From Paenibacillus sp. NAIST15-1 (GTDB lineage Bacteria; Bacillota; Bacilli; Paenibacillales; Paenibacillaceae), in assembly GCF_001894745.1 (NCBI RefSeq), contig NZ_BBYF01000002.1:186001-250000 (forward strand): a stretch of 64,000 nucleotides of DNA. Reading direction: 5' to 3'. The notes beneath the pieces were generated by a model. That model had not been told where the DNA came from, searched no databases, and worked only from the letters and a program-made list of their open reading frames with translations. Positions within the stretch are counted from its first letter, which is position 1. Every line of letters begins with the position of its first letter. Below, in pieces: positions 1 through 64,000 of the stretch. A program made the position numbers and the translations under genes.

Positions 1-201
1 GGGGAAACGTTTGTTGAATACGTGACGCGTCAGCGAATGGAGCTGGCGATGTCATTGCTCCGCACAACAGACAAGAGCATTACACAGATTGGTGCGCTTG
101 TTGGATATTCAGAAAGACGGTACTTCTCCAAGGTATTCCAGAAGTACACAGGCAAGAAGCCGACGGAATATCGCGAGGATGCCGTTCAGACGGGAAAATG
201 A
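1..201 (+). CDS. AraC-family transcriptional regulator, C-terminal fragment (5' end outside window)
   Basis: Frame 1 is open from the first base to a TGA at 199-201 and gives 66 residues. They match the second helix-turn-helix half of an AraC/XylS DNA-binding domain: a stretch reading RMELAMSLLRTTDKSI, then IGALVGYSERRYFSKVFQKY, then the family signature TGKKPTEYR. The N-terminal effector or receiver part lies outside the window, so the inducer cannot be judged. The stop is about 50 bp before the NagZ-like gene with no visible terminator between them, so co-transcription is possible. In Paenibacillus such C-termini often belong to YesN-type response regulators; this is family knowledge, not visible here. 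Confidence 0.85.
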   Translation, partial: GETFVEYVTRQRMELAMSLLRTTDKSITQIGALVGYSERRYFSKVFQKYTGKKPTEYREDAVQTGK

Positions 202-250
202 TAACGCTTAAATGAATCACATCAAGAATTCACGATATGAAGAGGATGGG

Positions 251-1900
251 ATGAGTGAGATGAGTAAACTTCAACTGACGCTTGAGCAAAAAATTGGCCA
301 AATGGTGATGTGTGGATTCGCAACGACAGAGGTAAACGATAATATCCGTTCCTTGATTAAGGAGCACCACGTTGGAGGCATTATTTATTTCAAACGCAAC
401 GTGGTGAGCAAAGAGCAAGTAAGTGCGTTATCTCATCATTTGCAAGAGATTTCCGGAGAACAGACGAATATCCCGCTCTTCATTAGTATTGACCAAGAAG
501 GCGGTATGGTGGCACGGATCGACTGGGAGGATATTACGCTGATCCCAGGCAATATGACAATTGGAGCTACGCGCAGTGCTGAGCATGCTTATGAGGCTGC
601 ACGTATTTGCGGAGAAGAGATGCTCCGTCTTGGCATTAACATGAACTTTGCACCGAGCTTGGATGTGAACAACAATCCGGAGAATCCTGTAATCGGAGTT
701 CGTTCATACAGTGAACGTCCTGATCTGGTAGCTGAACTTGGAACTGCACAAATTCGCGGCCTGCAAGAGGCGAATGTGGCTGCAACAGCGAAGCATTTCC
801 CAGGACATGGCGACACGGCTGTCGACTCTCATCACGGCCTAGCCACTGTACCGCATGATGAGGAACGATTGGTTGCAGTTGAGCTTGCTCCATTTGCGCG
901 TGCGATTCAAGAGGGCGTGGATTGCATTATGACGGCGCATGTCATTTTCCCTGCATTTGAGCCGGATTCCATCCCAGCTACGTTGTCCCATAATGTGCTT
1001 ACGAAGCTGCTCCGCCACCGTATGGGCTATGATGGCTTGATCGTAACAGATTGCTTGGAAATGCATGCAATTTCGAAGGAAGTTGGTGTGGCTGAAGGTG
1101 CGGTGCGCGCAGTTGAAGCCGGTGCTGATATTTTGCTAGTCAGCCATACGTATGAAGAGCAAGTTGCATCGATTCAAGCGCTGTGCGAAGCTGTTCGTAC
1201 CGGTCGCATCGCTGAATCGCGCATCGACGAATCCATCGATCGTATCATTACCTTGAAAAATAAGCGTCATATGGGCGAAGAGACAGAAGTTCCAGAGGAT
1301 TTCACTTCATATTTCGCTACGCCTGAATCTAAGGCATTGGTTGATCGTATGTTCGAGGACAGTACGACGCTTGTTAAGGATGAGGCTGGTGCACTTCCGC
1401 TTGATCGCAGCGCGAAAACGCTTGTGATCTGGCCTCAAGTGCGTACTCGTTCAGAGGTCGATGATCTCATCGTACAGGAATATACGTTGGCATCTGCACT
1501 GCAACCACATATGAACGATGTGGAGCTGCTCCGGATTAACAATGATCCAGATTCCGTTGAAGTGGAAGAAATTTTGGCAAGCACAGAAGGATATATTCAG
1601 ATTGTGATCCTGACTTACAATCCAGTATCGAAGCTGCATCAAGGACAGGTTGATGTGGTGAATGCATTGTTAGCACGCAGCAATACACGCGTCATTGTTG
1701 CATCGACTCGCAATCCATATGATCTGAATCAATTCTCTGATGCACCTACGTACTTGTGTTGCTATGAGAACCGCCCTGCTGCAATGAAAGCTCTGGGGAA
1801 TGTGCTGCTCGGCCTGCAGGAGCCGAAGGGCAAACTGCCGGTTACGATTTCGGAGCAATACCCATTTGGGCACAGTGCTTCTTACGCGAAACAGCAATAG
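251..1900 (+). CDS. nagZ: Glycoside hydrolase family 3, NagZ-type beta-N-acetylhexosaminidase
   Basis: The 549-residue protein is a family 3 glycosidase of the NagZ type, which removes N-acetylglucosamine from peptidoglycan or chitin fragments during cell-wall recycling. The NagZ signature KHFPGHGDTAVDSHHG (about residues 180-195) carries the Asp-His dyad used as general acid/base. VTDCLEM near residue 267 holds the likely nucleophilic Asp. A C-terminal alpha/beta sandwich domain follows from about residue 390. I place the start at ATG 251, five bases after AGAGG; ATG 260 and the upstream ATG 212 are alternatives. No signal peptide is seen, so the enzyme is probably cytoplasmic, unlike the longer exported NagZ of Bacillus subtilis. 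A strong terminator follows. Confidence 0.9.
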   Translation: MSEMSKLQLTLEQKIGQMVMCGFATTEVNDNIRSLIKEHHVGGIIYFKRNVVSKEQVSALSHHLQEISGEQTNIPLFISIDQEGGMVARIDWEDITLIPGNMTIGATRSAEHAYEAARICGEEMLRLGINMNFAPSLDVNNNPENPVIGVRSYSERPDLVAELGTAQIRGLQEANVAATAKHFPGHGDTAVDSHHGLATVPHDEERLVAVELAPFARAIQEGVDCIMTAHVIFPAFEPDSIPATLSHNVLTKLLRHRMGYDGLIVTDCLEMHAISKEVGVAEGAVRAVEAGADILLVSHTYEEQVASIQALCEAVRTGRIAESRIDESIDRIITLKNKRHMGEETEVPEDFTSYFATPESKALVDRMFEDSTTLVKDEAGALPLDRSAKTLVIWPQVRTRSEVDDLIVQEYTLASALQPHMNDVELLRINNDPDSVEVEEILASTEGYIQIVILTYNPVSKLHQGQVDVVNALLARSNTRVIVASTRNPYDLNQFSDAPTYLCCYENRPAAMKALGNVLLGLQEPKGKLPVTISEQYPFGHSASYAKQQ

Positions 1901-1912
1901 AACTCATCTCGA

Positions 1913-1947
1913 GACCTGTACCGAGCGATCGGTGCAGGTCTTTTTTT
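1913..1947 (+). terminator. Rho-independent terminator after nagZ
   Basis: GACCTGTACCG pairs with CGGTGCAGGTC around a short loop and is followed by seven T residues. Confidence 0.93.
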
Positions 1948-2143
1948 GGATATGAAGAAAATGTAAAATCACAATGATTTCAGAAAATGAAATGTAAATA
2001 TTGACTTTCATTTAATATTCCTTAAAAAAAGAATGAAAAAATAGAAACTTTTTACCTAGTAATGCGTCTATAACTATGTTCAATCTACACATTGTATTAA
2101 CATTTCGAAATATAAACGATGGATGAGGAGTAGGACATTTACT

Positions 2144-4246
2144 ATGAAATCTTGGAAAAAGCTTTTCGTTGCCTGTGTAGCCGCAGTGCAATTGTTCACA
2201 GTAGTACCTGTGTTCGCTGCAGAGGGGACGACGAATACTGAGGTAAGTGGTACAGTCGAAACGGATAAGTCTTCAAATACTGCGGAAGACAGCAGCAATC
2301 AGGAAGAGAAGCAGCAAGACAACAAGCAAGTTTCGCAGGCACGTGTTCAATCCGTTCTACCTGGGGAATATGACAAGAATGTTGTTGTCCTAATTGCAGA
2401 CAGCAATAAGATCTATCAAGATGGGATTGAATACACATCTCCACAGCCGATTACGGTCAAGAAGGGCGTTTCCTATATCGCAATTCGTTCACTGATAGAT
2501 CGCTTTGGATTCAAGCTGGACTTTGATAACAAGACGAAGGAAACGATCATCAAGAACGGTGACAAAGAACTTCGTTACAAAATGGGAAGTACAGACTATC
2601 GGGTAAACGGTGTCTCTACAAAAATGAAGGGCGCTTCTTATATTTCAAATAGCGTATTCATGGTTCCAGTTACATCCGCGATGGATGCAATGGCAATTCC
2701 ATATAAGTGGGAACAAGCGTCGAAGCGCATCATCATTCAGCTTAGTGCTAAGCCAATTGCGAAGTTTAAAGTTGATCAGAAAGACATTATTGCAGGAGAG
2801 ACTCGTGTTACATTCACAGATCAATCCACGCATCCACGTGGCCGTCAGATTGTTGAAGTAGATTGGGACGGGAATCAAGAAATCTATGACGAGCCAGGCA
2901 CATATACGATTACACTGCGCGTACGTGATGAGGATGGGGAGTGGAGTGATCCGTATTCCCAGACAATTACGGTTACAAGACCGCATACACCGCCAGTAGC
3001 AAGCTTCCGTACGGATAAAACGACATATAAAATGGGTGAACCGATTAAATATGACGATTTGAGTACGGATGAAGAAGATACGGAATTGAAACGCGAGTGG
3101 GTGAACAAGCAACCGGCATTCTTCGAGCCGGGCGAGAAGACAATTACGCTCAAAGTGAAGAACAAGTACGGCCTTACGGCTGAAGTAAGCCAAACGATCT
3201 CCGTAACGGATGAAGTGCTGTACACGTTCGATGATTTTAATAAATTGTTCACACCACAAGGGGATAAATATCAAGTAGACGCTGGGTCTATTCTTGGTTA
3301 TAAGGAAATCAAACCAAAAGTGACCGAAGAACGCCGTGCATTGTACCGCGCGAACAGTCCAGAAGAAGTATTGAAAGATGGGATCCTATATCAAGATCGT
3401 GTTGCAGGCGGAGCGCGGATTTTTGCACACCATTTGAATTCGACCAATTATAATATGAAGTTTTACATTTTGGTCACGAACGTATCCGATGATCCGGCTA
3501 CCTTGACTATACAGCATCAAGGCTTTGCAGGGCCTAGTCCCAGTCCGCAAGATACAGGGATGAAGGCGACAGTTCGTTATTTCCAATCATTTGAGGATGG
3601 CAAAGCAACGGAAACAAAGTTGAAGCCGAATGAAACGAAAATTGTAGTACCAGAATTGAGCAATCCAACATTCAAACCAAGAGATGTGTTTACGTTATAT
3701 TCGGATTTCTACGGAGATAGTACGCTTGAATATACGATCGTTGCACTGGATGCAAAGAAGGATGTGTTAAAAGAATTCGCGAATTTGCCTCAGTTGCCGA
3801 TTGACGGGAAGCATATTCGTGGTACATTCGAAAATGCCGATCGTGTGTTCACGGTGGACGAAACAGTTGGCACTAAGGAAGAACGCCTGTTAATCGCAGA
3901 TAACAGTAGCGATAAGTACATTACCGGCTCCGACATGATGACGTTTGAAGATCGTCTAAATGCGGGCAATTATGGGGTATTGTATCGTATCCACCTGAAC
4001 AAGGTCGCGCCTAACACACTTATTGCCTTCAATTCGCGCGCAGGATCATATACGGGTGCAATATTAGTAAATGGTAAGGCTGTAAATACGCCGAATCAGG
4101 GATTGCTAAAAGGTTCGAATGAATCAAGTGTAGTCTATCGTACAGGAGATTATGAAGAAAAGGTTGAGATTTTATTCTCTCCTGCAGCAGGCAGCAGCTT
4201 ACCGGTCAATTTCACATTTATGCCACTTCCGAAGGCGAAGTCTTAG
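2144..4246 (+). CDS. Secreted stalk-domain (copper amine oxidase N-like) protein with PKD-like repeats
   Basis: The 700-residue product starts with a signal peptide (MKSWKKLFVACVAAVQLF, cleavage near VFAAEG). Residues about 80-190 form a copper amine oxidase N-domain-like stalk (IYQDGIEYTSPQPITV, YIAIRSLIDRFGF, MVPVTSAMDAM). Two PKD-like beta domains follow at about 205-275 and 280-355 (WDGNQEIYDEPGTYTITLRV, FFEPGEKTITLKVKNKYG). The last 340 residues resemble nothing I can name. I prefer ATG 2144 over ATG 2123 because it gives a clean signal peptide and lies downstream of GAGGAG (2125-2130). Stalk domains are abundant in Paenibacillus exported proteins and probably bind the envelope. The gene is monocistronic between two terminators. 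Function unknown. Confidence 0.8.
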   Translation: MKSWKKLFVACVAAVQLFTVVPVFAAEGTTNTEVSGTVETDKSSNTAEDSSNQEEKQQDNKQVSQARVQSVLPGEYDKNVVVLIADSNKIYQDGIEYTSPQPITVKKGVSYIAIRSLIDRFGFKLDFDNKTKETIIKNGDKELRYKMGSTDYRVNGVSTKMKGASYISNSVFMVPVTSAMDAMAIPYKWEQASKRIIIQLSAKPIAKFKVDQKDIIAGETRVTFTDQSTHPRGRQIVEVDWDGNQEIYDEPGTYTITLRVRDEDGEWSDPYSQTITVTRPHTPPVASFRTDKTTYKMGEPIKYDDLSTDEEDTELKREWVNKQPAFFEPGEKTITLKVKNKYGLTAEVSQTISVTDEVLYTFDDFNKLFTPQGDKYQVDAGSILGYKEIKPKVTEERRALYRANSPEEVLKDGILYQDRVAGGARIFAHHLNSTNYNMKFYILVTNVSDDPATLTIQHQGFAGPSPSPQDTGMKATVRYFQSFEDGKATETKLKPNETKIVVPELSNPTFKPRDVFTLYSDFYGDSTLEYTIVALDAKKDVLKEFANLPQLPIDGKHIRGTFENADRVFTVDETVGTKEERLLIADNSSDKYITGSDMMTFEDRLNAGNYGVLYRIHLNKVAPNTLIAFNSRAGSYTGAILVNGKAVNTPNQGLLKGSNESSVVYRTGDYEEKVEILFSPAAGSSLPVNFTFMPLPKAKS

Positions 4247-4292
4247 TTCATAGCACTGATCTTTTATTATAAATTGAATCATTTTTTTGAGA

Positions 4293-4334
4293 GGGGCTGT
4301 CCCTATTCCAATAGAATAGGGGCAGTCCTTTTTC
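4293..4334 (+). terminator. Rho-independent terminator after the stalk/PKD gene
   Basis: GGGGCTGTCCCTATTC pairs with the following AATAGGGGCAGTCC, and a T-rich tail follows. Confidence 0.88.
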
Positions 4335-4346
4335 TATACTTCGGGT

Positions 4347-4376
4347 TTGACTTTACAGCTAGTAATAGCGCATTAT
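4347..4376 (+). promoter_or_regulatory. Possible SigmaA promoter for the Fur-family gene
   Basis: TTGACT (4347-4352) is followed after 18 bases by CATTAT (4371-4376), a 4-of-6 match to the -10 consensus. The position, about 40 bp before the start codon, is sensible. No Zur or PerR box could be read around it. Confidence 0.35.
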
Positions 4377-4414
4377 AGTAGTGACGGGTTCCACATCATA
4401 GAGGAGGGACTTCG

Positions 4415-4879
4415 ATGCTGAAGACAGAACAAATTATAGAGAAAATGGCTGATTCAGGGATGAGAATTACGGATCAGCGTCGAACCTTGGCGAAGCTGTT
4501 CGCTGACACGAATGGATATTTAACACCTAAGGATGTATACGAATTTATGGGGAAGCGCTATTCCGGCTTGAGCTTCGACACGGTATACCGCAATTTGCGA
4601 ATCATGTTCGATCTAGGCGTTCTTGAGCAGGTAGTGTTCGAGGATGGAGTCAAGTTCCGCGTAACTTGTGCAGATGGGCATCATCACCATCACATGATAT
4701 GTTTGCAGTGTGAGAAGACGTATCCGATCCATTTCTGCCCGATGTCGCAGACCGATGTACCTGATCAATTTCAGGTCGTTCAACATAAATTCGAAGTGTT
4801 TGGATACTGCTCTACATGCACAGATAAGGATAATTCAACTTCTGTACCTAACCATAATACAGGTGGAACTGGGATATGA
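4415..4879 (+). CDS. zur: Fur-family metalloregulator, probably the zinc repressor Zur
   Basis: The 154-residue protein has an N-terminal winged helix ([32 protein letters not shown]) and a C-terminal metal-sensing domain. The domain contains a His-rich loop ([13 protein letters not shown]) and two CxxC pairs (CLQC, CSTC) that normally hold the structural zinc. I call it Zur rather than Fur or PerR because of the His cluster and because a near-perfect Zur box sits upstream of znuACB 4 kb away; this is inference. The start ATG 4415 follows GAGGAGGG. The stop overlaps the yidD start by four bases (ATGA), so the two are translationally coupled. Confidence 0.8.
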
Positions 4880-5187
4880 CGGAGGAAGAAGGCAAGCGAT
4901 GCAGTTCCTCAAGTGAGGACATTCCTAAGCGTGAAGATGACCAACGTCAAGTTCAACGGAGCCTAGGAACAAGGATGGCACAGGCACCAGTTCGAGTCTA
5001 CCGCAAATGGATATCACCGCTCAAACCGCCTACGTGCCGCTTCTATCCGACATGTTCCACTTATGCAATGGAAGCATTGGAAGTCCATGGGCCTGTGAAG
5101 GGCACATGGCTGACGATGAAGCGAATTGCCAAGTGCCATCCATTTCACCCTGGAGGCGTAGACAAGGTACCTCCGAAGCGTCCTTGA
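4876..5187 (+). CDS. yidD: Membrane protein insertion efficiency factor YidD
   Basis: The 103-residue protein contains the YidD core: [20 protein letters not shown] (about residues 40-59), [17 protein letters not shown], and [15 protein letters not shown] near the C-terminus. YidD is a small amphipathic membrane-associated protein that helps YidC/Oxa1 insert proteins. The first 32 residues are polar, charged and not conserved; an internal ATG (4972, [12 protein letters not shown]) would give a more typical length near 70 residues. ATG 4876 overlaps the zur stop, which favours coupled translation. Pairing with zur instead of the usual rnpA-yidC context is uncommon. Confidence 0.88.
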
Positions 5188-5224
5188 CAGAGGGACAGTT
5201 CCTGATTTATATTTGAGGGTAGTT

Positions 5225-5548
5225 GTTGGATGCACATAATTGGAAATCGATATCTCCGAGGAACGGATAAGTAAGCTGAGAAGCCATTTCAGAGAGCCGG
5301 TATTGCTGGGAACCGGTATGGATGCTCTTCCGAACATGGTCCGGGAGGAACTGATGGTGAGCGAGTGATTGAGCTGCGTGAAGCAGGCTCTACCGTAAGC
5401 TGTTGGCGCATCATTCCCGTTAACGAATGCTTGATCGGCTACATACCGGTCACAATGAAGCCGCCTGTCGATATGTATGCAGGTGGGAAATTGGGTGGTA
5501 CCACGTGAGATACAGCTCTCGTCCCAAATTGGGCGGGGGCTTTTTCTG
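5225..5548 (+). promoter_or_regulatory. T-box riboswitch, methionine-specific, upstream of metS
   Basis: The leader carries the standard T-box parts. The distal Stem I segment has the AGAGAGCCGG...GCTGGG...CCGG loops. The specifier loop GAACATG has a Met codon at 5336-5338. The T-box sequence GGGTGGTACCACG is at 5493-5505, and a terminator stem (5514-5540) is followed by five T residues. T-boxes bind the cognate tRNA through the specifier codon; uncharged tRNA pairs with the T-box bulge, forms the antiterminator and switches the gene on. The AUG specifier and the downstream metS agree. This element accounts for nearly all of the 470-base gap between yidD and metS. Confidence 0.95.
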
Positions 5549-5591
5549 TTTATTGAAGCTTTTGTCGAAGCTTTGATTGAAACTCTAGTGA

Positions 5592-7670
<2,079 letters not shown>

Positions 7671-7736
7671 CAGAGGTTTGAACGAAATAAATAGGTGGCA
7701 GGCATATGTGGATGATTAGGATATGAATTGCCATAG

Positions 7737-7775
7737 AAAAAGGCCGGGATCTAAACGATTCCGGCCTTTATTTGT
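7737..7775. terminator. Bidirectional terminator between metS (+) and uppP (-)
   Basis: AAAAAGGCCGGGAT pairs with ATTCCGGCCTTTA. The A-rich left flank gives a U-run on the minus strand, so the element can serve both converging genes. Confidence 0.9.
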
Positions 7776-7784
7776 TGAACGTCA

Positions 7785-8606
7785 TTAATTCACGAAGAAT
7801 AGGACGAACAGTCCTGCAAATACACAATAGAGCGAGAACCATTTTAGATTGCCGCGTGCCATAATGCCCATGAACCATTTCAAAGCGAAGTAGGATGCAA
7901 CGAAGGAGCATACGAAGGCAAGCAAGTATGGAATCATCATTTGCCCCAGTGTCGGGTCTTTGATCATGTCCTTCCCTTCAAGAATCATGCTTCCTAGGCT
8001 GACCGGAATGTACAAGAAGAAGGAGAAGCGAAGGGCAGTTTCCTGCTTCCATCCCAGTGCCATCGCAGCAACGATTGTTGAACCGGAACGGCTAATGCCT
8101 GGAATGAGCGCAACCGCTTGCGCTAGACCAACGATGAACGTCTCGCCAAATGACAGATCTTTGTCTCCCTTGCGGCCGCGCAAGTTGCGTATCAGCCAGA
8201 GAGCTAGTGCAGTCACGAGCAGTGTTGCTCCGATAATTTTAACACCTTTGAACACATCTGCAATCGTATCCTTGAACACCACTCCGATAATCCCTGCTGG
8301 AATCGTAGCGAGAATTAAATAAATTACGAACATGAAGTCGTCTTTTGCATCCTGAGCGCGTGTGAACAGGAAGCGGAACGTATTTACGGTAAGCCGTACG
8401 ATATCTTTACGATAAATGAGCAAAATAGCTAGCAAGGAGGCAAAGTTGACGAGCACCTCAAAGCCGAGACCTTCGATATGTAATCCGAATAATCGCTCAG
8501 CAATAACCAAATGCCCGCTTGACGATACCGGTATTGGTTCAGTGAAACCCTGCACCAATCCAAGCACGGCATACTTCAGCCATTCGATCCAATCCAAATC
8601 ATTCAC
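7785..8606 (-). CDS. uppP: Undecaprenyl-diphosphatase UppP (BacA)
   Basis: The 273-residue polytopic membrane protein dephosphorylates undecaprenyl pyrophosphate so that the lipid carrier can be reused in peptidoglycan synthesis; extra copies give bacitracin resistance. Both family motifs are intact: [14 protein letters not shown] at residues 19-32 and [10 protein letters not shown] near residue 170. About eight hydrophobic segments are visible. The start codon is three bases after an AAGGAG-type site followed by TGA. The gene stands alone and is divergent from the zinc importer operon. The length is typical. Confidence 0.96.
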
Positions 8607-8650
8607 TCCTTAATTTCTTTTGTATATGGTTTTGAGCCTAGCGGTAGGAT

Positions 8651-8715
8651 AGGCACTCTATCATATTAGTATCGTCTATCAATGATGTCAAAGAGTAACA
8701 TGATAGAGAGTGCCT
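8651..8715. repeat. Imperfect inverted repeat between uppP and znuA
   Basis: AGGCACTCTATCAT (8651-8664) is the reverse complement of ATGATAGAGAGTGCCT (8700-8715) apart from a two-base insertion, with about 35 bases between the arms. It has no T-run and lies in the divergent intergenic region. It could be a small mobile-element remnant or a regulator site. Confidence 0.6.
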
Positions 8716-8783
8716 TACAATTTTGTCACATCTGCTTCCAATGAGTATGCAAGCAGGAAATTGGAATGGCAGAAAAGTTAGGA

Positions 8784-8812
8784 TTGACAAGGGAGAAAAG
8801 CCTTTTTATAAT
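8784..8812 (+). promoter_or_regulatory. SigmaA consensus promoter of znuACB
   Basis: TTGACA (8784-8789), a 17-base spacer and TATAAT (8807-8812) form a perfect consensus promoter. Start of transcription is expected near 8819, inside the Zur box, giving a leader of about 70 bases. Confidence 0.9.
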
Positions 8813-8817
8813 CTTAA

Positions 8818-8832
8818 TAGTAATCATTACGA
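8818..8832. promoter_or_regulatory. Zur box (zinc operator) over the znuA transcription start
   Basis: TAGTAATCATTACGA differs at one position from the Bacillus Zur box core TCGTAATNATTACGA as I recall it. It sits six bases after the -10, where a bound repressor would block RNA polymerase. Confidence 0.85.
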
Positions 8833-8887
8833 ATTACAGAAAATTAACATGCGTAACTACATAATTTGCGCAGAAGGAGTTATTCAT

Positions 8888-9871
8888 ATGAAGCTGAGAA
8901 GTAAATATAGAAGATTGCGTCATTCCTTGTTGACCCTGTGCTGCTTCGCATTGGTGTTGGCAGGATGTACACAAGGTTCTCAATCCGGTATTGTAGAAGG
9001 GAAACTGAATGTTGTCACGAGCTTTTATCCGATTGCATTTTTAACAGAACAAATTGGCGGCGAACATGTAAATACCATCAATCTCATTCCAACTGGGATT
9101 GAGCCACACGATTGGACACCAAAAAGCCGTGACCTGCATAATGCATCGAATGCCCAGCTGTTGCTCGTCAATGGTGCAGGCTTCGAAACATGGCTGGACG
9201 ATTTTTTGAAAGGCTTGGATTCCTCGTCTAATGTGAAGACAATTGAGGTAAGCAAGGGCATTCCCCTCATTGAGGCAGATGGAAGCGAGCACGAGCATCA
9301 CGAAGGAGAAGGCGATACTTCCGAACATGCGCATGAACATGAACATGGCAGCACAGATCCGCACACGTGGGTGAGTCCAAAATCCGCTTTGACGATGGCA
9401 AGCAATGTTAAGGATGCACTCGTTCAAGCCGATGGTGCGCATAAGGGTGAATATGAAGCTAATTATAAGCAGCTAAAGTCGAAGATTGAATCCGTAGATA
9501 AGTTATATACGGAGAAGCTAAGCTCGCTGAAGCAGCGTGAGATAGTGGTATCCCATCATGCATTTGGATACTTGTGCCAGGATTATGGATTGACGCAGCA
9601 TGCAATTATGGGCATTACGCCTGATGCCGAACCAAGAGCGCAAGATTTGGTGAAGCTCTCGAAGCTGGTGAAGGAGAAGGGGTTAAAGTACGTATTCTTT
9701 GAGGAGCTTGTATCGGATCAATTAGCGAATACACTGGCTGGTGAAGCGGGTGTGAGCACACTTGTATTGAACCCGCTTGAAGGCTTAACGAAGCAGCAAG
9801 CAGATCAAGGGGACAATTACGTAACGCTCATGGAACGCAATTTGCAAAATCTCCTTGTCGCGCTACAATAA
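8888..9871 (+). CDS. znuA: Zinc ABC transporter substrate-binding lipoprotein (ZnuA/AdcA family)
   Basis: The 327-residue lipoprotein captures zinc outside the membrane and passes it to ZnuBC. The N-terminus is a lipoprotein signal with lipobox LVLAGC. A His/Glu-rich loop (HEHHEGEGDTSEHAHEHEHG, about residues 135-154) is typical of zinc rather than manganese binders. Metal-site motifs are EPHDWTPKSRD, DPHTWVSPKSA, VSHHAFGYL and the C-terminal FEELVSDQ. The start ATG 8888 lies eight bases after AAGGAG; the reading frame stays open upstream to 8723 but passes through the promoter and Zur box, so the longer form is rejected. It is the first gene of znuA-znuC-znuB. Confidence 0.95.
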   Translation: MKLRSKYRRLRHSLLTLCCFALVLAGCTQGSQSGIVEGKLNVVTSFYPIAFLTEQIGGEHVNTINLIPTGIEPHDWTPKSRDLHNASNAQLLLVNGAGFETWLDDFLKGLDSSSNVKTIEVSKGIPLIEADGSEHEHHEGEGDTSEHAHEHEHGSTDPHTWVSPKSALTMASNVKDALVQADGAHKGEYEANYKQLKSKIESVDKLYTEKLSSLKQREIVVSHHAFGYLCQDYGLTQHAIMGITPDAEPRAQDLVKLSKLVKEKGLKYVFFEELVSDQLANTLAGEAGVSTLVLNPLEGLTKQQADQGDNYVTLMERNLQNLLVALQ

Positions 9872-9945
9872 ATGAGGAACGGATCAATGTCCGTTACCGA
9901 GAGTTGCACGGCTGGACGGTTCGTGCAAGGAAGAGAGAGGGCACA

Positions 9946-10701
9946 ATGAGCACAATGATGAATATGACGGACACCTGCCATAACCAGGTGATTTCAATAG
10001 AGGATGTTGGCTTTAGCTATGAAGGACAGACGGTTCTGCGCGATGTCAACTTCACCGTATATGAGCGGGATTTTGTAGGTGTTATCGGCACGAATGGCGC
10101 TGGCAAGACGACGCTCCTGCGACTGATGGTCGGTTTGCTGAAGCCCACCTCAGGGCAAATTAAACTGTTTGGAACGCCGATCAATCGGTTCAAGGAATGG
10201 GATCGGATTGGGTATGTGCCGCAGAAGAACTCCTTTAATCCATTATTTCCGGCGACTGTGATGGAGGTCGTACAATCCGGCATGTACAATCGCCGGCGAA
10301 TGTTCCGACGGCTGAAGCAGGAGGAAATCAATCAATGCCATGATGCGATGCGTGTGATGCGGGTTGAGGACTTGGCGGATAAGCGCATTGGGCAGTTATC
10401 GGGGGGGCAGCAGCAGCGGGTATTTCTAGCGCGAGCGATGGTGAACAAGCCTGAACTGCTCATATTGGATGAGCCTACAGTTGGGATCGATACGGAAACG
10501 CAAAACGATTTCTTCAACCTGCTGCAGCATCTGCATGAACATCACCATATGACCTTCATTATGGTTTCTCATGATATGGATCTTGTGAATTCATGGCTTG
10601 GCTGTGATCCGAAGGGGACATGCGGCAAGCTGAACTTCTACGTGAGGCATTCGCACAATGTGCAATGTTCAGAGCCGGATCTATCGCACGGTATACTCTA
10701 A
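9946..10701 (+). CDS. znuC: Zinc ABC transporter ATP-binding protein
   Basis: The 251-residue ATPase powers the zinc importer. Walker A is GTNGAGKTT, the signature is LSGGQQQR, Walker B is LLILDEP and the switch histidine is in VSHDMD. After the switch the protein has a Cys/His-containing tail (GCDPKGTCGKLNFYVRHSH, then CSEPDLSHG). I think similar tails occur in Firmicute zinc-importer ATPases, and they may add metal sensing; that function is inference. The start ATG 9946 follows a GAGAGG site; an upstream in-frame codon at 9904 lacks one. The gene lies 75 bases after znuA. Confidence 0.93.
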   Translation: MSTMMNMTDTCHNQVISIEDVGFSYEGQTVLRDVNFTVYERDFVGVIGTNGAGKTTLLRLMVGLLKPTSGQIKLFGTPINRFKEWDRIGYVPQKNSFNPLFPATVMEVVQSGMYNRRRMFRRLKQEEINQCHDAMRVMRVEDLADKRIGQLSGGQQQRVFLARAMVNKPELLILDEPTVGIDTETQNDFFNLLQHLHEHHHMTFIMVSHDMDLVNSWLGCDPKGTCGKLNFYVRHSHNVQCSEPDLSHGIL

Positions 10702-10752
10702 GGAAGACTGCTCCTTGCTCTGCATGGAATTGAATTAAAGGGGACGTTGTCA

Positions 10753-11559
10753 TTGCTGGACATCATACAATCTGATTTTTTTATACGCGCATTGATCGGG
10801 GGATTATTAATTGGCGCCATAGGCCCGCTTATGGGAATGTTTCTTGTGCTGCGTCGGTTGTCCATGATAGGGGATACCCTCGCGCATGTGACAATCGCTG
10901 GGGTAGCACTTGGGTTTCTGCTCGGCGTGTATCCGCTGGCCATGGGGCTTGTATTCGCGCTTGTGGGTGCGATTGCGATTGAGAAGCTTCGCAAAGCTTA
11001 CAAAACGTACGCTGAGCTCTCCATTGCTGTCATCATGTCAGGCGGTGTTGCGCTGGCATCGCTCTTTTTTACGCTAGGAATGAACTTTAGTGCGAATGTG
11101 AACAATTATTTGTTCGGAAGTATTTATACTCTGAATGGCACTGACTTGATCGTAGTTGGGGTTGTAACCCTTATCGTTGTCGTATTTCTGCTCCTCTTCT
11201 TCAAGGAAATGTTTTTGCTTACCTTTGATGAAGATGCAGCTGCGGTAAATGGCCTTCCGGTACGAATGCTTAATATTGCCGTCACGGTGCTGACCGCGCT
11301 CGTAATTAGTGCAGCCATCAAAATTGTAGGCGCACTTCTCGTCTCGGCCTTATTAACGATTCCAGTAGCCATTAGTCTGTTTGTAGCCAAGGGATTCAAG
11401 CAGTCAGTTATCGTATCAGTGCTTGTAGCCGAAGCTGCTGTCGTTGGCGGGCTGCTGACCGCAGGGATTTGGAATTTGGCGCCAGGGGCTACGATTGTCC
11501 TATTGCTCATTGCCGTGTTAATATTGACATTGATAGCAAGAAGAGGAATTCGGGTGTGA
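10753..11559 (+). CDS. znuB: Zinc ABC transporter permease
   Basis: The 268-residue ABC-3 family permease has about eight hydrophobic helices. Its EAA-like region is near LVLRRLSMIGDTLAHVTIAG. It completes the ZnuABC importer. I choose TTG 10753, nine bases after AAAGGGG, over TTG 10747, which is only three bases from that site. The gap of 51 bases to znuC contains no terminator, so the gene belongs to the znuA transcription unit. Confidence 0.93.
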   Translation: MLDIIQSDFFIRALIGGLLIGAIGPLMGMFLVLRRLSMIGDTLAHVTIAGVALGFLLGVYPLAMGLVFALVGAIAIEKLRKAYKTYAELSIAVIMSGGVALASLFFTLGMNFSANVNNYLFGSIYTLNGTDLIVVGVVTLIVVVFLLLFFKEMFLLTFDEDAAAVNGLPVRMLNIAVTVLTALVISAAIKIVGALLVSALLTIPVAISLFVAKGFKQSVIVSVLVAEAAVVGGLLTAGIWNLAPGATIVLLLIAVLILTLIARRGIRV

Positions 11560-11616
11560 TACAGCGCCCATCTTCTTCCTGTTAGGGCAATCGACTAATA
11601 CGGGGAGGCGAAGCGG

Positions 11617-12333
11617 TTGGGTCATATTACGGTGTGGATAGCTTTCTGGGCGGGATTTGTATCCTTTATATCTCCATGCTGTTTGCCGTTATATCCATCT
11701 TACATTTCGATCATTACGGGGATGTCGGTGAGTCAATTAAAGGATAAGCAGAATAAGCGCGAGGTTAGATGGCGCACAATGACTCACACGTTGTTTTTCA
11801 TTTTAGGGATCAGTGTTGTGTTCTATACACTTGGTCTGGGTGCTACTCTGCTCGGTTCTTACTTGGCTGAATATCGAGATTTGATTCGTCAGATTTCGGC
11901 TATTTTCATTCTCATTATGGGGCTTGTGCTCATCGGTGTATTCAAGCCTCAACTCTTAATGAAGGAACGGAAGCTGGATTTTGGACAGAAGAGCGGATAC
12001 TTAGGCTCCTTTTTGTTCGGGATGGGCTTCTCCGCAGGCTGGTCGCCTTGCATTGGCCCAATTTTGACTGCCATCATTTCATTAAGTGCATCTGAGCCAA
12101 GCACAGGAATGTTAATGATTACCGCCTATTGTATTGGTTTTGGTTTGCCATTCTTTATTCTATCCTTCTTCATTGGCTCAACTCGATGGCTTACGAAATA
12201 TTCGGGCGTCATGATGAAGGTAGGCGGGGCAATTATGATCGTGATGGGGATACTCTTGTTCACCGATCATTTGAGTCAGCTGAATATTTGGCTGCAGCAG
12301 ATTACCCCGGAGTGGATGAGAAGACTGACATAA
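11617..12333 (+). CDS. ccdA: CcdA-type cytochrome c biogenesis / thiol-disulfide electron transfer membrane protein
   Basis: The 238-residue, six-helix membrane protein moves reducing equivalents from cytoplasmic thioredoxin to extracytoplasmic thiol-disulfide proteins, needed for cytochrome c maturation and spore formation in Bacillus. The two redox Cys motifs are present: FISPCCLPLYPSY near residue 22 and GWSPCIGPIL near residue 143. The first motif has a double Cys. Translation starts at TTG 11617, eight bases after GGGGAGG. The gene follows znuB by 57 bases and may be partly co-transcribed, although its function is unrelated to zinc. Confidence 0.92.
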   Translation: MGHITVWIAFWAGFVSFISPCCLPLYPSYISIITGMSVSQLKDKQNKREVRWRTMTHTLFFILGISVVFYTLGLGATLLGSYLAEYRDLIRQISAIFILIMGLVLIGVFKPQLLMKERKLDFGQKSGYLGSFLFGMGFSAGWSPCIGPILTAIISLSASEPSTGMLMITAYCIGFGLPFFILSFFIGSTRWLTKYSGVMMKVGGAIMIVMGILLFTDHLSQLNIWLQQITPEWMRRLT

Positions 12334-12367
12334 CTGACAGAACCTACATAATTAAATCATATCTACC

Positions 12368-12407
12368 GTGACCGCTGCCGTCTAATTTCATAGATGGAGC
12401 GGTCTTT
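12368..12407 (+). terminator. Terminator after ccdA
   Basis: GACCGCT pairs with AGCGGTC, with an inner TCTA/TAGA stem, followed by TTTCT. Confidence 0.75.
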
Positions 12408-12644
12408 CTATGAATTTCCACATATCGCAGCTATGGTAAATGTCGAGCAAAACAGGTCTAAGGTTGAACTTGATCTCGAAACCATGTAAACTTAAAGATA
12501 CACGATTATTTCCGTATATGAATATGCATGCTTCATTTCCCGCTAAGGGAAAGTAATCTTTATTGATGTGAAATGAGGAACATATTGAAGCAGGAAGCAC
12601 TTTTGGACAAGTCGTGTAACGTGGAAGGAAATGAGGGACGCTTG
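12408..12644. other. Intergenic region ccdA-mntR without a recognised feature
   Basis: With the terminator removed, about 240 bases remain before mntR. I see no convincing -35/-10 pair and no MntR box. The region is moderately AT-rich. Confidence 0.6.
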
Positions 12645-13070
12645 ATGCCTACACCAAGCATGGAAGACTATTTGGAACGTATCTATAAACTGATTGACGA
12701 GAAAGGATATGCTCGCGTATCCGATATCGCAGAAGGATTGGAAGTGCACCCTTCTTCTGTGACGAAGATGATTCAGAAGCTCGATAAGGACGATTATCTT
12801 ATTTATGAGAAATATCGCGGGCTCGTGCTGACTAGCAAGGGGAAGAAGATCGGCAAGCGATTGGTGGATCGCCATCAGCTGCTCGAAGACTTCTTAACCT
12901 TGATCGGTGTAGCCGACGAGCATATTTATACAGACGTAGAAGGTATCGAGCATCACCTAAGCTGGAACTCGATTACATGCATCGAAACACTTGTTGAATA
13001 CTTCCGCAGAGACCCTCAGCGCCTGCAAGCGCTTCGTGATTTGCGCAGTGAATTGGATAATGAATCGTAA
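12645..13070 (+). CDS. mntR: Manganese-responsive transcriptional regulator MntR
   Basis: The 141-residue DtxR-family protein represses manganese uptake when Mn(II) is bound. All six metal ligands of the Bacillus subtilis protein are at identical positions: Asp8 and Glu11 ([11 protein letters not shown]), His77 (VDRHQ), and Glu99, Glu102 and His103 (VEGIEHH). The winged helix is at about 20-60. Asp8 is characteristic of Mn-selective MntR. The start ATG 12645 lies seven bases after GAGGG; an upstream in-frame codon at 12573 adds a non-conserved 24 residues and is rejected. The gene stands between two terminators. Its target transporter is not in the window. Confidence 0.96.
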
Positions 13071-13108
13071 AACATCTGTTTTTTGCGAAACAGATGTTTT
13101 ATTTTTTG
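13069..13108 (+). terminator. Rho-independent terminator after mntR
   Basis: AAAACATCTGTTT pairs with AAACAGATGTTTT, followed by a T-rich run. The stem begins at the last base of the mntR stop codon. Confidence 0.92.
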
Positions 13109-13181
13109 CGTCTAATAGTTGAGGGGAAATGATATTGACTCATTTTCTCGTTCAACATGGACAAGGGAGATGGAAAAAAGA

Positions 13182-14780
13182 ATGATGAATCACGCGAAAA
13201 AAGTACTTCTCGGCACATTTGCTGCTGTTATGCTAAGTACACTTATGCCGCAGATGGGGAATGCGGCCAGCAATGACATTCGAATATTGATGAACAATAA
13301 GCAGCTTCAAACGGATGTAGCTCCTTATTTGGTGCCAGGCAAGAATGTGACGATGCTGCCATTCCGAGCAGTAGGGGAAGCTACTGGTGCAACTGTAGGT
13401 TGGGATCAGGCGAATCGCCAGGTTGAGTTCCAGAAGGATGGACATACCATTCGCTTGACAATTGGCGACAGCAATGCGGAAGTGGATGGGCAACATGTGC
13501 AGCTTGACGTATCTGCCTCCATGCGTGGTGGACGAACGATGGTTCCGCTTCGCTTCATCAGTGAAAGTGTTGGATTGAAGGTGGACTGGAATCAGCGAGA
13601 GCGTATTATAACAATTGTCTCTGAGGGTGGCGAAGCAGCCCCTGAAGATGGCGAAGCGATCCATGCGGAATCGATGAGAGGAACGTGGATATCGACCGTC
13701 TACAATATTGATTGGCCGCAGGATCCGAAGAAGTCAGGCTTCAATGCGGAACGTCAGAAGCAGCAGTATACAAGCATGCTGGACAAGCTCCAAAAGGCAG
13801 GAATCAACGCTGTATTCGTGCAGGTGCGCCCAACTTCAGATGCCTTCTATCCTTCGAAGCTGCTTCCTTGGTCGGAATGGCTGACAGGAACGCAAGGCAA
13901 GGATCCAGGATATGACCCATTGAAATTCATGGTAGAAGAGACACATAAGCGCGGCATGCAGTTCCATGCATGGTTTAACCCTTACCGTGTAAGTGTACAA
14001 GGAGATGTATCCAAGCTGGTTAATGGTCATCCCGCGAAGGAGCATCCAGACTGGGTTGTAAAGCACCAGAACAAGCTTATCTATAATCCAGGCGTCCCAG
14101 AAGCTCGTCAGTTTGTGCTTGATTCCATCATGGAAGTTGTCAATAACTATGATATCGATGGCGTGCATCTGGACGATTACTTCTATCCATATGGCGAAGA
14201 CAAGGAATCATTTAAGGATAATGATACATATGAACGCTACAACAAGGTGTTCAATAACAAGGGAGATTGGCGTAGAAATAATGTGAATGAGTTCGTTGAA
14301 TCCCTGTACAAGCAGATTAAGTCGGCGAAGCCGAATGTACAATTTGGTATAAGTCCGTTCGGAGTATGGCGCAACTCCAGCGCAGATCCAACCGGATCAG
14401 CAACGAAGGCGGGACTTAGCAGCTATGACAATCTGTATGCAGATACAAGAACATGGATCAAGAATCATTGGATCGATTATATTGCACCTCAAGTGTATTG
14501 GCACATCGGCCACAAGGCTGCGTCCTACGACACGTTAGTGAATTGGTGGGTCAAAGAAACGGCAGGCACTGGGGTGGAACTATTTATTGGACACGCTGCC
14601 TATAAGCTTGCGGATGCAAATGAAACGGACTGGAACAGTGCAGATGTACTCATTAAGCAGTTGGAGTTCAATTCGCGAATTGATGCGGTAGCGGGCAGTA
14701 TATTCTTCAGCGCTGCTGATCTGGTAAGAAATACGAAGCAGGTATCCGATAAACTTCAACAGTATTACGAGGAAAAATAG
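13182..14780 (+). CDS. Secreted GHL10-type glycosyl hydrolase with stalk domain
   Basis: The 532-residue protein has a signal peptide (MMNHAKKVLLGTFAAVML, cleavage near GNAAS). Residues about 30-145 form a copper amine oxidase N-like stalk (LPFRAVGEATGATVGWDQ, MVPLRFISESVGLKVDW). A GHL10/DUF187 TIM-barrel domain of the YngK family follows: RGTWISTVYNIDWPQ, VFVQVRPTSDAFYPS, FHAWFNPYRV, DGVHLDDYFYPYG, YIAPQVYWH. Acidic residues in the LDDYFYP segment are likely catalytic. GHL10 enzymes are thought to act on cell-wall glycans. I choose ATG 13182, 12 bases after AAGGGAG, because it gives a clean signal peptide; ATG 13170 is an alternative. Confidence 0.88.
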   Translation: MMNHAKKVLLGTFAAVMLSTLMPQMGNAASNDIRILMNNKQLQTDVAPYLVPGKNVTMLPFRAVGEATGATVGWDQANRQVEFQKDGHTIRLTIGDSNAEVDGQHVQLDVSASMRGGRTMVPLRFISESVGLKVDWNQRERIITIVSEGGEAAPEDGEAIHAESMRGTWISTVYNIDWPQDPKKSGFNAERQKQQYTSMLDKLQKAGINAVFVQVRPTSDAFYPSKLLPWSEWLTGTQGKDPGYDPLKFMVEETHKRGMQFHAWFNPYRVSVQGDVSKLVNGHPAKEHPDWVVKHQNKLIYNPGVPEARQFVLDSIMEVVNNYDIDGVHLDDYFYPYGEDKESFKDNDTYERYNKVFNNKGDWRRNNVNEFVESLYKQIKSAKPNVQFGISPFGVWRNSSADPTGSATKAGLSSYDNLYADTRTWIKNHWIDYIAPQVYWHIGHKAASYDTLVNWWVKETAGTGVELFIGHAAYKLADANETDWNSADVLIKQLEFNSRIDAVAGSIFFSAADLVRNTKQVSDKLQQYYEEK

Positions 14781-14883
14781 AAGAAAGCCATAATCAGAAA
14801 TTATACCTTTCATACATTCATATCCTCTCCTGCATGAGCATACATACAAGAAGAAGCAGTATGTGTGCGAGGAGGGGTATCCC

Positions 14884-15861
14884 GTGCGTATCAATGCGGT
14901 ATTCGAAGGCGGGGGAGTCAAGGGGATATCGTTAGTTGGTGCAGTCCATTCAGCCGAGCAGCACGGGATGACATTCAACCGTGTCGCAGGCACTTCATCG
15001 GGTTCGATTGTAGCCTCATTTCTTGCCGCTGGCTATACTGCCGAAGAGATGGAGCGGCTCATATTAGAAATGCCTTTCTCATCCTTCTTACAGCGTGCTC
15101 CAATTTTCCAGATTAAATGGATAGGGCCAGCCATGCGGCTGATGTGGAAAAAGGGGCTATATTCAGGTGTAGCACTGGAGAAATGGGTGCATGATTGCCT
15201 GTTGAAGAAAGGGATTCGCACGTTTGGGGATTTGAAGAAGGAACAGCTAAGAATCATTGCCTCGGATATTACGAATGGGAGGCTGATGGTTCTCCCTGAC
15301 GACATTGCGAACTACGGGATAGACCCAGCATCATTTCACGTGAGCAAGGCAATACGGATGAGCACAAGCATTCCTTACTTCTTCGATCCGGTGATATTAC
15401 GAGCCCCATTCGAGGTGAAGAATGGTCGAACGAAGAAGTTTGCTGATCAATTCTCCTATATTGTGGATGGTGGGATGCTCTCCAATTTCCCGCTATGGCT
15501 ATTCGATGACGAGGTTGACCCGCGATCGAATCGTCTGATTCCAACGATCGGTTTTCAAATGGTAGGAAATCAGTCTGGCCAGCCCCATCAGATTACGGGT
15601 CTCATCACGATGCTTCAGGCCATGGTATCCACCATGATCTCGGCACATGACCAGCGCTATATCGATAAGCAGAACCGCTTCCGTACGATCAAGATCCCTA
15701 CACTGGGTATCGGAACAACTGACTTTGATTTAACCGTTGAGCAGAGCATGGCATTATATGAGTCAGGCGAGAAAGCGGGTAACGCCTTCTTCGAACAGTG
15801 GACGAGGGACGCTTATGAGAAGATGTATAAGGTGCTTTGTTGCGGGAAGACGAAGATATAA
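14884..15861 (+). CDS. Patatin-like phospholipase (RssA family)
   Basis: The 325-residue protein is a patatin-type Ser-Asp hydrolase. The oxyanion loop is EGGGVKG (about residues 8-14), the nucleophile elbow is GTSSGS near residue 40, and the catalytic Asp lies in IVDGGMLSNFP near residue 198. Patatins act as phospholipase A or lysophospholipase; the substrate cannot be predicted. No signal peptide is present. GTG 14884 is the start, six bases after GGAGGGG; the upstream ATG 14863 overlaps that ribosome site. The gene ends at a bidirectional terminator. Confidence 0.93.
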   Translation: MRINAVFEGGGVKGISLVGAVHSAEQHGMTFNRVAGTSSGSIVASFLAAGYTAEEMERLILEMPFSSFLQRAPIFQIKWIGPAMRLMWKKGLYSGVALEKWVHDCLLKKGIRTFGDLKKEQLRIIASDITNGRLMVLPDDIANYGIDPASFHVSKAIRMSTSIPYFFDPVILRAPFEVKNGRTKKFADQFSYIVDGGMLSNFPLWLFDDEVDPRSNRLIPTIGFQMVGNQSGQPHQITGLITMLQAMVSTMISAHDQRYIDKQNRFRTIKIPTLGIGTTDFDLTVEQSMALYESGEKAGNAFFEQWTRDAYEKMYKVLCCGKTKI

Positions 15862-15865
15862 CCAA

Positions 15866-15909
15866 AAAACAGCGCTTGGATGAAGGAAACTCATCTTCGC
15901 GCTGTTTTC
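15866..15909. terminator. Bidirectional terminator between the patatin gene (+) and a small membrane-protein gene (-)
   Basis: AAAACAGCGC (15866-15875) pairs with GCGCTGTTTT (15899-15908). An inner GATGA/TCATC stem extends it, and T-rich flanks occur in both directions. Confidence 0.88.
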
Positions 15910-15910
15910 T

Positions 15911-16228
15911 TTATTTAGTCTGTTGTCTGTTCTCATCCTTAGCCTTGTTGCCCTCAATGACCGTAAGTTTTGCTTGTGATCGAGGTCGTATGCGCTTCTT
16001 AGCTTGAGACGCACGTGCTGCTTTCAGCTTCGCCTCCGTACGAGGTGAGACCTTCACCTTGACGCTCTTCTTCGGCCCAAATCGATAGACGAGGAATACA
16101 ACGGCAATGATGGCGACGGGAATTAGAATGGATATAGGATCTCGAGTGAAGCTGCTAACGATTCCGATTCCAACCAACACAGCCATGAGGAGCATAAACC
16201 ATCGCGGCAGTCGAGCCATCGTCATCAT
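15911..16228 (-). CDS. Small membrane protein with basic C-terminal tail, unknown function
   Basis: The 105-residue product has two hydrophobic helices (about residues 8-27 and 32-50), then a strongly basic tail of about 50 residues (GPKKSVKVKVSPRTEAKLKA and on). I do not recognise a family. It lies 29 bases after yqhQ on the same strand and shares a terminator with the patatin gene, so it is probably the second gene of a yqhQ operon. The basic tail could touch phospholipids or nucleic acid; that is speculation. Confidence 0.65.
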   Translation of the reverse strand: MMTMARLPRWFMLLMAVLVGIGIVSSFTRDPISILIPVAIIAVVFLVYRFGPKKSVKVKVSPRTEAKLKAARASQAKKRIRPRSQAKLTVIEGNKAKDENRQQTK

Positions 16229-16257
16229 TCCCTTCTTGTCATAGTATTGATGTAGAA

Positions 16258-17199
16258 TTAGGATACAGCCTGTTTAGGCTGTAATTCGCGATCAAGCTCA
16301 CACATGCGATTGAAGGAAGCAATCGACACTTCCACCTGATCATCTGTAGGTTCCTTCGTTGTGAGCAGTTGCAGCCACAGTCCAGGATACCCAAGCCAGC
16401 GAAGCACAGGCACATTCCGCAGGGCATTCGTTAATCGCAGGAACTCGTAGGATACGCCCATGACGACCGGAATCAACAGGAGCCTTGGATAAATGCGTTC
16501 CCATAAATTATCATATGGGATAAAGGAGTAAATAACGACTCCAACGATGACGGACAAAATAATAAAACTACTGCCGCAGCGATAATGCAGCGTGCTGAAC
16601 TTCTGTACGTTCTGTACCGTTAGATCTACGCCGGCTTCATATGCGGTAATTACCTTATGCTCAGCGCCATGATATTGGAACAGACGCTTGACAATAGGAG
16701 TCTTGGAAATTAGCCACAAATACCCGAGAAGGAACGCAATTTTAATGACGCCTTCAACGACAGTATGGATCACGATATTATTGAAGGCCGACCCGAAAAT
16801 GAGTTCTTCAATGACAACTGGAACGGTTGTGAAAATAATTTTACTAAAGATAAGCGATAAAATTCCGACTACCGCTACCCCGACGATCATCGCAAGGTTC
16901 CATTTGGAGTCTTTGCCTGCCTCAGCAGCTTCAATTCCTTCTTCATCCTCTGCGTATTTCTCTGCAGCGTAGTTTAAGTGCTGATATCCCTTAGCACTGG
17001 CATCGAATATGCCAACAATCCCTCGGAGCAGCGGGATTCTTTTTAGCTTGGCAACCCATGCTTTATCTTTCTTTGGTACTTCGTAGAACGTAATGGATTT
17101 ATCTTTGCGACGGACAGCCGTCACATTGACGTGCTTGCCGCCGAACATTACGCCTTCAATTACGGCCTGTCCACCGTAAATGGATTTCTGATCTGACAA
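16258..17199 (-). CDS. yqhQ: DUF1385 membrane protein YqhQ
   Basis: The 313-residue protein begins with the conserved YGGQAVIEGVMFGG and contains FQYHGAEHKVITAYEAG (about residues 175-191), both diagnostic of DUF1385. About five hydrophobic helices are visible between residues 95 and 260. Biochemical function is unknown; in Bacillales the gene sits next to yqhR, aroQ and yqhT, as here. The N-terminal 90 residues are soluble. It is transcribed away from yqhR. Confidence 0.92.
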   Translation of the reverse strand: MSDQKSIYGGQAVIEGVMFGGKHVNVTAVRRKDKSITFYEVPKKDKAWVAKLKRIPLLRGIVGIFDASAKGYQHLNYAAEKYAEDEEGIEAAEAGKDSKWNLAMIVGVAVVGILSLIFSKIIFTTVPVVIEELIFGSAFNNIVIHTVVEGVIKIAFLLGYLWLISKTPIVKRLFQYHGAEHKVITAYEAGVDLTVQNVQKFSTLHYRCGSSFIILSVIVGVVIYSFIPYDNLWERIYPRLLLIPVVMGVSYEFLRLTNALRNVPVLRWLGYPGLWLQLLTTKEPTDDQVEVSIASFNRMCELDRELQPKQAVS

Positions 17200-17251
17200 T
17201 TACTTCACCATCCCCATCTTGAATGCATTCCGCTTTGCGTGTGTACCGAAG

Positions 17252-17271
17252 GTGCCTCAAGTAAGAGGCAC
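17252..17271. other. Small hairpin in the yqhQ/yqhR divergent region
   Basis: GTGCCTC and GAGGCAC form a perfect seven-pair stem with a six-base loop. No T-run follows on either strand, so it is not a clear terminator; it may be an operator or leader hairpin. Confidence 0.4.
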
Positions 17272-17403
17272 TTCACGATTTTGAAATAATAATAATTTTA
17301 TTGTAGCGAATTTTGCTGGCGTTTTCCACACCATGATTGTAATCCGCCTAGGTTGGAGCATACTACATACACGTTGAGATGATCACAATTGGGAGGAATG
17401 GCA

Positions 17404-18084
17404 ATGAATGAAAGGCAAGCAAGGGCGGAGCGTAAGAAGAATCCTACTGACCCATTATCGTTTTCTGTGCAAATCGGTTTTTTTGCCGGGCTGATATGGG
17501 GCGGGATACGCTGGCTCGCGTATACTTTCCACTTTACTTCGGTGATCCCTGGGATGATTGCGGAACCTTTTTACCCGCATAAATATTTGATCACTACCCA
17601 AGGCCAGCTAGTAGGATGGGGCGCATTCATTTTATTTTCAATCGCAGCTTCCATACTATATACACTTTTCCTACGGAAAGTACCTGGTCCGTACCCTGGA
17701 ATTCTATATGGGATAGTATGGTGGGTTCTATTATATGTTGCACCCGGGCCTATGCTTGGTCTCGTGCATCCAGTATGGAGGACAACATGGAACACGATAT
17801 GGACAGAATCATGTATCATGCTTGTCTGGGGATTATTCATCGGCTATACGGTAGCAACGGAGTTCAATAATGAACAGGAGCGTGAACCCGATGAGGCAGA
17901 GCGTCTCAAAATGAAGGGGGGATCGGGCTATGCCAGCGGTGGAGGACAGGGATCTGGGAAGTCAGGAAATAGAGGGCCTGACCGTGTACCCAGCGAAGGA
18001 GTTGTTCATTCAGCAGCAAGAAGTGATTCTGGGGAAGAGGCGCATGAATACCCAGAGCGACGCAAGCCTAAACCGATCATGTAG
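17404..18084 (+). CDS. yqhR: YqhR-family membrane protein
   Basis: The 226-residue protein has four hydrophobic segments between about residues 20 and 150 and a long polar, Gly/Ser-rich cytoplasmic tail (about 160-226). The core matches YqhR of Bacillales, which has no assigned function ([39 protein letters not shown]). The ATG 17404 start lies seven bases after GGGAGG; an in-frame TTG at 17389 precedes the ribosome site. The next gene is aroQ, 116 bases downstream. Confidence 0.85.
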
Positions 18085-18200
18085 CTAAATGCGCGATGTC
18101 ATGCGGGGTTTGCTGTATTGACGCTTCTCATTTTCTGCATCGTATGTTAAAATACGTGAGGATTCGTCTGTTGACGGTACGCTTGAGAGGTGGAATCATC

Positions 18201-18665
18201 ATGGCTTGTTACTTGTTATTGAACGGACCGAACTTGAATATGCTCGGCATTCGCGAGCCTGGTGTCTACGGGAGCGAATCGTTGGCTGCGATTGAAGCAC
18301 GGCTTACAGAGATGGCTGCATCTTGGGGCGTTTCAATGGAATGCTACCAGAGCAATCATGAAGGAGCGCTCATAGACCGTATCCATGAGGCATATGGGAC
18401 ATGCGACGGTATTGTCATTAATCCGGGAGCACTTACGCATTACAGCTATGCATTGCGAGATGCATTAAGTGCAGTTCGCATTCCGACAGTGGAAGTTCAT
18501 ATGTCCAACATACATAAGCGGGAAGAGTTCCGGCATGTGTCTGTAACCGCTCCTGTAGTGGTAGGACAAATTGCGGGATTCGGAGCATTAAGCTATGAGT
18601 TGGGATTGTCTGCACTGCATCAGTATGTGTCCTCACAACGGGCAGAAGGTCAATCTCAAGGGTGA
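18201..18665 (+). CDS. aroQ: 3-dehydroquinate dehydratase, type II
   Basis: The 154-residue enzyme catalyses the third step of the shikimate pathway. Type II motifs are intact: [18 protein letters not shown] near the N-terminus with the catalytic Tyr and flexible lid, [27 protein letters not shown] with the catalytic His, and [18 protein letters not shown] 18201 follows GAGAGGTGG; the longer open frame from 18096 adds unconserved residues and is rejected. Type II enzymes form dodecamers. Confidence 0.95.
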
Positions 18666-18698
18666 CGGAACAATGCAAAGTCGGGAGATGATGAGAAG

Positions 18699-19775
18699 AT
18701 GAGCCAATCACGTTTGACTCGTTTAAGAGAAGCAATGGGGATGAAAGGCTTGGAAGCCATGTTCATCACAAGTGCGGTGAACCGTCGTTACATGACAGGA
18801 TTTACAGGTTCATCCGGCTATGTGCTGATTACGCAAGACCGCGCAGTGCTGCTGACGGATTTCCGTTATATGACACAGGCGCCGCAGCAAGCTGTTGATT
18901 ATGACGTTGTTGAACACGGCGCGAAGATGACAGATACGCTGAAGCAGCTTCTGTCTGATATGCATATTAGTCGTCTAGGGTTCGAACAGGATCACGTCGC
19001 ATTCGCAACTTATACAGGATATCAAGGACAGCTCGAAGGCATCGAACTTGTACCTGTATCTGGGCTGATCGAAGATCTTCGCATGATTAAGGATGAGGGA
19101 GAATTGGCGATTATGCGCGATGCTGCTCAGCTTGCGGATCGTACATTCAGCCACATTCTTAACTTCCTCAAGCCAGGCGTATCCGAGAAGGATATTGCGC
19201 TTGAGATGGAATTCTTCATGCGTAAGAATGGAGCAACATCGAGCTCCTTCGATACGATTGTTGCATCTGGCGAACGATCCGCATTGCCGCATGGTGTTGC
19301 AAGTGATCGCATCATCCAAGGCAACGAGTTCATTAAGCTTGACTTCGGTGCTTTGTATAATGGGTATTGCTCAGACATTACACGTACGGTAGTACTGGGT
19401 AAGCCGACTGACAAGCATCATGAAATTTATAACATTGTTCTTGAAGCACAGATGAATGCAATTCAACATATTCGTCCGGGGATGACTGGACGCGAGGCAG
19501 ATGCCTTAACTCGTGACATCATTAAGGGTTACGGATATGGTGACCATTTCGGTCACAGCACCGGACATGGTTTGGGTATGGAAGTTCATGAAAATCCAAG
19601 ATTGGCATTCGGAAGCGATACGGTGTTAACTCCCGGTATGACCGTTACGGTGGAGCCTGGTATCTATATTCCAGGATTCGGCGGTGTACGTATCGAAGAC
19701 GATATTGTGATTACGGAAGACGGGATTGAAATAATAACACAATCAACGAAACAACTGCTCGTATTAGACATGTAG
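18699..19775 (+). CDS. yqhT: M24 aminopeptidase YqhT (Xaa-Pro aminopeptidase-like)
   Basis: The 358-residue protein has a creatinase-like N-domain (about 1-130) and a pita-bread catalytic domain. The five metal ligands are visible: Asp in KLDFGALYNG, Asp in CSDITRT, His in GHSTGHGLGMEVHE, Glu in TVEPGIYIPG and Glu in GVRIEDD. It should release N-terminal residues before proline. The gene lies 33 bases after aroQ and upstream of efp, the usual Bacillales order. The functional link to EF-P (polyproline translation) is suggestive but not demonstrated. Confidence 0.94.
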   Translation: MSQSRLTRLREAMGMKGLEAMFITSAVNRRYMTGFTGSSGYVLITQDRAVLLTDFRYMTQAPQQAVDYDVVEHGAKMTDTLKQLLSDMHISRLGFEQDHVAFATYTGYQGQLEGIELVPVSGLIEDLRMIKDEGELAIMRDAAQLADRTFSHILNFLKPGVSEKDIALEMEFFMRKNGATSSSFDTIVASGERSALPHGVASDRIIQGNEFIKLDFGALYNGYCSDITRTVVLGKPTDKHHEIYNIVLEAQMNAIQHIRPGMTGREADALTRDIIKGYGYGDHFGHSTGHGLGMEVHENPRLAFGSDTVLTPGMTVTVEPGIYIPGFGGVRIEDDIVITEDGIEIITQSTKQLLVLDM

Positions 19776-19876
19776 TGACGGGCGCAGTTCAGTAGATATC
19801 TAACCGGTACACTGAGCATCGAACGCATTTCATTACGGTTAATCGGGGTTGCCATGCATGTAGGAGGGAATTTAGA

Positions 19877-20434
19877 GTGATTTCAGTAAACGATTTTAAA
19901 ACAGGTTTGACGGTAGAAGTAGATGGAGATATCTTTACAGTCTTGGATTTCCAACACGTTAAGCCAGGTAAAGGTGCTGCGTTCGTACGCTCCAAATTGA
20001 AAAACTTGCGTAACGGCAACGTTACGGAGAAGACGTTCCGTGCAGGTGAAACAATCGGCCGTGCGCAAATCGATAACCGCGAAGTACAATACCTGTACAA
20101 CAGTGGTGAAGAGTATACATTCATGGACAATGAGTCCTACGACCAATTCTCCTTGGACAAGAGCCAATTGGAATGGGAATTGAACTTCTTGAAGGACAAC
20201 ATGATCGTTAACATCGTAAGCTATAAAGGTGAAATCCTTGGTATCAACATGCCGAACAACGTTGAGCTTAAGGTAGTTGAGACAGAGCCAGGGGTTAAAG
20301 GCAACACGGCTCAAGGTGCAACGAAGAACGCAACAGTGGAAACTGGCTTGAACGTTCAAGTGCCACTCTTCATTAACGAAGGCGATGTACTGCTTATCGA
20401 TACACGCGAAGGCAAGTACATTTCTCGTGCCTAA
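19877..20434 (+). CDS. efp: Translation elongation factor P
   Basis: The 185-residue factor relieves ribosome stalling at polyproline stretches. It has the three EF-P beta-barrel domains. The tip loop [10 protein letters not shown] puts a Lys at position 32, the residue modified in Bacillus EF-P. The translation start is GTG 19877, preceded by TAGGAGGG. A terminator follows. Codon use looks like that of a highly expressed gene. Confidence 0.97.
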
Positions 20435-20454
20435 TTATTGAATAAGATTTTTAA

Positions 20455-20490
20455 TAAGCCCTGAGTGCCCTGTGCATTCGGGGCTTTTAT
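20455..20490 (+). terminator. Terminator after efp
   Basis: AGCCCTGAGTGC pairs with GCATTCGGGGCT, followed by TTTTAT. Confidence 0.85.
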
Positions 20491-20518
20491 AATTTAACGT
20501 ACCGCATTGGTAAAATTG

Positions 20519-20527
20519 TGCTATAAT
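20519..20527 (+). promoter_or_regulatory. Extended -10 promoter of lysC
   Basis: TGCTATAAT is a full extended -10 (TGnTATAAT). No good -35 lies at 17 bases. Only 56 bases separate it from the start codon, so there is no room for a lysine riboswitch. Confidence 0.7.
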
Positions 20528-20583
20528 ATGCTATTAAAAGAAAGTGCAAGCATTTCTAGTTCATAGGGTGGGAGTGAGTCAGT

Positions 20584-21837
20584 GTGGCACTATACGTCAT
20601 GAAGTTCGGAGGCAGCTCAGTAGGAGATATTGAGAGAATGAAGCGGGTTGCCAAACGAATCGTAGAAAAAAAACAAGAAGGCCACAAGTGTGTTGTTGTT
20701 GTATCAGCAATGGGAGACACGACGGACGAATTAATCGATCAATCGAAAAGCTTGAATGAGAATCCTCCTGCGCGTGAAATGGATATGCTGCTCACGACAG
20801 GCGAGCAAATCTCGGTAGCTCTGTTATCCATGGCCATCCATCAGCTTGGTCACCAGGCGATGTCTATGACCGGATGGCAGGCTGGTTTCCGAACAGACGG
20901 TACATACGGCAGGGCACGTATTGTCGACATACAGTCTGAACGGGTGAAGAATGCACTGCAGGAAGGTCAGATTGTAATTGTGGCTGGATTCCAGGGGATG
21001 TCGGAAGTCGGAGAAATAACAACATTAGGCCGTGGAGGCTCGGATACGACAGCCGTTGCGCTGGCTGCTGCTATTCAGGCGGATGTATGTGAGATTTATA
21101 CGGATGTTGACGGCATATACTCTACAGATCCTCGAATCGTAAACTGTGCCCGGAAGCTGAAGGAAATATCCTATGACGAAATGCTGGAGCTGGCTCACCT
21201 AGGGGCAGCCGTACTGCACCCGCGTGCAGTAGAATACGCCAAGCACAATTCAGTGTGTCTTGTTGTTCGATCCAGCTTTAACTACAATGAGGGGACAATC
21301 GTGAAGGAGGAAGCTACAATGGAACAGGGTGTAGTCGTTAGTGGCATCGCATATGATAAGAATGTAGCGCGTATTAGCATTTTGGGCGTCGCTGATTTGC
21401 CGGGAGTATTGGCGAAGGTATTCGGAGCGCTTGCAAATGAACATATAGATGTAGATATTATTGTACAGAGCGGTGTATTAAACGGTGAGGCAGACTTCTC
21501 CTTCACGACAGCACTTGCTGATTGTGAGCGAGCAGTATCCGTTATTGAGAACATTCGCGGTGAGGTTCCATACCGTGAAGTTACATCGGAGCGAGATTTG
21601 GTGAAAATTTCGATCGTAGGGGCTGGTATGGTTAGCCATCCGGGTGTTGCTGCTAAAATGTTCGACATCATCTCCCGGACGGGAGTCAGCATTAAAATGG
21701 TGAGCACCTCTGAAATTAAAGTTTCCTGTGTTGTGGCAGCTGATAACCTGCATGATATTATCCGAGCTCTTCATACAGGCTATGGCTTGGACACAATGGA
21801 AACAGCATTCGTAGGCGGTCCTCAAGACCGTAGATAA
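20584..21837 (+). CDS. lysC: Aspartate kinase, alpha subunit
   Basis: The 417-residue enzyme phosphorylates aspartate in the first step of lysine, threonine, methionine and diaminopimelate synthesis. The kinase domain (KFGGSSVGD at the N-terminus, TTLGRGGSDTTAVALAAA near 145-160) covers about residues 1-240, followed by two ACT domains that bind the regulatory amino acid. The start is GTG 20584 with a GGGAG-type site. An internal ribosome site and ATG (21319) allow a separate beta subunit, as in Bacillus aspartokinase II. The 5' leader is too short for an L-box, so lysine control by riboswitch is unlikely. Confidence 0.95.
   Translation: MALYVMKFGGSSVGDIERMKRVAKRIVEKKQEGHKCVVVVSAMGDTTDELIDQSKSLNENPPAREMDMLLTTGEQISVALLSMAIHQLGHQAMSMTGWQAGFRTDGTYGRARIVDIQSERVKNALQEGQIVIVAGFQGMSEVGEITTLGRGGSDTTAVALAAAIQADVCEIYTDVDGIYSTDPRIVNCARKLKEISYDEMLELAHLGAAVLHPRAVEYAKHNSVCLVVRSSFNYNEGTIVKEEATMEQGVVVSGIAYDKNVARISILGVADLPGVLAKVFGALANEHIDVDIIVQSGVLNGEADFSFTTALADCERAVSVIENIRGEVPYREVTSERDLVKISIVGAGMVSHPGVAAKMFDIISRTGVSIKMVSTSEIKVSCVVAADNLHDIIRALHTGYGLDTMETAFVGGPQDRR
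21319..21837 (+). CDS. lysC: Aspartate kinase beta subunit from an in-frame internal start
   Basis: AAGGAGG (21304-21310) stands eight bases before ATG 21319, in the same frame as lysC (245 codons after its start). Translation from here gives 172 residues comprising only the two ACT domains (from MEQGVVVSGIAYDKNVARIS). Bacillus subtilis aspartokinase II is known to use this overlapping-gene arrangement, with an alpha2beta2 enzyme. The strength and spacing of the internal site make use here likely. Confidence 0.8.
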   Translation: MEQGVVVSGIAYDKNVARISILGVADLPGVLAKVFGALANEHIDVDIIVQSGVLNGEADFSFTTALADCERAVSVIENIRGEVPYREVTSERDLVKISIVGAGMVSHPGVAAKMFDIISRTGVSIKMVSTSEIKVSCVVAADNLHDIIRALHTGYGLDTMETAFVGGPQDRR

Positions 21838-21854
21838 TGGATGGACTGCATATT

Positions 21855-22316
21855 TTAGAACTTATCAATAATCCACCTGCTTATTTGCAATAATAGTGCG
21901 GTTATACCGGCGGCCATTAATGGCCCTACCGGAATGCCGCGCAGTAGAACGATCCCGATGATTGACCCAGCCACTAGGCCGACAATCATTTGCGGATCGT
22001 TTTTTAATAGCTCCAGTCCCTTGCCATTCATAGAGGTGGCAATAGCACCGCCCGCAAGTGCCATCATACCCGGCCAGGAAGATAGGGCTGACCATAGATC
22101 GTGGGTAGTGATTCGCTCTGCCGCAAAGGGAACAAGCACGGCAATGGTAAGAAATAATAATCCGAACTCCAATCCCCGACGTTCAATGGTGGGAAGATAG
22201 CGCTCTAAATGGACAAGCTTAACGATTAGCAAAATACATGCGGCAGTCGTAATAATTGGAGATCGGCTAACGAGACCTATGAGTATGAGCGTAACGAGTA
22301 CAAATTCACCATTCAT
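21855..22316 (-). CDS. DUF441 (YtwI-like) membrane protein
   Basis: The 153-residue protein has four to five hydrophobic helices and the DUF441 pattern: [41 protein letters not shown] and [11 protein letters not shown]. Function is unknown. It starts about ten bases after GAGGAG on the minus strand. It converges with lysC with a gap of only 17 bases and no visible terminator between them. Confidence 0.88.
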
Positions 22317-22445
22317 GTATCATGCTCCTCAAGAGAGAGTTGTTCATACCATCGTGCTGATATGCTGTAGTCATTTTCAATGTATGAACAAGCCCCTCTG
22401 CTTTAGAACATAGACCGTCTGGCGCCTTGCTCGTAATTGTGACGT

Positions 22446-23174
22446 TTATGATGATATAAACGGCTTCATCGTGTGGTTGTCTGTAAGAATGGGGACGAGT
22501 GAATACGTATTGACCGTTGCACAGAACTCTACATCTTTTGCGAAGCCAAGCTTGCATAGTTTCTTGCCGCCCGAACATTGTTGAAGCGCTTCTGGAATGC
22601 GATTCGCATAATACTGATAGGAGCTGTGAACGGTATATCCGACATCATTCATGGTTAGTTCGTTTGCATTACCCATACAGCGCTGCAGCTCCGCAATTAT
22701 AAGTCCGGCGCATAGGCCGTCCTCGAAGGCGAATTCATCTTGTGCGCCTGAACAGAGCAATGCCACATCCTTGCGCAGTTTGCATGCAGCATGTGCAGTA
22801 GCTTGCGCATTAATGATTGCTCCGGCTAATATATAGTCTGCTTTCAATGCTTTCTGGATGGCACGCGTACCATTTGAAGTTGTTAGCACGATTCGCTTGC
22901 CTTCTATGCTGTTCGACATGTATTCATAAGGGGAGTTCCCTGCGTCGAATCCTGATATTTTCTTGCAGTAGCGTTCCCCAGCTAATACATCCTCATCTTT
23001 GGCAATTTGTTTGGCTTGGGATACCGTCTCAACGGGAATGACGCCGGAAGCGCCATAATGAAGGGCAGTGATGATCGTGCTTGTTGCACGAAGTACGTCG
23101 ATGACAATCACCGTGCGATGTGTCAAATCTATTGCTCGTGCCTCGTTTACGCTAAGAATGACATCGATATGCAT
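22446..23174 (-). CDS. comB: 2-phosphosulfolactate phosphatase
   Basis: The 242-residue ComB-family enzyme hydrolyses 2-phosphosulfolactate to sulfolactate. Family motifs include VIVIDVLRATSTIITAL near the N-terminus, ERYCKKISGFDAGNSP, IVLTTSNGTRAI and LLCSGAQDEFAFEDGL. The ATG 23174 start follows an unusual G-rich ribosome site (AGGGGGGGAA); the upstream in-frame codon at 23225 adds a Lys-rich extension and is rejected. It lies 51 bases after comA. With comA it forms a two-gene sulfolactate unit; in Bacillus, sulfolactate accumulates in spores. Confidence 0.93.
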   Translation of the reverse strand: MHIDVILSVNEARAIDLTHRTVIVIDVLRATSTIITALHYGASGVIPVETVSQAKQIAKDEDVLAGERYCKKISGFDAGNSPYEYMSNSIEGKRIVLTTSNGTRAIQKALKADYILAGAIINAQATAHAACKLRKDVALLCSGAQDEFAFEDGLCAGLIIAELQRCMGNANELTMNDVGYTVHSSYQYYANRIPEALQQCSGGKKLCKLGFAKDVEFCATVNTYSLVPILTDNHTMKPFISS

Positions 23175-23225
23175 GTTGGTTCCCCCCCCTTTTTTTTTAT
23201 ATTTCTGGTTACGTGTATCGAACAA

Positions 23226-24047
23226 TTAGATCATGTATTGAGATTGAACCATGGCGCTCATTGTATCTGAACGCAGTCCTCTGCGGAGTGCTTCGAAGGC
23301 AATAATGTCATGTGGGGATACGTTGCCGATATTCGCCTGCAAACCAACTGTTCGCAAGATTTCAACCTGCTGCTCCTTGTGTGGAGCTTCCCACATCAGT
23401 CGGTTAGGCGTATGCACTGCGGAGACAATACGATTGACCAATGAAGTATCACAACTGCCGCTGCAATCATACACGCCAACCCCCACACCAGATTCTCTTC
23501 CCTCAAGTGTCATCCATTCGGCTCCGTGAGCAAGATCTTCTGTAAAGGTCTCTACGATATCGGAGAGAACAAATGGTGTTGAATTATCCTTCTTGCCATA
23601 CTCTGTACAAACAAGCAGTCCTTCCTCGCTAGCGCGGCGGATGAGCGCATTCCGCTCCTTGCGGGTTAATGTGATTGTGCCGTCCGACACCTCAACTCCC
23701 GTAAAACCAGTCACTCTCATCATATGAAAAAAAGCATCCACCATGCCTTGCGCGACAGCAATTTCTAAAAACGTACCTCCAGGAATGACAATAACATCAT
23801 GACGTGCTGCGGCTTCCAGCTTGGTGCTAAGCAGAGAAAGAGGCGTAACGGCAGAGGTTCCAAACCCCAGCTTAATGACGTCGATGTGCTCGTGAGCGAG
23901 CTCCAGCATATCCGTAAATTCGCTCATTCCCATTCCTTTGTCCATGACCATCGTCATTCCCGTGGTACGCGGCTTCGCAGTACGTATTCCGCTTGGATCA
24001 ATTAATCGACTCGGCCAACAGCCAACTTGGTTGTCAGTGAAGCTCAT
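23226..24047 (-). CDS. comA: Phosphosulfolactate synthase
   Basis: The 273-residue ComA-family TIM-barrel lyase adds sulfite to phosphoenolpyruvate, giving phosphosulfolactate. Motifs include KPRTTGMTMVMDKGMG, IKLGFGTSAVTP, VIVIPGGTFLEIA, TEYGKK and IFEAP-like MWEAPHKEQQVE. In methanogens the pathway leads to coenzyme M; in Bacillus it stops at sulfolactate, a spore constituent. The following comB supplies the phosphatase. No comC-type dehydrogenase is nearby, consistent with sulfolactate as end product. Confidence 0.93.
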   Translation of the reverse strand: MSFTDNQVGCWPSRLIDPSGIRTAKPRTTGMTMVMDKGMGMSEFTDMLELAHEHIDVIKLGFGTSAVTPLSLLSTKLEAAARHDVIVIPGGTFLEIAVAQGMVDAFFHMMRVTGFTGVEVSDGTITLTRKERNALIRRASEEGLLVCTEYGKKDNSTPFVLSDIVETFTEDLAHGAEWMTLEGRESGVGVGVYDCSGSCDTSLVNRIVSAVHTPNRLMWEAPHKEQQVEILRTVGLQANIGNVSPHDIIAFEALRRGLRSDTMSAMVQSQYMI

Positions 24048-24288
24048 GGTTTACAATCTCCCTCATCTCATGAAGATAGTCACACTATGAGGTCAATATA
24101 TGCATACCTCACCTGACAGGTGCCTAGTTGCCTGCATGAGCAGCGTCTATCTGCCAGATTCTCGCGATCTGCTGCTCTAAACAAGTCTTGTCCTGCATAC
24201 AATGTGTCAATATGCGTATTGTACAGGCTGCGTTCACTTGGATCGCTTGATGTTTCCAATTCATGATTGTGTACAGGAGGGGAGAACG

Positions 24289-24558
24289 GTGACGATTGAT
24301 AAATTCGTCGCGAGTATGGCGGGACTTCGCATTCTGTCTGGATCTCTGGAGATTGCTGTAGCCCTCATTATGTTGAAAGTAAATGATACCGAGAAGGCGC
24401 TTGCCGTTAATTCATTGCTCGCTCTTGTAGGGCCGCTCGTGCTTATTACAACGACCACAATTGGGCTGATAGGCATAGCAGACAAGTTGAACTGGACGAA
24501 GATTGCCTGGATTGTTGCTGGTGTTACATGCTTGCTTATCGGCATTTTGAAGAAGTAG
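24289..24558 (+). CDS. yqhV: YqhV family membrane protein
   Basis: The 89-residue protein has three hydrophobic helices and matches YqhV, which precedes spoIIIAA in Bacillales. The start is GTG 24289 directly after AGGAGGGGAGAAC. An open frame continues upstream to 24202 but crosses this ribosome site. Function is unknown; the position suggests a sporulation link. A perfect CATACAAT, a SigmaE-like -10, lies at 24196-24203 without a matching -35. Confidence 0.82.
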   Translation: MTIDKFVASMAGLRILSGSLEIAVALIMLKVNDTEKALAVNSLLALVGPLVLITTTTIGLIGIADKLNWTKIAWIVAGVTCLLIGILKK

Positions 24559-24602
24559 TGGACGGGGGTATAGGGATCAATCGGTACTAGTCCCACCGAG
24601 GT

Positions 24603-24631
24603 GCATATTTGCCGGACAAGGGTCATACATA
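24603..24631 (+). promoter_or_regulatory. SigmaE-type promoter of the spoIIIA operon
   Basis: GCATATT (24603-24609), 14 bases, CATACATA (24624-24631) fits the SigmaE pattern KMATATT - 13/14 - CATACAnT except at the last base. It lies 68 bases before the spoIIIAA start. In Bacillus subtilis spoIIIA is transcribed by SigmaE in the mother cell. Confidence 0.8.
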
Positions 24632-24698
24632 TGGGATACACAAGGTAGCACCTTATTTCCCTTAAAATAATGAGGATGACCCAAGGAGGATGGGAGAG

Positions 24699-25706
24699 AT
24701 GAATGTATACAGCTGGTCAGCGGTGCTGCCTCCCGCGCTTCGTTCTATCTTGCTGCACTTGCCTGAACGCATCTTAGGTGAATTGGAAGAAGTGAGAATC
24801 CGACAAGAGCGCCCGCTAGAAGTCAGTGCAGCGGGGGAATTTTATTTTGTGACTAGGGAAGGCACATTGACTGATAAGCCTGATACAGCCTATCGTCCCA
24901 ACCGCGAAGATAGCCTTCAATTGCTTGACTATGTAACGAATCATTCGCTGTATACGATGGAGGAAGAGCTTCGGCGTGGGTTCATTACGGTAGCTGGTGG
25001 ACATCGAATTGGACTAGCGGGTCGGACTGTGCTGACGCAAGGAAGGGTTAGCCATCTTCGGGATATAACGGGCTTCAACTTGCGTATTGCCCGAGAAGTA
25101 ATGGGCATAGCCGACGACATTATTCCACAACTGCTTGATTTCAAGCATCGGACAATCCATAGCACACTTGTCGTATCCCCTCCACAGCATGGGAAGACAA
25201 CCCTGCTGCGAGATATGGCTCGGGCTATCTCCTCTGGCTGCTGGAATCATCCTCAGGCACTCTGGAAGGCGCTTAAGGTAGGCATTGTAGATGAGCGTTC
25301 TGAAATTGCCGGTTGTACGAAGGGAGTGCCTAGTTACCATCTTGGCTATCGAACAGATGTTATAGATGGGTGCCCGAAGGCAGAAGGATTAATGATGTTT
25401 ATTCGTTCTATGTCTCCCGATGTGCTTGTTGTGGATGAATTCGGAAGAGAAGAAGATTACGAGGCGATGCGAGAGGCCATACATGCTGGCGTAAGGATGA
25501 TCGCATCTGTTCATGGATCGGACGCAGAGGATGTGATTCGACGTCCTGGAATGGCATCCTTGCTTGATGGAGGGGGATTTACTCGGGTTGTTACGCTGCG
25601 GAGGACAGCTAGACAGTGGCAGAGGAAGGTGTACGACGGCAAGCTGCGAGCACTTCAGTCCAGCATCGTAGCGAATGTGCAGGGAGGAGGTGGGTACCAC
25701 GTATAA
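24699..25706 (+). CDS. spoIIIAA: Stage III sporulation ATPase SpoIIIAA
   Basis: The 335-residue protein is the secretion-type ATPase of the SpoIIIA-SpoIIQ channel that links mother cell and forespore. The P-loop reads SPPQHGKTTLLRD (about residues 163-175), with Ser at the first glycine position. Walker B-like VLVVDEFGREED and ASVHGSDAEDV follow. AAGGAGG (24683-24689) is nine bases before ATG 24699; ATG 24690 abuts the ribosome site and is less likely. It is the first gene of the eight-gene spoIIIA operon, with spoIIIAB overlapping its 3' end. Confidence 0.95.
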   Translation: MNVYSWSAVLPPALRSILLHLPERILGELEEVRIRQERPLEVSAAGEFYFVTREGTLTDKPDTAYRPNREDSLQLLDYVTNHSLYTMEEELRRGFITVAGGHRIGLAGRTVLTQGRVSHLRDITGFNLRIAREVMGIADDIIPQLLDFKHRTIHSTLVVSPPQHGKTTLLRDMARAISSGCWNHPQALWKALKVGIVDERSEIAGCTKGVPSYHLGYRTDVIDGCPKAEGLMMFIRSMSPDVLVVDEFGREEDYEAMREAIHAGVRMIASVHGSDAEDVIRRPGMASLLDGGGFTRVVTLRRTARQWQRKVYDGKLRALQSSIVANVQGGGGYHV

Positions 25707-26223
25707 ATTGCTAGGAGCAGCAATTCTCGTTGCGGCTACGGCGGGGATAGGGTGGGTACAAGCAGCTGCATATGCGGCGAGACCGAAGCAGCTTCGGCTG
25801 CTGCACCATGCACTGGCTCGATTGGAAACCGCAATAATATACGGGCACACCCCGCTATCGGCAGCATTTCACGATATTGCACAGCAAATGCCCCCTGTAC
25901 TGCGCGATATATTCCTCAGCGCATCACAAGCAATGGAACATTCCGCAGCACAATCATTTACGGCAAGGGAAGCTTGGGAGCAAGCGTGGGAACGATATGG
26001 CAGCAATACCTCGCTAACGAAGGAAGACCTCCGAATTATTAAGGAACTTGGGTTTACGCTTGGAATTAGTGATCGAGAGGATCAGAGCAAGCATATCAAG
26101 CTTGCGATTAAGCAGCTGGAGCAAGAGGAGTGGAGCGCTCGGGAAGATCATAGCCGCTATGGCAAAATGACTCGCAGTCTTGGTGTGCTAGCTGGTTTGC
26201 TCGTTGTAATTTTGATGTATTGA
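25675..26223 (+). CDS. spoIIIAB: Stage III sporulation protein SpoIIIAB
   Basis: The 182-residue SpoIIIAB has an N-terminal membrane helix (YKLLGAAILVAATAGIGW) and a C-terminal one. Between them is a helical domain similar to type II/IV secretion platform proteins (ALARLETAIIYGHTPLSAAF, EDLRIIKELGFTLGISDR). It overlaps spoIIIAA by 32 bases. The start is uncertain: ATG 25675 lacks a good ribosome site, GTG 25690 sits almost on one (GGGAGGAGG), and either fits translational coupling. Confidence 0.93.
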   Translation: MCREEVGTTYKLLGAAILVAATAGIGWVQAAAYAARPKQLRLLHHALARLETAIIYGHTPLSAAFHDIAQQMPPVLRDIFLSASQAMEHSAAQSFTAREAWEQAWERYGSNTSLTKEDLRIIKELGFTLGISDREDQSKHIKLAIKQLEQEEWSAREDHSRYGKMTRSLGVLAGLLVVILMY

Positions 26224-26234
26224 GGTGCCAGAAG

Positions 26235-26438
26235 ATGAATGTAGATGTCAGCGCCATTTTTCAAATTGCCGGAATCGGTATTATCATCGCGATGATTCAC
26301 ACCGTGCTGAAGCAAATGGGAAAGGAAGATATGGCTCATTGGGTGACGGTCATCGGCTTTGTTGTGGTCTTGTTCATGGTCGTTCGCTTGCTGGATCACT
26401 TATTCCAAGAGATTAAAACCATCTTCTTGTTTCAATAA
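26235..26438 (+). CDS. spoIIIAC: Stage III sporulation protein SpoIIIAC
   Basis: The 67-residue protein has two membrane helices and matches SpoIIIAC, a small channel component. It starts at ATG 26235, 11 bases after the spoIIIAB stop; the in-frame TTG 26220 overlaps the end of spoIIIAB and has no ribosome site. Typical family length. Confidence 0.92.
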   Translation: MNVDVSAIFQIAGIGIIIAMIHTVLKQMGKEDMAHWVTVIGFVVVLFMVVRLLDHLFQEIKTIFLFQ

Positions 26439-26470
26439 AATAACGGTAGGTATACAGGTCAGGTGATTTC

Positions 26471-26860
26471 GTGGAAATCATTCAAGTTGTAGGACTCGGA
26501 CTTTTGGCGACCATTCTAGTATTGGTTGTCAAAGAGCAGAAGCCGATGTTTGCGTTTATCATTTCAACCTTTGCTGGAATCGCCATTTTTCTATTCTTGA
26601 TTGGGAAGATCGAAGTCGTCATTCAAGTGCTGGAGGACTTGGCCGATCGCTCGGGAATTCAGCCCATTTATTTGAAGACGATATTGAAAATGATTGGCAT
26701 CGCCTACATCGCGGAGTTCGGCGCTCAAATTGTTCGGGATGCAGGACAGGATGGGATTGCATCTAAGATTGAACTTGCCGGGAAGGTGCTGATTATGGTA
26801 CTGGCTATCCCGATCATAAGCGTCATTATCGAGACTGTAATGAAGCTTCTTCCTGCTTAA
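26471..26860 (+). CDS. spoIIIAD: Stage III sporulation protein SpoIIIAD
   Basis: The 129-residue protein has four hydrophobic helices and the SpoIIIAD pattern (GIQPIYLKTILKMIGIAYIA, GQDGIASKIELAGKVLIMVLAIP). It starts with GTG 26471 after an AGGTGA site, 32 bases after spoIIIAC. It is a membrane component of the SpoIIIA channel. Confidence 0.93.
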   Translation: MEIIQVVGLGLLATILVLVVKEQKPMFAFIISTFAGIAIFLFLIGKIEVVIQVLEDLADRSGIQPIYLKTILKMIGIAYIAEFGAQIVRDAGQDGIASKIELAGKVLIMVLAIPIISVIIETVMKLLPA

Positions 26861-26882
26861 CGTGAGGTAAGGTGGAGTGCGA

Positions 26883-28160
26883 ATGAACCGAATTCAATTG
26901 CAAGAACGGCATTGGAACATGGTCTATAGGAAGCGGGTATGGCTCCTGTTGCTGCTGTGCGTGTTGTTCGCTAGTGTGGGTACGGCATTCGCTGCTCCTG
27001 CGATAGGAGACAAGCAGGTGACACAGCCGCAGCAGCTGCAAGAAGAAGCGCCCGCAAGACCCGCCGCAACAGAAGCATGGATCGAGCAGCAGACGAAGCG
27101 ATTACAGACGAGCGAAGTGGAGCGCTACTGGAATGATCTGCTCGTCAAGTATGGGGGCTACTTTCCTAAAGATGCCATGCCAGATTTTGTTGATTTGCTG
27201 CTTCCTGGCGGTGAGAAGCTGACAGTCAGCAATGTGTTCAAGGCTATCGGGAAATTTATGCTGCAAGAAGTGTTTATGAACGGCAAGTTAATTGTCACGA
27301 TTGTCATACTCGTCGTATTCAGCATGGTGCTGGAAACGCTGCAGACCGCCTTCGAGCGCAACACAGTCAGCAAAATTGCCTACACGATTTCTTACATGGT
27401 CATCATTATTCTGGCTATTAACAGCTTCCAGATCGCAATCGGCTTCGCCAAGGAAGCAATATCAAGCATGATTAACTTTATGATGGCGATGGTGCCCTTG
27501 CTTCTAACCCTGCTGGCTTCAATGGGGAATGTTGTGACCGTTACAGTCATGCATCCGCTCATCATCTTTATGGTTCATTTGGTCGGAACACTGATCTATG
27601 TCGGTGTATTTCCGCTTTTATTCTTCTCAGCAATTCTGCATATTGTCAGTTCCATATCTGACAAATACAAGGTGACTCAACTGGCGAACTTGATGCGGAG
27701 CATCAGTGTGGGATTGCTAGGTGTTCTGTTAACGATCTTTCTGGGCGTGATCTCCGTGCAAGGAGCTACGAGCTCAGTCACTGATGGGGTATCTATTCGA
27801 ACAGCCAAGTATATAACCGGCAATTTCGTTCCTGTAATTGGACGCGCATTCTCAGATGCAACGGATACCGTCATTTCGGCATCGCTGCTCGTAAAAAATG
27901 CGGTTGGGTTGTCAGGTGTCATTATTTTGCTGTTTTTATGTGCCTTCCCGGCAATCAAAATATTGACGCTTGCATTAATCTATAACGCCTCGGCAGCCAT
28001 TATGCAGCCGTTAGGAGATTCCCCTGTGCTTGGGTGCCTGAAGACGATCGGCAAGAGCATGATCTATGTGTTTGCGGCTCTAGCTGCGGTCGGTCTCATG
28101 TTCTTTCTAGCAATTACGATTCTCATTACGGCAGGGAATGTGACGGTTATGATGCGCTAG
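26883..28160 (+). CDS. spoIIIAE: Stage III sporulation protein SpoIIIAE
   Basis: The 425-residue protein is the largest membrane subunit of the SpoIIIA complex. It has an N-terminal signal sequence (VWLLLLLCVLFASVGTAFA), a soluble Gln/Ala-rich stretch and about eight membrane helices from residue 125 on, with the conserved SMGNVVTVTVMHPLI. ATG 26883 is preferred over GTG 26877 because of the GGTGGAG site. The gene starts 22 bases after spoIIIAD. Confidence 0.94.
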   Translation: MNRIQLQERHWNMVYRKRVWLLLLLCVLFASVGTAFAAPAIGDKQVTQPQQLQEEAPARPAATEAWIEQQTKRLQTSEVERYWNDLLVKYGGYFPKDAMPDFVDLLLPGGEKLTVSNVFKAIGKFMLQEVFMNGKLIVTIVILVVFSMVLETLQTAFERNTVSKIAYTISYMVIIILAINSFQIAIGFAKEAISSMINFMMAMVPLLLTLLASMGNVVTVTVMHPLIIFMVHLVGTLIYVGVFPLLFFSAILHIVSSISDKYKVTQLANLMRSISVGLLGVLLTIFLGVISVQGATSSVTDGVSIRTAKYITGNFVPVIGRAFSDATDTVISASLLVKNAVGLSGVIILLFLCAFPAIKILTLALIYNASAAIMQPLGDSPVLGCLKTIGKSMIYVFAALAAVGLMFFLAITILITAGNVTVMMR

Positions 28161-28188
28161 GCCGCGCGGATGAAATGGAGTGAACGAA

Positions 28189-29004
28189 ATGAGCTGGTTA
28201 AGTCAATGGATGAAAGAGATCATCATGATAATTTTACTGGCAACGTTCATTGATCTGCTTCTGCCCAATCGCTCGATGCAGCGATACGTCAAGCTAATGC
28301 TTAGCTTAATTATTTTACTAACCTTATTATCACCTGTCCTTAAGCTGTTCGATGCAAGACTGGCAGATCAATTAGCAAGCGAATGGAGCTCTACGTTGTC
28401 ATCCACGTTAACCGCAGAGCGAAATCAGTCAACGAGCGTAAACGAAATCCGAAGACAAGGAGAGTTGCTAGCCCGTGAGCAGGAAGGCAGTGCGCTGCGG
28501 CTTGCAGAAGCGGAAATTGGCAGTCAGATGAAGGAACAGCTTGCGCTTGCCTTTCGTCACAGTGTTCAAAATGCCAACGGTACGAAGAGGAACATCTCGG
28601 AGGAACAGGTACAAGTGGAGCAGTTGCAAGTCAAGCTTACCCGCAATGCGAAGGGGGAACCAATCATTGAACGGATAGAGCTTGCTCTTTCTGCCGGACA
28701 GGCTGCTGTGAGCGAAACCGATTCTATAGATTTCGTTAAAACTGACGGCACAGTGGAGGCTGTGAAGCCGGTTCATCAAGTACAGATTCAATCAGGCTTG
28801 ATTGGACAAGAGGGCCAGGAGACGGGGGAGTCTCAGCGATCGAAGGAAATCCCAGTAGCAGGATACACTGAACAGCTGGGGGAAGAGGTCGAACAGTATC
28901 GCAGCAAGGTTACGAGTCAAGCGATACGCTCACTGATGACCTCTTGGATTGTGAACGCGGAGCAAATCAAGGTGGAGTGGAAACGAGCTGAACCAAAGCT
29001 GTAG
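28189..29004 (+). CDS. spoIIIAF: Stage III sporulation protein SpoIIIAF
   Basis: The 271-residue protein begins with two hydrophobic helices (MKEIIMIILLATFIDLLLP, LMLSLIILLTLLSPVLKLF) and continues with a soluble domain of about 200 residues, with a ring-building fold in known SpoIIIAF. The soluble part is longer than I expect for Bacillus subtilis SpoIIIAF and includes an acidic, Gln-rich insertion. Start ATG 28189 follows GGAG by nine bases; GTG 28180 is the alternative. Confidence 0.9.
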   Translation: MSWLSQWMKEIIMIILLATFIDLLLPNRSMQRYVKLMLSLIILLTLLSPVLKLFDARLADQLASEWSSTLSSTLTAERNQSTSVNEIRRQGELLAREQEGSALRLAEAEIGSQMKEQLALAFRHSVQNANGTKRNISEEQVQVEQLQVKLTRNAKGEPIIERIELALSAGQAAVSETDSIDFVKTDGTVEAVKPVHQVQIQSGLIGQEGQETGESQRSKEIPVAGYTEQLGEEVEQYRSKVTSQAIRSLMTSWIVNAEQIKVEWKRAEPKL

Positions 29005-29057
29005 GACAGCCATCCTTTGGTCATGCGCTCAAGCAGGTGAAAATCATGAAAAAACAA

Positions 29058-29085
29058 GCATATTTTATATACGGGAGCATATAGG
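29058..29085 (+). promoter_or_regulatory. Possible internal SigmaE promoter for spoIIIAG-AH
   Basis: GCATATT (29058-29064), 13 bases, CATATAGG (29078-29085) matches the SigmaE -35 fully and the -10 at five positions. It lies in the 130-base spacer between spoIIIAF and spoIIIAG, unusually wide for this operon. An internal promoter serving these last genes is known in Bacillus subtilis. Confidence 0.55.
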
Positions 29086-29134
29086 TGAAATAGGACAAGT
29101 AAGACAAGTCCATTCGATAACGAAGGAGTCGATC

Positions 29135-29803
29135 ATGTTGGCGAAATGGTTGCAGCAGATTGAAACGTGGATCGGAAAAGGCAGCAACGATTCCAAGCGC
29201 GTCCGTTCGTTCCGCTGGCTGCTCCTGCTCGGTCTTGTCGGCGCAGCGCTCATATTGTTCGGCTCGTTCCAGCCTCAGGGAAGCGGCGGAGGGTGGTTCG
29301 GGGGCAAAGGCAGCGCAGACAAAGAGCCGCCGGCTGTCGGGGCCTTTGACTCGATGGAAACCAAGAATTCATCTGATAAGGCTTCATCGAATGTATTCGA
29401 GTCCATTGAGCAGTCATTTGAAGCACGCGTCAAAGGCATTCTGGAGGGAATTGTCGGCGTCGGACAAGTTGATGTGCTTGTCACGATCGACTCTACAGAG
29501 GAACTGATTGTTCAGCGCAACTTCAAGGACAATCAGCAGCAGACCGAAGAGACAGATTCGAACGGCGGCAAGCGGCACACTACCCAATATACGCGCGATG
29601 GTCAAATCGTGACGCTGGAATCCTCGGGAAATCAAGCTCCAATCGTGACAAAGCGCATTAAGCCGAAGGTGCGGGGAGTCATAGTCGTTGCGAAAGGGGC
29701 AGAGAATGCGACGGTGAAGAAGATGGTCGTCGATGCTGTCGAGAAAGGCTTGAATGTACCGGCTTATCGGATATCGGTCGTTCCACGCAAGATTGCTCAA
29801 TAG
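29135..29803 (+). CDS. spoIIIAG: Stage III sporulation protein SpoIIIAG
   Basis: The 222-residue protein has one membrane helix (about 29-47), a Gly-rich segment, and a soluble domain related to EscJ/FliF ring-building proteins (EARVKGILEGIVGVGQVDVLVT, KPKVRGVIVVAKGAENATVKK). SpoIIIAG forms a large ring in the intermembrane space. The start ATG 29135 is six bases after AAGGAG. Confidence 0.95.
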   Translation: MLAKWLQQIETWIGKGSNDSKRVRSFRWLLLLGLVGAALILFGSFQPQGSGGGWFGGKGSADKEPPAVGAFDSMETKNSSDKASSNVFESIEQSFEARVKGILEGIVGVGQVDVLVTIDSTEELIVQRNFKDNQQQTEETDSNGGKRHTTQYTRDGQIVTLESSGNQAPIVTKRIKPKVRGVIVVAKGAENATVKKMVVDAVEKGLNVPAYRISVVPRKIAQ

Positions 29804-29849
29804 GTAAGCTTGAACGAGAAACTGAATGAACATTAGGAGGTAATGAAGA

Positions 29850-30602
29850 ATGAATACGAAAAGACAGACGATATGGTTAGTGTCTATGCTGAGCTTGATG
29901 GTCGTATTGTCCGCATATTATTTGTTCACGGAGGACACAACAGCTCCAGCGAAGCAAACGGTAGACAATGTACGTTCAGAACAGACATTGAAAGGTGATG
30001 CAACAGAAGTTGGGCAATTGCCAGAAATCAAAGTCACTGAGGTATCTACAGGGCATGGTGCTGATCCAAGCGTCAATGGCAAAGACGCTGCATCCGAAGC
30101 TAAGGAGAACAGCAGCAAGAGTGACGGGACCAATCCTTCTGCGACAAGCACTGGCAAGGACGATGAAGCCAAGAATGCTGGAAATGAGACTAGCGCTGCT
30201 GCGAAGGAAGACCAAGAGAAGGCGATGCTGGACAAAGTTGAAGCAGAAGGTGTTATGAAGCGGAGCTCTATTGAAGAACTGCAAATGCAGCGTGCAGAGA
30301 AGTATCAGCAAGAGATGGAGAAACTCATGAGTGACCTGAACTCAACCAGCAGTGAGAAGACTGCTGCAGTCCATGACGAAATGGGCAAGCTGGAAGAGCA
30401 TGAGACGAAATTATCAAACCTGGAAACGGAGCTGCAGAAGCAGTATCAGAGTGCAGTCATCACACAGGATAATGATAAATATCAAGTGCTTGTGCAGAGC
30501 AATAAGCTTGAAGCCAAAGATGCTGTTGAAATAGTAGATAAAGTCATGAAGGACTTGAATGTGACACAAGATAAGATTGTTGTAGAATATGTCAGTGAAT
30601 AG
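29850..30602 (+). CDS. spoIIIAH: Stage III sporulation protein SpoIIIAH
   Basis: The 250-residue protein has one N-terminal membrane helix and a long Ser/Ala/Asp-rich linker (about 35-125). The C-terminal domain is of the EscJ/YscJ type (EKYQQEMEKLMSDLNSTSSE to DLNVTQDKIVVEYVSE). SpoIIIAH binds SpoIIQ across the septum. ATG 29850 follows AGGAGG by about eight bases. A terminator follows, ending the operon. Confidence 0.94.
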   Translation: MNTKRQTIWLVSMLSLMVVLSAYYLFTEDTTAPAKQTVDNVRSEQTLKGDATEVGQLPEIKVTEVSTGHGADPSVNGKDAASEAKENSSKSDGTNPSATSTGKDDEAKNAGNETSAAAKEDQEKAMLDKVEAEGVMKRSSIEELQMQRAEKYQQEMEKLMSDLNSTSSEKTAAVHDEMGKLEEHETKLSNLETELQKQYQSAVITQDNDKYQVLVQSNKLEAKDAVEIVDKVMKDLNVTQDKIVVEYVSE

Positions 30603-30618
30603 CGAATGTACTCGAATC

Positions 30619-30648
30619 TAGCCCAGTTGCAAACTGGGCTCTTTCCAT
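30619..30648 (+). terminator. Terminator after spoIIIAH
   Basis: AGCCCAGTT and AACTGGGCT form a nine-pair stem with a short loop, followed by CTTTCC; the T-run is weak. Confidence 0.75.
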
Positions 30649-30660
30649 TTGGAACGATTA

Positions 30661-30669
30661 TGTTATAAT
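30661..30669 (+). promoter_or_regulatory. Extended -10 promoter upstream of accB
   Basis: TGTTATAAT matches TGnTATAAT fully. The predicted transcript has a leader of about 340 bases before accB. Confidence 0.65.
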
Positions 30670-31018
30670 ACTAACGTCTGTAGATTGTCCTTTTTTGAAG
30701 GTTGTTCAAAAAGACAGCTTATTTTTGAGAAAGCAACGGAAGGTCTCTCAGCATGGAATCTAGCATTCAAATCACAAGGATTGTCGCATCGAATATGTCA
30801 TTTCTTCTGCGGCAACACGGCACTCTGCTATGCATGCAGCTTAACAGCTACTTGTGCGCACTGCTGAACAGATTCGGTATTATATTCTGCATAGACAGCA
30901 TGCGCTGAGCGTCCTTGCGGATCTCTGTTGCGGAATACCGCTCCCTTTTTGGACATGTATTTGCAGTATGAAACTACCTTGCTATAAGAGACTTATCAAT
31001 TGTCACGAGGAGTGAAAC
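30670..31018 (+). other. Long untranslated leader before accB, unexplained
   Basis: No credible gene is seen here: one 72-codon frame (30649-30867) begins in the promoter and has odd, Cys-rich composition. The stretch contains the inverted repeat TTTTTGAA/TTCAAAAA near 30690-30712 and several smaller hairpins. I recognise no riboswitch class. No FapR box was found. It could be an accB leader or decayed sequence. Confidence 0.5.
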
Positions 31019-31522
31019 ATGTTGTTCAAGATTGGCGAAATCAAAGAACTGATCAAGCTGTTGGACCAAACTTCCGTGCAGGAATTGGAAATCGAGAACG
31101 AAGGTTATCGTCTTTCCATTCGCAAGCCCGGCAAGACTGAAGTCATTAGTGTTCAGCCAGCACCTGCACAGCCTACATATACCCCGGTTCCAACTGTACC
31201 TGCACAGCCAGCAGCTGCAGTTGAGACAGCTCCTGCACAGCCAGCAGTAGATGTTGTTGCCGACACGAAGGAGCAGGCGGGATTGCATAAGATTGTGTCT
31301 CCGATGGTAGGTACATTCTATCGTGCTTCTTCACCAGACACGCCTCCATTTGTGAATACGGGAGATAAAATTAACGAGAAATCGGTCGTATGTATTTTGG
31401 AAGCGATGAAGCTGATGAATGAACTCTTAGCTGAAGTCAAAGGCGAAATTGTTGAGATTCTTGTAGAAAATGGCCAGTTGGTTGAGTTCGGCCAGCCTTT
31501 ATTCTTGGTGAAGCTGGATTAG
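31019..31522 (+). CDS. accB: Biotin carboxyl carrier protein of acetyl-CoA carboxylase
   Basis: The 167-residue carrier holds the biotin that moves carboxyl groups between AccC and AccAD in malonyl-CoA synthesis. The N-terminal AccC-binding region is followed by a Pro/Ala-rich linker (about 45-85) and the biotinyl domain with EAMKLMNE, whose Lys is biotinylated. ATG 31019 follows GAGGAGTG. accC follows 48 bases after the stop. Confidence 0.97.
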
Positions 31523-31570
31523 TGGATGCTATCATCCCGAACAGATGTAAAGCCAAGGAGGTTTAAAACA

Positions 31571-32914
31571 TTGAAATTTCAGAAGATTCTAATTGCTAAC
31601 CGTGGTGAAATCGCTGTTCGTATCATTCGTGCTTGCCGAGAACTTGGAATTGCAACGGTTGCAGTCTACTCGGAAGCCGATCGTGATTCACTTCATGTAC
31701 GACTTGCAGATGAAGCGTACTGTATTGGCCCTACATCTTCCAAGGACAGTTACTTGAACTTTACGAATATAATGAGTGTTGCTACATTGACAGAATGTGA
31801 TGCAGTACATCCTGGCTATGGTTTTTTGGCGGAGAATGCTGACTTTGCTGATATTTGCGAGTCATGCGGCATTACATTCATTGGTCCTTCTTCCGATGCG
31901 ATTGAGCGTATGGGAGACAAGGCTGTAGCGAAGCAGACGATGAAGGATGCAGGAGTTCCTGTCATTCCTGGTTCCGACGGTCTCGTTGAGAATATCGAAG
32001 AAGCTCTTATGATCGCACGCGATATCGGTTATCCTGTCATCATTAAGGCAACTGCCGGCGGCGGTGGCAAAGGGATCCGAATTGCGGATGATGAAGAGAT
32101 GCTGGTCAAGCAAATTACGACAGCACAACAGGAAGCGGAGAGAGCCTTCGGTAATGCCGGCGTTTATTTGGAGAAGTATTTGACGGGCATGAAGCATGTT
32201 GAAATCCAAATTATCGCAGACAAGCATGGTAATGCAGCTTATCTAGGCGAACGTGACTGCTCCGTGCAGCGCAGACGTCAGAAGCTGGTTGAGGAAGCTC
32301 CTTGTCCAGTGCTGACGCCAGATATTCGTATGAAGATGGGCGAGGCAGCTGTACGCGCAGCACTCGCTGTTGACTACTCGGGTGCAGGTACTTTGGAGTT
32401 TCTGTTCGGTCCAGACGGCAATTTCTACTTCATGGAGATGAATACTCGTATTCAGGTTGAACATCCTGTTACCGAGATGATAACTGGAATTGACCTTATT
32501 CAAGAGATGATCCATGTAGCGGAAGGCAATCCATTATCGTTCCGACAAGAGGATGTTCAGCTTAATGGATGGGCGATTGAGTGCCGTGTTAACGCAGAAG
32601 ACCCTGATCGCAACTTTATGCCTTCCGCAGGGCAAATTCAATTCTATTTGCCTCCGGGAGGAGCGGGTGTACGTGTGGATAGCGCAGCATATCCAGGTTG
32701 TGTGATTTCTCCACACTATGATTCCATGATTGCGAAGCTGATCGTGTGGGCTCCTACTCGCGAACAAGCGATTGAACGTATGAAGCGTGCACTTGCGGAG
32801 TTCGCGATAGAAGGTATTCATACAACAATTCCGTTCCATCAACGGTTGCTGCGGCATCCGAAGTTCGAGCAAGGGGATTTCGATATTAAGTTCCTGGAAG
32901 AGCATGAAGTCTAG
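31571..32914 (+). CDS. accC: Biotin carboxylase subunit of acetyl-CoA carboxylase
   Basis: The 447-residue enzyme carboxylates biotin on AccB using ATP and bicarbonate. Motifs: [17 protein letters not shown] at the N-terminus, the ATP-grasp loop [14 protein letters not shown], and catalytic [23 protein letters not shown] 31571 is the start, nine bases after AAGGAGG; an in-frame ATG at 31526 lies upstream of this ribosome site. It is co-transcribed with accB. A separate promoter follows for yqhY. Confidence 0.97.
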
Positions 32915-32932
32915 AACGTCATCATGAGTAAT

Positions 32933-32961
32933 TTGTCATAAAAATAGACAAATGCTATAGT
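32933..32961 (+). promoter_or_regulatory. SigmaA promoter for the yqhY-amaP group
   Basis: TTGTCA (32933-32938), 17 bases, TATAGT (32956-32961) with a TG extension before the -10. It starts 19 bases after the accC stop. Confidence 0.8.
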
Positions 32962-33020
32962 TATGATTATGACGGACAAGAACTGCCTCTTTTCAAAAAA
33001 TAATGAGGAGTGTGTAACGG

Positions 33021-33431
33021 ATGAATCAGACGATTATTCCGGAATTTGAGCGTACTGATCTTGGCAATATTCAGATTGCTCCTGACGTGATTGCAGTGAT
33101 CGCTGGTCTAGCTACTATTGAAGTAGAAGGTGTAGCGGGTATGAGCGGTGGCTTTGCAGGCGGTATTGCTGAATTACTTGGCCGTAAGAACTTGTCCAAA
33201 GGCGTTAAGGTTGAAGTTGGACAACGTGAAGCTGCAGTAGATGTGAACATCATCGTAGAATATGGTCGTCGCATTCCTGTGATTGCTGATGAGATTCAGC
33301 AGAACGTAAAGCGCTCCATTGAGATGATGACAGGTCTTCATGTTGTTGAAGTGAACGTGCATGTGCATGACGTGCATTTTAAATCGCAAGAGAAACCGGA
33401 AGAAACGGAAGTATCTACGCGAGTGAAATAA
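33021..33431 (+). CDS. yqhY: Asp23/Gls24-family envelope stress protein YqhY
   Basis: The 136-residue protein is a DUF322/Asp23 member (IQIAPDVIAVIAGLATIEVE, GVAGMSGGFAGGIAELLGRK, VDVNIIVEYGRRIPVIADEI). In Bacillus subtilis yqhY sits beside accBC and its loss affects fatty-acid synthesis through acetyl-CoA carboxylase mutations. Here it has its own promoter and is followed by a membrane anchor of the AmaP type. The start ATG 33021 follows GAGGAGTG. A long perfect hairpin separates it from amaP. Confidence 0.93.
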   Translation: MNQTIIPEFERTDLGNIQIAPDVIAVIAGLATIEVEGVAGMSGGFAGGIAELLGRKNLSKGVKVEVGQREAAVDVNIIVEYGRRIPVIADEIQQNVKRSIEMMTGLHVVEVNVHVHDVHFKSQEKPEETEVSTRVK

Positions 33432-33433
33432 TG

Positions 33434-33476
33434 ATGGCAGTAAACCCCCTCCTGGTGGCAGGGGGTTTACTGCCAT
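33434..33476 (+). other. Perfect 17-bp hairpin between yqhY and amaP
   Basis: Bases 33434-33450 pair without mismatch with 33460-33476 around a nine-base loop. The stem starts two bases after the yqhY stop. No U-run follows; the amaP ribosome site GAGGAGGA begins six bases later. It may protect the yqhY mRNA or set the yqhY:amaP ratio. Confidence 0.9.
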
Positions 33477-33498
33477 TCCATGAGGAGGATCGTCAAGC

Positions 33499-34038
33499 GT
33501 GAGCAGAATTGTAGACAGACTGTTGTTGTTTGTGTATAGTTTGGTCATTGGTTCGTTATCGGTAGCAGCCATTTTAGCTGCACTAGGCTTCATTCCCGAG
33601 CGGCTTGATCCAACTCAGCCTCTATGGCTGCAAACAACAGTAATATCGGTTGCGGCCGTTATTTTATTGCTTAGCGTCCGCTTCGTTTACGTTTCTATCC
33701 GTCGTGAGCGGAAGTCAATGTCATCGATTGATCAACGCACCGATATTGGTGATATTAAGATATCGATAGAAACGATCGAGAACGTAGCGTTGAAGGCAGC
33801 GTCGCGCGTCCGTGGTGTTAAGGACTTAAAGGCACGAATCCGCACCAATGAATCAGGGCTCGATATCACGATTCGCACCGTTGTGGACGGGGAGACGGCG
33901 ATACAAAGCATGACGGAGGATGTTCAACGCCAGGTTCGCGATTATGTGCAGGAAATTACCGGAATACCGGTTTCTTACGTTTCGGTATACGTTGCAAATA
34001 TTGTGCAGACGCAAACCTTTAAAGCGCGCGTTGAATAG
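33499..34038 (+). CDS. amaP: Alkaline-shock membrane anchor protein (AmaP-like)
   Basis: The 179-residue protein has two N-terminal membrane helices (about 7-28 and 45-66) and a cytoplasmic domain related to Asp23 (DIKISIETIENVALKAASRV, YVQEITGIPVSYVSVYVANI). In Staphylococcus aureus AmaP holds Asp23 at the membrane; the yqhY neighbour is the expected partner. Translation starts at GTG 33499 after GAGGAGGA. The DUF2273 gene follows at once. Confidence 0.9.
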   Translation: MSRIVDRLLLFVYSLVIGSLSVAAILAALGFIPERLDPTQPLWLQTTVISVAAVILLLSVRFVYVSIRRERKSMSSIDQRTDIGDIKISIETIENVALKAASRVRGVKDLKARIRTNESGLDITIRTVVDGETAIQSMTEDVQRQVRDYVQEITGIPVSYVSVYVANIVQTQTFKARVE

Positions 34039-34053
34039 GTGGTGAGCTGTCCG

Positions 34054-34284
34054 ATGTGGAAGGAAATATGGGAGAGTCACGGCGGACGTCTACTTGGCGT
34101 CACGGCGGGCATTTTTTTTGGCATCTTGTATCTAATTGTTGGTTTTTGGGATATGCTATTTTTTGCACTTCTTGTATTCATCGGATTTGCAATCGGCAGA
34201 CAGCGGGATCTGAAATTAGGCCCCTTGTTCCCATTTCAGCGAATTGGAATGTGGATGTCTGAACGTTGGAGAAGGTTGAAGTAG
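34054..34284 (+). CDS. DUF2273 small membrane protein
   Basis: The 76-residue protein has two hydrophobic helices (HGGRLLGVTAGIFFGILYLI, FWDMLFFALLVFIGFAIG) and matches DUF2273, a regular companion of Asp23 and AmaP. It likely helps assemble the membrane-bound complex. ATG 34054 follows GGTGGTGAG by about seven bases; the in-frame GTG at 34039 lies in that ribosome site. It is the last gene of the yqhY group. Confidence 0.88.
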   Translation: MWKEIWESHGGRLLGVTAGIFFGILYLIVGFWDMLFFALLVFIGFAIGRQRDLKLGPLFPFQRIGMWMSERWRRLK

Positions 34285-34365
34285 TCCTATGGACGCTCCG
34301 AACGACTGCTTGACCGCCGGTTCTGGCCGACGGAAGGGAATCGGGGAGCTTCATAGGATTTTTTT
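34285..34365 (+). terminator. Large branched terminator-like RNA element after the DUF2273 gene
   Basis: An outer stem TCCTATG/CATAGGA (34285-34291, 34352-34358) and a second stem GCTCC/GGAGC (34295-34299, 34345-34349) enclose a further CCG/CGG hairpin. Seven T residues follow. The 60-base interior is longer than in a simple terminator, so a structured regulatory RNA is possible. No known class could be assigned. Confidence 0.7.
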
Positions 34366-34514
34366 CACAAATAAATCGTAAGTAGATGCATCGAAGTGCT
34401 TAAGATCGTAGTAACGTTGGCAATTGCCTTAATGAACAGTAGAGTGCATGCGCTAGTGAATTGAAGGAATACGAATTCGACATGTCGGATGCTTTACATG
34501 CAGGAGGATAAATC

Positions 34515-34991
34515 ATGAAAAGACGCATCGCCAGAGAAATGGCTATTCAAAGTTTGTATCAGCTTGAAATGACAGAGGTAACGCCACATCAGGCTGTTGC
34601 TATGATTGTGCAAGAATCTGCACAAGACAATGAAATAGGTGTTAAGCATGAGCATGCGGAAGCCATGCATGCTCATGTATTGGAATGGGTACGAGCTACA
34701 TGGGAGCATCACGTTGAGATCGACGAGTTTCTGGCACGTTATTTGAAAGGGTGGCACGTTGAGCGTTTGTCCAGAGTGGATAGACAGATCCTTCGTCTGG
34801 CTACGTACGAAATGAAATATCGCGATGATGTCCCTCCTAAAGTAGCGATCAATGAGGCCATCAATTTGGCGAAGCACTTTGGTACGGACGAGTCCGGAAA
34901 ATTCGTCAATGGAGTTCTAGGGCAGATGATGCGTGATATGGACGGAGCTTCTACTACGGAAGCTGCAAAGGAAGAGACAACAGAAGAATAG
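34515..34991 (+). CDS. nusB: Transcription antitermination factor NusB
   Basis: The 158-residue all-helical protein matches Nus[21 protein letters not shown] at the N-terminus, [20 protein letters not shown] and [17 protein letters not shown]. With NusE it binds boxA in rRNA operons. ATG 34515 follows AGGAGGA. The gene starts the folD-xseAB-ispA group; a 150-base upstream region follows the previous terminator. Confidence 0.96.
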
Positions 34992-35044
34992 AAGTAAGTT
35001 CAGCTTGGATGACAATGTCGAGTATTCGGATGGAGGCGCAGAGA

Positions 35045-35914
35045 ATGATAACAGCAACTTTATTGGATGGTAAGGCATTATCTCGTACAATTCGTGAGGA
35101 GATTACGGCGGAGACCGCTGGGCTGAAGGACAAAGGGATACAGCCAGGGCTGGCTGTCGTTCTCGTTGGTGAAGACGCTGCTTCGCAAGTATATGTGAAC
35201 AGCAAGCATAAGACATGCTTGGAGCTGGGCTTCAATTCGGAAGTACATCGTCTTCCGGCAAATACGTCTCAGGAAGAGCTGCTGGCTCTTGTTCATCGCT
35301 TGAATGAAGAACCTTCCATTCACGGAATTCTTGTGCAGCTTCCGCTGCCGAAGCATATTGATGAGAAGGCTGTCATCGATGCAATTGCCGTTGAGAAGGA
35401 TGTGGATGGATTCCATCCTGTCAGTGTCGGTAATATGGTCATCGGGGATGACTCTTTATTGCCTTGTACGCCAGCAGGCATTATGGAAATGCTGAAACGC
35501 AACCAGATTGACGTTGCTGGCAAGCACGCTGTTGTTATTGGGCGAAGCAACATTGTAGGCAAACCAATATCTCTCCTTCTCCAACGTGAGAATGCAACAG
35601 TTACGATGTGCCATTCTCGGACTGTCAATATGAAGGAGATTACAAAACAGGCAGACATTTTGGTTGTTGCGATTGGTCGCGCTAACTTCGTGGATCGTTC
35701 TTATATTAAGCCAGGTGCAGTCATTATCGATGTGGGCATGAACCGCCTTGAGAACGGTAAGCTGGCTGGAGATGTTGACTTTGAGGACGTGAAGGAAATT
35801 TGCGGCCCGATTACACCTGTACCAGGCGGTGTAGGACCAATGACAATTACAATGCTCATGTTCAATACACTCAAGGCCGCCAAACGAATACATCACATTG
35901 CGCACAACGAATAG
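35045..35914 (+). CDS. folD: Bifunctional methylene-THF dehydrogenase / methenyl-THF cyclohydrolase
   Basis: The 289-residue FolD interconverts 5,10-methylene-THF and 10-formyl-THF for purine and formyl-Met synthesis. Motifs: [14 protein letters not shown] with the active Tyr/Lys, the Rossmann segment [17 protein letters not shown], and [17 protein letters not shown] near the C-terminus. ATG 35045 lies eight bases after GGAGG; the open frame from 35009 is rejected. Confidence 0.97.
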
Positions 35915-35956
35915 TTGTGCGCTGTCTGTCATTGGGAACGAAAGGGGGCAGACAAT

Positions 35957-37312
35957 GTGTCCGACGATGCACGAATATTATCAATTAAAGAAGTGAACCG
36001 CTACATCCGCATGAAGATGGAAGGCGATCCGAGGCTTCAGGATGTATGGCTTCGTGGAGAAATATCGAACTTCACACATCATTCAAGCGGGCATATGTAT
36101 TTCACATTGAAGGATTCTGATAGCCGTATACGTACGATTATGTTTGCTTCGCACAATCAAAAGCTGGCTTTTCGTCCGAAGGAAGGAACGAAGGTCATTG
36201 CTCGCGGCAATATTACGGTGTATGAACGGGATGGTCAATACCAGTTCTATGCGCTGCATATGCAGCCTGATGGAATTGGAAGTCTGTTCATGGCCTTCGA
36301 ACAGTTGAAGGAGAGATTGAACGCGGAGGGATTGTTCGGGCAGGAACGCAAGCGAAGTATCCCGCGTTATCCTGCTGCAATCGGCGTCATTACTTCGCCG
36401 ACAGGTGCTGCTGTACGGGATATCCTCATTACGCTGCGCCGCCGTCAGCCCGGTGTTGCGGTATTGCTATACCCCGTATTAGTACAAGGAACACAAGCGG
36501 CAGGATCGATTGCTCAGGCGATCGAGGCGATGAACCGCAGCGGCGAGGTGGACGTGCTGATTGTGGGCCGCGGCGGAGGATCGCTAGAAGAACTATGGGC
36601 ATTCAATGAAGAAGTGGTTGCGCGAGCAATCGCTGCATCGACGATCCCGATCATCTCAGCGGTTGGACATGAGACTGACTTTACGATTTCGGACTTCGTA
36701 GCCGATCTTCGAGCTCCTACACCTACGGCAGCGGCCGAATTAGCGGTCGCGAACAGGGAAGAGCTCAGGCAGCATCTTACACATGTAAATCGCAGGCTGC
36801 AATCGGCAATGAATCGTCTCTTGAATCAGAACCAGGAACGGTTGCTTCGGGCACAGCAATCTGCCGTGTTCCGCAAGCCTGAACAGTTAATGATGAAGCA
36901 TGCGGATAAGGTTGCGCGCCTGCAGGAGCAGTTAACGTACCGGTTGCAGTTGATCCAAGGCCAATCTTCACAGCGATGGAAGGAACTGCGTGGTCGATTG
37001 CGTGAACAGACGCCAGTACATCAAGTGCGTGCTGCACGCAAGCGGTTGGATGGCAATCAGCATCAACTCGTTCAGTCGATGGCTGCTATCACGAAGCAGA
37101 AGCGGATGGAGGCAGCTGGGATGATTAGACAGCTGGACGCGCTTAGCCCACTTAAGATTATGTCAAGAGGGTATAGTCTTGTGTATGATGAACAGGAGGC
37201 GAAGCTGATCCGCTCGATCGAAGAAGTGCAGCTTGGAGACGTAGTGCGGGTGAAATTATCGGATGGCCAATTGGATTGTCATGTATGGTCGATGAAAGGA
37301 GAGCGTGAATAA
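35957..37312 (+). CDS. xseA: Exodeoxyribonuclease VII large subunit
   Basis: The 451-residue large subunit degrades single-stranded DNA with XseB. The N-terminal OB fold (about 10-100, WLRGEISNFTHHSSGHMYFT) is followed by the catalytic domain (GVITSPTGAAVRDILITL, IVGRGGGSLEELWAFNEE, SAVGHETDFTISDFVADLRA) and a long helical region. Start GTG 35957 is nine bases after AAAGGGGG. xseB starts five bases after its stop. Confidence 0.96.
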   Translation: MSDDARILSIKEVNRYIRMKMEGDPRLQDVWLRGEISNFTHHSSGHMYFTLKDSDSRIRTIMFASHNQKLAFRPKEGTKVIARGNITVYERDGQYQFYALHMQPDGIGSLFMAFEQLKERLNAEGLFGQERKRSIPRYPAAIGVITSPTGAAVRDILITLRRRQPGVAVLLYPVLVQGTQAAGSIAQAIEAMNRSGEVDVLIVGRGGGSLEELWAFNEEVVARAIAASTIPIISAVGHETDFTISDFVADLRAPTPTAAAELAVANREELRQHLTHVNRRLQSAMNRLLNQNQERLLRAQQSAVFRKPEQLMMKHADKVARLQEQLTYRLQLIQGQSSQRWKELRGRLREQTPVHQVRAARKRLDGNQHQLVQSMAAITKQKRMEAAGMIRQLDALSPLKIMSRGYSLVYDEQEAKLIRSIEEVQLGDVVRVKLSDGQLDCHVWSMKGERE

Positions 37313-37317
37313 CTCTC

Positions 37318-37578
37318 ATGGAAAATAAAGAGACTATTAAACAATTAAGCTTCGAGGCGGCGATGGATAAGTTGGAAGAGATCGTTGCCAAACTAGAAAG
37401 CGGAGACGCTCCTCTTGAACAATCAATTGAGTTGTTCCAAGAAGGAATGATGCTCTCTAAGCTTTGTTCAGAGAAGCTGGAACAAGTTGAACGCAAGATA
37501 GAGATGGTAACCGAGCAGAACGGCGAATGGAAGCGTCAGCCGTATGCAACAGAGGAGACGGGTGATTCGATTGATTAA
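37318..37578 (+). CDS. xseB: Exodeoxyribonuclease VII small subunit
   Basis: The 86-residue helical protein matches XseB (LSFEAAMDKLEEIVAKLESG, LEQSIELFQEGMMLSKLCSE). It binds XseA helices and is needed for activity. ATG 37318 lies 17 bases after the AAAGGAG found inside xseA, so reinitiation from xseA probably drives translation. It overlaps ispA by a few codons. Confidence 0.95.
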   Translation: MENKETIKQLSFEAAMDKLEEIVAKLESGDAPLEQSIELFQEGMMLSKLCSEKLEQVERKIEMVTEQNGEWKRQPYATEETGDSID

Positions 37579-38485
37579 TTATCAATCGGCCGGAGTATTT
37601 GCCGATTATGTGAAGCAGCAGGCAACTCGGATTGAATCGATACTGCCGAAGATGCTGGACAGCAAGCGCAATACTCCTGAGCCGCTAACACAATCGATGC
37701 ATTATTCGTTAATGGCAGGCGGCAAGCGGCTGCGGCCAGTATGTGTGTTAATGGCCTGTGATAGCTTAGGGGGCAACACACGAGCAGCGGAGCCGGTTGC
37801 ATGTGCCATCGAGATGATTCATACGTACTCATTGGTACATGATGATCTGCCTGCAATGGACAATGATGATCTACGCCGTGGCAAGCCGACCAATCATAAA
37901 ATCTATGGTGAGGCCATGGCAATTCTCGCTGGAGACGGTCTGTTGACGCAGGCTTTCCACTGTATTGTGCAGAGCACACGCCAGCATGGTGTTGCAGCTG
38001 AGGTATCCTTGTCTATTGTAGAGGAATTGGCAGAGTATGCAGGGATGAACGGGATGGTCGGCGGGCAGGCTGCTGACATGCTCGGTGAGCAAGGGATTAC
38101 GACGTTGGATCAGCTGGAATACATCCATCTGCATAAGACAAGTGATCTTATTGTATGCTCCCTTCGCGCAGGCGGGCGGATTGGTGGCGCATCGGAACAG
38201 CAGCTGCAAGCGCTGACGACCTATGGTTATAAGCTTGGGCTCGCCTTTCAAATTCAAGATGATATTTTGGATGTCATCGGAGATGAAGCCATGCTGGGTA
38301 AGCCGAAGGGAAGCGATGAGAAGAGCGGGAAGGTTACTTATCCGTACTTCATCGGCCTTGAAGAATCGAAACAGGAAGTGGAACGCTTGACTGAGGAAGC
38401 GAAGGCTGCAATTGCGAATGCAGGGTTCCAAAAACCTGAGCTATTGGTTGGCATGGCAGATTATTTGATGAAGCGAGACCATTAA
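37571..38485 (+). CDS. ispA: Farnesyl diphosphate synthase (polyprenyl synthetase)
   Basis: The 304-residue enzyme condenses isopentenyl and dimethylallyl diphosphates to farnesyl diphosphate, the precursor of undecaprenol and quinone tails. The first Asp-rich motif is HDDLPAMDNDDLRRGKPTNH, the second is FQIQDDILD; GGKRLRP and MVGGQAADM are also typical. The start is uncertain: TTG 37571 is 12 bases and GTG 37562 three bases from GAGGAG. TTG gives an N-terminus closer to Bacillus YqiD. The next gene is the OLE RNA, then oapA and dxs, placing two isoprenoid enzymes around it. Confidence 0.95.
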   Translation: MINYQSAGVFADYVKQQATRIESILPKMLDSKRNTPEPLTQSMHYSLMAGGKRLRPVCVLMACDSLGGNTRAAEPVACAIEMIHTYSLVHDDLPAMDNDDLRRGKPTNHKIYGEAMAILAGDGLLTQAFHCIVQSTRQHGVAAEVSLSIVEELAEYAGMNGMVGGQAADMLGEQGITTLDQLEYIHLHKTSDLIVCSLRAGGRIGGASEQQLQALTTYGYKLGLAFQIQDDILDVIGDEAMLGKPKGSDEKSGKVTYPYFIGLEESKQEVERLTEEAKAAIANAGFQKPELLVGMADYLMKRDH

Positions 38486-38510
38486 TTGGCGAGTATTTAG
38501 GCACTGTTTA

Positions 38511-38519
38511 TGATATAAT
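38511..38519 (+). promoter_or_regulatory. Extended -10 promoter of the OLE RNA / oapA unit
   Basis: TGATATAAT matches TGnTATAAT exactly, 26 bases after the ispA stop. A -35 at 17 bases is poor. Predicted start is near 38526. Confidence 0.75.
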
Positions 38520-38525
38520 AGGCCT

Positions 38526-38905
38526 TGCGTAGAGTGGTGCAGTATTCTAGTCGGCCTACCAACGCTGAAGGCGGGCCTAAAAATTCGCTAAAGGGCACGG
38601 CCAAAGAACGCATGAATCGTATGCCGTATGAAATCTGGCTTGCAAAAGAGGCTAAGGGTTGGTTCAGGGCTGCCCGAGGAAAACTCCTAGACTGTTCACT
38701 GGCGTGAAGCTTCTTAAGGATTATAGTGTGGACTAAGTGGTAATTCAGTCTGGCGATTGGCGACAACGTCAAGGCGCTCTTAATTGGAAACGGCCTGCTC
38801 GGCGACGAGGAGGCGAGCATCTGGGAAAACCTACTTGACCTAAGCCACAGCGTTTACTTTAGAAGTTGCCACTCTTAACTTTACGTAACTGATCAGACAG
38901 TTCTA
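38526..38905 (+). ncRNA. ole: OLE (ornate, large, extremophilic) noncoding RNA, compact form
   Basis: The 448-base gap between ispA and the OapA gene has no credible protein frame but shows rich secondary structure. A closing pair AGTGGTAA (38736-38743) with TTGCCACT (38866-38873) encloses hairpin TGCTCG/CGAGCA (38796-38819). AGGA/TCCT (38677-38688) and AACTG/CAGTT (38887-38902) form further hairpins, and AGGCC near the 5' end can pair with GGCCT copies at 38553 or 38573. OLE RNAs in Firmicutes are known to lie directly upstream of oapA, next to ispA and dxs, and this locus matches gene for gene. OLE RNA binds the membrane protein OapA and is linked to stress and Mg tolerance. The predicted RNA of about 380 bases is shorter than the roughly 600 I recall for the class. 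Confidence 0.85.
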
Positions 38906-38933
38906 ACACATAAAGGATGGAACATCACATACA

Positions 38934-39578
38934 ATGAAATTCTCTTTCAAACATTCCGTTCGGTGGAGCGTATTTATTTTCATCGTCACATTTGCTCTAG
39001 CTGCTATTTTTTCCGTCGTATCGACTTCGATGCTGGAGGGAGTAGGCTGGGGCATCGGGATGGTGATCGTGCTCCTACTCGTGCTCATCGGAGTGTTTTT
39101 TGATATGATGGGGTTATCTGCAGCGGCAGCGAAGGAGACACCTTTTCACGCCATGGCTTCTGAGAAGGTTGCTGGCGCGAAGCAGGCGATCGCAATCGTT
39201 CGTAACGCAGACCGATTCTCCAATTTCTGTAATGACGTGAACGGCGATATGACTGGAGTAATCAGTGGGTCGGCCACAGCAATAGTCGTTACGAACTTGT
39301 TATATTCGATGGATGCTGACTCCGCAGTAATGAAGACGGTAACGAGCGTTGTCTTCACAGGACTCGTATCAGCATTGACGGTTGGCGGGAAGGCACTCGG
39401 AAAATCCTTTGCTATTTATTACGCCACTCCGATCGTCCTGCTAATTGGGAAGTGTTTCTACGTGTTGGAGACGAAGTTCAATATTTCATTCTTCACCGTT
39501 GAAACGCAGCAAATCGAAACAACGAAAGCGAGGGAAATCCCGTGCTGCTCGAACAGATTAATCAACCTAGCGACTTGA
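38934..39578 (+). CDS. oapA: OLE-associated membrane protein OapA
   Basis: The 214-residue protein has about four membrane helices (near 12-30, 40-58, 108-122 and 135-175). It carries a conserved segment [32 protein letters not shown] with a DxxxD motif at Asp101-Asp105. This region resembles the DUF21/CNNM transmembrane fold. OapA binds OLE RNA and brings it to the membrane. The start ATG 38934 is about a dozen bases after AAAGGATGG, 30 bases beyond the predicted RNA end. Its last 12 codons overlap the dxs start, so expression with dxs is coupled. Confidence 0.88.
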
Positions 39579-41443
39579 AGCAGTTGCCTAAGGAGCAACT
39601 GGAGCCGCTAGCGGCCGAAATTCGTCAATTCTTAATTGAAAAGCTGGCAGTGACCGGAGGTCATCTAGCATCTAACTTGGGGATTGTTGAGCTAACGCTT
39701 GCCCTGCATTATTACTATGACAGCCCGAAGGACAAAATGTTATACGACGTTGGCCATCAAGCCTACGTTCACAAAATATTAACAGGACGCAAGGATCAGT
39801 TCGATACATTGCGCCAATATAAAGGTTTATGCGGCTTTGTGAAGCGTGCAGAGAGCGAACACGATGTATGGGAAGCCGGACACAGCAGTACGTCTTTGTC
39901 CGCCGCAATGGGGATGGCATTGTCCCGTGACCTGCAAGGTCAGGATAATCGGGTAGTCGCAATCATTGGAGACGGTGCGCTCACAGGCGGTATGGCGCTG
40001 GAAGCATTGAACCATATCGGGCATGAAAAGCGCAAGTTGATGGTTGTGCTGAATGACAACGAAATGTCCATTGCGCCAAATGTAGGAGCATTACATAATT
40101 ATTTGTGTAAAATTCGCTCTGACCGCAACTATAAAAAAGCCAAAGAAGAAGTTGAACAGCTGCTCAAAAAAATTCCGGCTATTGGCGGTAAGCTGGCTAA
40201 AACGGCAGAACGCGTGAAGGACGGACTGAAATACCTAGTCGTCTCCGGCATGCTGTTCGAAGAATTCGGCTTGAAATATTTTGGCCCTGTAGACGGTCAT
40301 GATATTGATAAGCTCCTGGACATTTTCCAGCAGGCAGACCGTATCGATGGACCGGTTCTCGTCCATGTTGTAACCCGCAAAGGGAAAGGATATTCACCAG
40401 CTGAAGCCGATTCCCATAAATGGCATGGAGCAACACCTTATAAGATTGAATCCGGCCAGCCCCTTAAATCAGTGGGCACGCCGAATTACACCGATATCTT
40501 CAGTGATGTGCTCATTGAGCTCGCTGAGCAAGACGAGCGAATCGTGGCAGTAACACCTGCAATGCCAGGCGGATCAGGACTCTTGAAGTTCGAGAAGCTG
40601 TATCCGAACCGGATGATTGATGTAGGTATCGCAGAGCAGCATGCAGCAACGATGTGCGCTGCTATGGCTATGGAAGGAATGAAGCCTGTATTTGCGGTAT
40701 ATTCAACCTTCCTGCAGCGAGCGTACGATCAGGTTGTACATGATATTTGCCGTCAACAAGCTAATGTCATCTTTGCAATTGACCGAGCGGGCTTCGTAGG
40801 CCCAGATGGGGAGACGCATCAAGGGGTATATGATATACCATTCTTGCGTCATATCCCTAATATGGTCATTATGATGCCGAAGGACGAGAATGAGCTTCGT
40901 CATATGATGAAGACGGCTGTTGATTATGACGCAGGCCCGATTGCCGTTCGCTATCCGCGTAATGCGGTTGTAGGGGTACCAATGGACACCGAATTGAGCC
41001 CGATTCCAATAGGAACGTGGGAAACCGTTCGGAATGGAGATTCAGCGGCTGTTCTGGCTATCGGTCCGATGGTGCAGGTTGCAGAGGAAGCAGCAGAGTT
41101 GTTGCGAAAAGAAGGCATTCGTATTCGAGTGATTAATGCGAGATTTGTTAAGCCGCTTGATGACGAGATGCTGCATCAGCTAGGGAAGGATCGCATTCCG
41201 GTAATCGTGTTGGAAGAAAGCTCGGCAATCGGAGGTTTAGGTAGTGCTGTACTGGAATGGTATGCTAACCATGGCGTTTACGATATGAGAGTGAAGCCAA
41301 TTGGGGTTCCTGATTGCTTCGTCGAACATGGTAGCATTAAGGAACAGCGGAATGAAGTTGGCTTAACGCCTGAACGGGTTGTGAAAGAAGTTCATTCGAT
41401 GTTATTCGCAACAGGCGGCAATAATCGGTTGACTCGGGCTTAA
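39542..41443 (+). CDS. dxs: 1-deoxy-D-xylulose-5-phosphate synthase
   Basis: The 633-residue thiamine-diphosphate enzyme makes DXP from pyruvate and glyceraldehyde 3-phosphate, the first step of the MEP isoprenoid pathway. The TPP motif is [20 protein letters not shown] followed by NDNEMSI. The transketolase middle domain has DVGIAEQHA and [18 protein letters not shown]. The start GTG 39542 follows GAGGGAAA and lies inside the oapA 3' end. The gene complements ispA upstream of the OLE/OapA pair. Confidence 0.97.
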
Positions 41444-41488
41444 TTATGTTCGCATTGATGAATGAATGGAATGAGACGGGAGTACAGA

Positions 41489-42316
41489 ATGTCTATACCG
41501 AAGGAACGAATTGATGTCCTGCTCGTCGAGCAGGGGTATTATACGAGTAGAGAGAAGGCCAAGGCTGCCATTATGGCAGGCCTTGTGCTTGCAAATGCGG
41601 AACGAATTGAAAAGGCTGGCATGAAAGTACCGCGTGATGCTGCAATTACCGTGAAGGGAGCGGTTCATCCTTATGTGAGCCGCGGCGGACTTAAGCTGGA
41701 GAAGGCGATCCAGCAATTCGGATTGAACATGCAGGACGCTGTAATGCTTGATATTGGAGCATCTACTGGGGGATTTACCGATTGCGCATTGCAAAATGGT
41801 GCACAGAAGGTGTATGCGGTAGATGTCGGCTACAACCAGCTTGACTGGTCTTTGCGCAATGATGATCGGGTAATCGTCATGGAGAGAACGAATTTCCGAT
41901 ATACGGAGCCAGGGGATTTAGTAGGACCGGTACCGGATACAGCTTCTATTGATGTTTCTTTTATTTCCTTGAAACTGATCCTACCACCACTTGCGCGATT
42001 GCTGGCTAAGCCTGGACGGGTAGTTGCACTGATTAAGCCTCAATTCGAAGCAGGGCGTGAGAAGGTTGGCAAATCGGGAATTGTTCGTGAAGCAAGTACA
42101 CATGAGCAGGTGTTGAGAGAGATTCTTGATTTTGCTGCCTCGATCGGTTTCCAATTGGAAGGGTTAACGTACTCTCCAATAACGGGCGGAGAGGGCAATA
42201 TTGAATTTCTAGCGTACTGGAATGTGCCTGAACTTACGGAAGAAGAAGTGCCGCATGTATCACGCGATCTGATCGCTGACATCGTGAGAGAGGCACATAC
42301 TACGTTCCGATCCTAG
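41489..42316 (+). CDS. yqxC: TlyA-family rRNA methyltransferase (YqxC)
   Basis: The 275-residue protein has an N-terminal S4 RNA-binding domain (about 1-65, RIDVLLVEQGYYTSREKAKA) and an FtsJ-like SAM methyltransferase domain (MLDIGASTGGFTDCALQNGA, VSFISLKLILPPL, IKPQFEAGREKVGKSGIVRE). TlyA enzymes 2'-O-methylate rRNA. The ATG 41489 start is six bases after ACGGGAG; ATG 41462 is upstream of this site. A terminator follows. Confidence 0.93.
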   Translation: MSIPKERIDVLLVEQGYYTSREKAKAAIMAGLVLANAERIEKAGMKVPRDAAITVKGAVHPYVSRGGLKLEKAIQQFGLNMQDAVMLDIGASTGGFTDCALQNGAQKVYAVDVGYNQLDWSLRNDDRVIVMERTNFRYTEPGDLVGPVPDTASIDVSFISLKLILPPLARLLAKPGRVVALIKPQFEAGREKVGKSGIVREASTHEQVLREILDFAASIGFQLEGLTYSPITGGEGNIEFLAYWNVPELTEEEVPHVSRDLIADIVREAHTTFRS

Positions 42317-42338
42317 CTGGCAATGGAACATGCTGTAG

Positions 42339-42382
42339 AAGAAACTCATCCGGGACAAGCATCCGTCGGATGAGTTTCTTTT
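42339..42382 (+). terminator. Terminator after yqxC
   Basis: GAAACTCATCCG pairs exactly with CGGATGAGTTTC, followed by TTTTG. Confidence 0.9.
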
Positions 42383-42446
42383 GCACCATAGCACGTATCT
42401 AATCAAATCTATATGCGCATAGGCTGCGAACCAGGGGTGAATTTCG

Positions 42447-42902
42447 ATGGGTGATCGTTGGATCATGGGATTGATCGGAATTGGTTTGGCTGTATGGATT
42501 GGATATGCAATACGACATTATATGCGAACACCTGAAGCGATGGAGAATGTGTGCTTATCCGAGAGATATCCGCAGGATGAAGAGATTGTCGCATTGCTTG
42601 AGTCAGCGGGTTACGAGATCATTGGCGGCAAGTATTTTGTGCCAATTCAGATTCAGATGAACGGAGAAGAGCTAGAGTCCACGAAATTGTGGATTGATAT
42701 GGTCGTCAAACGGGGCGAACAATGGTATATTGTTCGTATCGTACGCGAACGGATGCAGCTCGATTGGAGCGCCAGTGCAATTCGCAGACATTGGGGAGCT
42801 TACTTCGCGGCATATCCTGAATGTGATGGGCTGCTTGTCGTTGATATGGCAGAGCGGCGAATTCGCATGCTTCATATGGAGTTTGGGGAAGCAGAAGCTT
42901 GA
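42447..42902 (+). CDS. Membrane-anchored protein of unknown function
   Basis: The 151-residue protein has one N-terminal membrane helix (GLIGIGLAVWIGYAIRHYM) and a cytoplasmic alpha/beta domain. That domain begins with LLESAGYEIIGGKYFVPIQI and continues with LWIDMVVKRGEQWYIVRIVRE and LLVVDMAERRIRMLHMEFG. The strand-rich pattern with acidic and Lys/Arg residues is faintly like an endonuclease-type fold, but I cannot assign a family. ATG 42447 follows an AGGGGTG site. It sits between yqxC and argR. Confidence 0.72.
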   Translation: MGDRWIMGLIGIGLAVWIGYAIRHYMRTPEAMENVCLSERYPQDEEIVALLESAGYEIIGGKYFVPIQIQMNGEELESTKLWIDMVVKRGEQWYIVRIVRERMQLDWSASAIRRHWGAYFAAYPECDGLLVVDMAERRIRMLHMEFGEAEA

Positions 42903-43022
42903 CCCTTGCAAGATTAGGCGTAGGTATGAAAGAATGGCAAGCGAACAATGCAATATGAAAGTTATCGCAATAAGCAAATAATAAGTCATGGAATTATGGT
43001 GTAGACAGTATGGAGGGCATGC

Positions 43023-43472
43023 ATGAAAGGACAACGACATATTAAAATCCGAGAAATCGTAATGAATAACGATATTGAGACGCAAGACGAGCTGGTGGAT
43101 TCATTGCGCAATGCAGGGTTCCATGTTACTCAAGCAACTGTATCTCGGGATATGAAAGAATTGCATCTCATTAAGGTGCCAATGGACAATGGCCGATATA
43201 AATATTCACTCCCAATCGATCAGCGCTTCAATCCTGCACAGAAGTTAAAGCGGTCACTTCTTGATAACTTCGTCAGTGTAGACAGCGCTGAGAACTTAGT
43301 AGTCATGAAGTGTCTACCAGGTACAGCAAATGCGATCGCTGTATTGATGGACTCGATTGAATGGCCTGAAATTATGGGCACGGTATGCGGTGATGATACA
43401 ATCTTGATCATTTGCCGTACCAAAGAATTGAGTCAGAGTGTTGTTGATCAAGTGATGAGTTACATTTCATAA
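43023..43472 (+). CDS. argR: Arginine repressor ArgR/AhrC
   Basis: The 149-residue protein has the ArgR winged helix ([35 protein letters not shown]) and the arginine-binding hexamer domain ([35 protein letters not shown]). It represses arginine synthesis and activates catabolism when arginine is bound. ATG 43023 follows GGAGGGC. recN starts 25 bases after its stop, the usual Firmicute pair. No clear ARG box was found. Confidence 0.96.
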
Positions 43473-43496
43473 GTGTTCTTCCGGGAGGGGTTCTTC

Positions 43497-45221
43497 TTGC
43501 TAGTAGCTATATCTATCCGCAATTTGGCGGTTATTGAATCGGTACAGCTGCGGTTTCACCGTGGATTTCATGTCTTAACGGGGGAAACGGGCGCGGGCAA
43601 GTCGATCATTATTGATGCGTTAGGTCTTATCGGAGGAGCAAGGGGATCAGCAGATTTTGTTCGATATGGCTGTGATCGCGCGGAAGTCGAGGCTTCGTTC
43701 GATCTTGCCATTGATCATCCGGTATGGGAGGCGCTTTCCCGCTTAGGGATTCAGGGAAGCAGTGAAGAGCTCCTCATTATTCGCAGGGAATTGACCGCGC
43801 AGGGCAAGAGCATGTGCCGGATCAATGGTCAAATGGTTACGTTGACGATGCTGCGCGAAATCGGTGAGCTGCTCATAAATATTCATGGGCAGCATGAGCA
43901 CCAATCCCTTCTCAAGGTTGAGCGTCACTTGGACTGGCTCGATGCTTATGGCGGGGAAGAGGTTGCTGTACTTAAGCGGAAATATCGTGATGATTACGGA
44001 TGCTTCATGGCGCTGCAGCATGAATTGAATCAATTGAAGGAAACGAGTCAGCAAGCCTACCAGATGCTTGATCTGTACCGGTTCCAGATTGAGGAGCTGC
44101 GCAATGCACAGTTGAAAATTGGTGAGGATGAATCATTAACGGAAGAAAAGCGCAAACTAGCCAATGCGGAGCAGCTTATGGATCATGTAAATGTATCTTA
44201 TGAACGCTTGTATGGCCAAGGTGCAATGGATTCCGTTAGTGTCGCAATTTCCAAACTTGAAGATGTGCTCATGTACGACGCAGTTAAGTTTCAGCCTATA
44301 ATTGAGCAAATGCAAAATGCGTATTATCAACTGGAAGATGCGGCTTACCAGCTCCGCGATTACCGTGAGAATATCGAGTTCAATCCGGAACGCCTTGAAC
44401 AAATTGAGGATCGACTGGATCAGCTGACTTCATTGAAGCGCAAGTATGGCTCAACTGTTGAGGAGATGCTTGAATATTTAGCCAAGATTGAAGATGAAGC
44501 TGACAAGCTGGAACATAAGGATGAACGCATATTGAAGCTCGAAGCAGAGACACAAGAACGTCTGGGTAAGCTCGCTAAGCGAGCGCAAGCCCTGAGTGAT
44601 GCTCGCCGAGAGTTATCACTGGAATTGACGAAGCGAATTGAAGCGGAACTGCAGCATCTTCATATGGAACGTACTCGGCTCGATGTCCGTTTGGATCGAT
44701 TGCAGGATGGACAAGGCGGGCATGAGGTCGACGGTGTATCTGTTCGCTTCACGAAGAACGGATGGGATGATGCAGAGTTCCTTATTTCACCGAACCCTGG
44801 AGAACCATTGCGTCCGCTCCATAAGATCGCATCTGGCGGTGAGCTGTCACGTATCATGCTTGCCATGAAGACAATCTTTGCCGAAGTTGATCGAATCCCA
44901 GTGCTCGTATTTGACGAAGTGGATACTGGCGTAAGTGGCCGGGCCGCTCAAGCCATTGCTGAGAAGCTTGCTGAAGTGTCTCGGAGTGGACAAGTATTCG
45001 CTATTACTCATCTTCCACAGGTTGCTTGCATGGCTGACCACCAATACTACATCGAGAAGCAGGTTCGAGATGAACGGACTTCTACTCAGGTACATGAATT
45101 GGAGGATGAAGGCCGTATTATCGAGCTTGCTCGCATGCTAGGCGGGGTGGAAGTAACGGAAGCGACTATGCATCATGCACAAGAAATGCTTGAATTGGCT
45201 GAACGTCAAAAAGGTGCGTAA
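43497..45221 (+). CDS. recN: DNA repair ATPase RecN
   Basis: The 574-residue SMC-like ATPase acts early in double-strand-break repair. Walker A is GETGAGKS near the N-terminus. A coiled-coil arm spans about 160-370. The C-terminal lobe has ASGGELSRIMLA and VLVFDEVDTGVSG. TTG 43497 is the start, six bases after GGGAGGGG; the in-frame GTG 43473 lies before this site. Confidence 0.96.
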   Translation: MLVAISIRNLAVIESVQLRFHRGFHVLTGETGAGKSIIIDALGLIGGARGSADFVRYGCDRAEVEASFDLAIDHPVWEALSRLGIQGSSEELLIIRRELTAQGKSMCRINGQMVTLTMLREIGELLINIHGQHEHQSLLKVERHLDWLDAYGGEEVAVLKRKYRDDYGCFMALQHELNQLKETSQQAYQMLDLYRFQIEELRNAQLKIGEDESLTEEKRKLANAEQLMDHVNVSYERLYGQGAMDSVSVAISKLEDVLMYDAVKFQPIIEQMQNAYYQLEDAAYQLRDYRENIEFNPERLEQIEDRLDQLTSLKRKYGSTVEEMLEYLAKIEDEADKLEHKDERILKLEAETQERLGKLAKRAQALSDARRELSLELTKRIEAELQHLHMERTRLDVRLDRLQDGQGGHEVDGVSVRFTKNGWDDAEFLISPNPGEPLRPLHKIASGGELSRIMLAMKTIFAEVDRIPVLVFDEVDTGVSGRAAQAIAEKLAEVSRSGQVFAITHLPQVACMADHQYYIEKQVRDERTSTQVHELEDEGRIIELARMLGGVEVTEATMHHAQEMLELAERQKGA

Positions 45222-45343
45222 TTCTAAGGGATTTAGGAATCATTTTCACTTATAAAACGTAGGGGCCGGGGATACCTTAAAGTTACGAAATGGGCACGTC
45301 TCTTTTCGTCAAGCTTCCGTCTAACAAAGGAGTGTGACCACCT

Positions 45344-46810
45344 TTGAACCCCAACGTCAAACGACTGCTTGGCCTAATGCTCGTCATTCTTGTATGCTTA
45401 AGCACTACAACAGCAACCTTTCGCACGTATGCGGCGCTGCCGAATCAACTGAGGTTATTTGAAGGACAGCAAACGAAGCTTGATCTCGTGATGCCTGTTC
45501 AGGCTTCAGCGACGGTAGATCGACCGGATATTTTGCGTGTGAACGGCGAGAATCGACCTACATTCCAATTATCACCGAATCGTCCAATTTCATTACAGTC
45601 AGCCCAATCTGGTCAAGCAGAGCTGAAATTGAAGCTGTTCGGAGGCATTCCACTCAAGACATTGAAAGTGAATGTAGTTCCGAATTTGCGTGTCATTCCC
45701 GGAGGCCAAACGATTGGCGTCAAAGTCAAATCAGCAGGCATCCTTGTTGTCGGCCATCATCTTGTGAAGGTTGAGGGAGAACGCAAAGTATCTCCAGGTG
45801 AAGAAGCAGGTGTTCGCCTTGGTGATCTCATTACGAGTATGAACGGAAATCGATTGAATGATGTAAGCAAGGTTGCGGATATCGTGAAGCAGGCTGGCGA
45901 GAACAAACGTCCACTTGATCTTGTAATTCGGCGCGGCGATACTGAAGTGAAAGCTCAGTTGACCCCCGCGTACGATCAGGAGGACAAAACGTGGCGGCTA
46001 GGCTTGTACATCCGAGATTCAGCAGCCGGAGTAGGAACTTTGACGTTCTATGCTCCAGACCAAGGAGTGTATGGGGCGCTTGGACATATCATTACGGATA
46101 TGGACACGCAGACTCCGATCGTGGTGGGGCAAGGTGAAATTGTCCAGTCCCATGTAACTTCCATTTCGAAAAGTCAAAATGGAGAACCAGGTGAAAAACG
46201 TGCTCAATTTGTGAAGGAAAGCCGTGTTTTAGGCAATATCGAACGCAATACGCCATTTGGCATTTTTGGTAAGATGGTATCTAATCCAGAACATAGTGTA
46301 TATAAAGAACCGATTCCTGTTGCATTCCGCGAAGAGGTTAAGGTGGGACCTGCCGAAATGCTGACCGTGGTGAATGGTCAACAAGTGGAACGATACAAGA
46401 TTGAAGTCGTCCATGTTACGAAGCAATCAGCACCTGCAACCAAAGGGATGGTTATCCGCATAACAGATCCGCGGCTGCTGCAAAAAACCGGAGGCATTGT
46501 GCAAGGGATGAGCGGCAGTCCGATTATTCAAGATGGCAAATTGATTGGTGCAGTTACGCATGTGTTCGTCAATGATCCAAGCTCAGGCTATGGATGCTTT
46601 ATCGAATGGATGCTGCAGGATGCTGGTGTTGTCCTGGCTTCACCTCAGTCAATGAATGAACAAGGGAAGGTTCACGTTCAACGTGATCCTTCTTTTTCTT
46701 TTACATCACGACGATCGCATCAATCTTCAGGATATGTCGAATCGATACGAATGAATACGAAATCTGTTGGATCGTTGGACAAATCATTAATTATAATAGA
46801 AAAATTTTAA
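45344..46810 (+). CDS. spoIVB: SpoIVB serine peptidase, with unusual C-terminal tail
   Basis: The 488-residue forespore signalling protease activates SigmaK by cleaving SpoIVFA and BofA. It has an N-terminal membrane helix, a PDZ domain (about 115-205, ILVVGHHLVKVEGER to LDLVIRRGD) and the S55 peptidase domain. The catalytic His lies in YGALGHIITD near residue 245, and the Ser in VQGMSGSPIIQDG near residue 388. The normal end appears to be EWMLQDAG near residue 430. About 55 residues follow that look noncoding, and the DNA there holds a terminator hairpin, so the original stop has probably been lost. Start TTG 45344 follows AAAGGAGTG. Confidence 0.93.
   Translation: MNPNVKRLLGLMLVILVCLSTTTATFRTYAALPNQLRLFEGQQTKLDLVMPVQASATVDRPDILRVNGENRPTFQLSPNRPISLQSAQSGQAELKLKLFGGIPLKTLKVNVVPNLRVIPGGQTIGVKVKSAGILVVGHHLVKVEGERKVSPGEEAGVRLGDLITSMNGNRLNDVSKVADIVKQAGENKRPLDLVIRRGDTEVKAQLTPAYDQEDKTWRLGLYIRDSAAGVGTLTFYAPDQGVYGALGHIITDMDTQTPIVVGQGEIVQSHVTSISKSQNGEPGEKRAQFVKESRVLGNIERNTPFGIFGKMVSNPEHSVYKEPIPVAFREEVKVGPAEMLTVVNGQQVERYKIEVVHVTKQSAPATKGMVIRITDPRLLQKTGGIVQGMSGSPIIQDGKLIGAVTHVFVNDPSSGYGCFIEWMLQDAGVVLASPQSMNEQGKVHVQRDPSFSFTSRRSHQSSGYVESIRMNTKSVGSLDKSLIIIEKF
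46667..46704 (+). terminator. Terminator-like hairpin inside the spoIVB reading frame
   Basis: AAGGTTCACGTT and AACGTGATCCTT form a 12-pair stem with one mismatch and a one-base bridge, followed by CTTTTTCTTTT. It occupies codons 442-454 of spoIVB. Confidence 0.75.
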
Positions 46811-46829
46811 AAAATAAAGAAAAAAAGTT

Positions 46830-46865
46830 TTCGACAGAAGGAATTTCATCTTTGATGTCGAATAA
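46830..46865 (+). promoter_or_regulatory. SigmaH promoter of spo0A with two Spo0A boxes
   Basis: GAAGGAATT (46837-46845), 11 bases, GTCGAATAA (46857-46865) fits the SigmaH consensus RnAGGAwWW-11/12-RnnGAATww at every position. A Spo0A box in reverse orientation (TTCGACA, 46830-46836) lies just upstream of the -35. A second box (TGTCGAA, 46856-46862) overlaps the -10. This matches the autoregulated sporulation promoter of Bacillus subtilis spo0A. Confidence 0.88.
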
Positions 46866-46937
46866 CATGATCTGGAAGCGATAAACACCAAACCGGTTAC
46901 TATCGTGTGCGAAACTTTGACAAGGGAGGATCCCAAG

Positions 46938-47762
46938 TTGCAAAAGATCGAAATATTGTTAGCGGACGACAACAGAGAATTTACAAATTTGTTGGCTGAT
47001 TTCTTATCCGAACAAGACGACATGGTCGTTACTGGTGTTGCCTATAATGGCGAAGAGGTGCTCCAATTCCTTGAGCAGACGAGAGCGGTGCCTGACGTGC
47101 TCATTCTCGATATTATTATGCCTCATTTGGATGGTTTGGGTGTACTTGAGCGCTTGCGCAATATGGACTTGTCCCCGCAACCGAAGATCATTATGCTCAC
47201 AGCCTTCGGCCAAGAGAGCATTACGCAACGTGCGGTTCAACTTGGCGCATCCTATTACATATTGAAGCCTTTCGATATGGACATTTTGGCGAATCGTATT
47301 AGACAGCTGGCAGGTGTTGCATCCAATGCTTCGGTAACTGGAGGATCTGCTAGTAACTTAATGACATCATCTGTATCGAAGTCGAATGTCGTACCGCTTG
47401 GCAAATCCAAAAACTTAGACGCGAATATCACGTCTATCATACATGAAATCGGTGTTCCTGCGCATATTAAGGGGTACCAGTACTTGCGCGAAGCAATCAC
47501 GATGGTGTACAACAATATCGAAATTTTGGGCTCCATCACGAAAACGCTGTATCCAGCGATCGCGGAGAAGTACAAAACGACACCCAGCCGCGTTGAGCGC
47601 GCGATCCGCCATGCGATTGAAGTTGCATGGACTCGCGGCAACATCGACAGCATTAGCCGTCTATTTGGCTACACAATCAACATCAGTAAGTCGAAGCCAA
47701 CTAACTCCGAGTTCATCGCGATGGTCGCTGATAAGCTGAGAATCGAGCATAAGGTTTCTTAG
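46938..47762 (+). CDS. spo0A: Sporulation master response regulator Spo0A
   Basis: The 274-residue regulator commits the cell to sporulation. The receiver domain has the acidic pocket ADDN (residues 9-12), phosphoacceptor Asp58 (LILDIIMP) and the Lys of LKPFDMD. The DNA-binding domain carries the Spo0A hallmark [22 protein letters not shown] 46938 follows AAGGGAGGA by seven bases; the longer open frame from 46905 is upstream of this site. The neighbour spoIVB and the SigmaH/0A promoter agree with Bacillales. Confidence 0.97.
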
Positions 47763-47848
47763 GAATCATTGCTGTGGATTTTGCGGCGAGATTTTATTTT
47801 TTCGTTGTATTTAACGGTAAACATCAAAATAAATAGCGGAGCACTATC

Positions 47849-47896
47849 AATAAATAAGCGTCGATCCTAATCGGATGGCGCTTATTTATTCTTGTT
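47849..47896 (+). terminator. Terminator after spo0A
   Basis: AATAAATAAGCG (47849-47860) pairs exactly with CGCTTATTTATT (47879-47890), followed by CTTGTT. The inner GATCC/GGAT pairs extend it. A related hairpin lies at 48973. Confidence 0.88.
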
Positions 47897-48081
47897 ATAT
47901 CATCTATTATATGGGGAATAAACATAATATAGTAAAATTAGATCGAAGATGATTCATTATTTTCTCCGAAACCCCCTTATTTTGTTAGATTTACCTTGAT
48001 TATCATTGAATGTTGATGCATAACATGCAATAGTATTAAAATCAAATATCAGCATAGAGATTGTAAGAAGGGGAGAGAGTC
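47897..48081. other. AT-rich spacer between the spo0A terminator and the SHOCT gene
   Basis: The stretch is visibly more AT-rich than the rest of the window. It ends in GAAGGGGAGAGAG, the ribosome site of the next gene. No unambiguous promoter or other feature was found. Confidence 0.6.
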
Positions 48082-48900
48082 TTGGTAGGTTTACTTAAAT
48101 TTACTTTCATCTTCACATTGCCAATATCAATAGTTTGTCTATTATTGCTTTTTTTCGGTAATCATCATGATGTTCCTTTTTCTTTTTATGTAATAACTTT
48201 TGCTTCTGTGCTAATACCTATTTTTAGCAGATTTAAATGGAGGCAGCTTGAAGCAGCGGAAATCGATAATAATCGCACTATTACAACTACAGTATTAAAT
48301 CGGGCACCTGAATTTAAAGCTTCTCATCATTTCGAATCGGTGGGCGCAGAAATGTCATTACTCGTTGATGAAAAACAACAACAAATATGCTTCTGCCATA
48401 AAAACAGTTTTAGACCTCAAATATACAACTACCGAGATATCGTAAAGTCTGAATTGCTTCTTGATGAGAACAATATCTCAACGATGCATAGAGATCACTG
48501 TGGTCATGATAATGGAGGGGGACACTCTTTACTAGGCTATAGATGTAATAGACGTATCAAAAAAATTGAGTTGAGCATCATAGTAGATGATATGTATCAA
48601 CCCGTGTATAAAATTAAATTTCTTAACGATGGTTATGGGCTTCTTGAGAATGAATCTGAATATAAAAGGGCTTTTGAAGAGGCATATCAATGTCATCAGC
48701 TAATTAATGTGTTAATGAAACGTGGATTAGACTCCGTTAAGCCAAATGAGACCGTAAAGTCGACAGGGACTACAACTGTAATAGAGCCAACGTCTACAGT
48801 ATTAGTGGCTGATGAGCTTCGCAAGCTTTCTCAATTGAAGGATGAGGGCGTTATAAGTCAAGAGGAATTCGATGCCCAAAAGAAGAAATTAATTGGTTAG
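48082..48900 (+). CDS. Membrane protein with C-terminal SHOCT domain, atypical base composition
   Basis: The 272-residue protein has two N-terminal membrane helices (about 5-26 and 31-48), a central domain I do not recognise, and a C-terminal SHOCT module (VADELRKLSQLKDEGVISQEEFDAQKKKLIG). SHOCT modules are short oligomerisation elements found in many membrane and phage proteins. The central domain has several His and Cys residues (ICFCHKNSF, MHRDHCGHDNGGGH), possibly metal-binding. Start TTG 48082 follows AAGGGGAGAGAG. The coding DNA is clearly more AT-rich than its neighbours and sits between two look-alike terminators, so it is probably acquired. Confidence 0.78.
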   Translation: MVGLLKFTFIFTLPISIVCLLLLFFGNHHDVPFSFYVITFASVLIPIFSRFKWRQLEAAEIDNNRTITTTVLNRAPEFKASHHFESVGAEMSLLVDEKQQQICFCHKNSFRPQIYNYRDIVKSELLLDENNISTMHRDHCGHDNGGGHSLLGYRCNRRIKKIELSIIVDDMYQPVYKIKFLNDGYGLLENESEYKRAFEEAYQCHQLINVLMKRGLDSVKPNETVKSTGTTTVIEPTSTVLVADELRKLSQLKDEGVISQEEFDAQKKKLIG

Positions 48901-48972
48901 TTTAAAATACATAAAGTCATATTGAAATAAAAAAATCATTATAATTTACAATAAAGCACAATCGTAAGAGAG

Positions 48973-49012
48973 AATAAGTGTCGACCGTACAGGGAGACGC
49001 TTATTTTTTTTG
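48973..49012 (+). terminator. Terminator after the SHOCT gene
   Basis: AATAAGTGTC (48973-48982) pairs with GACGCTTATT (48996-49005) with one G-T pair and is followed by eight T residues. Its 5' arm resembles that of the spo0A terminator (AATAAGCGTCGA against AATAAGTGTCGA). Confidence 0.88.
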
Positions 49013-49104
49013 ATAGATTTTAAGGTAATGATGGAAGATGGGATGGTGATATATTACAATTAACTTATTGAAAAATGTTCCAAACCAAAGGAGAAACCCT
49101 GCAC

Positions 49105-49791
49105 ATGAGAACGATATTGGTCGCAGACGACGATGAAAATATAGTGGAACTGATAGGATTATATCTCCGAGCAGAAGGATTTCACGTTATTGAAGCACGG
49201 GATGGGGTGGAGGCGCTACGGTACATGGATGCGGAGCGAGTCGATCTTGTCATTTTAGATATAATGATGCCGAATATGGATGGGTGGGAGCTGTGCGAGG
49301 AGCTGCGCCGTTCACATCCTGATTTGCCTATCCTTATGGCTACAGCCAAAGGGGAGCCCGGGCAGAAGGTAAGAGGATTCCAATTGGGAACGGACGATTA
49401 TATAACGAAGCCATTCGATCCAGTGGAGCTGGTAATGCGCGTCAAAGCACTGCTTCGGCGTTACCGAATTGCATTCTCGCAGGTTGTGCAGCTTGGCCCG
49501 CTGCGCTTGGATCGAAGCAGTTATAAAGTAATGATGGAGGATGACGACTCTGTCATTACACTGCCACTGAAGGAATTTGAACTCTTGTTTAAGCTTGCGA
49601 GTTGCCCTGGGCAGATCTTAACGAGGGAACAGCTCATACAGGATATATGGGGGATGGACTATACAGGGGACGACCGAACCGTTGACGTACATATTAAGCG
49701 GCTCCGTGAACGATTTTCCAACTACTCGGAGATCTTTAATATTGTGACTGCTCGCAGCCTCGGATATCGAATTGAGGTATGTCATGATTAA
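49105..49791 (+). CDS. OmpR-family response regulator
   Basis: The 228-residue regulator has a receiver domain (acidic ADDDEN near the N-terminus, phosphoacceptor Asp52 in VILDIMMP, Lys in ITKPFDP near 101) and a winged-helix output domain (LPLKEFELLFKLASCPGQIL, GMDYTGDDRTVDVHIKRLRE). ATG 49105 follows AAAGGAGA; an upstream in-frame ATG (49075) is ahead of that site. Its stop overlaps the kinase gene by eight bases. The RND operon downstream is the probable target. Confidence 0.93.
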   Translation: MRTILVADDDENIVELIGLYLRAEGFHVIEARDGVEALRYMDAERVDLVILDIMMPNMDGWELCEELRRSHPDLPILMATAKGEPGQKVRGFQLGTDDYITKPFDPVELVMRVKALLRRYRIAFSQVVQLGPLRLDRSSYKVMMEDDDSVITLPLKEFELLFKLASCPGQILTREQLIQDIWGMDYTGDDRTVDVHIKRLRERFSNYSEIFNIVTARSLGYRIEVCHD

Positions 49792-51151
49792 GACCCTGTA
49801 CGTTCAAGTGGTGCTTACGTTCATATTAGCAATTATTATCGGCATTATTGCCGCCTTTTCTGTGTCGGGGTTGTTGTTTCAGAAGGAAATGGAAGAAGTG
49901 TCGTACCGTCAATTGATGAATCTTGGTGATGACTTGGCTCGTCTGCGTACTTCGATGTCAGCATCTCAATTTAAGGATTATGTGATGTCGTTGAAGGCAC
50001 TTACGATGTATGAGGTTCGGATATTGAATAGTGATGGAGACACTGTTATTCACCACAATGCGAAAGAACGGGCAGGTTACCCCATTAAGGCAGAACAGCT
50101 GAAGAAGGTGCTAGAAGGGGAGCGGATTCGTGCAATTGCGGACAATGATGAACAAGAGCCGATTATCGGGATCCCTATACAGATCGGTAACGAGCGTCAG
50201 GCTTTATTTTTGCAAATGTCGATTAGTGGTTTGGATGTAATCGGCCGATTTATTACAATGGTTCTCGTCGTCGTGCTTGTTGTTGGCAGCTTATGTTTCC
50301 TGATCGCTGCCCGATTTGTTGTATTGCCGGTTAAGCGAATGACTGCAGCTACGAGGAAGATGGCAAAAGGGGATTTCTCGGCAGAGCTGCGCATGAGGAG
50401 AAGAGATGAGATTGGCGAGCTGGCGAATAGCTTCAATCAAATGGCTAAAGAGCTGAACCAGCTTGAGCAGATGAGGCAGGATTTCGTCTCCAATGTATCG
50501 CATGAGATCCAGTCCCCTCTAACCTCAATCATAGGATTCACTAAAGCTCTAAAATCGAATGTCATTCCGGAACAGCAGCGGGAGAGATATCTGCACATTA
50601 TTTTAACGGAAAGTGAGCGATTATCTCGGGTAAGCGATAACCTGCTCCAGCTGGCCTCTCTGGAGTCGGATCATCATCCGATGAACATGAGAGCTTACGC
50701 GCTCGATGAGCAGCTTCGGAGAATTGTAGTAGCCTGCGAGCCGCAATGGAAAGACAAGACGCTGCATATGGATTTGCAGTTGACTCCTATAACGATTGTC
50801 GCGGACGAAGATCTGCTTAGCCATGTTTGGATGAATATAATCGGCAACAGCATGAAGTTTACGCCGAACAATGGGACAATTACCATTTCGTTAACGAACC
50901 AGCCGACAGGGTGGACGCAAGTGACGATTACCGATACCGGGATAGGTATCCCTGATCAAGAGCTAACTCGGGTATTTGAGCGGTTTTATAAAGTTGATCG
51001 GTCAAGGCGTAGAGATGGAAATGGAAGTGGTTTGGGACTGGCAATTGTCAATAAAGTCATAGCGCTCCATCAAGGGACAGTCACAATTGCGAGCCGTACT
51101 GGGGAAGGAACGACGGTGACGATTAGACTGCGATCGCCTAATGCGATGTAA
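49784..51151 (+). CDS. Sensor histidine kinase
   Basis: The 455-residue kinase has a membrane helix near 5-27, an extracytoplasmic sensor region of about 120 residues and a second helix near 150-173. A HAMP domain (about 175-225), HisKA with His240 in NVSHEIQSPLTS, and HATPase_c with N box NIIGNSMKFTPN, DTGIGIPDQE and GSGLGLAIV follow. The sensor part has no known domain name for me. ATG 49784 follows GAGGT by five bases. It pairs with the overlapping regulator and is followed by a terminator. Confidence 0.94.
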   Translation: MIKTLYVQVVLTFILAIIIGIIAAFSVSGLLFQKEMEEVSYRQLMNLGDDLARLRTSMSASQFKDYVMSLKALTMYEVRILNSDGDTVIHHNAKERAGYPIKAEQLKKVLEGERIRAIADNDEQEPIIGIPIQIGNERQALFLQMSISGLDVIGRFITMVLVVVLVVGSLCFLIAARFVVLPVKRMTAATRKMAKGDFSAELRMRRRDEIGELANSFNQMAKELNQLEQMRQDFVSNVSHEIQSPLTSIIGFTKALKSNVIPEQQRERYLHIILTESERLSRVSDNLLQLASLESDHHPMNMRAYALDEQLRRIVVACEPQWKDKTLHMDLQLTPITIVADEDLLSHVWMNIIGNSMKFTPNNGTITISLTNQPTGWTQVTITDTGIGIPDQELTRVFERFYKVDRSRRRDGNGSGLGLAIVNKVIALHQGTVTIASRTGEGTTVTIRLRSPNAM

Positions 51152-51193
51152 GGAATTGCAATCATGAAATTTATATATAAGAGAACGAATGGG

Positions 51194-51231
51194 ACCATAG
51201 CCAAAGGAAAACCGCGGTTATGGTTTTTTTA
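51194..51231 (+). terminator. Terminator after the two-component system
   Basis: ACCATAGCC pairs with GGTTATGGT (one G-T pair), followed by a long T-run. Confidence 0.9.
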
Positions 51232-51245
51232 TCCACAAATTTGCA

Positions 51246-51289
51246 GAACATTATTGTAAAAATGTTCCTGAGTTCATACTCCGTTCATA
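51246..51289 (+). promoter_or_regulatory. Candidate operator of the neighbouring response regulator
   Basis: The spacer before the RND gene holds an inverted repeat GAACATT/AATGTTC (51246-51252, 51261-51267) and a direct repeat TTCATA (51273-51278 and 51284-51289) with 11-base spacing. The 11-base repeat is the classical arrangement for OmpR/PhoB-type regulators. Confidence 0.5.
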
Positions 51290-51364
51290 TTTCCTTGTTA
51301 GCGTATATCTCAAGCTATCGCAAGGGGACGCGGAGACGTTAAGGAGGAGGAAGAGACACACATT

Positions 51365-54300
51365 ATGAATTCGTTGATTCGATTTTCAATGAAGAATGTG
51401 GCTGCGGTGTTCATTATCGTAGCAATGCTGTTCGGGGGAGGTATCTATGCGTCGACGGGCTTGAAAATAGACAACATGCCAGACGTTTCCATCCCGTATG
51501 TATTGGTGACTGCACAATATGCAGCACCCCCTCAGGACGTAGTGGAACAGGTTACGAAACCGATTGAGAAGAAGCTCTCCGGCATGGAAAGAATCAAGTC
51601 GATATCTTCCACATCCAGTGACCAAACAGCGTCCATTCTTATCAGGTTTGAAGAAGGGGTGGATACTGATCGGAAGAAGGCGGATATAGAAAGCTTGATC
51701 CAAGAAATAGCGTTCCCATCGGGTGTAGAACGACCGCGTGTATCCACATTTGGGGTAGCCTCCATCCCTTCCTACTATTTAGCGGTATATGGGAAAGAGG
51801 GGGTAACGCAATCTCAATTAGAGGAGCATTTCACCAAGACGATTAAGCCGGGATTTCAAGCATTACGAGGCTTGGATCATATGGACGTGATCGGTGATCG
51901 AAGTACACATCTGAGTATAGGACTCCTTCCAGATAGGCTTCGATCCTATGGGTTAACGCCTGCTCAGGTATCAGAAGCCGTCCGCAACGCTTTGGCATCA
52001 GGTCCGGCAGGAACAGTGGAATTGGAGGGGAATACGCTGCTTGCCCGCATGAACAACGGATTAACTAGTGTCAAGCAACTAGAGGAAATTGCTGTGCAAT
52101 CTCCTCAGGGGGATACGATCCGATTGACGGAGCTCGGGAAGATCACTGAGATCTCGGAATCCAAGTTCATCGCGAGGCTGGATGATCAGCCGGCTATCGG
52201 TATTTTGCTATATAAGGCGAACGGAGCTAACGCGGTTGAATTCTCTACAGGTGCCGATCGTTTGATGAGCAAGTGGGAATCAGAACTTGCAGGTGTAACC
52301 TTCAAGAAGGTCTACAATTATGCTGACGAAGTGAAGCAATCCATTGGCGGGCTTGTCCGGGAGGGATTAGTTGGTGCACTGCTTGCCTCTCTCATGATTC
52401 TGGTTTTTCTGAGAAATATGCGAATGACCTTAATCGTGCTCATATCCATTCCACTCTCCGTGCTTATTGCCCTATTGCTGATGAAATGGATGGATATCTC
52501 CCTTAATATTATGACGCTCGGCGGCATGTTTATTGCGATAGGCCGTGTGGTCGACGACAGTATTGTCGTCATTGAGAATATATATGCCAAGCTGTATCGG
52601 GCTGAGGAACGGAATGAATCCGTTATCGCGCTGGCGACGAAGGAAGTAGCCAATGCAATTACGTCATCTACGTTAACAACAGTGGGCGTATTTGCACCGA
52701 TCGGCATGATCAGTGGAGCAGCGGGGCAGCTGTTCCGTCCTTTCGCAATTACATTGGCCTGTGCTTTGATGGCATCACTGCTCGTGGCCCTGACTGTTAT
52801 CCCGATGCTGGCGAAGCTGCTCGTACTGAAGCAGGCTAATGTGAAGGGACATGATGCTGGAGAGCACAAGCCATCCAGAATTACGACCGGCTATCGCAAG
52901 CTCTTAGTGTGGTCCCTCAATCATCGGATCAAGACATTGTTCATCTCAATTCTGTTGTTTATCGTCACAATGGTTGCGCTTGTCCCACAGCTTGCCTTTA
53001 CCTTAATGCCAGAAGGGACACCGCCGCGTCAGTTCTTCTTCACCATTAAGCTTCCTTATGAGAATTCCTTGAAGGCGACAGATAATGTGATGAAGGAGAT
53101 GGAAGCGGAGCTTCGCGCTGCTAAAGACGCACAGAATAAGCCGCTGTTCACGTTCATTGAGACGCTGGTCGGGTACGCAGGCGATCCGAATGCGATGCCA
53201 TACATGGCCCAAATCTATACGGAAGTAAATGAAGAGGCTAATGTGGAGCAAGTAAGACGTGAATATAAAGCCAAGCTGGAAGCATATATTCCCGCTGGAT
53301 CGGAGCTGGATACACGGACATTGACAGGGGACACCAGTGCAGCGCCGGATTTTGTATATGTGTTGTCTGGTGAAGATGCAGTTCAGCTAAGAGAGGCAGC
53401 GGCAATTATCAAGCAAGAAATGATCAAATTCCCTGAGTTGTCGGAGATCAAAGATTCGTTAAGCGAAGCTTCCTCTGAAGTGGTGATCGATGTCGATCTG
53501 CGGAAAGCGAGACAATTCGGACTAACACCTGCTATCGTCCAGGGCACACTGCAGACGTGGCTGTTCCAAGATAAGATTGGCGAGTATCGGTACCAAGAAG
53601 GTCTGTTGTCCACGGTAGTAGAGACGGAGAAGGGGTTGAGTGGTGATCTGAGCGCGGTTGGGCAGATTCAACTGAGAACACCGACTCAGGAAACCATTTC
53701 AGTTGCGGATATCGCTACGATTAAACGAGTGAAGTCCCCAGCTTCCATTAAGCGAGACAATCAGAAACAGGTCATCAATGTTACGGCGAAATTAAATGGA
53801 CAGAACAAAGGCGGCATTAGTGCACAAGTAGCAGCCTCCTTAGATCTGATCCAGCTGCCAGACGGGGTTGGACGATCCGTGTCGGGCATAAGTGCAGATA
53901 TTGGAGACAGCTTTGGACAGTTATTCATAGCAATGGCTGCGGCAGTGTTTGTCGTGTACTTGATTATGGTACTTACGTTCGGCAATGCGACTGCTCCATT
54001 TGCAATTATGTTTTCCCTGCCGTTTGCAGCTATAGGCGGTGTGCTTGGTTTGATTGTTACGAATGAATCGATTAATATTACCTCCTTAATCGGTTTCATG
54101 ATGTTGATCGGCATTGTAGTGACGAATGCCATTGTGTATATCGATAAGGCGCAGCAGCTGCGAGAAGCCGGACAGGATGTAAGGAGTGCGTTGATAGAAG
54201 CGGGTATATCCCGTTTGCGGCCTATCATCATGACGGCAGGAGCAACCATTATGGCGCTGCTTCCACTTGCATTTGGATTCGGCCACGGTACGCTTATATC

Positions 54301-54478
54301 CCGCGGATTGGCGGTTGTTGTAATTGGCGGCTTGACGGTATCCACATTATTAACGCTTGTGGTTGTTCCAATTATGTATGATATGATAGCTCGGCGTAAA
54401 AGAAACAAGAACCAGTTTCTTGATCAACAAGGGAATGGAGCAGCGCCGCTAACAGAAGGGAAGGAGACCTCATCATGA
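51365..54478 (+). CDS. RND-family efflux transporter (AcrB/SwrC type)
   Basis: The 1037-residue protein has the full RND architecture: helix 1, a large loop, helices 2-6, helix 7, a second loop and helices 8-12. The proton-relay pair is in GRVVDDSIVVIENIY near residue 396. Gram-positive homologues such as SwrC/YerP of Bacillus subtilis export lipopeptides and cationic compounds; the substrate here is unknown. ATG 51365 follows GGAGGAGGAAG. The adaptor gene overlaps its stop by four bases. The two-component genes immediately upstream probably control it. Confidence 0.95.
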   Translation: MNSLIRFSMKNVAAVFIIVAMLFGGGIYASTGLKIDNMPDVSIPYVLVTAQYAAPPQDVVEQVTKPIEKKLSGMERIKSISSTSSDQTASILIRFEEGVDTDRKKADIESLIQEIAFPSGVERPRVSTFGVASIPSYYLAVYGKEGVTQSQLEEHFTKTIKPGFQALRGLDHMDVIGDRSTHLSIGLLPDRLRSYGLTPAQVSEAVRNALASGPAGTVELEGNTLLARMNNGLTSVKQLEEIAVQSPQGDTIRLTELGKITEISESKFIARLDDQPAIGILLYKANGANAVEFSTGADRLMSKWESELAGVTFKKVYNYADEVKQSIGGLVREGLVGALLASLMILVFLRNMRMTLIVLISIPLSVLIALLLMKWMDISLNIMTLGGMFIAIGRVVDDSIVVIENIYAKLYRAEERNESVIALATKEVANAITSSTLTTVGVFAPIGMISGAAGQLFRPFAITLACALMASLLVALTVIPMLAKLLVLKQANVKGHDAGEHKPSRITTGYRKLLVWSLNHRIKTLFISILLFIVTMVALVPQLAFTLMPEGTPPRQFFFTIKLPYENSLKATDNVMKEMEAELRAAKDAQNKPLFTFIETLVGYAGDPNAMPYMAQIYTEVNEEANVEQVRREYKAKLEAYIPAGSELDTRTLTGDTSAAPDFVYVLSGEDAVQLREAAAIIKQEMIKFPELSEIKDSLSEASSEVVIDVDLRKARQFGLTPAIVQGTLQTWLFQDKIGEYRYQEGLLSTVVETEKGLSGDLSAVGQIQLRTPTQETISVADIATIKRVKSPASIKRDNQKQVINVTAKLNGQNKGGISAQVAASLDLIQLPDGVGRSVSGISADIGDSFGQLFIAMAAAVFVVYLIMVLTFGNATAPFAIMFSLPFAAIGGVLGLIVTNESINITSLIGFMMLIGIVVTNAIVYIDKAQQLREAGQDVRSALIEAGISRLRPIIMTAGATIMALLPLAFGFGHGTLISRGLAVVVIGGLTVSTLLTLVVVPIMYDMIARRKRNKNQFLDQQGNGAAPLTEGKETSS

Positions 54479-55737
54479 ATCAATCCCATTTACGAAGCAT
54501 GAAAATACTGCTTATGTTGATGCTTGCGGGAGCGGCTGTGGGAGTGGCTGGGTGCTCTGCGTCGGATCAAGTGAATGGTCCCGAAGCGACAAGCGAACAA
54601 CATTCGCAATCTACAGTTGCAGAGGTTAAGACGACCGTTGTGACCAAACAGATCATGGGGGCCGCACCTGAGATCGTCGCTGATATTGCGCCGTCAGTGA
54701 CGATAGACATCGTAGCTAAGGGTAGCGGAGAAATTGTGGCAGTGGAGAAGAAGCGCGGAGATCGTGTGAAGCGCGGAGAAGTGATCGCTCGGACGGATGT
54801 GTCGCGTATTCTTTCTCAAAAGCAGCGAGCAGAGCAGGCGTTGCAGAATGCCAATAAACTGCTGGAAACTTCACATGAGACGAAACGTGTGAACAATTCG
54901 GAAACGCGAATGTCCATAACGAAGATGGAAGAGCAAATCGAAGAGCAAACAAAGGCGTTGAATAAGCTTAAAAACGGCTATGATGAAGGCACTGTAGAAA
55001 AAGCTTCTGTAGAACAGTCTGAGCTGCAACTTAAAAATACAAAGTTTGATTTGCAAGTGTTGAAAATGAAGCTGGATACAGCGGAAAGACTTGCAGAGGA
55101 TGTAGGTGCAGAGGATCAAATCTCGGCAGCAGAGTTTCAATTGAAAGAGGCGCAATTTGCGATTGCAGAAGCTGAAATCAAGGCTCCTACCGATGGCGTC
55201 TTGACAGAATGGACTGTGCTTGCTGGAATGAATGTGGCTCCAGGCACGAAGATCGGACGCGTTGCCAATGTCCACACCGTTCGCGTACAGGGGAAAGTGA
55301 CCGAAGACATGCTTTCTCTGCTTCATGGTAAGAAGAAGTTGCCTTTCTATGTGTCTGGCAAGCCAGAAAAAAAGTATGAGGGCTCTATTACCTATTTATC
55401 CGCAGTTATGGATATGGACACACGTACGTATGCTGTGGAGCTGTTAGTGGATAATGCCAAGCTTGAATTAAAGGCGGGGATGAAGGTTCAGGTCATTCTT
55501 GCTGGGGAGAATGAACGCAAGGTTCCTGTCGTACCAGCAACTGCTGTCGTACGTGAACAAGGCTCTGCATTTGTGTTCATCTATCAAAATGGTACGGCGA
55601 TTAAGCGCTCTGTCACACTTGGCACATTGGAGGATGCGATATATCCGGTAATTGAAGGATTGCAGGATGGAGAATCCATTATTATCTCAGGCCAGCACCA
55701 ACTGAAGGACAAACAACAGGTGCGGCTTGCGAAGTAG
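54475..55737 (+). CDS. RND periplasmic-adaptor-like lipoprotein (HlyD/MFP family)
   Basis: The 420-residue protein starts with a lipoprotein signal ending in lipobox VAGC. It contains a split biotinyl-lipoyl-like domain (GSGEIVAVEKKRGDRVKRGE and APTDGVLTEWTVLAGMNVAP), a coiled-coil hairpin (about 100-220) and beta-barrel regions (YAVELLVDNAKLELKAGMKV). The start ATG 54475 overlaps the pump stop codon (ATGA), so the two are coupled. In a single-membrane cell it probably caps the RND loops or bridges to the wall. Confidence 0.92.
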   Translation: MNQSHLRSMKILLMLMLAGAAVGVAGCSASDQVNGPEATSEQHSQSTVAEVKTTVVTKQIMGAAPEIVADIAPSVTIDIVAKGSGEIVAVEKKRGDRVKRGEVIARTDVSRILSQKQRAEQALQNANKLLETSHETKRVNNSETRMSITKMEEQIEEQTKALNKLKNGYDEGTVEKASVEQSELQLKNTKFDLQVLKMKLDTAERLAEDVGAEDQISAAEFQLKEAQFAIAEAEIKAPTDGVLTEWTVLAGMNVAPGTKIGRVANVHTVRVQGKVTEDMLSLLHGKKKLPFYVSGKPEKKYEGSITYLSAVMDMDTRTYAVELLVDNAKLELKAGMKVQVILAGENERKVPVVPATAVVREQGSAFVFIYQNGTAIKRSVTLGTLEDAIYPVIEGLQDGESIIISGQHQLKDKQQVRLAK

Positions 55738-55752
55738 AGGAGTTGACAAGAT

Positions 55753-57609
55753 TTGAAACAGAAAACAATTCAGGTCGTGGCTTTTGCCGCTCTATGCGGA
55801 ATAATCATTGGGACTCTTCCGACAGAGGCGCTCGCTGCTGCCACAGATGGGAGCAAGTCAGCTAATACTGCTAATCAAACTACGCATCCTGCCAGCGCAG
55901 CGAAAGCGAAGCCAGTTCAGAAGCAGATACCGAAGGCTCAGGACTACTGGAAGAATAGGTTTGGATTACAGATTGACCTAACCAATGTGATTAATAGCGT
56001 AACGGACAAAGGGAAACAAGTTGCTGCCACCATGAAAATCAAAAATAATTCTAGCAAAAAGCTCCGTCTTCCTGATTATGAATTATATGTACTGATGGAT
56101 AACAAAAAGGAATATGCGATGATATCTAGCGAGAACAGTGCTCGTGTTCTGTCTCAGGGCGAAGTGGTGGAGTGGAGGTTAATGAGTCATGTCGTCGAAG
56201 ATGACATGGCGGCTCCTGTACGATTTATTTGGAAGGAAGTTAATCGGGAGGTATATCCGAAAAAGGAAACAGTCGTTGCGGTAATGGATGTCGTGCAGCC
56301 AGCATGGGAAAATGACTATACTCCAATTACCGATCCCGCCTTGATTAAGGAATGGGGGCAATCCTTCCAACTGCAAGCATTGTCGGATTCATCAATGCTT
56401 ACGTATACGCCTGTAAGCATCATGAAGAGTTCAGGCAAGCCAGCGCAAGTGGCCGAGCGGTTCAAACAAAAGCTGGAGACGGTTCATGTGGTCACTTTCC
56501 GTGTCGTAAACAGGAACAATATACGCGAGAATGTCCCAGACATCAAATTGACGGCATGGTCGAACAACGATCTGTATCAGTCTACAAAACTGGGCAAGGC
56601 TCCTGAATCGCTCATGCCGGGTGAGGGCGCAACGCTGCGATACGCTGTAGAGACAGGTGCGAATACGGTGCTGACAGGATTGAAGCTATTAACCTCGGAA
56701 TCGTTCCTGCCTCCTGGGGCGGCCGATCCGACCAAGGCTGCAACCTATCAAGTAGGGCGATTATATATTAACATTCCGAATCGAGGAACGAGTCAGGTTG
56801 TACCGACCGATTATAAGCTGCGGGATAAGCTGAATTTCAGCGATAGTACGGATTTATTTCCAGAGGGCTTGAATGTCTCAATGGAAGAAGAGACGCTGTT
56901 AGAGAACAAGGAAGCAGGATTCAGAGCACTTCTTCTCCGTTTCAAATTCGAGAATAAGAGCAGTTCCTCAATCACGATCCCATCCTATCAATTCGAACTG
57001 GAAGATAAGGATGGATCTCGATTTGGAGGGGAACGACTTGGTGCCAAGACGGATAAGAAATCACTGCTTCCAAGCGCTGCTGTAGTTGAATCTCACATGT
57101 TCGTGATCCCTGATGGCTCGAAGGAACCGGAGTTACTGCTGCATGTTGTCGACAACCGAGAAGAACAAACCTATCCTTTCATTGTGGATACGTTCCGTTT
57201 CAAGACGAGTTACGATAATACTGGAGACTTGCTGTTTGATATGTATCCATTCCAATTGAAAATTAATGATTGGGGCGGAAGCTGGTTGCGGGGCGGAGCT
57301 GACATGGTTCAATCGTCTTCGTATGCCTTAAGACTGAAACTAAATATTATTCGGGCGAAGCAGGTAATGAGTGAGCCGAACTTATCGAAAATCAAACTGG
57401 AGCTAACCGATCATAGCGGACGGATGCTTGGATCCAAGCTGTTCTCACTTGTTGAGGAGCCACTCTTGAGGGAAGGAGAACAGAACATCATTTTTGAGAA
57501 CATTGATATGCTTGGCTTGAGTTATCCTGTCACGGTCAGCTTCTATGAAATGCTTGATACGCCATATGGACCGGTAAAGCGGTTCCTGGGTAGAGTGATA
57601 AGAAGTTAA
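55753..57609 (+). CDS. Large secreted protein of unknown function in the RND operon
   Basis: The 618-residue protein has a signal peptide (QVVAFAALCGIIIGTLPTEALA) and a mature part rich in beta-strand, with repeated patterns resembling DUF4352/immunoglobulin-like modules. Examples are TMKIKNNSSKKLRLPDYELYV near 93-113, VTFRVVNRNNIRE, and LLRFKFENKSSSSITIPSYQF near 390-415. I see no catalytic motif and recognise no named family. It begins TTG 55753 ten bases after GAGGAG and only 15 bases after the adaptor stop, so it is the third gene of the efflux operon. It could extend the pump across the wall or bind its substrate. Confidence 0.75.
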   Translation: MKQKTIQVVAFAALCGIIIGTLPTEALAAATDGSKSANTANQTTHPASAAKAKPVQKQIPKAQDYWKNRFGLQIDLTNVINSVTDKGKQVAATMKIKNNSSKKLRLPDYELYVLMDNKKEYAMISSENSARVLSQGEVVEWRLMSHVVEDDMAAPVRFIWKEVNREVYPKKETVVAVMDVVQPAWENDYTPITDPALIKEWGQSFQLQALSDSSMLTYTPVSIMKSSGKPAQVAERFKQKLETVHVVTFRVVNRNNIRENVPDIKLTAWSNNDLYQSTKLGKAPESLMPGEGATLRYAVETGANTVLTGLKLLTSESFLPPGAADPTKAATYQVGRLYINIPNRGTSQVVPTDYKLRDKLNFSDSTDLFPEGLNVSMEEETLLENKEAGFRALLLRFKFENKSSSSITIPSYQFELEDKDGSRFGGERLGAKTDKKSLLPSAAVVESHMFVIPDGSKEPELLLHVVDNREEQTYPFIVDTFRFKTSYDNTGDLLFDMYPFQLKINDWGGSWLRGGADMVQSSSYALRLKLNIIRAKQVMSEPNLSKIKLELTDHSGRMLGSKLFSLVEEPLLREGEQNIIFENIDMLGLSYPVTVSFYEMLDTPYGPVKRFLGRVIRS

Positions 57610-57642
57610 TTTTGACCAGAGATTAACTACTATGATAGGAGA

Positions 57643-57680
57643 GGGTTAGAGAATTATATTTTCTCTAACCCACTTTTCTT
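57643..57680 (+). terminator. Terminator after the RND operon
   Basis: GGGTTAGAGA pairs with TCTCTAACCC, followed by a T-rich tail. Confidence 0.88.
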
Positions 57681-57760
57681 ATCGTTACAGATCGAGTCAA
57701 GGCAACATCCATTCCTTTAACCCCCGAACTTGTCCACGTCTACGAATGCGAAATACAACC

Positions 57761-58066
57761 CTATTCACCAAATCGTTTTAAACTTTCTAGGAAATCACCA
57801 ACAGACAGCTCGCTTATTTGATTAAGCAGGTTATCCATTTGGGTTTTCTTGCGAAGAGAGCCAACCAGCAATACCTCAACGGCTTGATCGCGATCGACAA
57901 GAACAGATTGAACCTGCAGAGAATTGGTTAATAATGCAGCAATAACTGCAATTTGGTCAATGCTTAGTTTAGGGCAGTTGGCTTTTTTCTTATTATTATT
58001 TTTAGAGTTTCCGTTTCCATTTCCACTTGATTTTTTATTATTATTTTTTGAAAAGGACACAGCCAC
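57761..58066 (-). CDS. Small Asn/Lys-rich protein of unknown function
   Basis: The 101-residue product has a low-complexity N-terminus of Asn, Lys, Gly and Ser (about residues 6-28). A hydrophobic helical stretch follows (LSIDQIAVIAALLTNSLQVQ, then QAVEVLLVGSLRKK). The GTG start follows AGAGGGTGA. It lies 16 bases after the 41-residue membrane protein on the same strand. I recognise no family; the pattern fits small spore- or surface-associated proteins, but that is a guess. Confidence 0.7.
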   Translation of the reverse strand: MAVSFSKNNNKKSSGNGNGNSKNNNKKKANCPKLSIDQIAVIAALLTNSLQVQSVLVDRDQAVEVLLVGSLRKKTQMDNLLNQISELSVGDFLESLKRFGE

Positions 58067-58082
58067 TCACCCTCTTATCAGA

Positions 58083-58208
58083 TTACTCTCCAATTGTCTC
58101 TGCTGGAGCTGCCCCCGTTCCTTGAATGATCCCAAACGCATAGGCAACGAACAGAACTATGACCACAATGAGAAGTATCAGTCGTTTATTTTCATCTTCA
58201 TCGGCCAT
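58083..58208 (-). CDS. Single-helix small membrane protein, 41 residues
   Basis: Reading the minus strand from 58208, ATG follows AAGGAG by seven bases and a 41-codon frame ends at TAA 58083-58085. The product begins MADEDENKRLILLIVVIVLF, one membrane helix (about 9-27), then a short polar tail ending ETIGE. Small one-helix proteins of this type are common in sporulating Bacillales. It precedes the Asn/Lys-rich gene and likely shares its mRNA. An ATG six bases upstream is nearer to the ribosome site and less likely. Confidence 0.72.
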   Translation of the reverse strand: MADEDENKRLILLIVVIVLFVAYAFGIIQGTGAAPAETIGE

Positions 58209-58421
58209 GCTCATTCTCCTTGGTAACACGGTATTTTATCATGATTATTGTAATCAGGATGAGGGGGAAAGGTTCCAACAGTCCGGCCTAATCTGGCAGT
58301 AAATCATCCAAAATACTGGCTTACAAAAATGTAATGTGGCAAATACAGTGTATTTCGTTGACTTTTGATCGTCTAATCGATAAAGTTACGAATGCGACTA
58401 CAGTGATAAAGAGGGTTACAG

Positions 58422-59885
58422 ATGAACGCGTATCTATTTCCAATTAAATTTGCTTTTCTTACGTTCCCGATAGCAGCATTACTCTTGACGCTTCCTTTTT
58501 TAATCGTGCAATATCGCAAATACGGGTATGTCAATAAGGTTCGCGCTTTGGTGCTTTATTCCATGCTGCTCTATTTCATTTCTGCTTATTACTTGGTGAT
58601 ATTGCCGCTGCCGCAAAATGTGCACAATTGTGTGGATCGGGCAGGTGCAGTATTTGAGCAGCTGCGCCCATTCCAATTCGTTCGCGATATTATGAAGGAG
58701 TCTAGTGTTGAATGGTCGCATCCAACGACCTATGTGCAGCTGCTGAAGGAAAGAGCCTTTTTCCAGGCAGCATTCAATGTGGTGCTGACTCTGCCGATTG
58801 GCGTATATATGCGCTACTATTTTCAACGATCGTTCTTGCAGACGACGGTTATTGCATTTTTAGTCTCTTTATTTTTTGAGATTACGCAACGAACAGGCTT
58901 GTACGGGTTCTACGATTGTCCATATCGGTTGTTCGATGTGGATGACTTGATATTGAATACACTAGGGGGCTGCATCGGATTTTTGCTGGCACCAGTATTC
59001 ACATACTTACTGCCTCGTTCACACCAGCTCGATGATAATGTAGATCTGGCCAAGAAGCCTGTTGGATTCATTCGCAGAGGAATCGCGGTGTGGCTGGATA
59101 TGACATTGCTATCGATTATCATGGGTTGCATATACATTGTATACCGTACGATTGCATATGGAGACAACTATAGCAATTTCCAGCTGAGTGAATTCAATTT
59201 CTTGTATTTGGCAGCAGGTATTTTCGTTTACTTTATACTCATACCAACGTTTACGGATGGGAAAACCTTCGGCAAATGGGTAACACGTATCCACTTGGTT
59301 CAGGACGATGCAGAGGATTCCCTTTGCAGAATTACATTTGTCGGTTTGCTGAAGCGATACGGTCTATTGTATTTCGGTGTGGGTGGCATCAATTACGTAC
59401 TTGGATACGTATTGAAGTTCAACGAGGCTATGGATTCGCTGGTTATGATATTGGTAGTGATTGCGTGGCTTGGTTTCAACGGTTTACTCTTCCTGCACCT
59501 CATGCTGCATCTTTTCAAGAAAGATAAGCGTCTATTTTACGAAAAAATAAGCCGAACTCGTAATGTGATTACCATCCCAGAACGAATGAGGCGAGAGATG
59601 GCAGATGAACATTATGCTCCTTCTACGCAGGATGAATCAGTTGGTAATGAGCCTGAAATCACTTCTATACCAAACTACGATGACATCCTGAACAAAGAGC
59701 TGGTTGTTGATGACGTGACAACCTCAGTACCATCCAGACATGAAGTGCATTCAGATGAGACACCTGAAAATCAGGTTATGCAGGCTCCGCAGGCAACAGG
59801 GTCAGCACGTTCGAACAATGCTCGCGACTTGGTTGATCAAGAGCTGGCTCGTCTGAAGGAGAAGCTGGCGAAGAAAGAAGAATAA
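58422..59885 (+). CDS. VanZ-like / RDD fusion membrane protein
   Basis: The 487-residue protein joins two membrane modules. Residues about 1-200 are VanZ-like (VLYSMLLYFISAYYLVILPL, ITQRTGLYGFYDCPYRLFDV and DDLILNTLGGCIGFLLAP). Residues about 210-370 are an RDD domain, with RRGIAVWLDMTLLSIIMG and FGKWVTRIHLVQDD. The last 110 residues are polar with a C-terminal coiled-coil (DLVDQELARLKEKLAKKEE). VanZ is linked to glycopeptide resistance in other contexts; RDD proteins are thought to be transporters. The fusion has no known function. It stands alone before a strong terminator. Confidence 0.87.
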   Translation: MNAYLFPIKFAFLTFPIAALLLTLPFLIVQYRKYGYVNKVRALVLYSMLLYFISAYYLVILPLPQNVHNCVDRAGAVFEQLRPFQFVRDIMKESSVEWSHPTTYVQLLKERAFFQAAFNVVLTLPIGVYMRYYFQRSFLQTTVIAFLVSLFFEITQRTGLYGFYDCPYRLFDVDDLILNTLGGCIGFLLAPVFTYLLPRSHQLDDNVDLAKKPVGFIRRGIAVWLDMTLLSIIMGCIYIVYRTIAYGDNYSNFQLSEFNFLYLAAGIFVYFILIPTFTDGKTFGKWVTRIHLVQDDAEDSLCRITFVGLLKRYGLLYFGVGGINYVLGYVLKFNEAMDSLVMILVVIAWLGFNGLLFLHLMLHLFKKDKRLFYEKISRTRNVITIPERMRREMADEHYAPSTQDESVGNEPEITSIPNYDDILNKELVVDDVTTSVPSRHEVHSDETPENQVMQAPQATGSARSNNARDLVDQELARLKEKLAKKEE

Positions 59886-59896
59886 CTACAAATAAT

Positions 59897-59940
59897 AAGG
59901 GCCTCTAATCATCACAACATTTGTGATCATAGAGGCCCTT
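59897..59940. terminator. Strong bidirectional terminator
   Basis: AAGGGCCTCTA pairs with TAGAGGCCCTT, with an inner ATCA/TGAT stem, followed by CTTCTT. The A-rich left flank also suits the minus-strand gene that converges here. Confidence 0.88.
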
Positions 59941-60062
59941 CTTCTTGGAATTTCGTTCATTTAAATCGGGATGCGAGAGTAAATTGGTAATAAATGCAGT
60001 ACGAAACAATATCATTTGACCAGAAGGTCTACTCCTAATGCGCCAGCAACACTTATCTAGGC

Positions 60063-60398
60063 TTACTCTTTGCCTTCTACTGAGCCATCCGCACTAGGAC
60101 GGAAGGATTGTGGCTTGGGGCTTTTTTTTGCACGGAAACGTGCCGCTACGTAGTTGCGCTTGCGGTCGCGATAAAATATCCATCCCCCTATGAAACCCAC
60201 GCCAATAATGAACAGAAGCAGACCAGCGGTGAAGGGCAGCCATTGGAATGCGGGAGCAGACAGCTTATCATTGCCATGGTCGACCACATAATCGAACACA
60301 GCATTTTTCATAAGCAGAAATCCGCTTGTCGCGGTTACCCCTGGAATAACCAGAAGCAGAACCGCAATAAATCGAGTGATAACATGTGTTTGCTTCAT
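60063..60398 (-). CDS. DUF2627 membrane protein (YqzF-like)
   Basis: The 111-residue protein has two membrane helices (about 8-30 and 58-80) and a basic tail, matching DUF2627. In Bacillus subtilis the homologue yqzF lies upstream of the bkd operon, the same context. I take ATG 60398 as start after an AGGTGA site; an in-frame GTG at 60410 overlaps that site. Function unknown. Confidence 0.85.
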   Translation of the reverse strand: MKQTHVITRFIAVLLLVIPGVTATSGFLLMKNAVFDYVVDHGNDKLSAPAFQWLPFTAGLLLFIIGVGFIGGWIFYRDRKRNYVAARFRAKKSPKPQSFRPSADGSVEGKE

Positions 60399-60493
60399 TA
60401 TGATCTTCACCTGCTCACGTCATGTAAGTTAGCTTCATATTACCTTGATTGCGCATACTTGTCTAATGTTTCCTCTCCTTAAGAACCAATAGG

Positions 60494-60507
60494 ATGACAG
60501 TTGTCAT
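60494..60507. promoter_or_regulatory. Short palindrome upstream of lpdV
   Basis: ATGACAGTTGTCAT is a palindrome of two six-base arms with a two-base centre. It lies just upstream of the predicted lpdV promoter, a typical place for an operator. The regulator is unknown. Confidence 0.5.
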
Positions 60508-60509
60508 GT

Positions 60510-60537
60510 TTGCTGCGCAAAGAAAAGAGAGTACAAT
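60510..60537 (+). promoter_or_regulatory. Possible SigmaA promoter of lpdV
   Basis: TTGCTG (60510-60515), 16 bases, TACAAT (60532-60537). The lpdV start codon follows 39 bases later. No Sigma54 promoter was seen, unlike the SigL-dependent bkd operon of Bacillus subtilis. Confidence 0.5.
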
Positions 60538-60576
60538 AGAACCATTGGAAATGAACGCGAAAGGAGAGTTGCTTGC

Positions 60577-62004
60577 ATGACAAAACAAGTAGATGTTGCG
60601 ATTCTGGGTGGAGGAACTGGAGGTTATATCGCTGCAATTGCAGCAGCCCAGGCTGGCAAGTCAGTCGCTGTCATTGAGCGTGAGAAGCTGGGGGGAACAT
60701 GCTTGCATCGAGGATGCATCCCAAGCAAGGCTCTGCTTCGGAGTGCTGAAATATACCGTCAGGCAGGAGAAGCCGCATCCTTCGGCATCGAGATTGAGGG
60801 ACGGAAGCTGCGCTTTGATCGGGTTCAGGCTCGCAAGCAGAAGGTTGTAGATCAGCTTCATAAAGGTGTGCAATTTCTGATGAAGAAGCACAAAATTGAA
60901 GTCATTCATGGAGTGGGACGGATTATGGGTCCTTCCATCTTTTCACCGAGAAGCGGCTCAGTCGCGGTAGAATGTGAAGAGGGAGAAGCGATCACAATCG
61001 TGCCGAACCATGTCATCATTGCAACAGGATCACGTCCGCGCATTTTGCCGGGACTTCCAGTAGATCACCCATCTGTTGTTACGACTGATGAGGCGCTGGA
61101 ATGGACAGAGCTGCCGAAGCGAGTGGCGATTCTAGGGGGCGGAGTCATTGGGGTAGAATGGGCTTCCATGCTGACAGACTTCGGTGTTGAAGTGAATGTC
61201 ATTGAGTCTGCTGCTCATCTTGTTCCACAGGAAGATAAGGACGTCTCAACCGAACTTCAGCGTCAATTGGCGAAGCGTGGTGCGCGAATACATACACAAG
61301 CAATTGTTGAACCGGAGAAGGTTCAGATAGATCCGGACACAGGAGAAGTGAAGCTCGAGATTGTCTCGAACGGACAAGCGATGGACATAAATGCAGACAA
61401 GCTGCTCGTATGTATTGGAAGGCAGGCCAATATCGAGAACATTGGGCTGGAAAATGCGGGCATTGAATTCGGCAATGGTCGAATTATCGTTAACGAATTT
61501 ATGCAAACAAATGAGTCTCATATATATGCGATTGGCGATGTTGTTGGGGGATTACAGCTTGCTCATGCAGCATCTGCAGAAGGAATACTTGCAGTTCGCC
61601 ACATATGTGGCGAGGCAGATTCGGGGATCGATTCCCACCGTATACCTCGCTGCATCTATACAGCGCCAGAAACGGCATCCATCGGTTGGACGGAGAAGGA
61701 AGCAGTTGAAGCGGGATATTCGATTAAGACGAGCAAAGTTCCGTTTCAAGCAATAGGCAAGGCAATTGTACAGGGTGATACGACAGGATTCGTGAAAATA
61801 ATTGCAAATGCGGATACCAATGATTTACTTGGGGTTCACATTGTCGGGCCTCATGCTACGGAACTGATAGGCGAGGCAGCAGTTGCACAATGGCTTGATG
61901 CAACACCATGGGAAGTAGGCGAAGTTATTCATCCGCATCCTTCATTAAGCGAGATTATGGGCGAGGCAATGCTTGCTGTTGATGGTCATGCGTTGAATCT
62001 ATAA
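60577..62004 (+). CDS. lpdV: Dihydrolipoyl dehydrogenase (E3 of branched-chain 2-oxoacid dehydrogenase)
   Basis: The 475-residue flavoenzyme reoxidises dihydrolipoamide. FAD motif GGGTGGYIAAIAAAQAGK is at the N-terminus, and the redox disulfide is in GGTCLHRGCIPSKALL (about residues 41-56). The NAD site is AILGGGVIGVEWASM, and the catalytic His-Glu pair is in HPHPSLSEIMGEAM. The start follows AAAGGAGAG. It is the first gene of lpdV-bkdAA-bkdAB. Confidence 0.95.
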   Translation: MTKQVDVAILGGGTGGYIAAIAAAQAGKSVAVIEREKLGGTCLHRGCIPSKALLRSAEIYRQAGEAASFGIEIEGRKLRFDRVQARKQKVVDQLHKGVQFLMKKHKIEVIHGVGRIMGPSIFSPRSGSVAVECEEGEAITIVPNHVIIATGSRPRILPGLPVDHPSVVTTDEALEWTELPKRVAILGGGVIGVEWASMLTDFGVEVNVIESAAHLVPQEDKDVSTELQRQLAKRGARIHTQAIVEPEKVQIDPDTGEVKLEIVSNGQAMDINADKLLVCIGRQANIENIGLENAGIEFGNGRIIVNEFMQTNESHIYAIGDVVGGLQLAHAASAEGILAVRHICGEADSGIDSHRIPRCIYTAPETASIGWTEKEAVEAGYSIKTSKVPFQAIGKAIVQGDTTGFVKIIANADTNDLLGVHIVGPHATELIGEAAVAQWLDATPWEVGEVIHPHPSLSEIMGEAMLAVDGHALNL

Positions 62005-62048
62005 GGGGATGAGAATAGTCTGACGTTTTCTTTTGGGAATGTTCAGAG

Positions 62049-62054
62049 TATAAT
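62049..62054 (+). promoter_or_regulatory. -10 element of the bkdAA promoter
   Basis: TATAAT at 62049-62054. The -35 is unclear (TTTCTT at 17 bases upstream; CTGACG lies 23 bases away). The promoter lies in the 187-base gap between lpdV and bkdAA. Confidence 0.6.
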
Positions 62055-62072
62055 AGTTTTTAGACTCTAGTC

Positions 62073-62089
62073 TTAGTACCTGGTATTAG
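62073..62089. promoter_or_regulatory. FapR-like operator downstream of the bkdAA -10
   Basis: TTAGTACCTGGTATTAG is a 17-base inverted repeat with two mismatches between the arms (TTAGTACC against GGTATTAG). It closely resembles the FapR box I recall from Bacillus and Staphylococcus (TTAGTACCTGnTACTAA). It starts 19 bases after the -10, where FapR sites usually lie. FapR represses membrane-lipid genes and is released by malonyl-CoA. Confidence 0.65.
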
Positions 62090-62191
62090 ATTACTGACCA
62101 CTGTTCATTGACTTGTGTGCAGGATAGCTATGAAGCTTCTCTGTACAAGGGTCGAAGAACGATTTTTGCGATAATAAAGGAGGATGACTCC

Positions 62192-63223
62192 ATGACACCA
62201 GATATGACGACTCGTCAGCAGACGAGACATGAAGAGCTTGGCCTAACCCATAAGCAGGCACAGGAAATGTACCGCATGATGCTTCTTGCACGCATGTACG
62301 ATGAACGTGCGCTGCTGCTGCAGCGTGCCGGTAAAATCAACTTTCACGTATCAGGCATAGGCCAAGAAGCAGCGCAAATTGGCGCGGCTTTTGCGCTCGA
62401 TCATCAGAAAGATTACTTCCTGCCTTATTACCGAGATTATGGATTTGTCATGTCGGTTGGTATGACTGTACGTGAACTAATGCTCGCCTTGTTCGGCAAA
62501 GCGGGCGATCCGAACAGCGGTGGGCGCCAAATGCCAGGTCATTTCGGCTGCAAGCGGCTGCGTATCGTAACCGGCTCTAGTCCGGTAACGACACAGGTTC
62601 CACATGCGGTAGGCATAGCTCTGGCAGCGAAGATGCGCAATGAAGATTCTGTATCATTTGTGACGCTTGGAGAAGGTTCCAGCAACCAGGGAGATTTCCA
62701 TGAGGGCTGCAACTTCGCAGGAGTTCATAAGCTGCCAACCATCATTATGGTAGAGAACAATCAATATGCCATCTCTGTTCCGATTGCGAAGCAAATTGCA
62801 GGTCGCGTATGTGATCGGGCTTTGGGTTATGGCTTCCCAGGGGTTCAGGTTGATGGCTGTGATGTGTTAGAAGTGTATCGGGTTATGAAGGAAGCGCGTG
62901 AACGTGCTGTCCGAGGTGAGGGGCCTACGTTGGTAGAAGCAGTCATGTATCGCTTGTCTCCCCATTCAACTGCGGATAATGACATGGTATATCGTACGAA
63001 GGAAGAAGTGGAGGAGCACCGGAATAAGGATGGTCTTCCTCGATTCAAGGCCTATCTGATTGAATGCGGCATCTGGTCTGAAGATGAAGATGCAGCTCTG
63101 CGCACTGAACTGAAAGCTGTGCTCGATGACGCAACCGCATATGGTGAACAGGCGCCGTTCCCGCAAGGGGAAGAAGCACTGAAGCATGTCTACGCGGAGG
63201 AGGGTCAGGGAACATGGCAGTAA
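62192..63223 (+). CDS. bkdAA: Branched-chain 2-oxoacid dehydrogenase E1 alpha subunit
   Basis: The 343-residue subunit binds thiamine diphosphate with E1 beta. It contains MPGHFGCKRLRIVTGSSPVT (about residues 113-132), the TPP motif GEGSSNQGDFHEGCNFAGVH and NNQYAISVP. The complex decarboxylates the keto acids of Val, Leu and Ile, giving primers for branched fatty acids. ATG 62192 is seven bases after AAAGGAGG; the open frame from 62108 is upstream of this site. The stop overlaps bkdAB by ten bases. Confidence 0.94.
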   Translation: MTPDMTTRQQTRHEELGLTHKQAQEMYRMMLLARMYDERALLLQRAGKINFHVSGIGQEAAQIGAAFALDHQKDYFLPYYRDYGFVMSVGMTVRELMLALFGKAGDPNSGGRQMPGHFGCKRLRIVTGSSPVTTQVPHAVGIALAAKMRNEDSVSFVTLGEGSSNQGDFHEGCNFAGVHKLPTIIMVENNQYAISVPIAKQIAGRVCDRALGYGFPGVQVDGCDVLEVYRVMKEARERAVRGEGPTLVEAVMYRLSPHSTADNDMVYRTKEEVEEHRNKDGLPRFKAYLIECGIWSEDEDAALRTELKAVLDDATAYGEQAPFPQGEEALKHVYAEEGQGTWQ

Positions 63224-64000
63224 TAGAGTATATTGACGCAATTCGACTTGCAATGAAGGAAGAGATGGAACGAGACAGCAATGTATTCGTGCTCGGTGAG
63301 GATGTCGGGGTCAAAGGTGGCGTCTTCACAACAACCAAGGGGCTGTATGAACAATTTGGCGAAGCTAGATCGTTAGATACCCCGCTTGCAGAGTCGGCCA
63401 TTGCCGGCGTTGCAATTGGAGCTGCAATGGTAGGAATGAAGCCAATTGCTGAGATGCAGTATTCAGACTTCATGTTCCCAGCAACGAACCAAATCATTAG
63501 TGAGGCCGCTAAGATTAGATATCGTTCAAACAATGACTGGACCTGTCCACTTGTGATACGCGCCCCAATTGGCGGTGGTGTTGCAGGGGGGTTGTACCAT
63601 TCACAATGCCCGGAATCTGTATTCTTCGGGACACCAGGTCTAAAGATAGTTGCTCCTGCAACGGCATATGATGCCAAGGGCCTGCTGAAGGCGGCAGTTC
63701 GTGATCCTGATCCGGTTATCTTCTTCGAGAATAAGAAGTGCTACCGAATGATCTTGGGAGAGGTTCCAGTTGAGGACTACGTAGTACCGATTGGTGAAGC
63801 GAAAGTGGTTCGTGAAGGAACGGATATAACAGTTATTGCTTACAGTTTGCCAGTCCATTATGCATTGCAAGCTGCGGAAGAATTGGCGAAGGAAGGCATC
63901 AGCGCACATGTACTGGACTTGCGTACGATTCAACCGCTTGATCGAACAGCGATACTTGAAGCTGTCTCGAAGACCGGCAAAGTGCTGATTATTCATGAGG
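63214..64000 (+). CDS. bkdAB: Branched-chain 2-oxoacid dehydrogenase E1 beta subunit, 3' end beyond window
   Basis: The frame opens at ATG 63214 inside the bkdAA end and runs to the last base without a stop (262 codons visible). It begins MAVIEYIDAIRLAMKEEMER and contains VLGEDVGVKGGVFTTTKGLY and DTPLAESAIAGVAIGAAMVG. IRAPIGGGVAGGLYHSQCPE and YDAKGLLKAAVRDPDPVIFFENK follow, all typical of the transketolase-type E1 beta. About 65 residues are probably missing. The E2 gene is expected just past the window. Confidence 0.93.
   Translation, partial: MAVIEYIDAIRLAMKEEMERDSNVFVLGEDVGVKGGVFTTTKGLYEQFGEARSLDTPLAESAIAGVAIGAAMVGMKPIAEMQYSDFMFPATNQIISEAAKIRYRSNNDWTCPLVIRAPIGGGVAGGLYHSQCPESVFFGTPGLKIVAPATAYDAKGLLKAAVRDPDPVIFFENKKCYRMILGEVPVEDYVVPIGEAKVVREGTDITVIAYSLPVHYALQAAEELAKEGISAHVLDLRTIQPLDRTAILEAVSKTGKVLIIHE

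Follow-up and report, generated by a model that had tools for sequence, protein, structure and literature searches.

OLE is a large and well-conserved RNA for which, to our knowledge, no biochemical function is known. In the 64,000-nucleotide stretch of Paenibacillus sp. NAIST15-1 DNA analyzed here (the window), an OLE RNA had been proposed to lie, along with the gene for its partner OapA, between ispA and dxs in an unusually short form, which raises the question of whether this is a compact OLE in working order or a full-length one that is being lost. The preliminary description of the sequence favored the former and suggested that a reduced OLE that keeps OapA would show which domains are essential.

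The gap ahead of oapA is indeed 448 bases long (38486-38933, with ispA ending at 38485), and the proposed gene order ispA-OLE-oapA-dxs-yqxC-argR-recN holds, with one additional frame of 151 amino acids at 42447-42902. The Pfam scan took in the ispA, dxs, and yqxC-like domains only, and the genes downstream of dxs are those that we take to be yqxC, argR, and recN. Running the Rfam OLE covariance model on the gap, as had been suggested, gave a significant match (Table 1; the gathering score is 50) that covers the model end to end with large internal gaps. The matched RNA is short as claimed, at 371 nt compared with 666 to 673 nt in the genus, and it is the single OLE match in a scan of the whole 6.77-Mb genome. 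The several long-range stems described for the gap are not energetically distinct (z-score, −0.55; 28 of 100 shuffles fold equally well or better), so it is the covariance-model match that carries the case for OLE. That the locus is OLE and OapA by descent is as good as certain; because P5 to P8 and the 5′ strand of P9 are absent, leaving domain 1 (P5 to P9) incomplete, it is an OLE gene by descent and not a whole OLE. The extended −10 promoter element was found exactly as described, and TGNTATAAT is conserved in 13/13 OLE loci of the family in an alignment of the OLE-bearing genomes; since the promoter element is intact, a short transcript is probably still made. Elsewhere in the window, the 151-amino-acid protein between yqxC and argR has no Pfam or NCBIfam match and corresponds to a longer frame of 192 amino acids in Paenibacillus alvei, and a frame of 272 amino acids with a C-terminal SHOCT domain (48082-48900) is unmatched in the syntenic region of P. 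alvei.

TABLE 1 Features of the OLE-oapA locus and its flanking genes (window positions)
Feature	Coordinates	Strand	Basis or remark
ispA, polyprenyl synthetase	37544-38485	+	Pfam
Extended −10 promoter element TGATATAAT	38511-38519	+	Exact sequence match
OLE RNA gene, internally deleted	38518-38888	+	Rfam RF01071, 237.7 bits, E 2.6e-67
P4 hairpin, A-rich loop, retained	38570-38589	+	Model alignment
Deletion junction	38597-38598	+	302 bp of P. alvei missing; one shared C leaves a 1-base ambiguity of the exact point
P9 loop and 3′ strand, 5′ partner strand missing	38599-38651	+	Model alignment, P. alvei comparison
Conserved 3′ domain (domain 2), retained	38676-38873	+	Model alignment; otherwise invariant 38836 changed, giving a non-standard model pair
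Hairpin, presumed OapB-binding region	38786-38814	+	Inferred from published P12.2/P13 assignment
oapA, 214 aa	38934-39578	+	Leaves the P. alvei frame at about residue 189; Asn at position 103, within DxxxD
dxs	39542-41443	+	Pfam

Comparison with the sister P. alvei (G258, strain DSM 29; 82.6% identity across 62.9 kb aligned) revealed that a single continuous 302-bp block is missing from the window OLE, and the blastn alignment of the two is interrupted at 38598 by an equal 302-bp jump. When the P. alvei OLE is aligned to the model, the block comprises P5, P6, P7, and P8 plus the 5′ strand of P9, with its end inside the P9 loop (helix names are those of the papers; the structure line of the Rfam model has none), which leaves the 3′ strand of P9 orphaned. 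By our own count of that structure line, 99 of the 159 consensus pairs belong to the P5-P9 helices. The block was not found anywhere in the genome that holds the window by a search that succeeded in 4/4 relatives used as positive controls. Palindromes in OLE are reportedly bound by OapA, as Block et al. are said to have described in 2011, and our guess is that one of them could be the AUCGAU with which the deleted block begins in relatives.

According to excerpts of the published mapping, the OapC kink-turn lies in J4a/5 and flanking parts (PMC9723947), the bS21 site is located in P6 (PMC12054373), and the OLE dimer is held by contacts at L4, L5.1/L6.1 (twice), and L9 (PMC12265935). Carried over to the window, this mapping suggests that the deletion takes away the kink-turn, the bS21 site, the L5.1/L6.1 sites, and the stem that bears L9, and that L4 stays. 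The hairpin in the retained 3′ domain may, going by the published P12.2/P13 assignment, be the OapB site.

The adjoining oapA gene carries two lesions. The DxxxD motif is at Asp101 and Asp105, the positions previously given, with both aspartates retained, and residue 103 between them is Asn, where 23 relatives have Ile (19) or Val (4). Near its 3′ end the gene is frameshifted, leaving the C-terminal tail with a net charge of 0 compared with +2 to +10 in 23/23 relatives; the basic tail as a hallmark of OapA is taken from these 23 proteins and not from a published source, and the 23 come from the full-length-OLE loci of the family and a scan of named genomes that left aside records close to the window, not from all 127 full-length loci counted below. 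The protein is otherwise well preserved, with 90% identity to the P. alvei OapA, a profile match at an E value of 1.4e-120 (the profile having been built with the window's own sequence included), and none of 42 strictly invariant residues changed. Upstream of the frameshift, 11 synonymous changes and 1 non-synonymous change fall on the window branch (16 and 7 on the P. alvei branch), which, together with the unchanged invariant residues, indicates that OapA was under selection until recently. The overlap of the oapA end with the dxs start, which had been read as tying the complex to isoprenoid synthesis, is real (37 nt) but ordinary in kind: it is 20 nt in P. alvei, and the surplus comes from the frameshift.

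As a control for reading frames, the 63 window ORFs were compared with the syntenic P. alvei stretch; their C-terminal ends agree in 53 cases, differ in 8 (oapA among them), and have no match in 2. We read five or six of these 8 as antisense or other non-gene frames, and the other mismatches include a gene that is split on the P. alvei side and a histidine kinase with a divergent tail. Three genes (45344-46810, 51365-54478, and 55753-57609) are whole in the window; the record of P. alvei DSM 29 shows each of them as two frames, a split that may reflect errors there.

Loss of a protein partner was considered as the cause of decay and rejected, the OapB, OapC/YbxF, and bS21 (rpsU) genes all being present in the genome. 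OapB matches the solved OLE-associated protein B with an E value of 1.5e-25; its gene was located by tblastn with the protein of another genome (G264), and a KOW-domain search of the window genome and P. alvei had not revealed it. Genes for bS21 and L7Ae-family proteins occur in 19/19 genomes of the genus, with or without OLE, so the presence of bS21 and OapC is no sign of a working complex. Replacement by newly gained MpfA-type transporters was likewise rejected, with two CorC_HlyC matches here and two in P. alvei (one of them only in an open frame of 102 amino acids). Across the 19 genomes, CorC_HlyC counts are 1 to 3 in OLE-bearing and 3 to 4 in OLE-less members, which fits the published anticorrelation of OLE with MpfA.

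Is the lesion a recent one? Over the 297 retained OLE bases, 8 polarized changes fall on the window branch and 7 on the P. alvei branch. Of 200 columns that are invariant in the other 13 sequences, which span the retained leader, P4, and 3′ domain, 195 are unchanged in the window; 5 have changed there and 4 in P. alvei, two of these at the same places. The change at 38836, G to T, affects a column invariant in 14 other aligned OLEs and yields a non-standard pair in a long-range stem. Because the retained RNA has changed no faster than that of its sister, the deletion must be recent unless selection still acts on the remnant. Only 2 of the 53 bases in the orphaned P9 strand are different in P. 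alvei, compared with 698 of 1,480 fourfold sites in eight neighboring genes, and this conservation of a strand whose partner is lost favors a recent deletion. As a rough estimate, with small counts and hence a wide range, the deletion would fall within about the last tenth of the period since the two lineages split, assuming neutral evolution of the RNA thereafter.

A survey of relatives placed the window copy in context. OLE matches were found in 13/394 genomes of the family, 38/392 of the order, and 87/398 of the class, or 133 after genomes shared between the sets were counted once; since weak matches do not pass the strict survey filters and the order and class were each searched as a sample, OLE remnants may have been missed. 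Full-length matches account for 127 of the 133, five carry deletions, and one runs off the end of its contig (G417). In the family, 11 of the 13 are full length (666 to 673 nt, 491 to 522 bits), the other two being the window copy and G285 (178 nt). Within the genus, OLE and oapA occur together in 10/19 genomes and are both absent from the other 9, and all nine OLE genes besides the window copy are full length (666 to 673 nt). None of the 12 other OLE-bearing family genomes shares the window deletion; that of G285 is different and larger.

At each of the five deleted loci (the window, G285, G445, G491, and G621), OapA is changed at a conserved site, fragmentary, or absent. In G285, about 120 nt of OLE leader lead directly into oapA, whose product has Trp at Arg94 (Arg in 22/23 relatives, Lys in one). 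This locus (L083 3409-3586), where the leader is joined to the beginning of oapA and that frame is otherwise open, is a case of OapA without an OLE RNA. G445 has an OLE of 395 nt and oapA only as fragments. G491 retains the 3′ half of OLE, and its OapA has Gly at Asp101 and 9/42 invariant residues changed; this count is not extreme by itself (the D101G change is), because an OapA beside a full-length OLE (MAG_DeMMO) has 9/51 changed. For G621, a 74-nt match of 22.9 bits is under the cutoff and perhaps no remnant at all, and oapA was not found there. Outside the survey, Bacillus fonticola (L060 2940-3428) has an OLE of 489 nt (253.3 bits) without P5, adjoined by an OapA with an intact DxxxD motif, so shortening need not make an OLE nonfunctional. 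The B. fonticola OLE is the better candidate for a truly shortened, working one.

We consider it likely that the window holds an OLE ribonucleoprotein in early decay, in which the deletion is combined with the lesions in oapA. The ancestor would have had a full-length OLE RNA/OapA operon, as P. alvei, Paenibacillus apiarius, and Paenibacillus profundus still do. One 302-bp deletion in the window lineage would then have removed P5 to P8 and one strand of P9, and oapA would have acquired a frameshift in the basic tail as well as Asn between the DxxxD aspartates. P4 would be retained in the transcript along with the 5′ leader and the 3′ domain, but the L5.1/L6.1 region would be gone, as would the bS21 site and the OapC kink-turn, and the L9 contact would no longer be presented on its stem. 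With these regions and the L9 stem gone, the remnant RNA should not form the normal complex, and we infer both a loss of function and a recent deletion. Speaking against decay are the unaccelerated change of the retained RNA, the sparing of OapA ahead of the frameshift, the persistence of the OapB, OapC, and bS21 genes, the CorC_HlyC count equal to that of P. alvei, and the shortened OLE of B. fonticola.

An adapted compact OLE, which was the leading idea at the outset, has been given up in that role, because the deletion is private to this genome and cuts P9 in half; with oapA frameshifted and Asn103 placed inside DxxxD, there is also no support for reading the locus as the reduced, OapA-keeping OLE that would reveal the essential domains. 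As a rival to decay, this alternative holds that the leader, P4, and domain 2 (about 370 nt) act with OapA and OapB and that the functions of OapC, bS21, and the dimer are dispensable in this species. The conserved RNA and OapA core, the OapB gene, and the intact promoter would agree with it, as would the absence of P7 and P8 from the published variant 2 OLEs, as described in part of that report (PMC11332333). It is nevertheless unlikely, given the orphaned P9 strand, the oapA tail frameshift and Asn103, the absence of the same deletion from relatives, and the inactivation of OLE by a single base change in the kink-turn in Halalkalibacterium halodurans (PMC9723947). Were it true, a large genome would harbor a minimal OLE that has neither the OapC kink-turn and the bS21 site nor the L5.1/L6.1 and L9 contacts, and the core task of OLE would be independent of the RNA dimer. 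It is very improbable that draft-genome artifacts account for the frameshift and the missing 302 bp. The assembly is a draft of 42 contigs and the missing block is strongly structured, but the junction lies inside an 823-kb contig, the block occurs nowhere else in the assembly in the controlled search described above, and the deletion, the frameshift, and Asn103 would need separate errors; window frames moreover mostly agree with those of P. alvei, and the three genes noted above are split in P. alvei and not in the window.

The order of events might also have been one of suppression, with a harmful change near the DxxxD motif of OapA coming before an OLE deletion that was selected because it disarmed the complex. 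The precedent, going by part of the published account, is the H. halodurans PM1 allele (OapA D100A/D104A), which is suppressed by mutations in OLE, OapB, or OapC (PMC9723947). Asn103 sits between the two aspartates, the deletion removed the kink-turn region, and G491, which lacks the OLE 5′ half, has Gly at Asp101. Both aspartates survive next to Asn103, however; in G285 the OapA change is outside DxxxD (Trp at Arg94), and in B. fonticola there is no DxxxD change. We regard this order as possible though doubtful, and the probability that we give it overlaps with that of early decay, since it is one route to decay.

The window locus was compared with several known systems. OapA has published weak similarity in sequence and fold to the membrane domain of CNNM/CorB/MpfA Mg2+ transporters; it differs from them in its DxxxD motif and OLE neighbor and has no CBS or CorC domain. 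In our data its match to CNNM (PF01595) is 20.4 bits, below the Pfam cutoff of 28.4. For a predicted OapA structure of middling confidence (mean pLDDT, 64.8), in which DxxxD would lie near the start of a helix at residues 92 to 124, the best rows were MtCorB (Foldseek E, 0.033; VIA Z, 9.4; rmsd, 3.2; 129 residues aligned), with unrelated helical chains reaching a Z of up to 8.0. With the full-length OLE (RF01071) and its OapA, OapB, and OapC, the window shares the leader, P4, the 3′ domain, the promoter, the place between ispA and dxs, and the adjoining oapA; it differs by the 302-bp internal deletion, the oapA tail frameshift, and Asn103. The locus is useful to OLE specialists and is not a new kind of system, and the deleted loci (the window, G285, G445, G491, and the weak G621 remnant) are natural tests of RNA-protein interdependence. 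A literature search, with most subscription papers outside its scope, found no report of this OLE allele.

The closest published comparison is OLE variant 2, which, as far as the consulted part of Fernando and Breaker 2024 (PMC11332333) describes it, lacks P7 and P8 and scores 235 to 310 bits when not truncated. The window copy likewise lacks P7 and P8, and its score would fall within that bin, although it comes from the Rfam model and not from the authors' own. It additionally lacks P5, P6, and half of P9, and its form is private to one genome among those searched, whereas a form shared by a clade is what we ourselves took as the mark of an evolved variant. A match of variant-like size and score can therefore come from a full-length gene that was broken recently, here in a genome of 6.8 Mb, and because such a gene can resemble a variant, lists of variants need to be checked for clade-shared structure. 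The same part of that report sets short variants aside, suggests genome reduction for the commonest, and describes variants as widely distributed but most frequent in gut clades with reduced genomes, in which OapB and OapC are mostly missing (PMC11332333); the window copy, in contrast, resides in a 6.77-Mb genome that has both.
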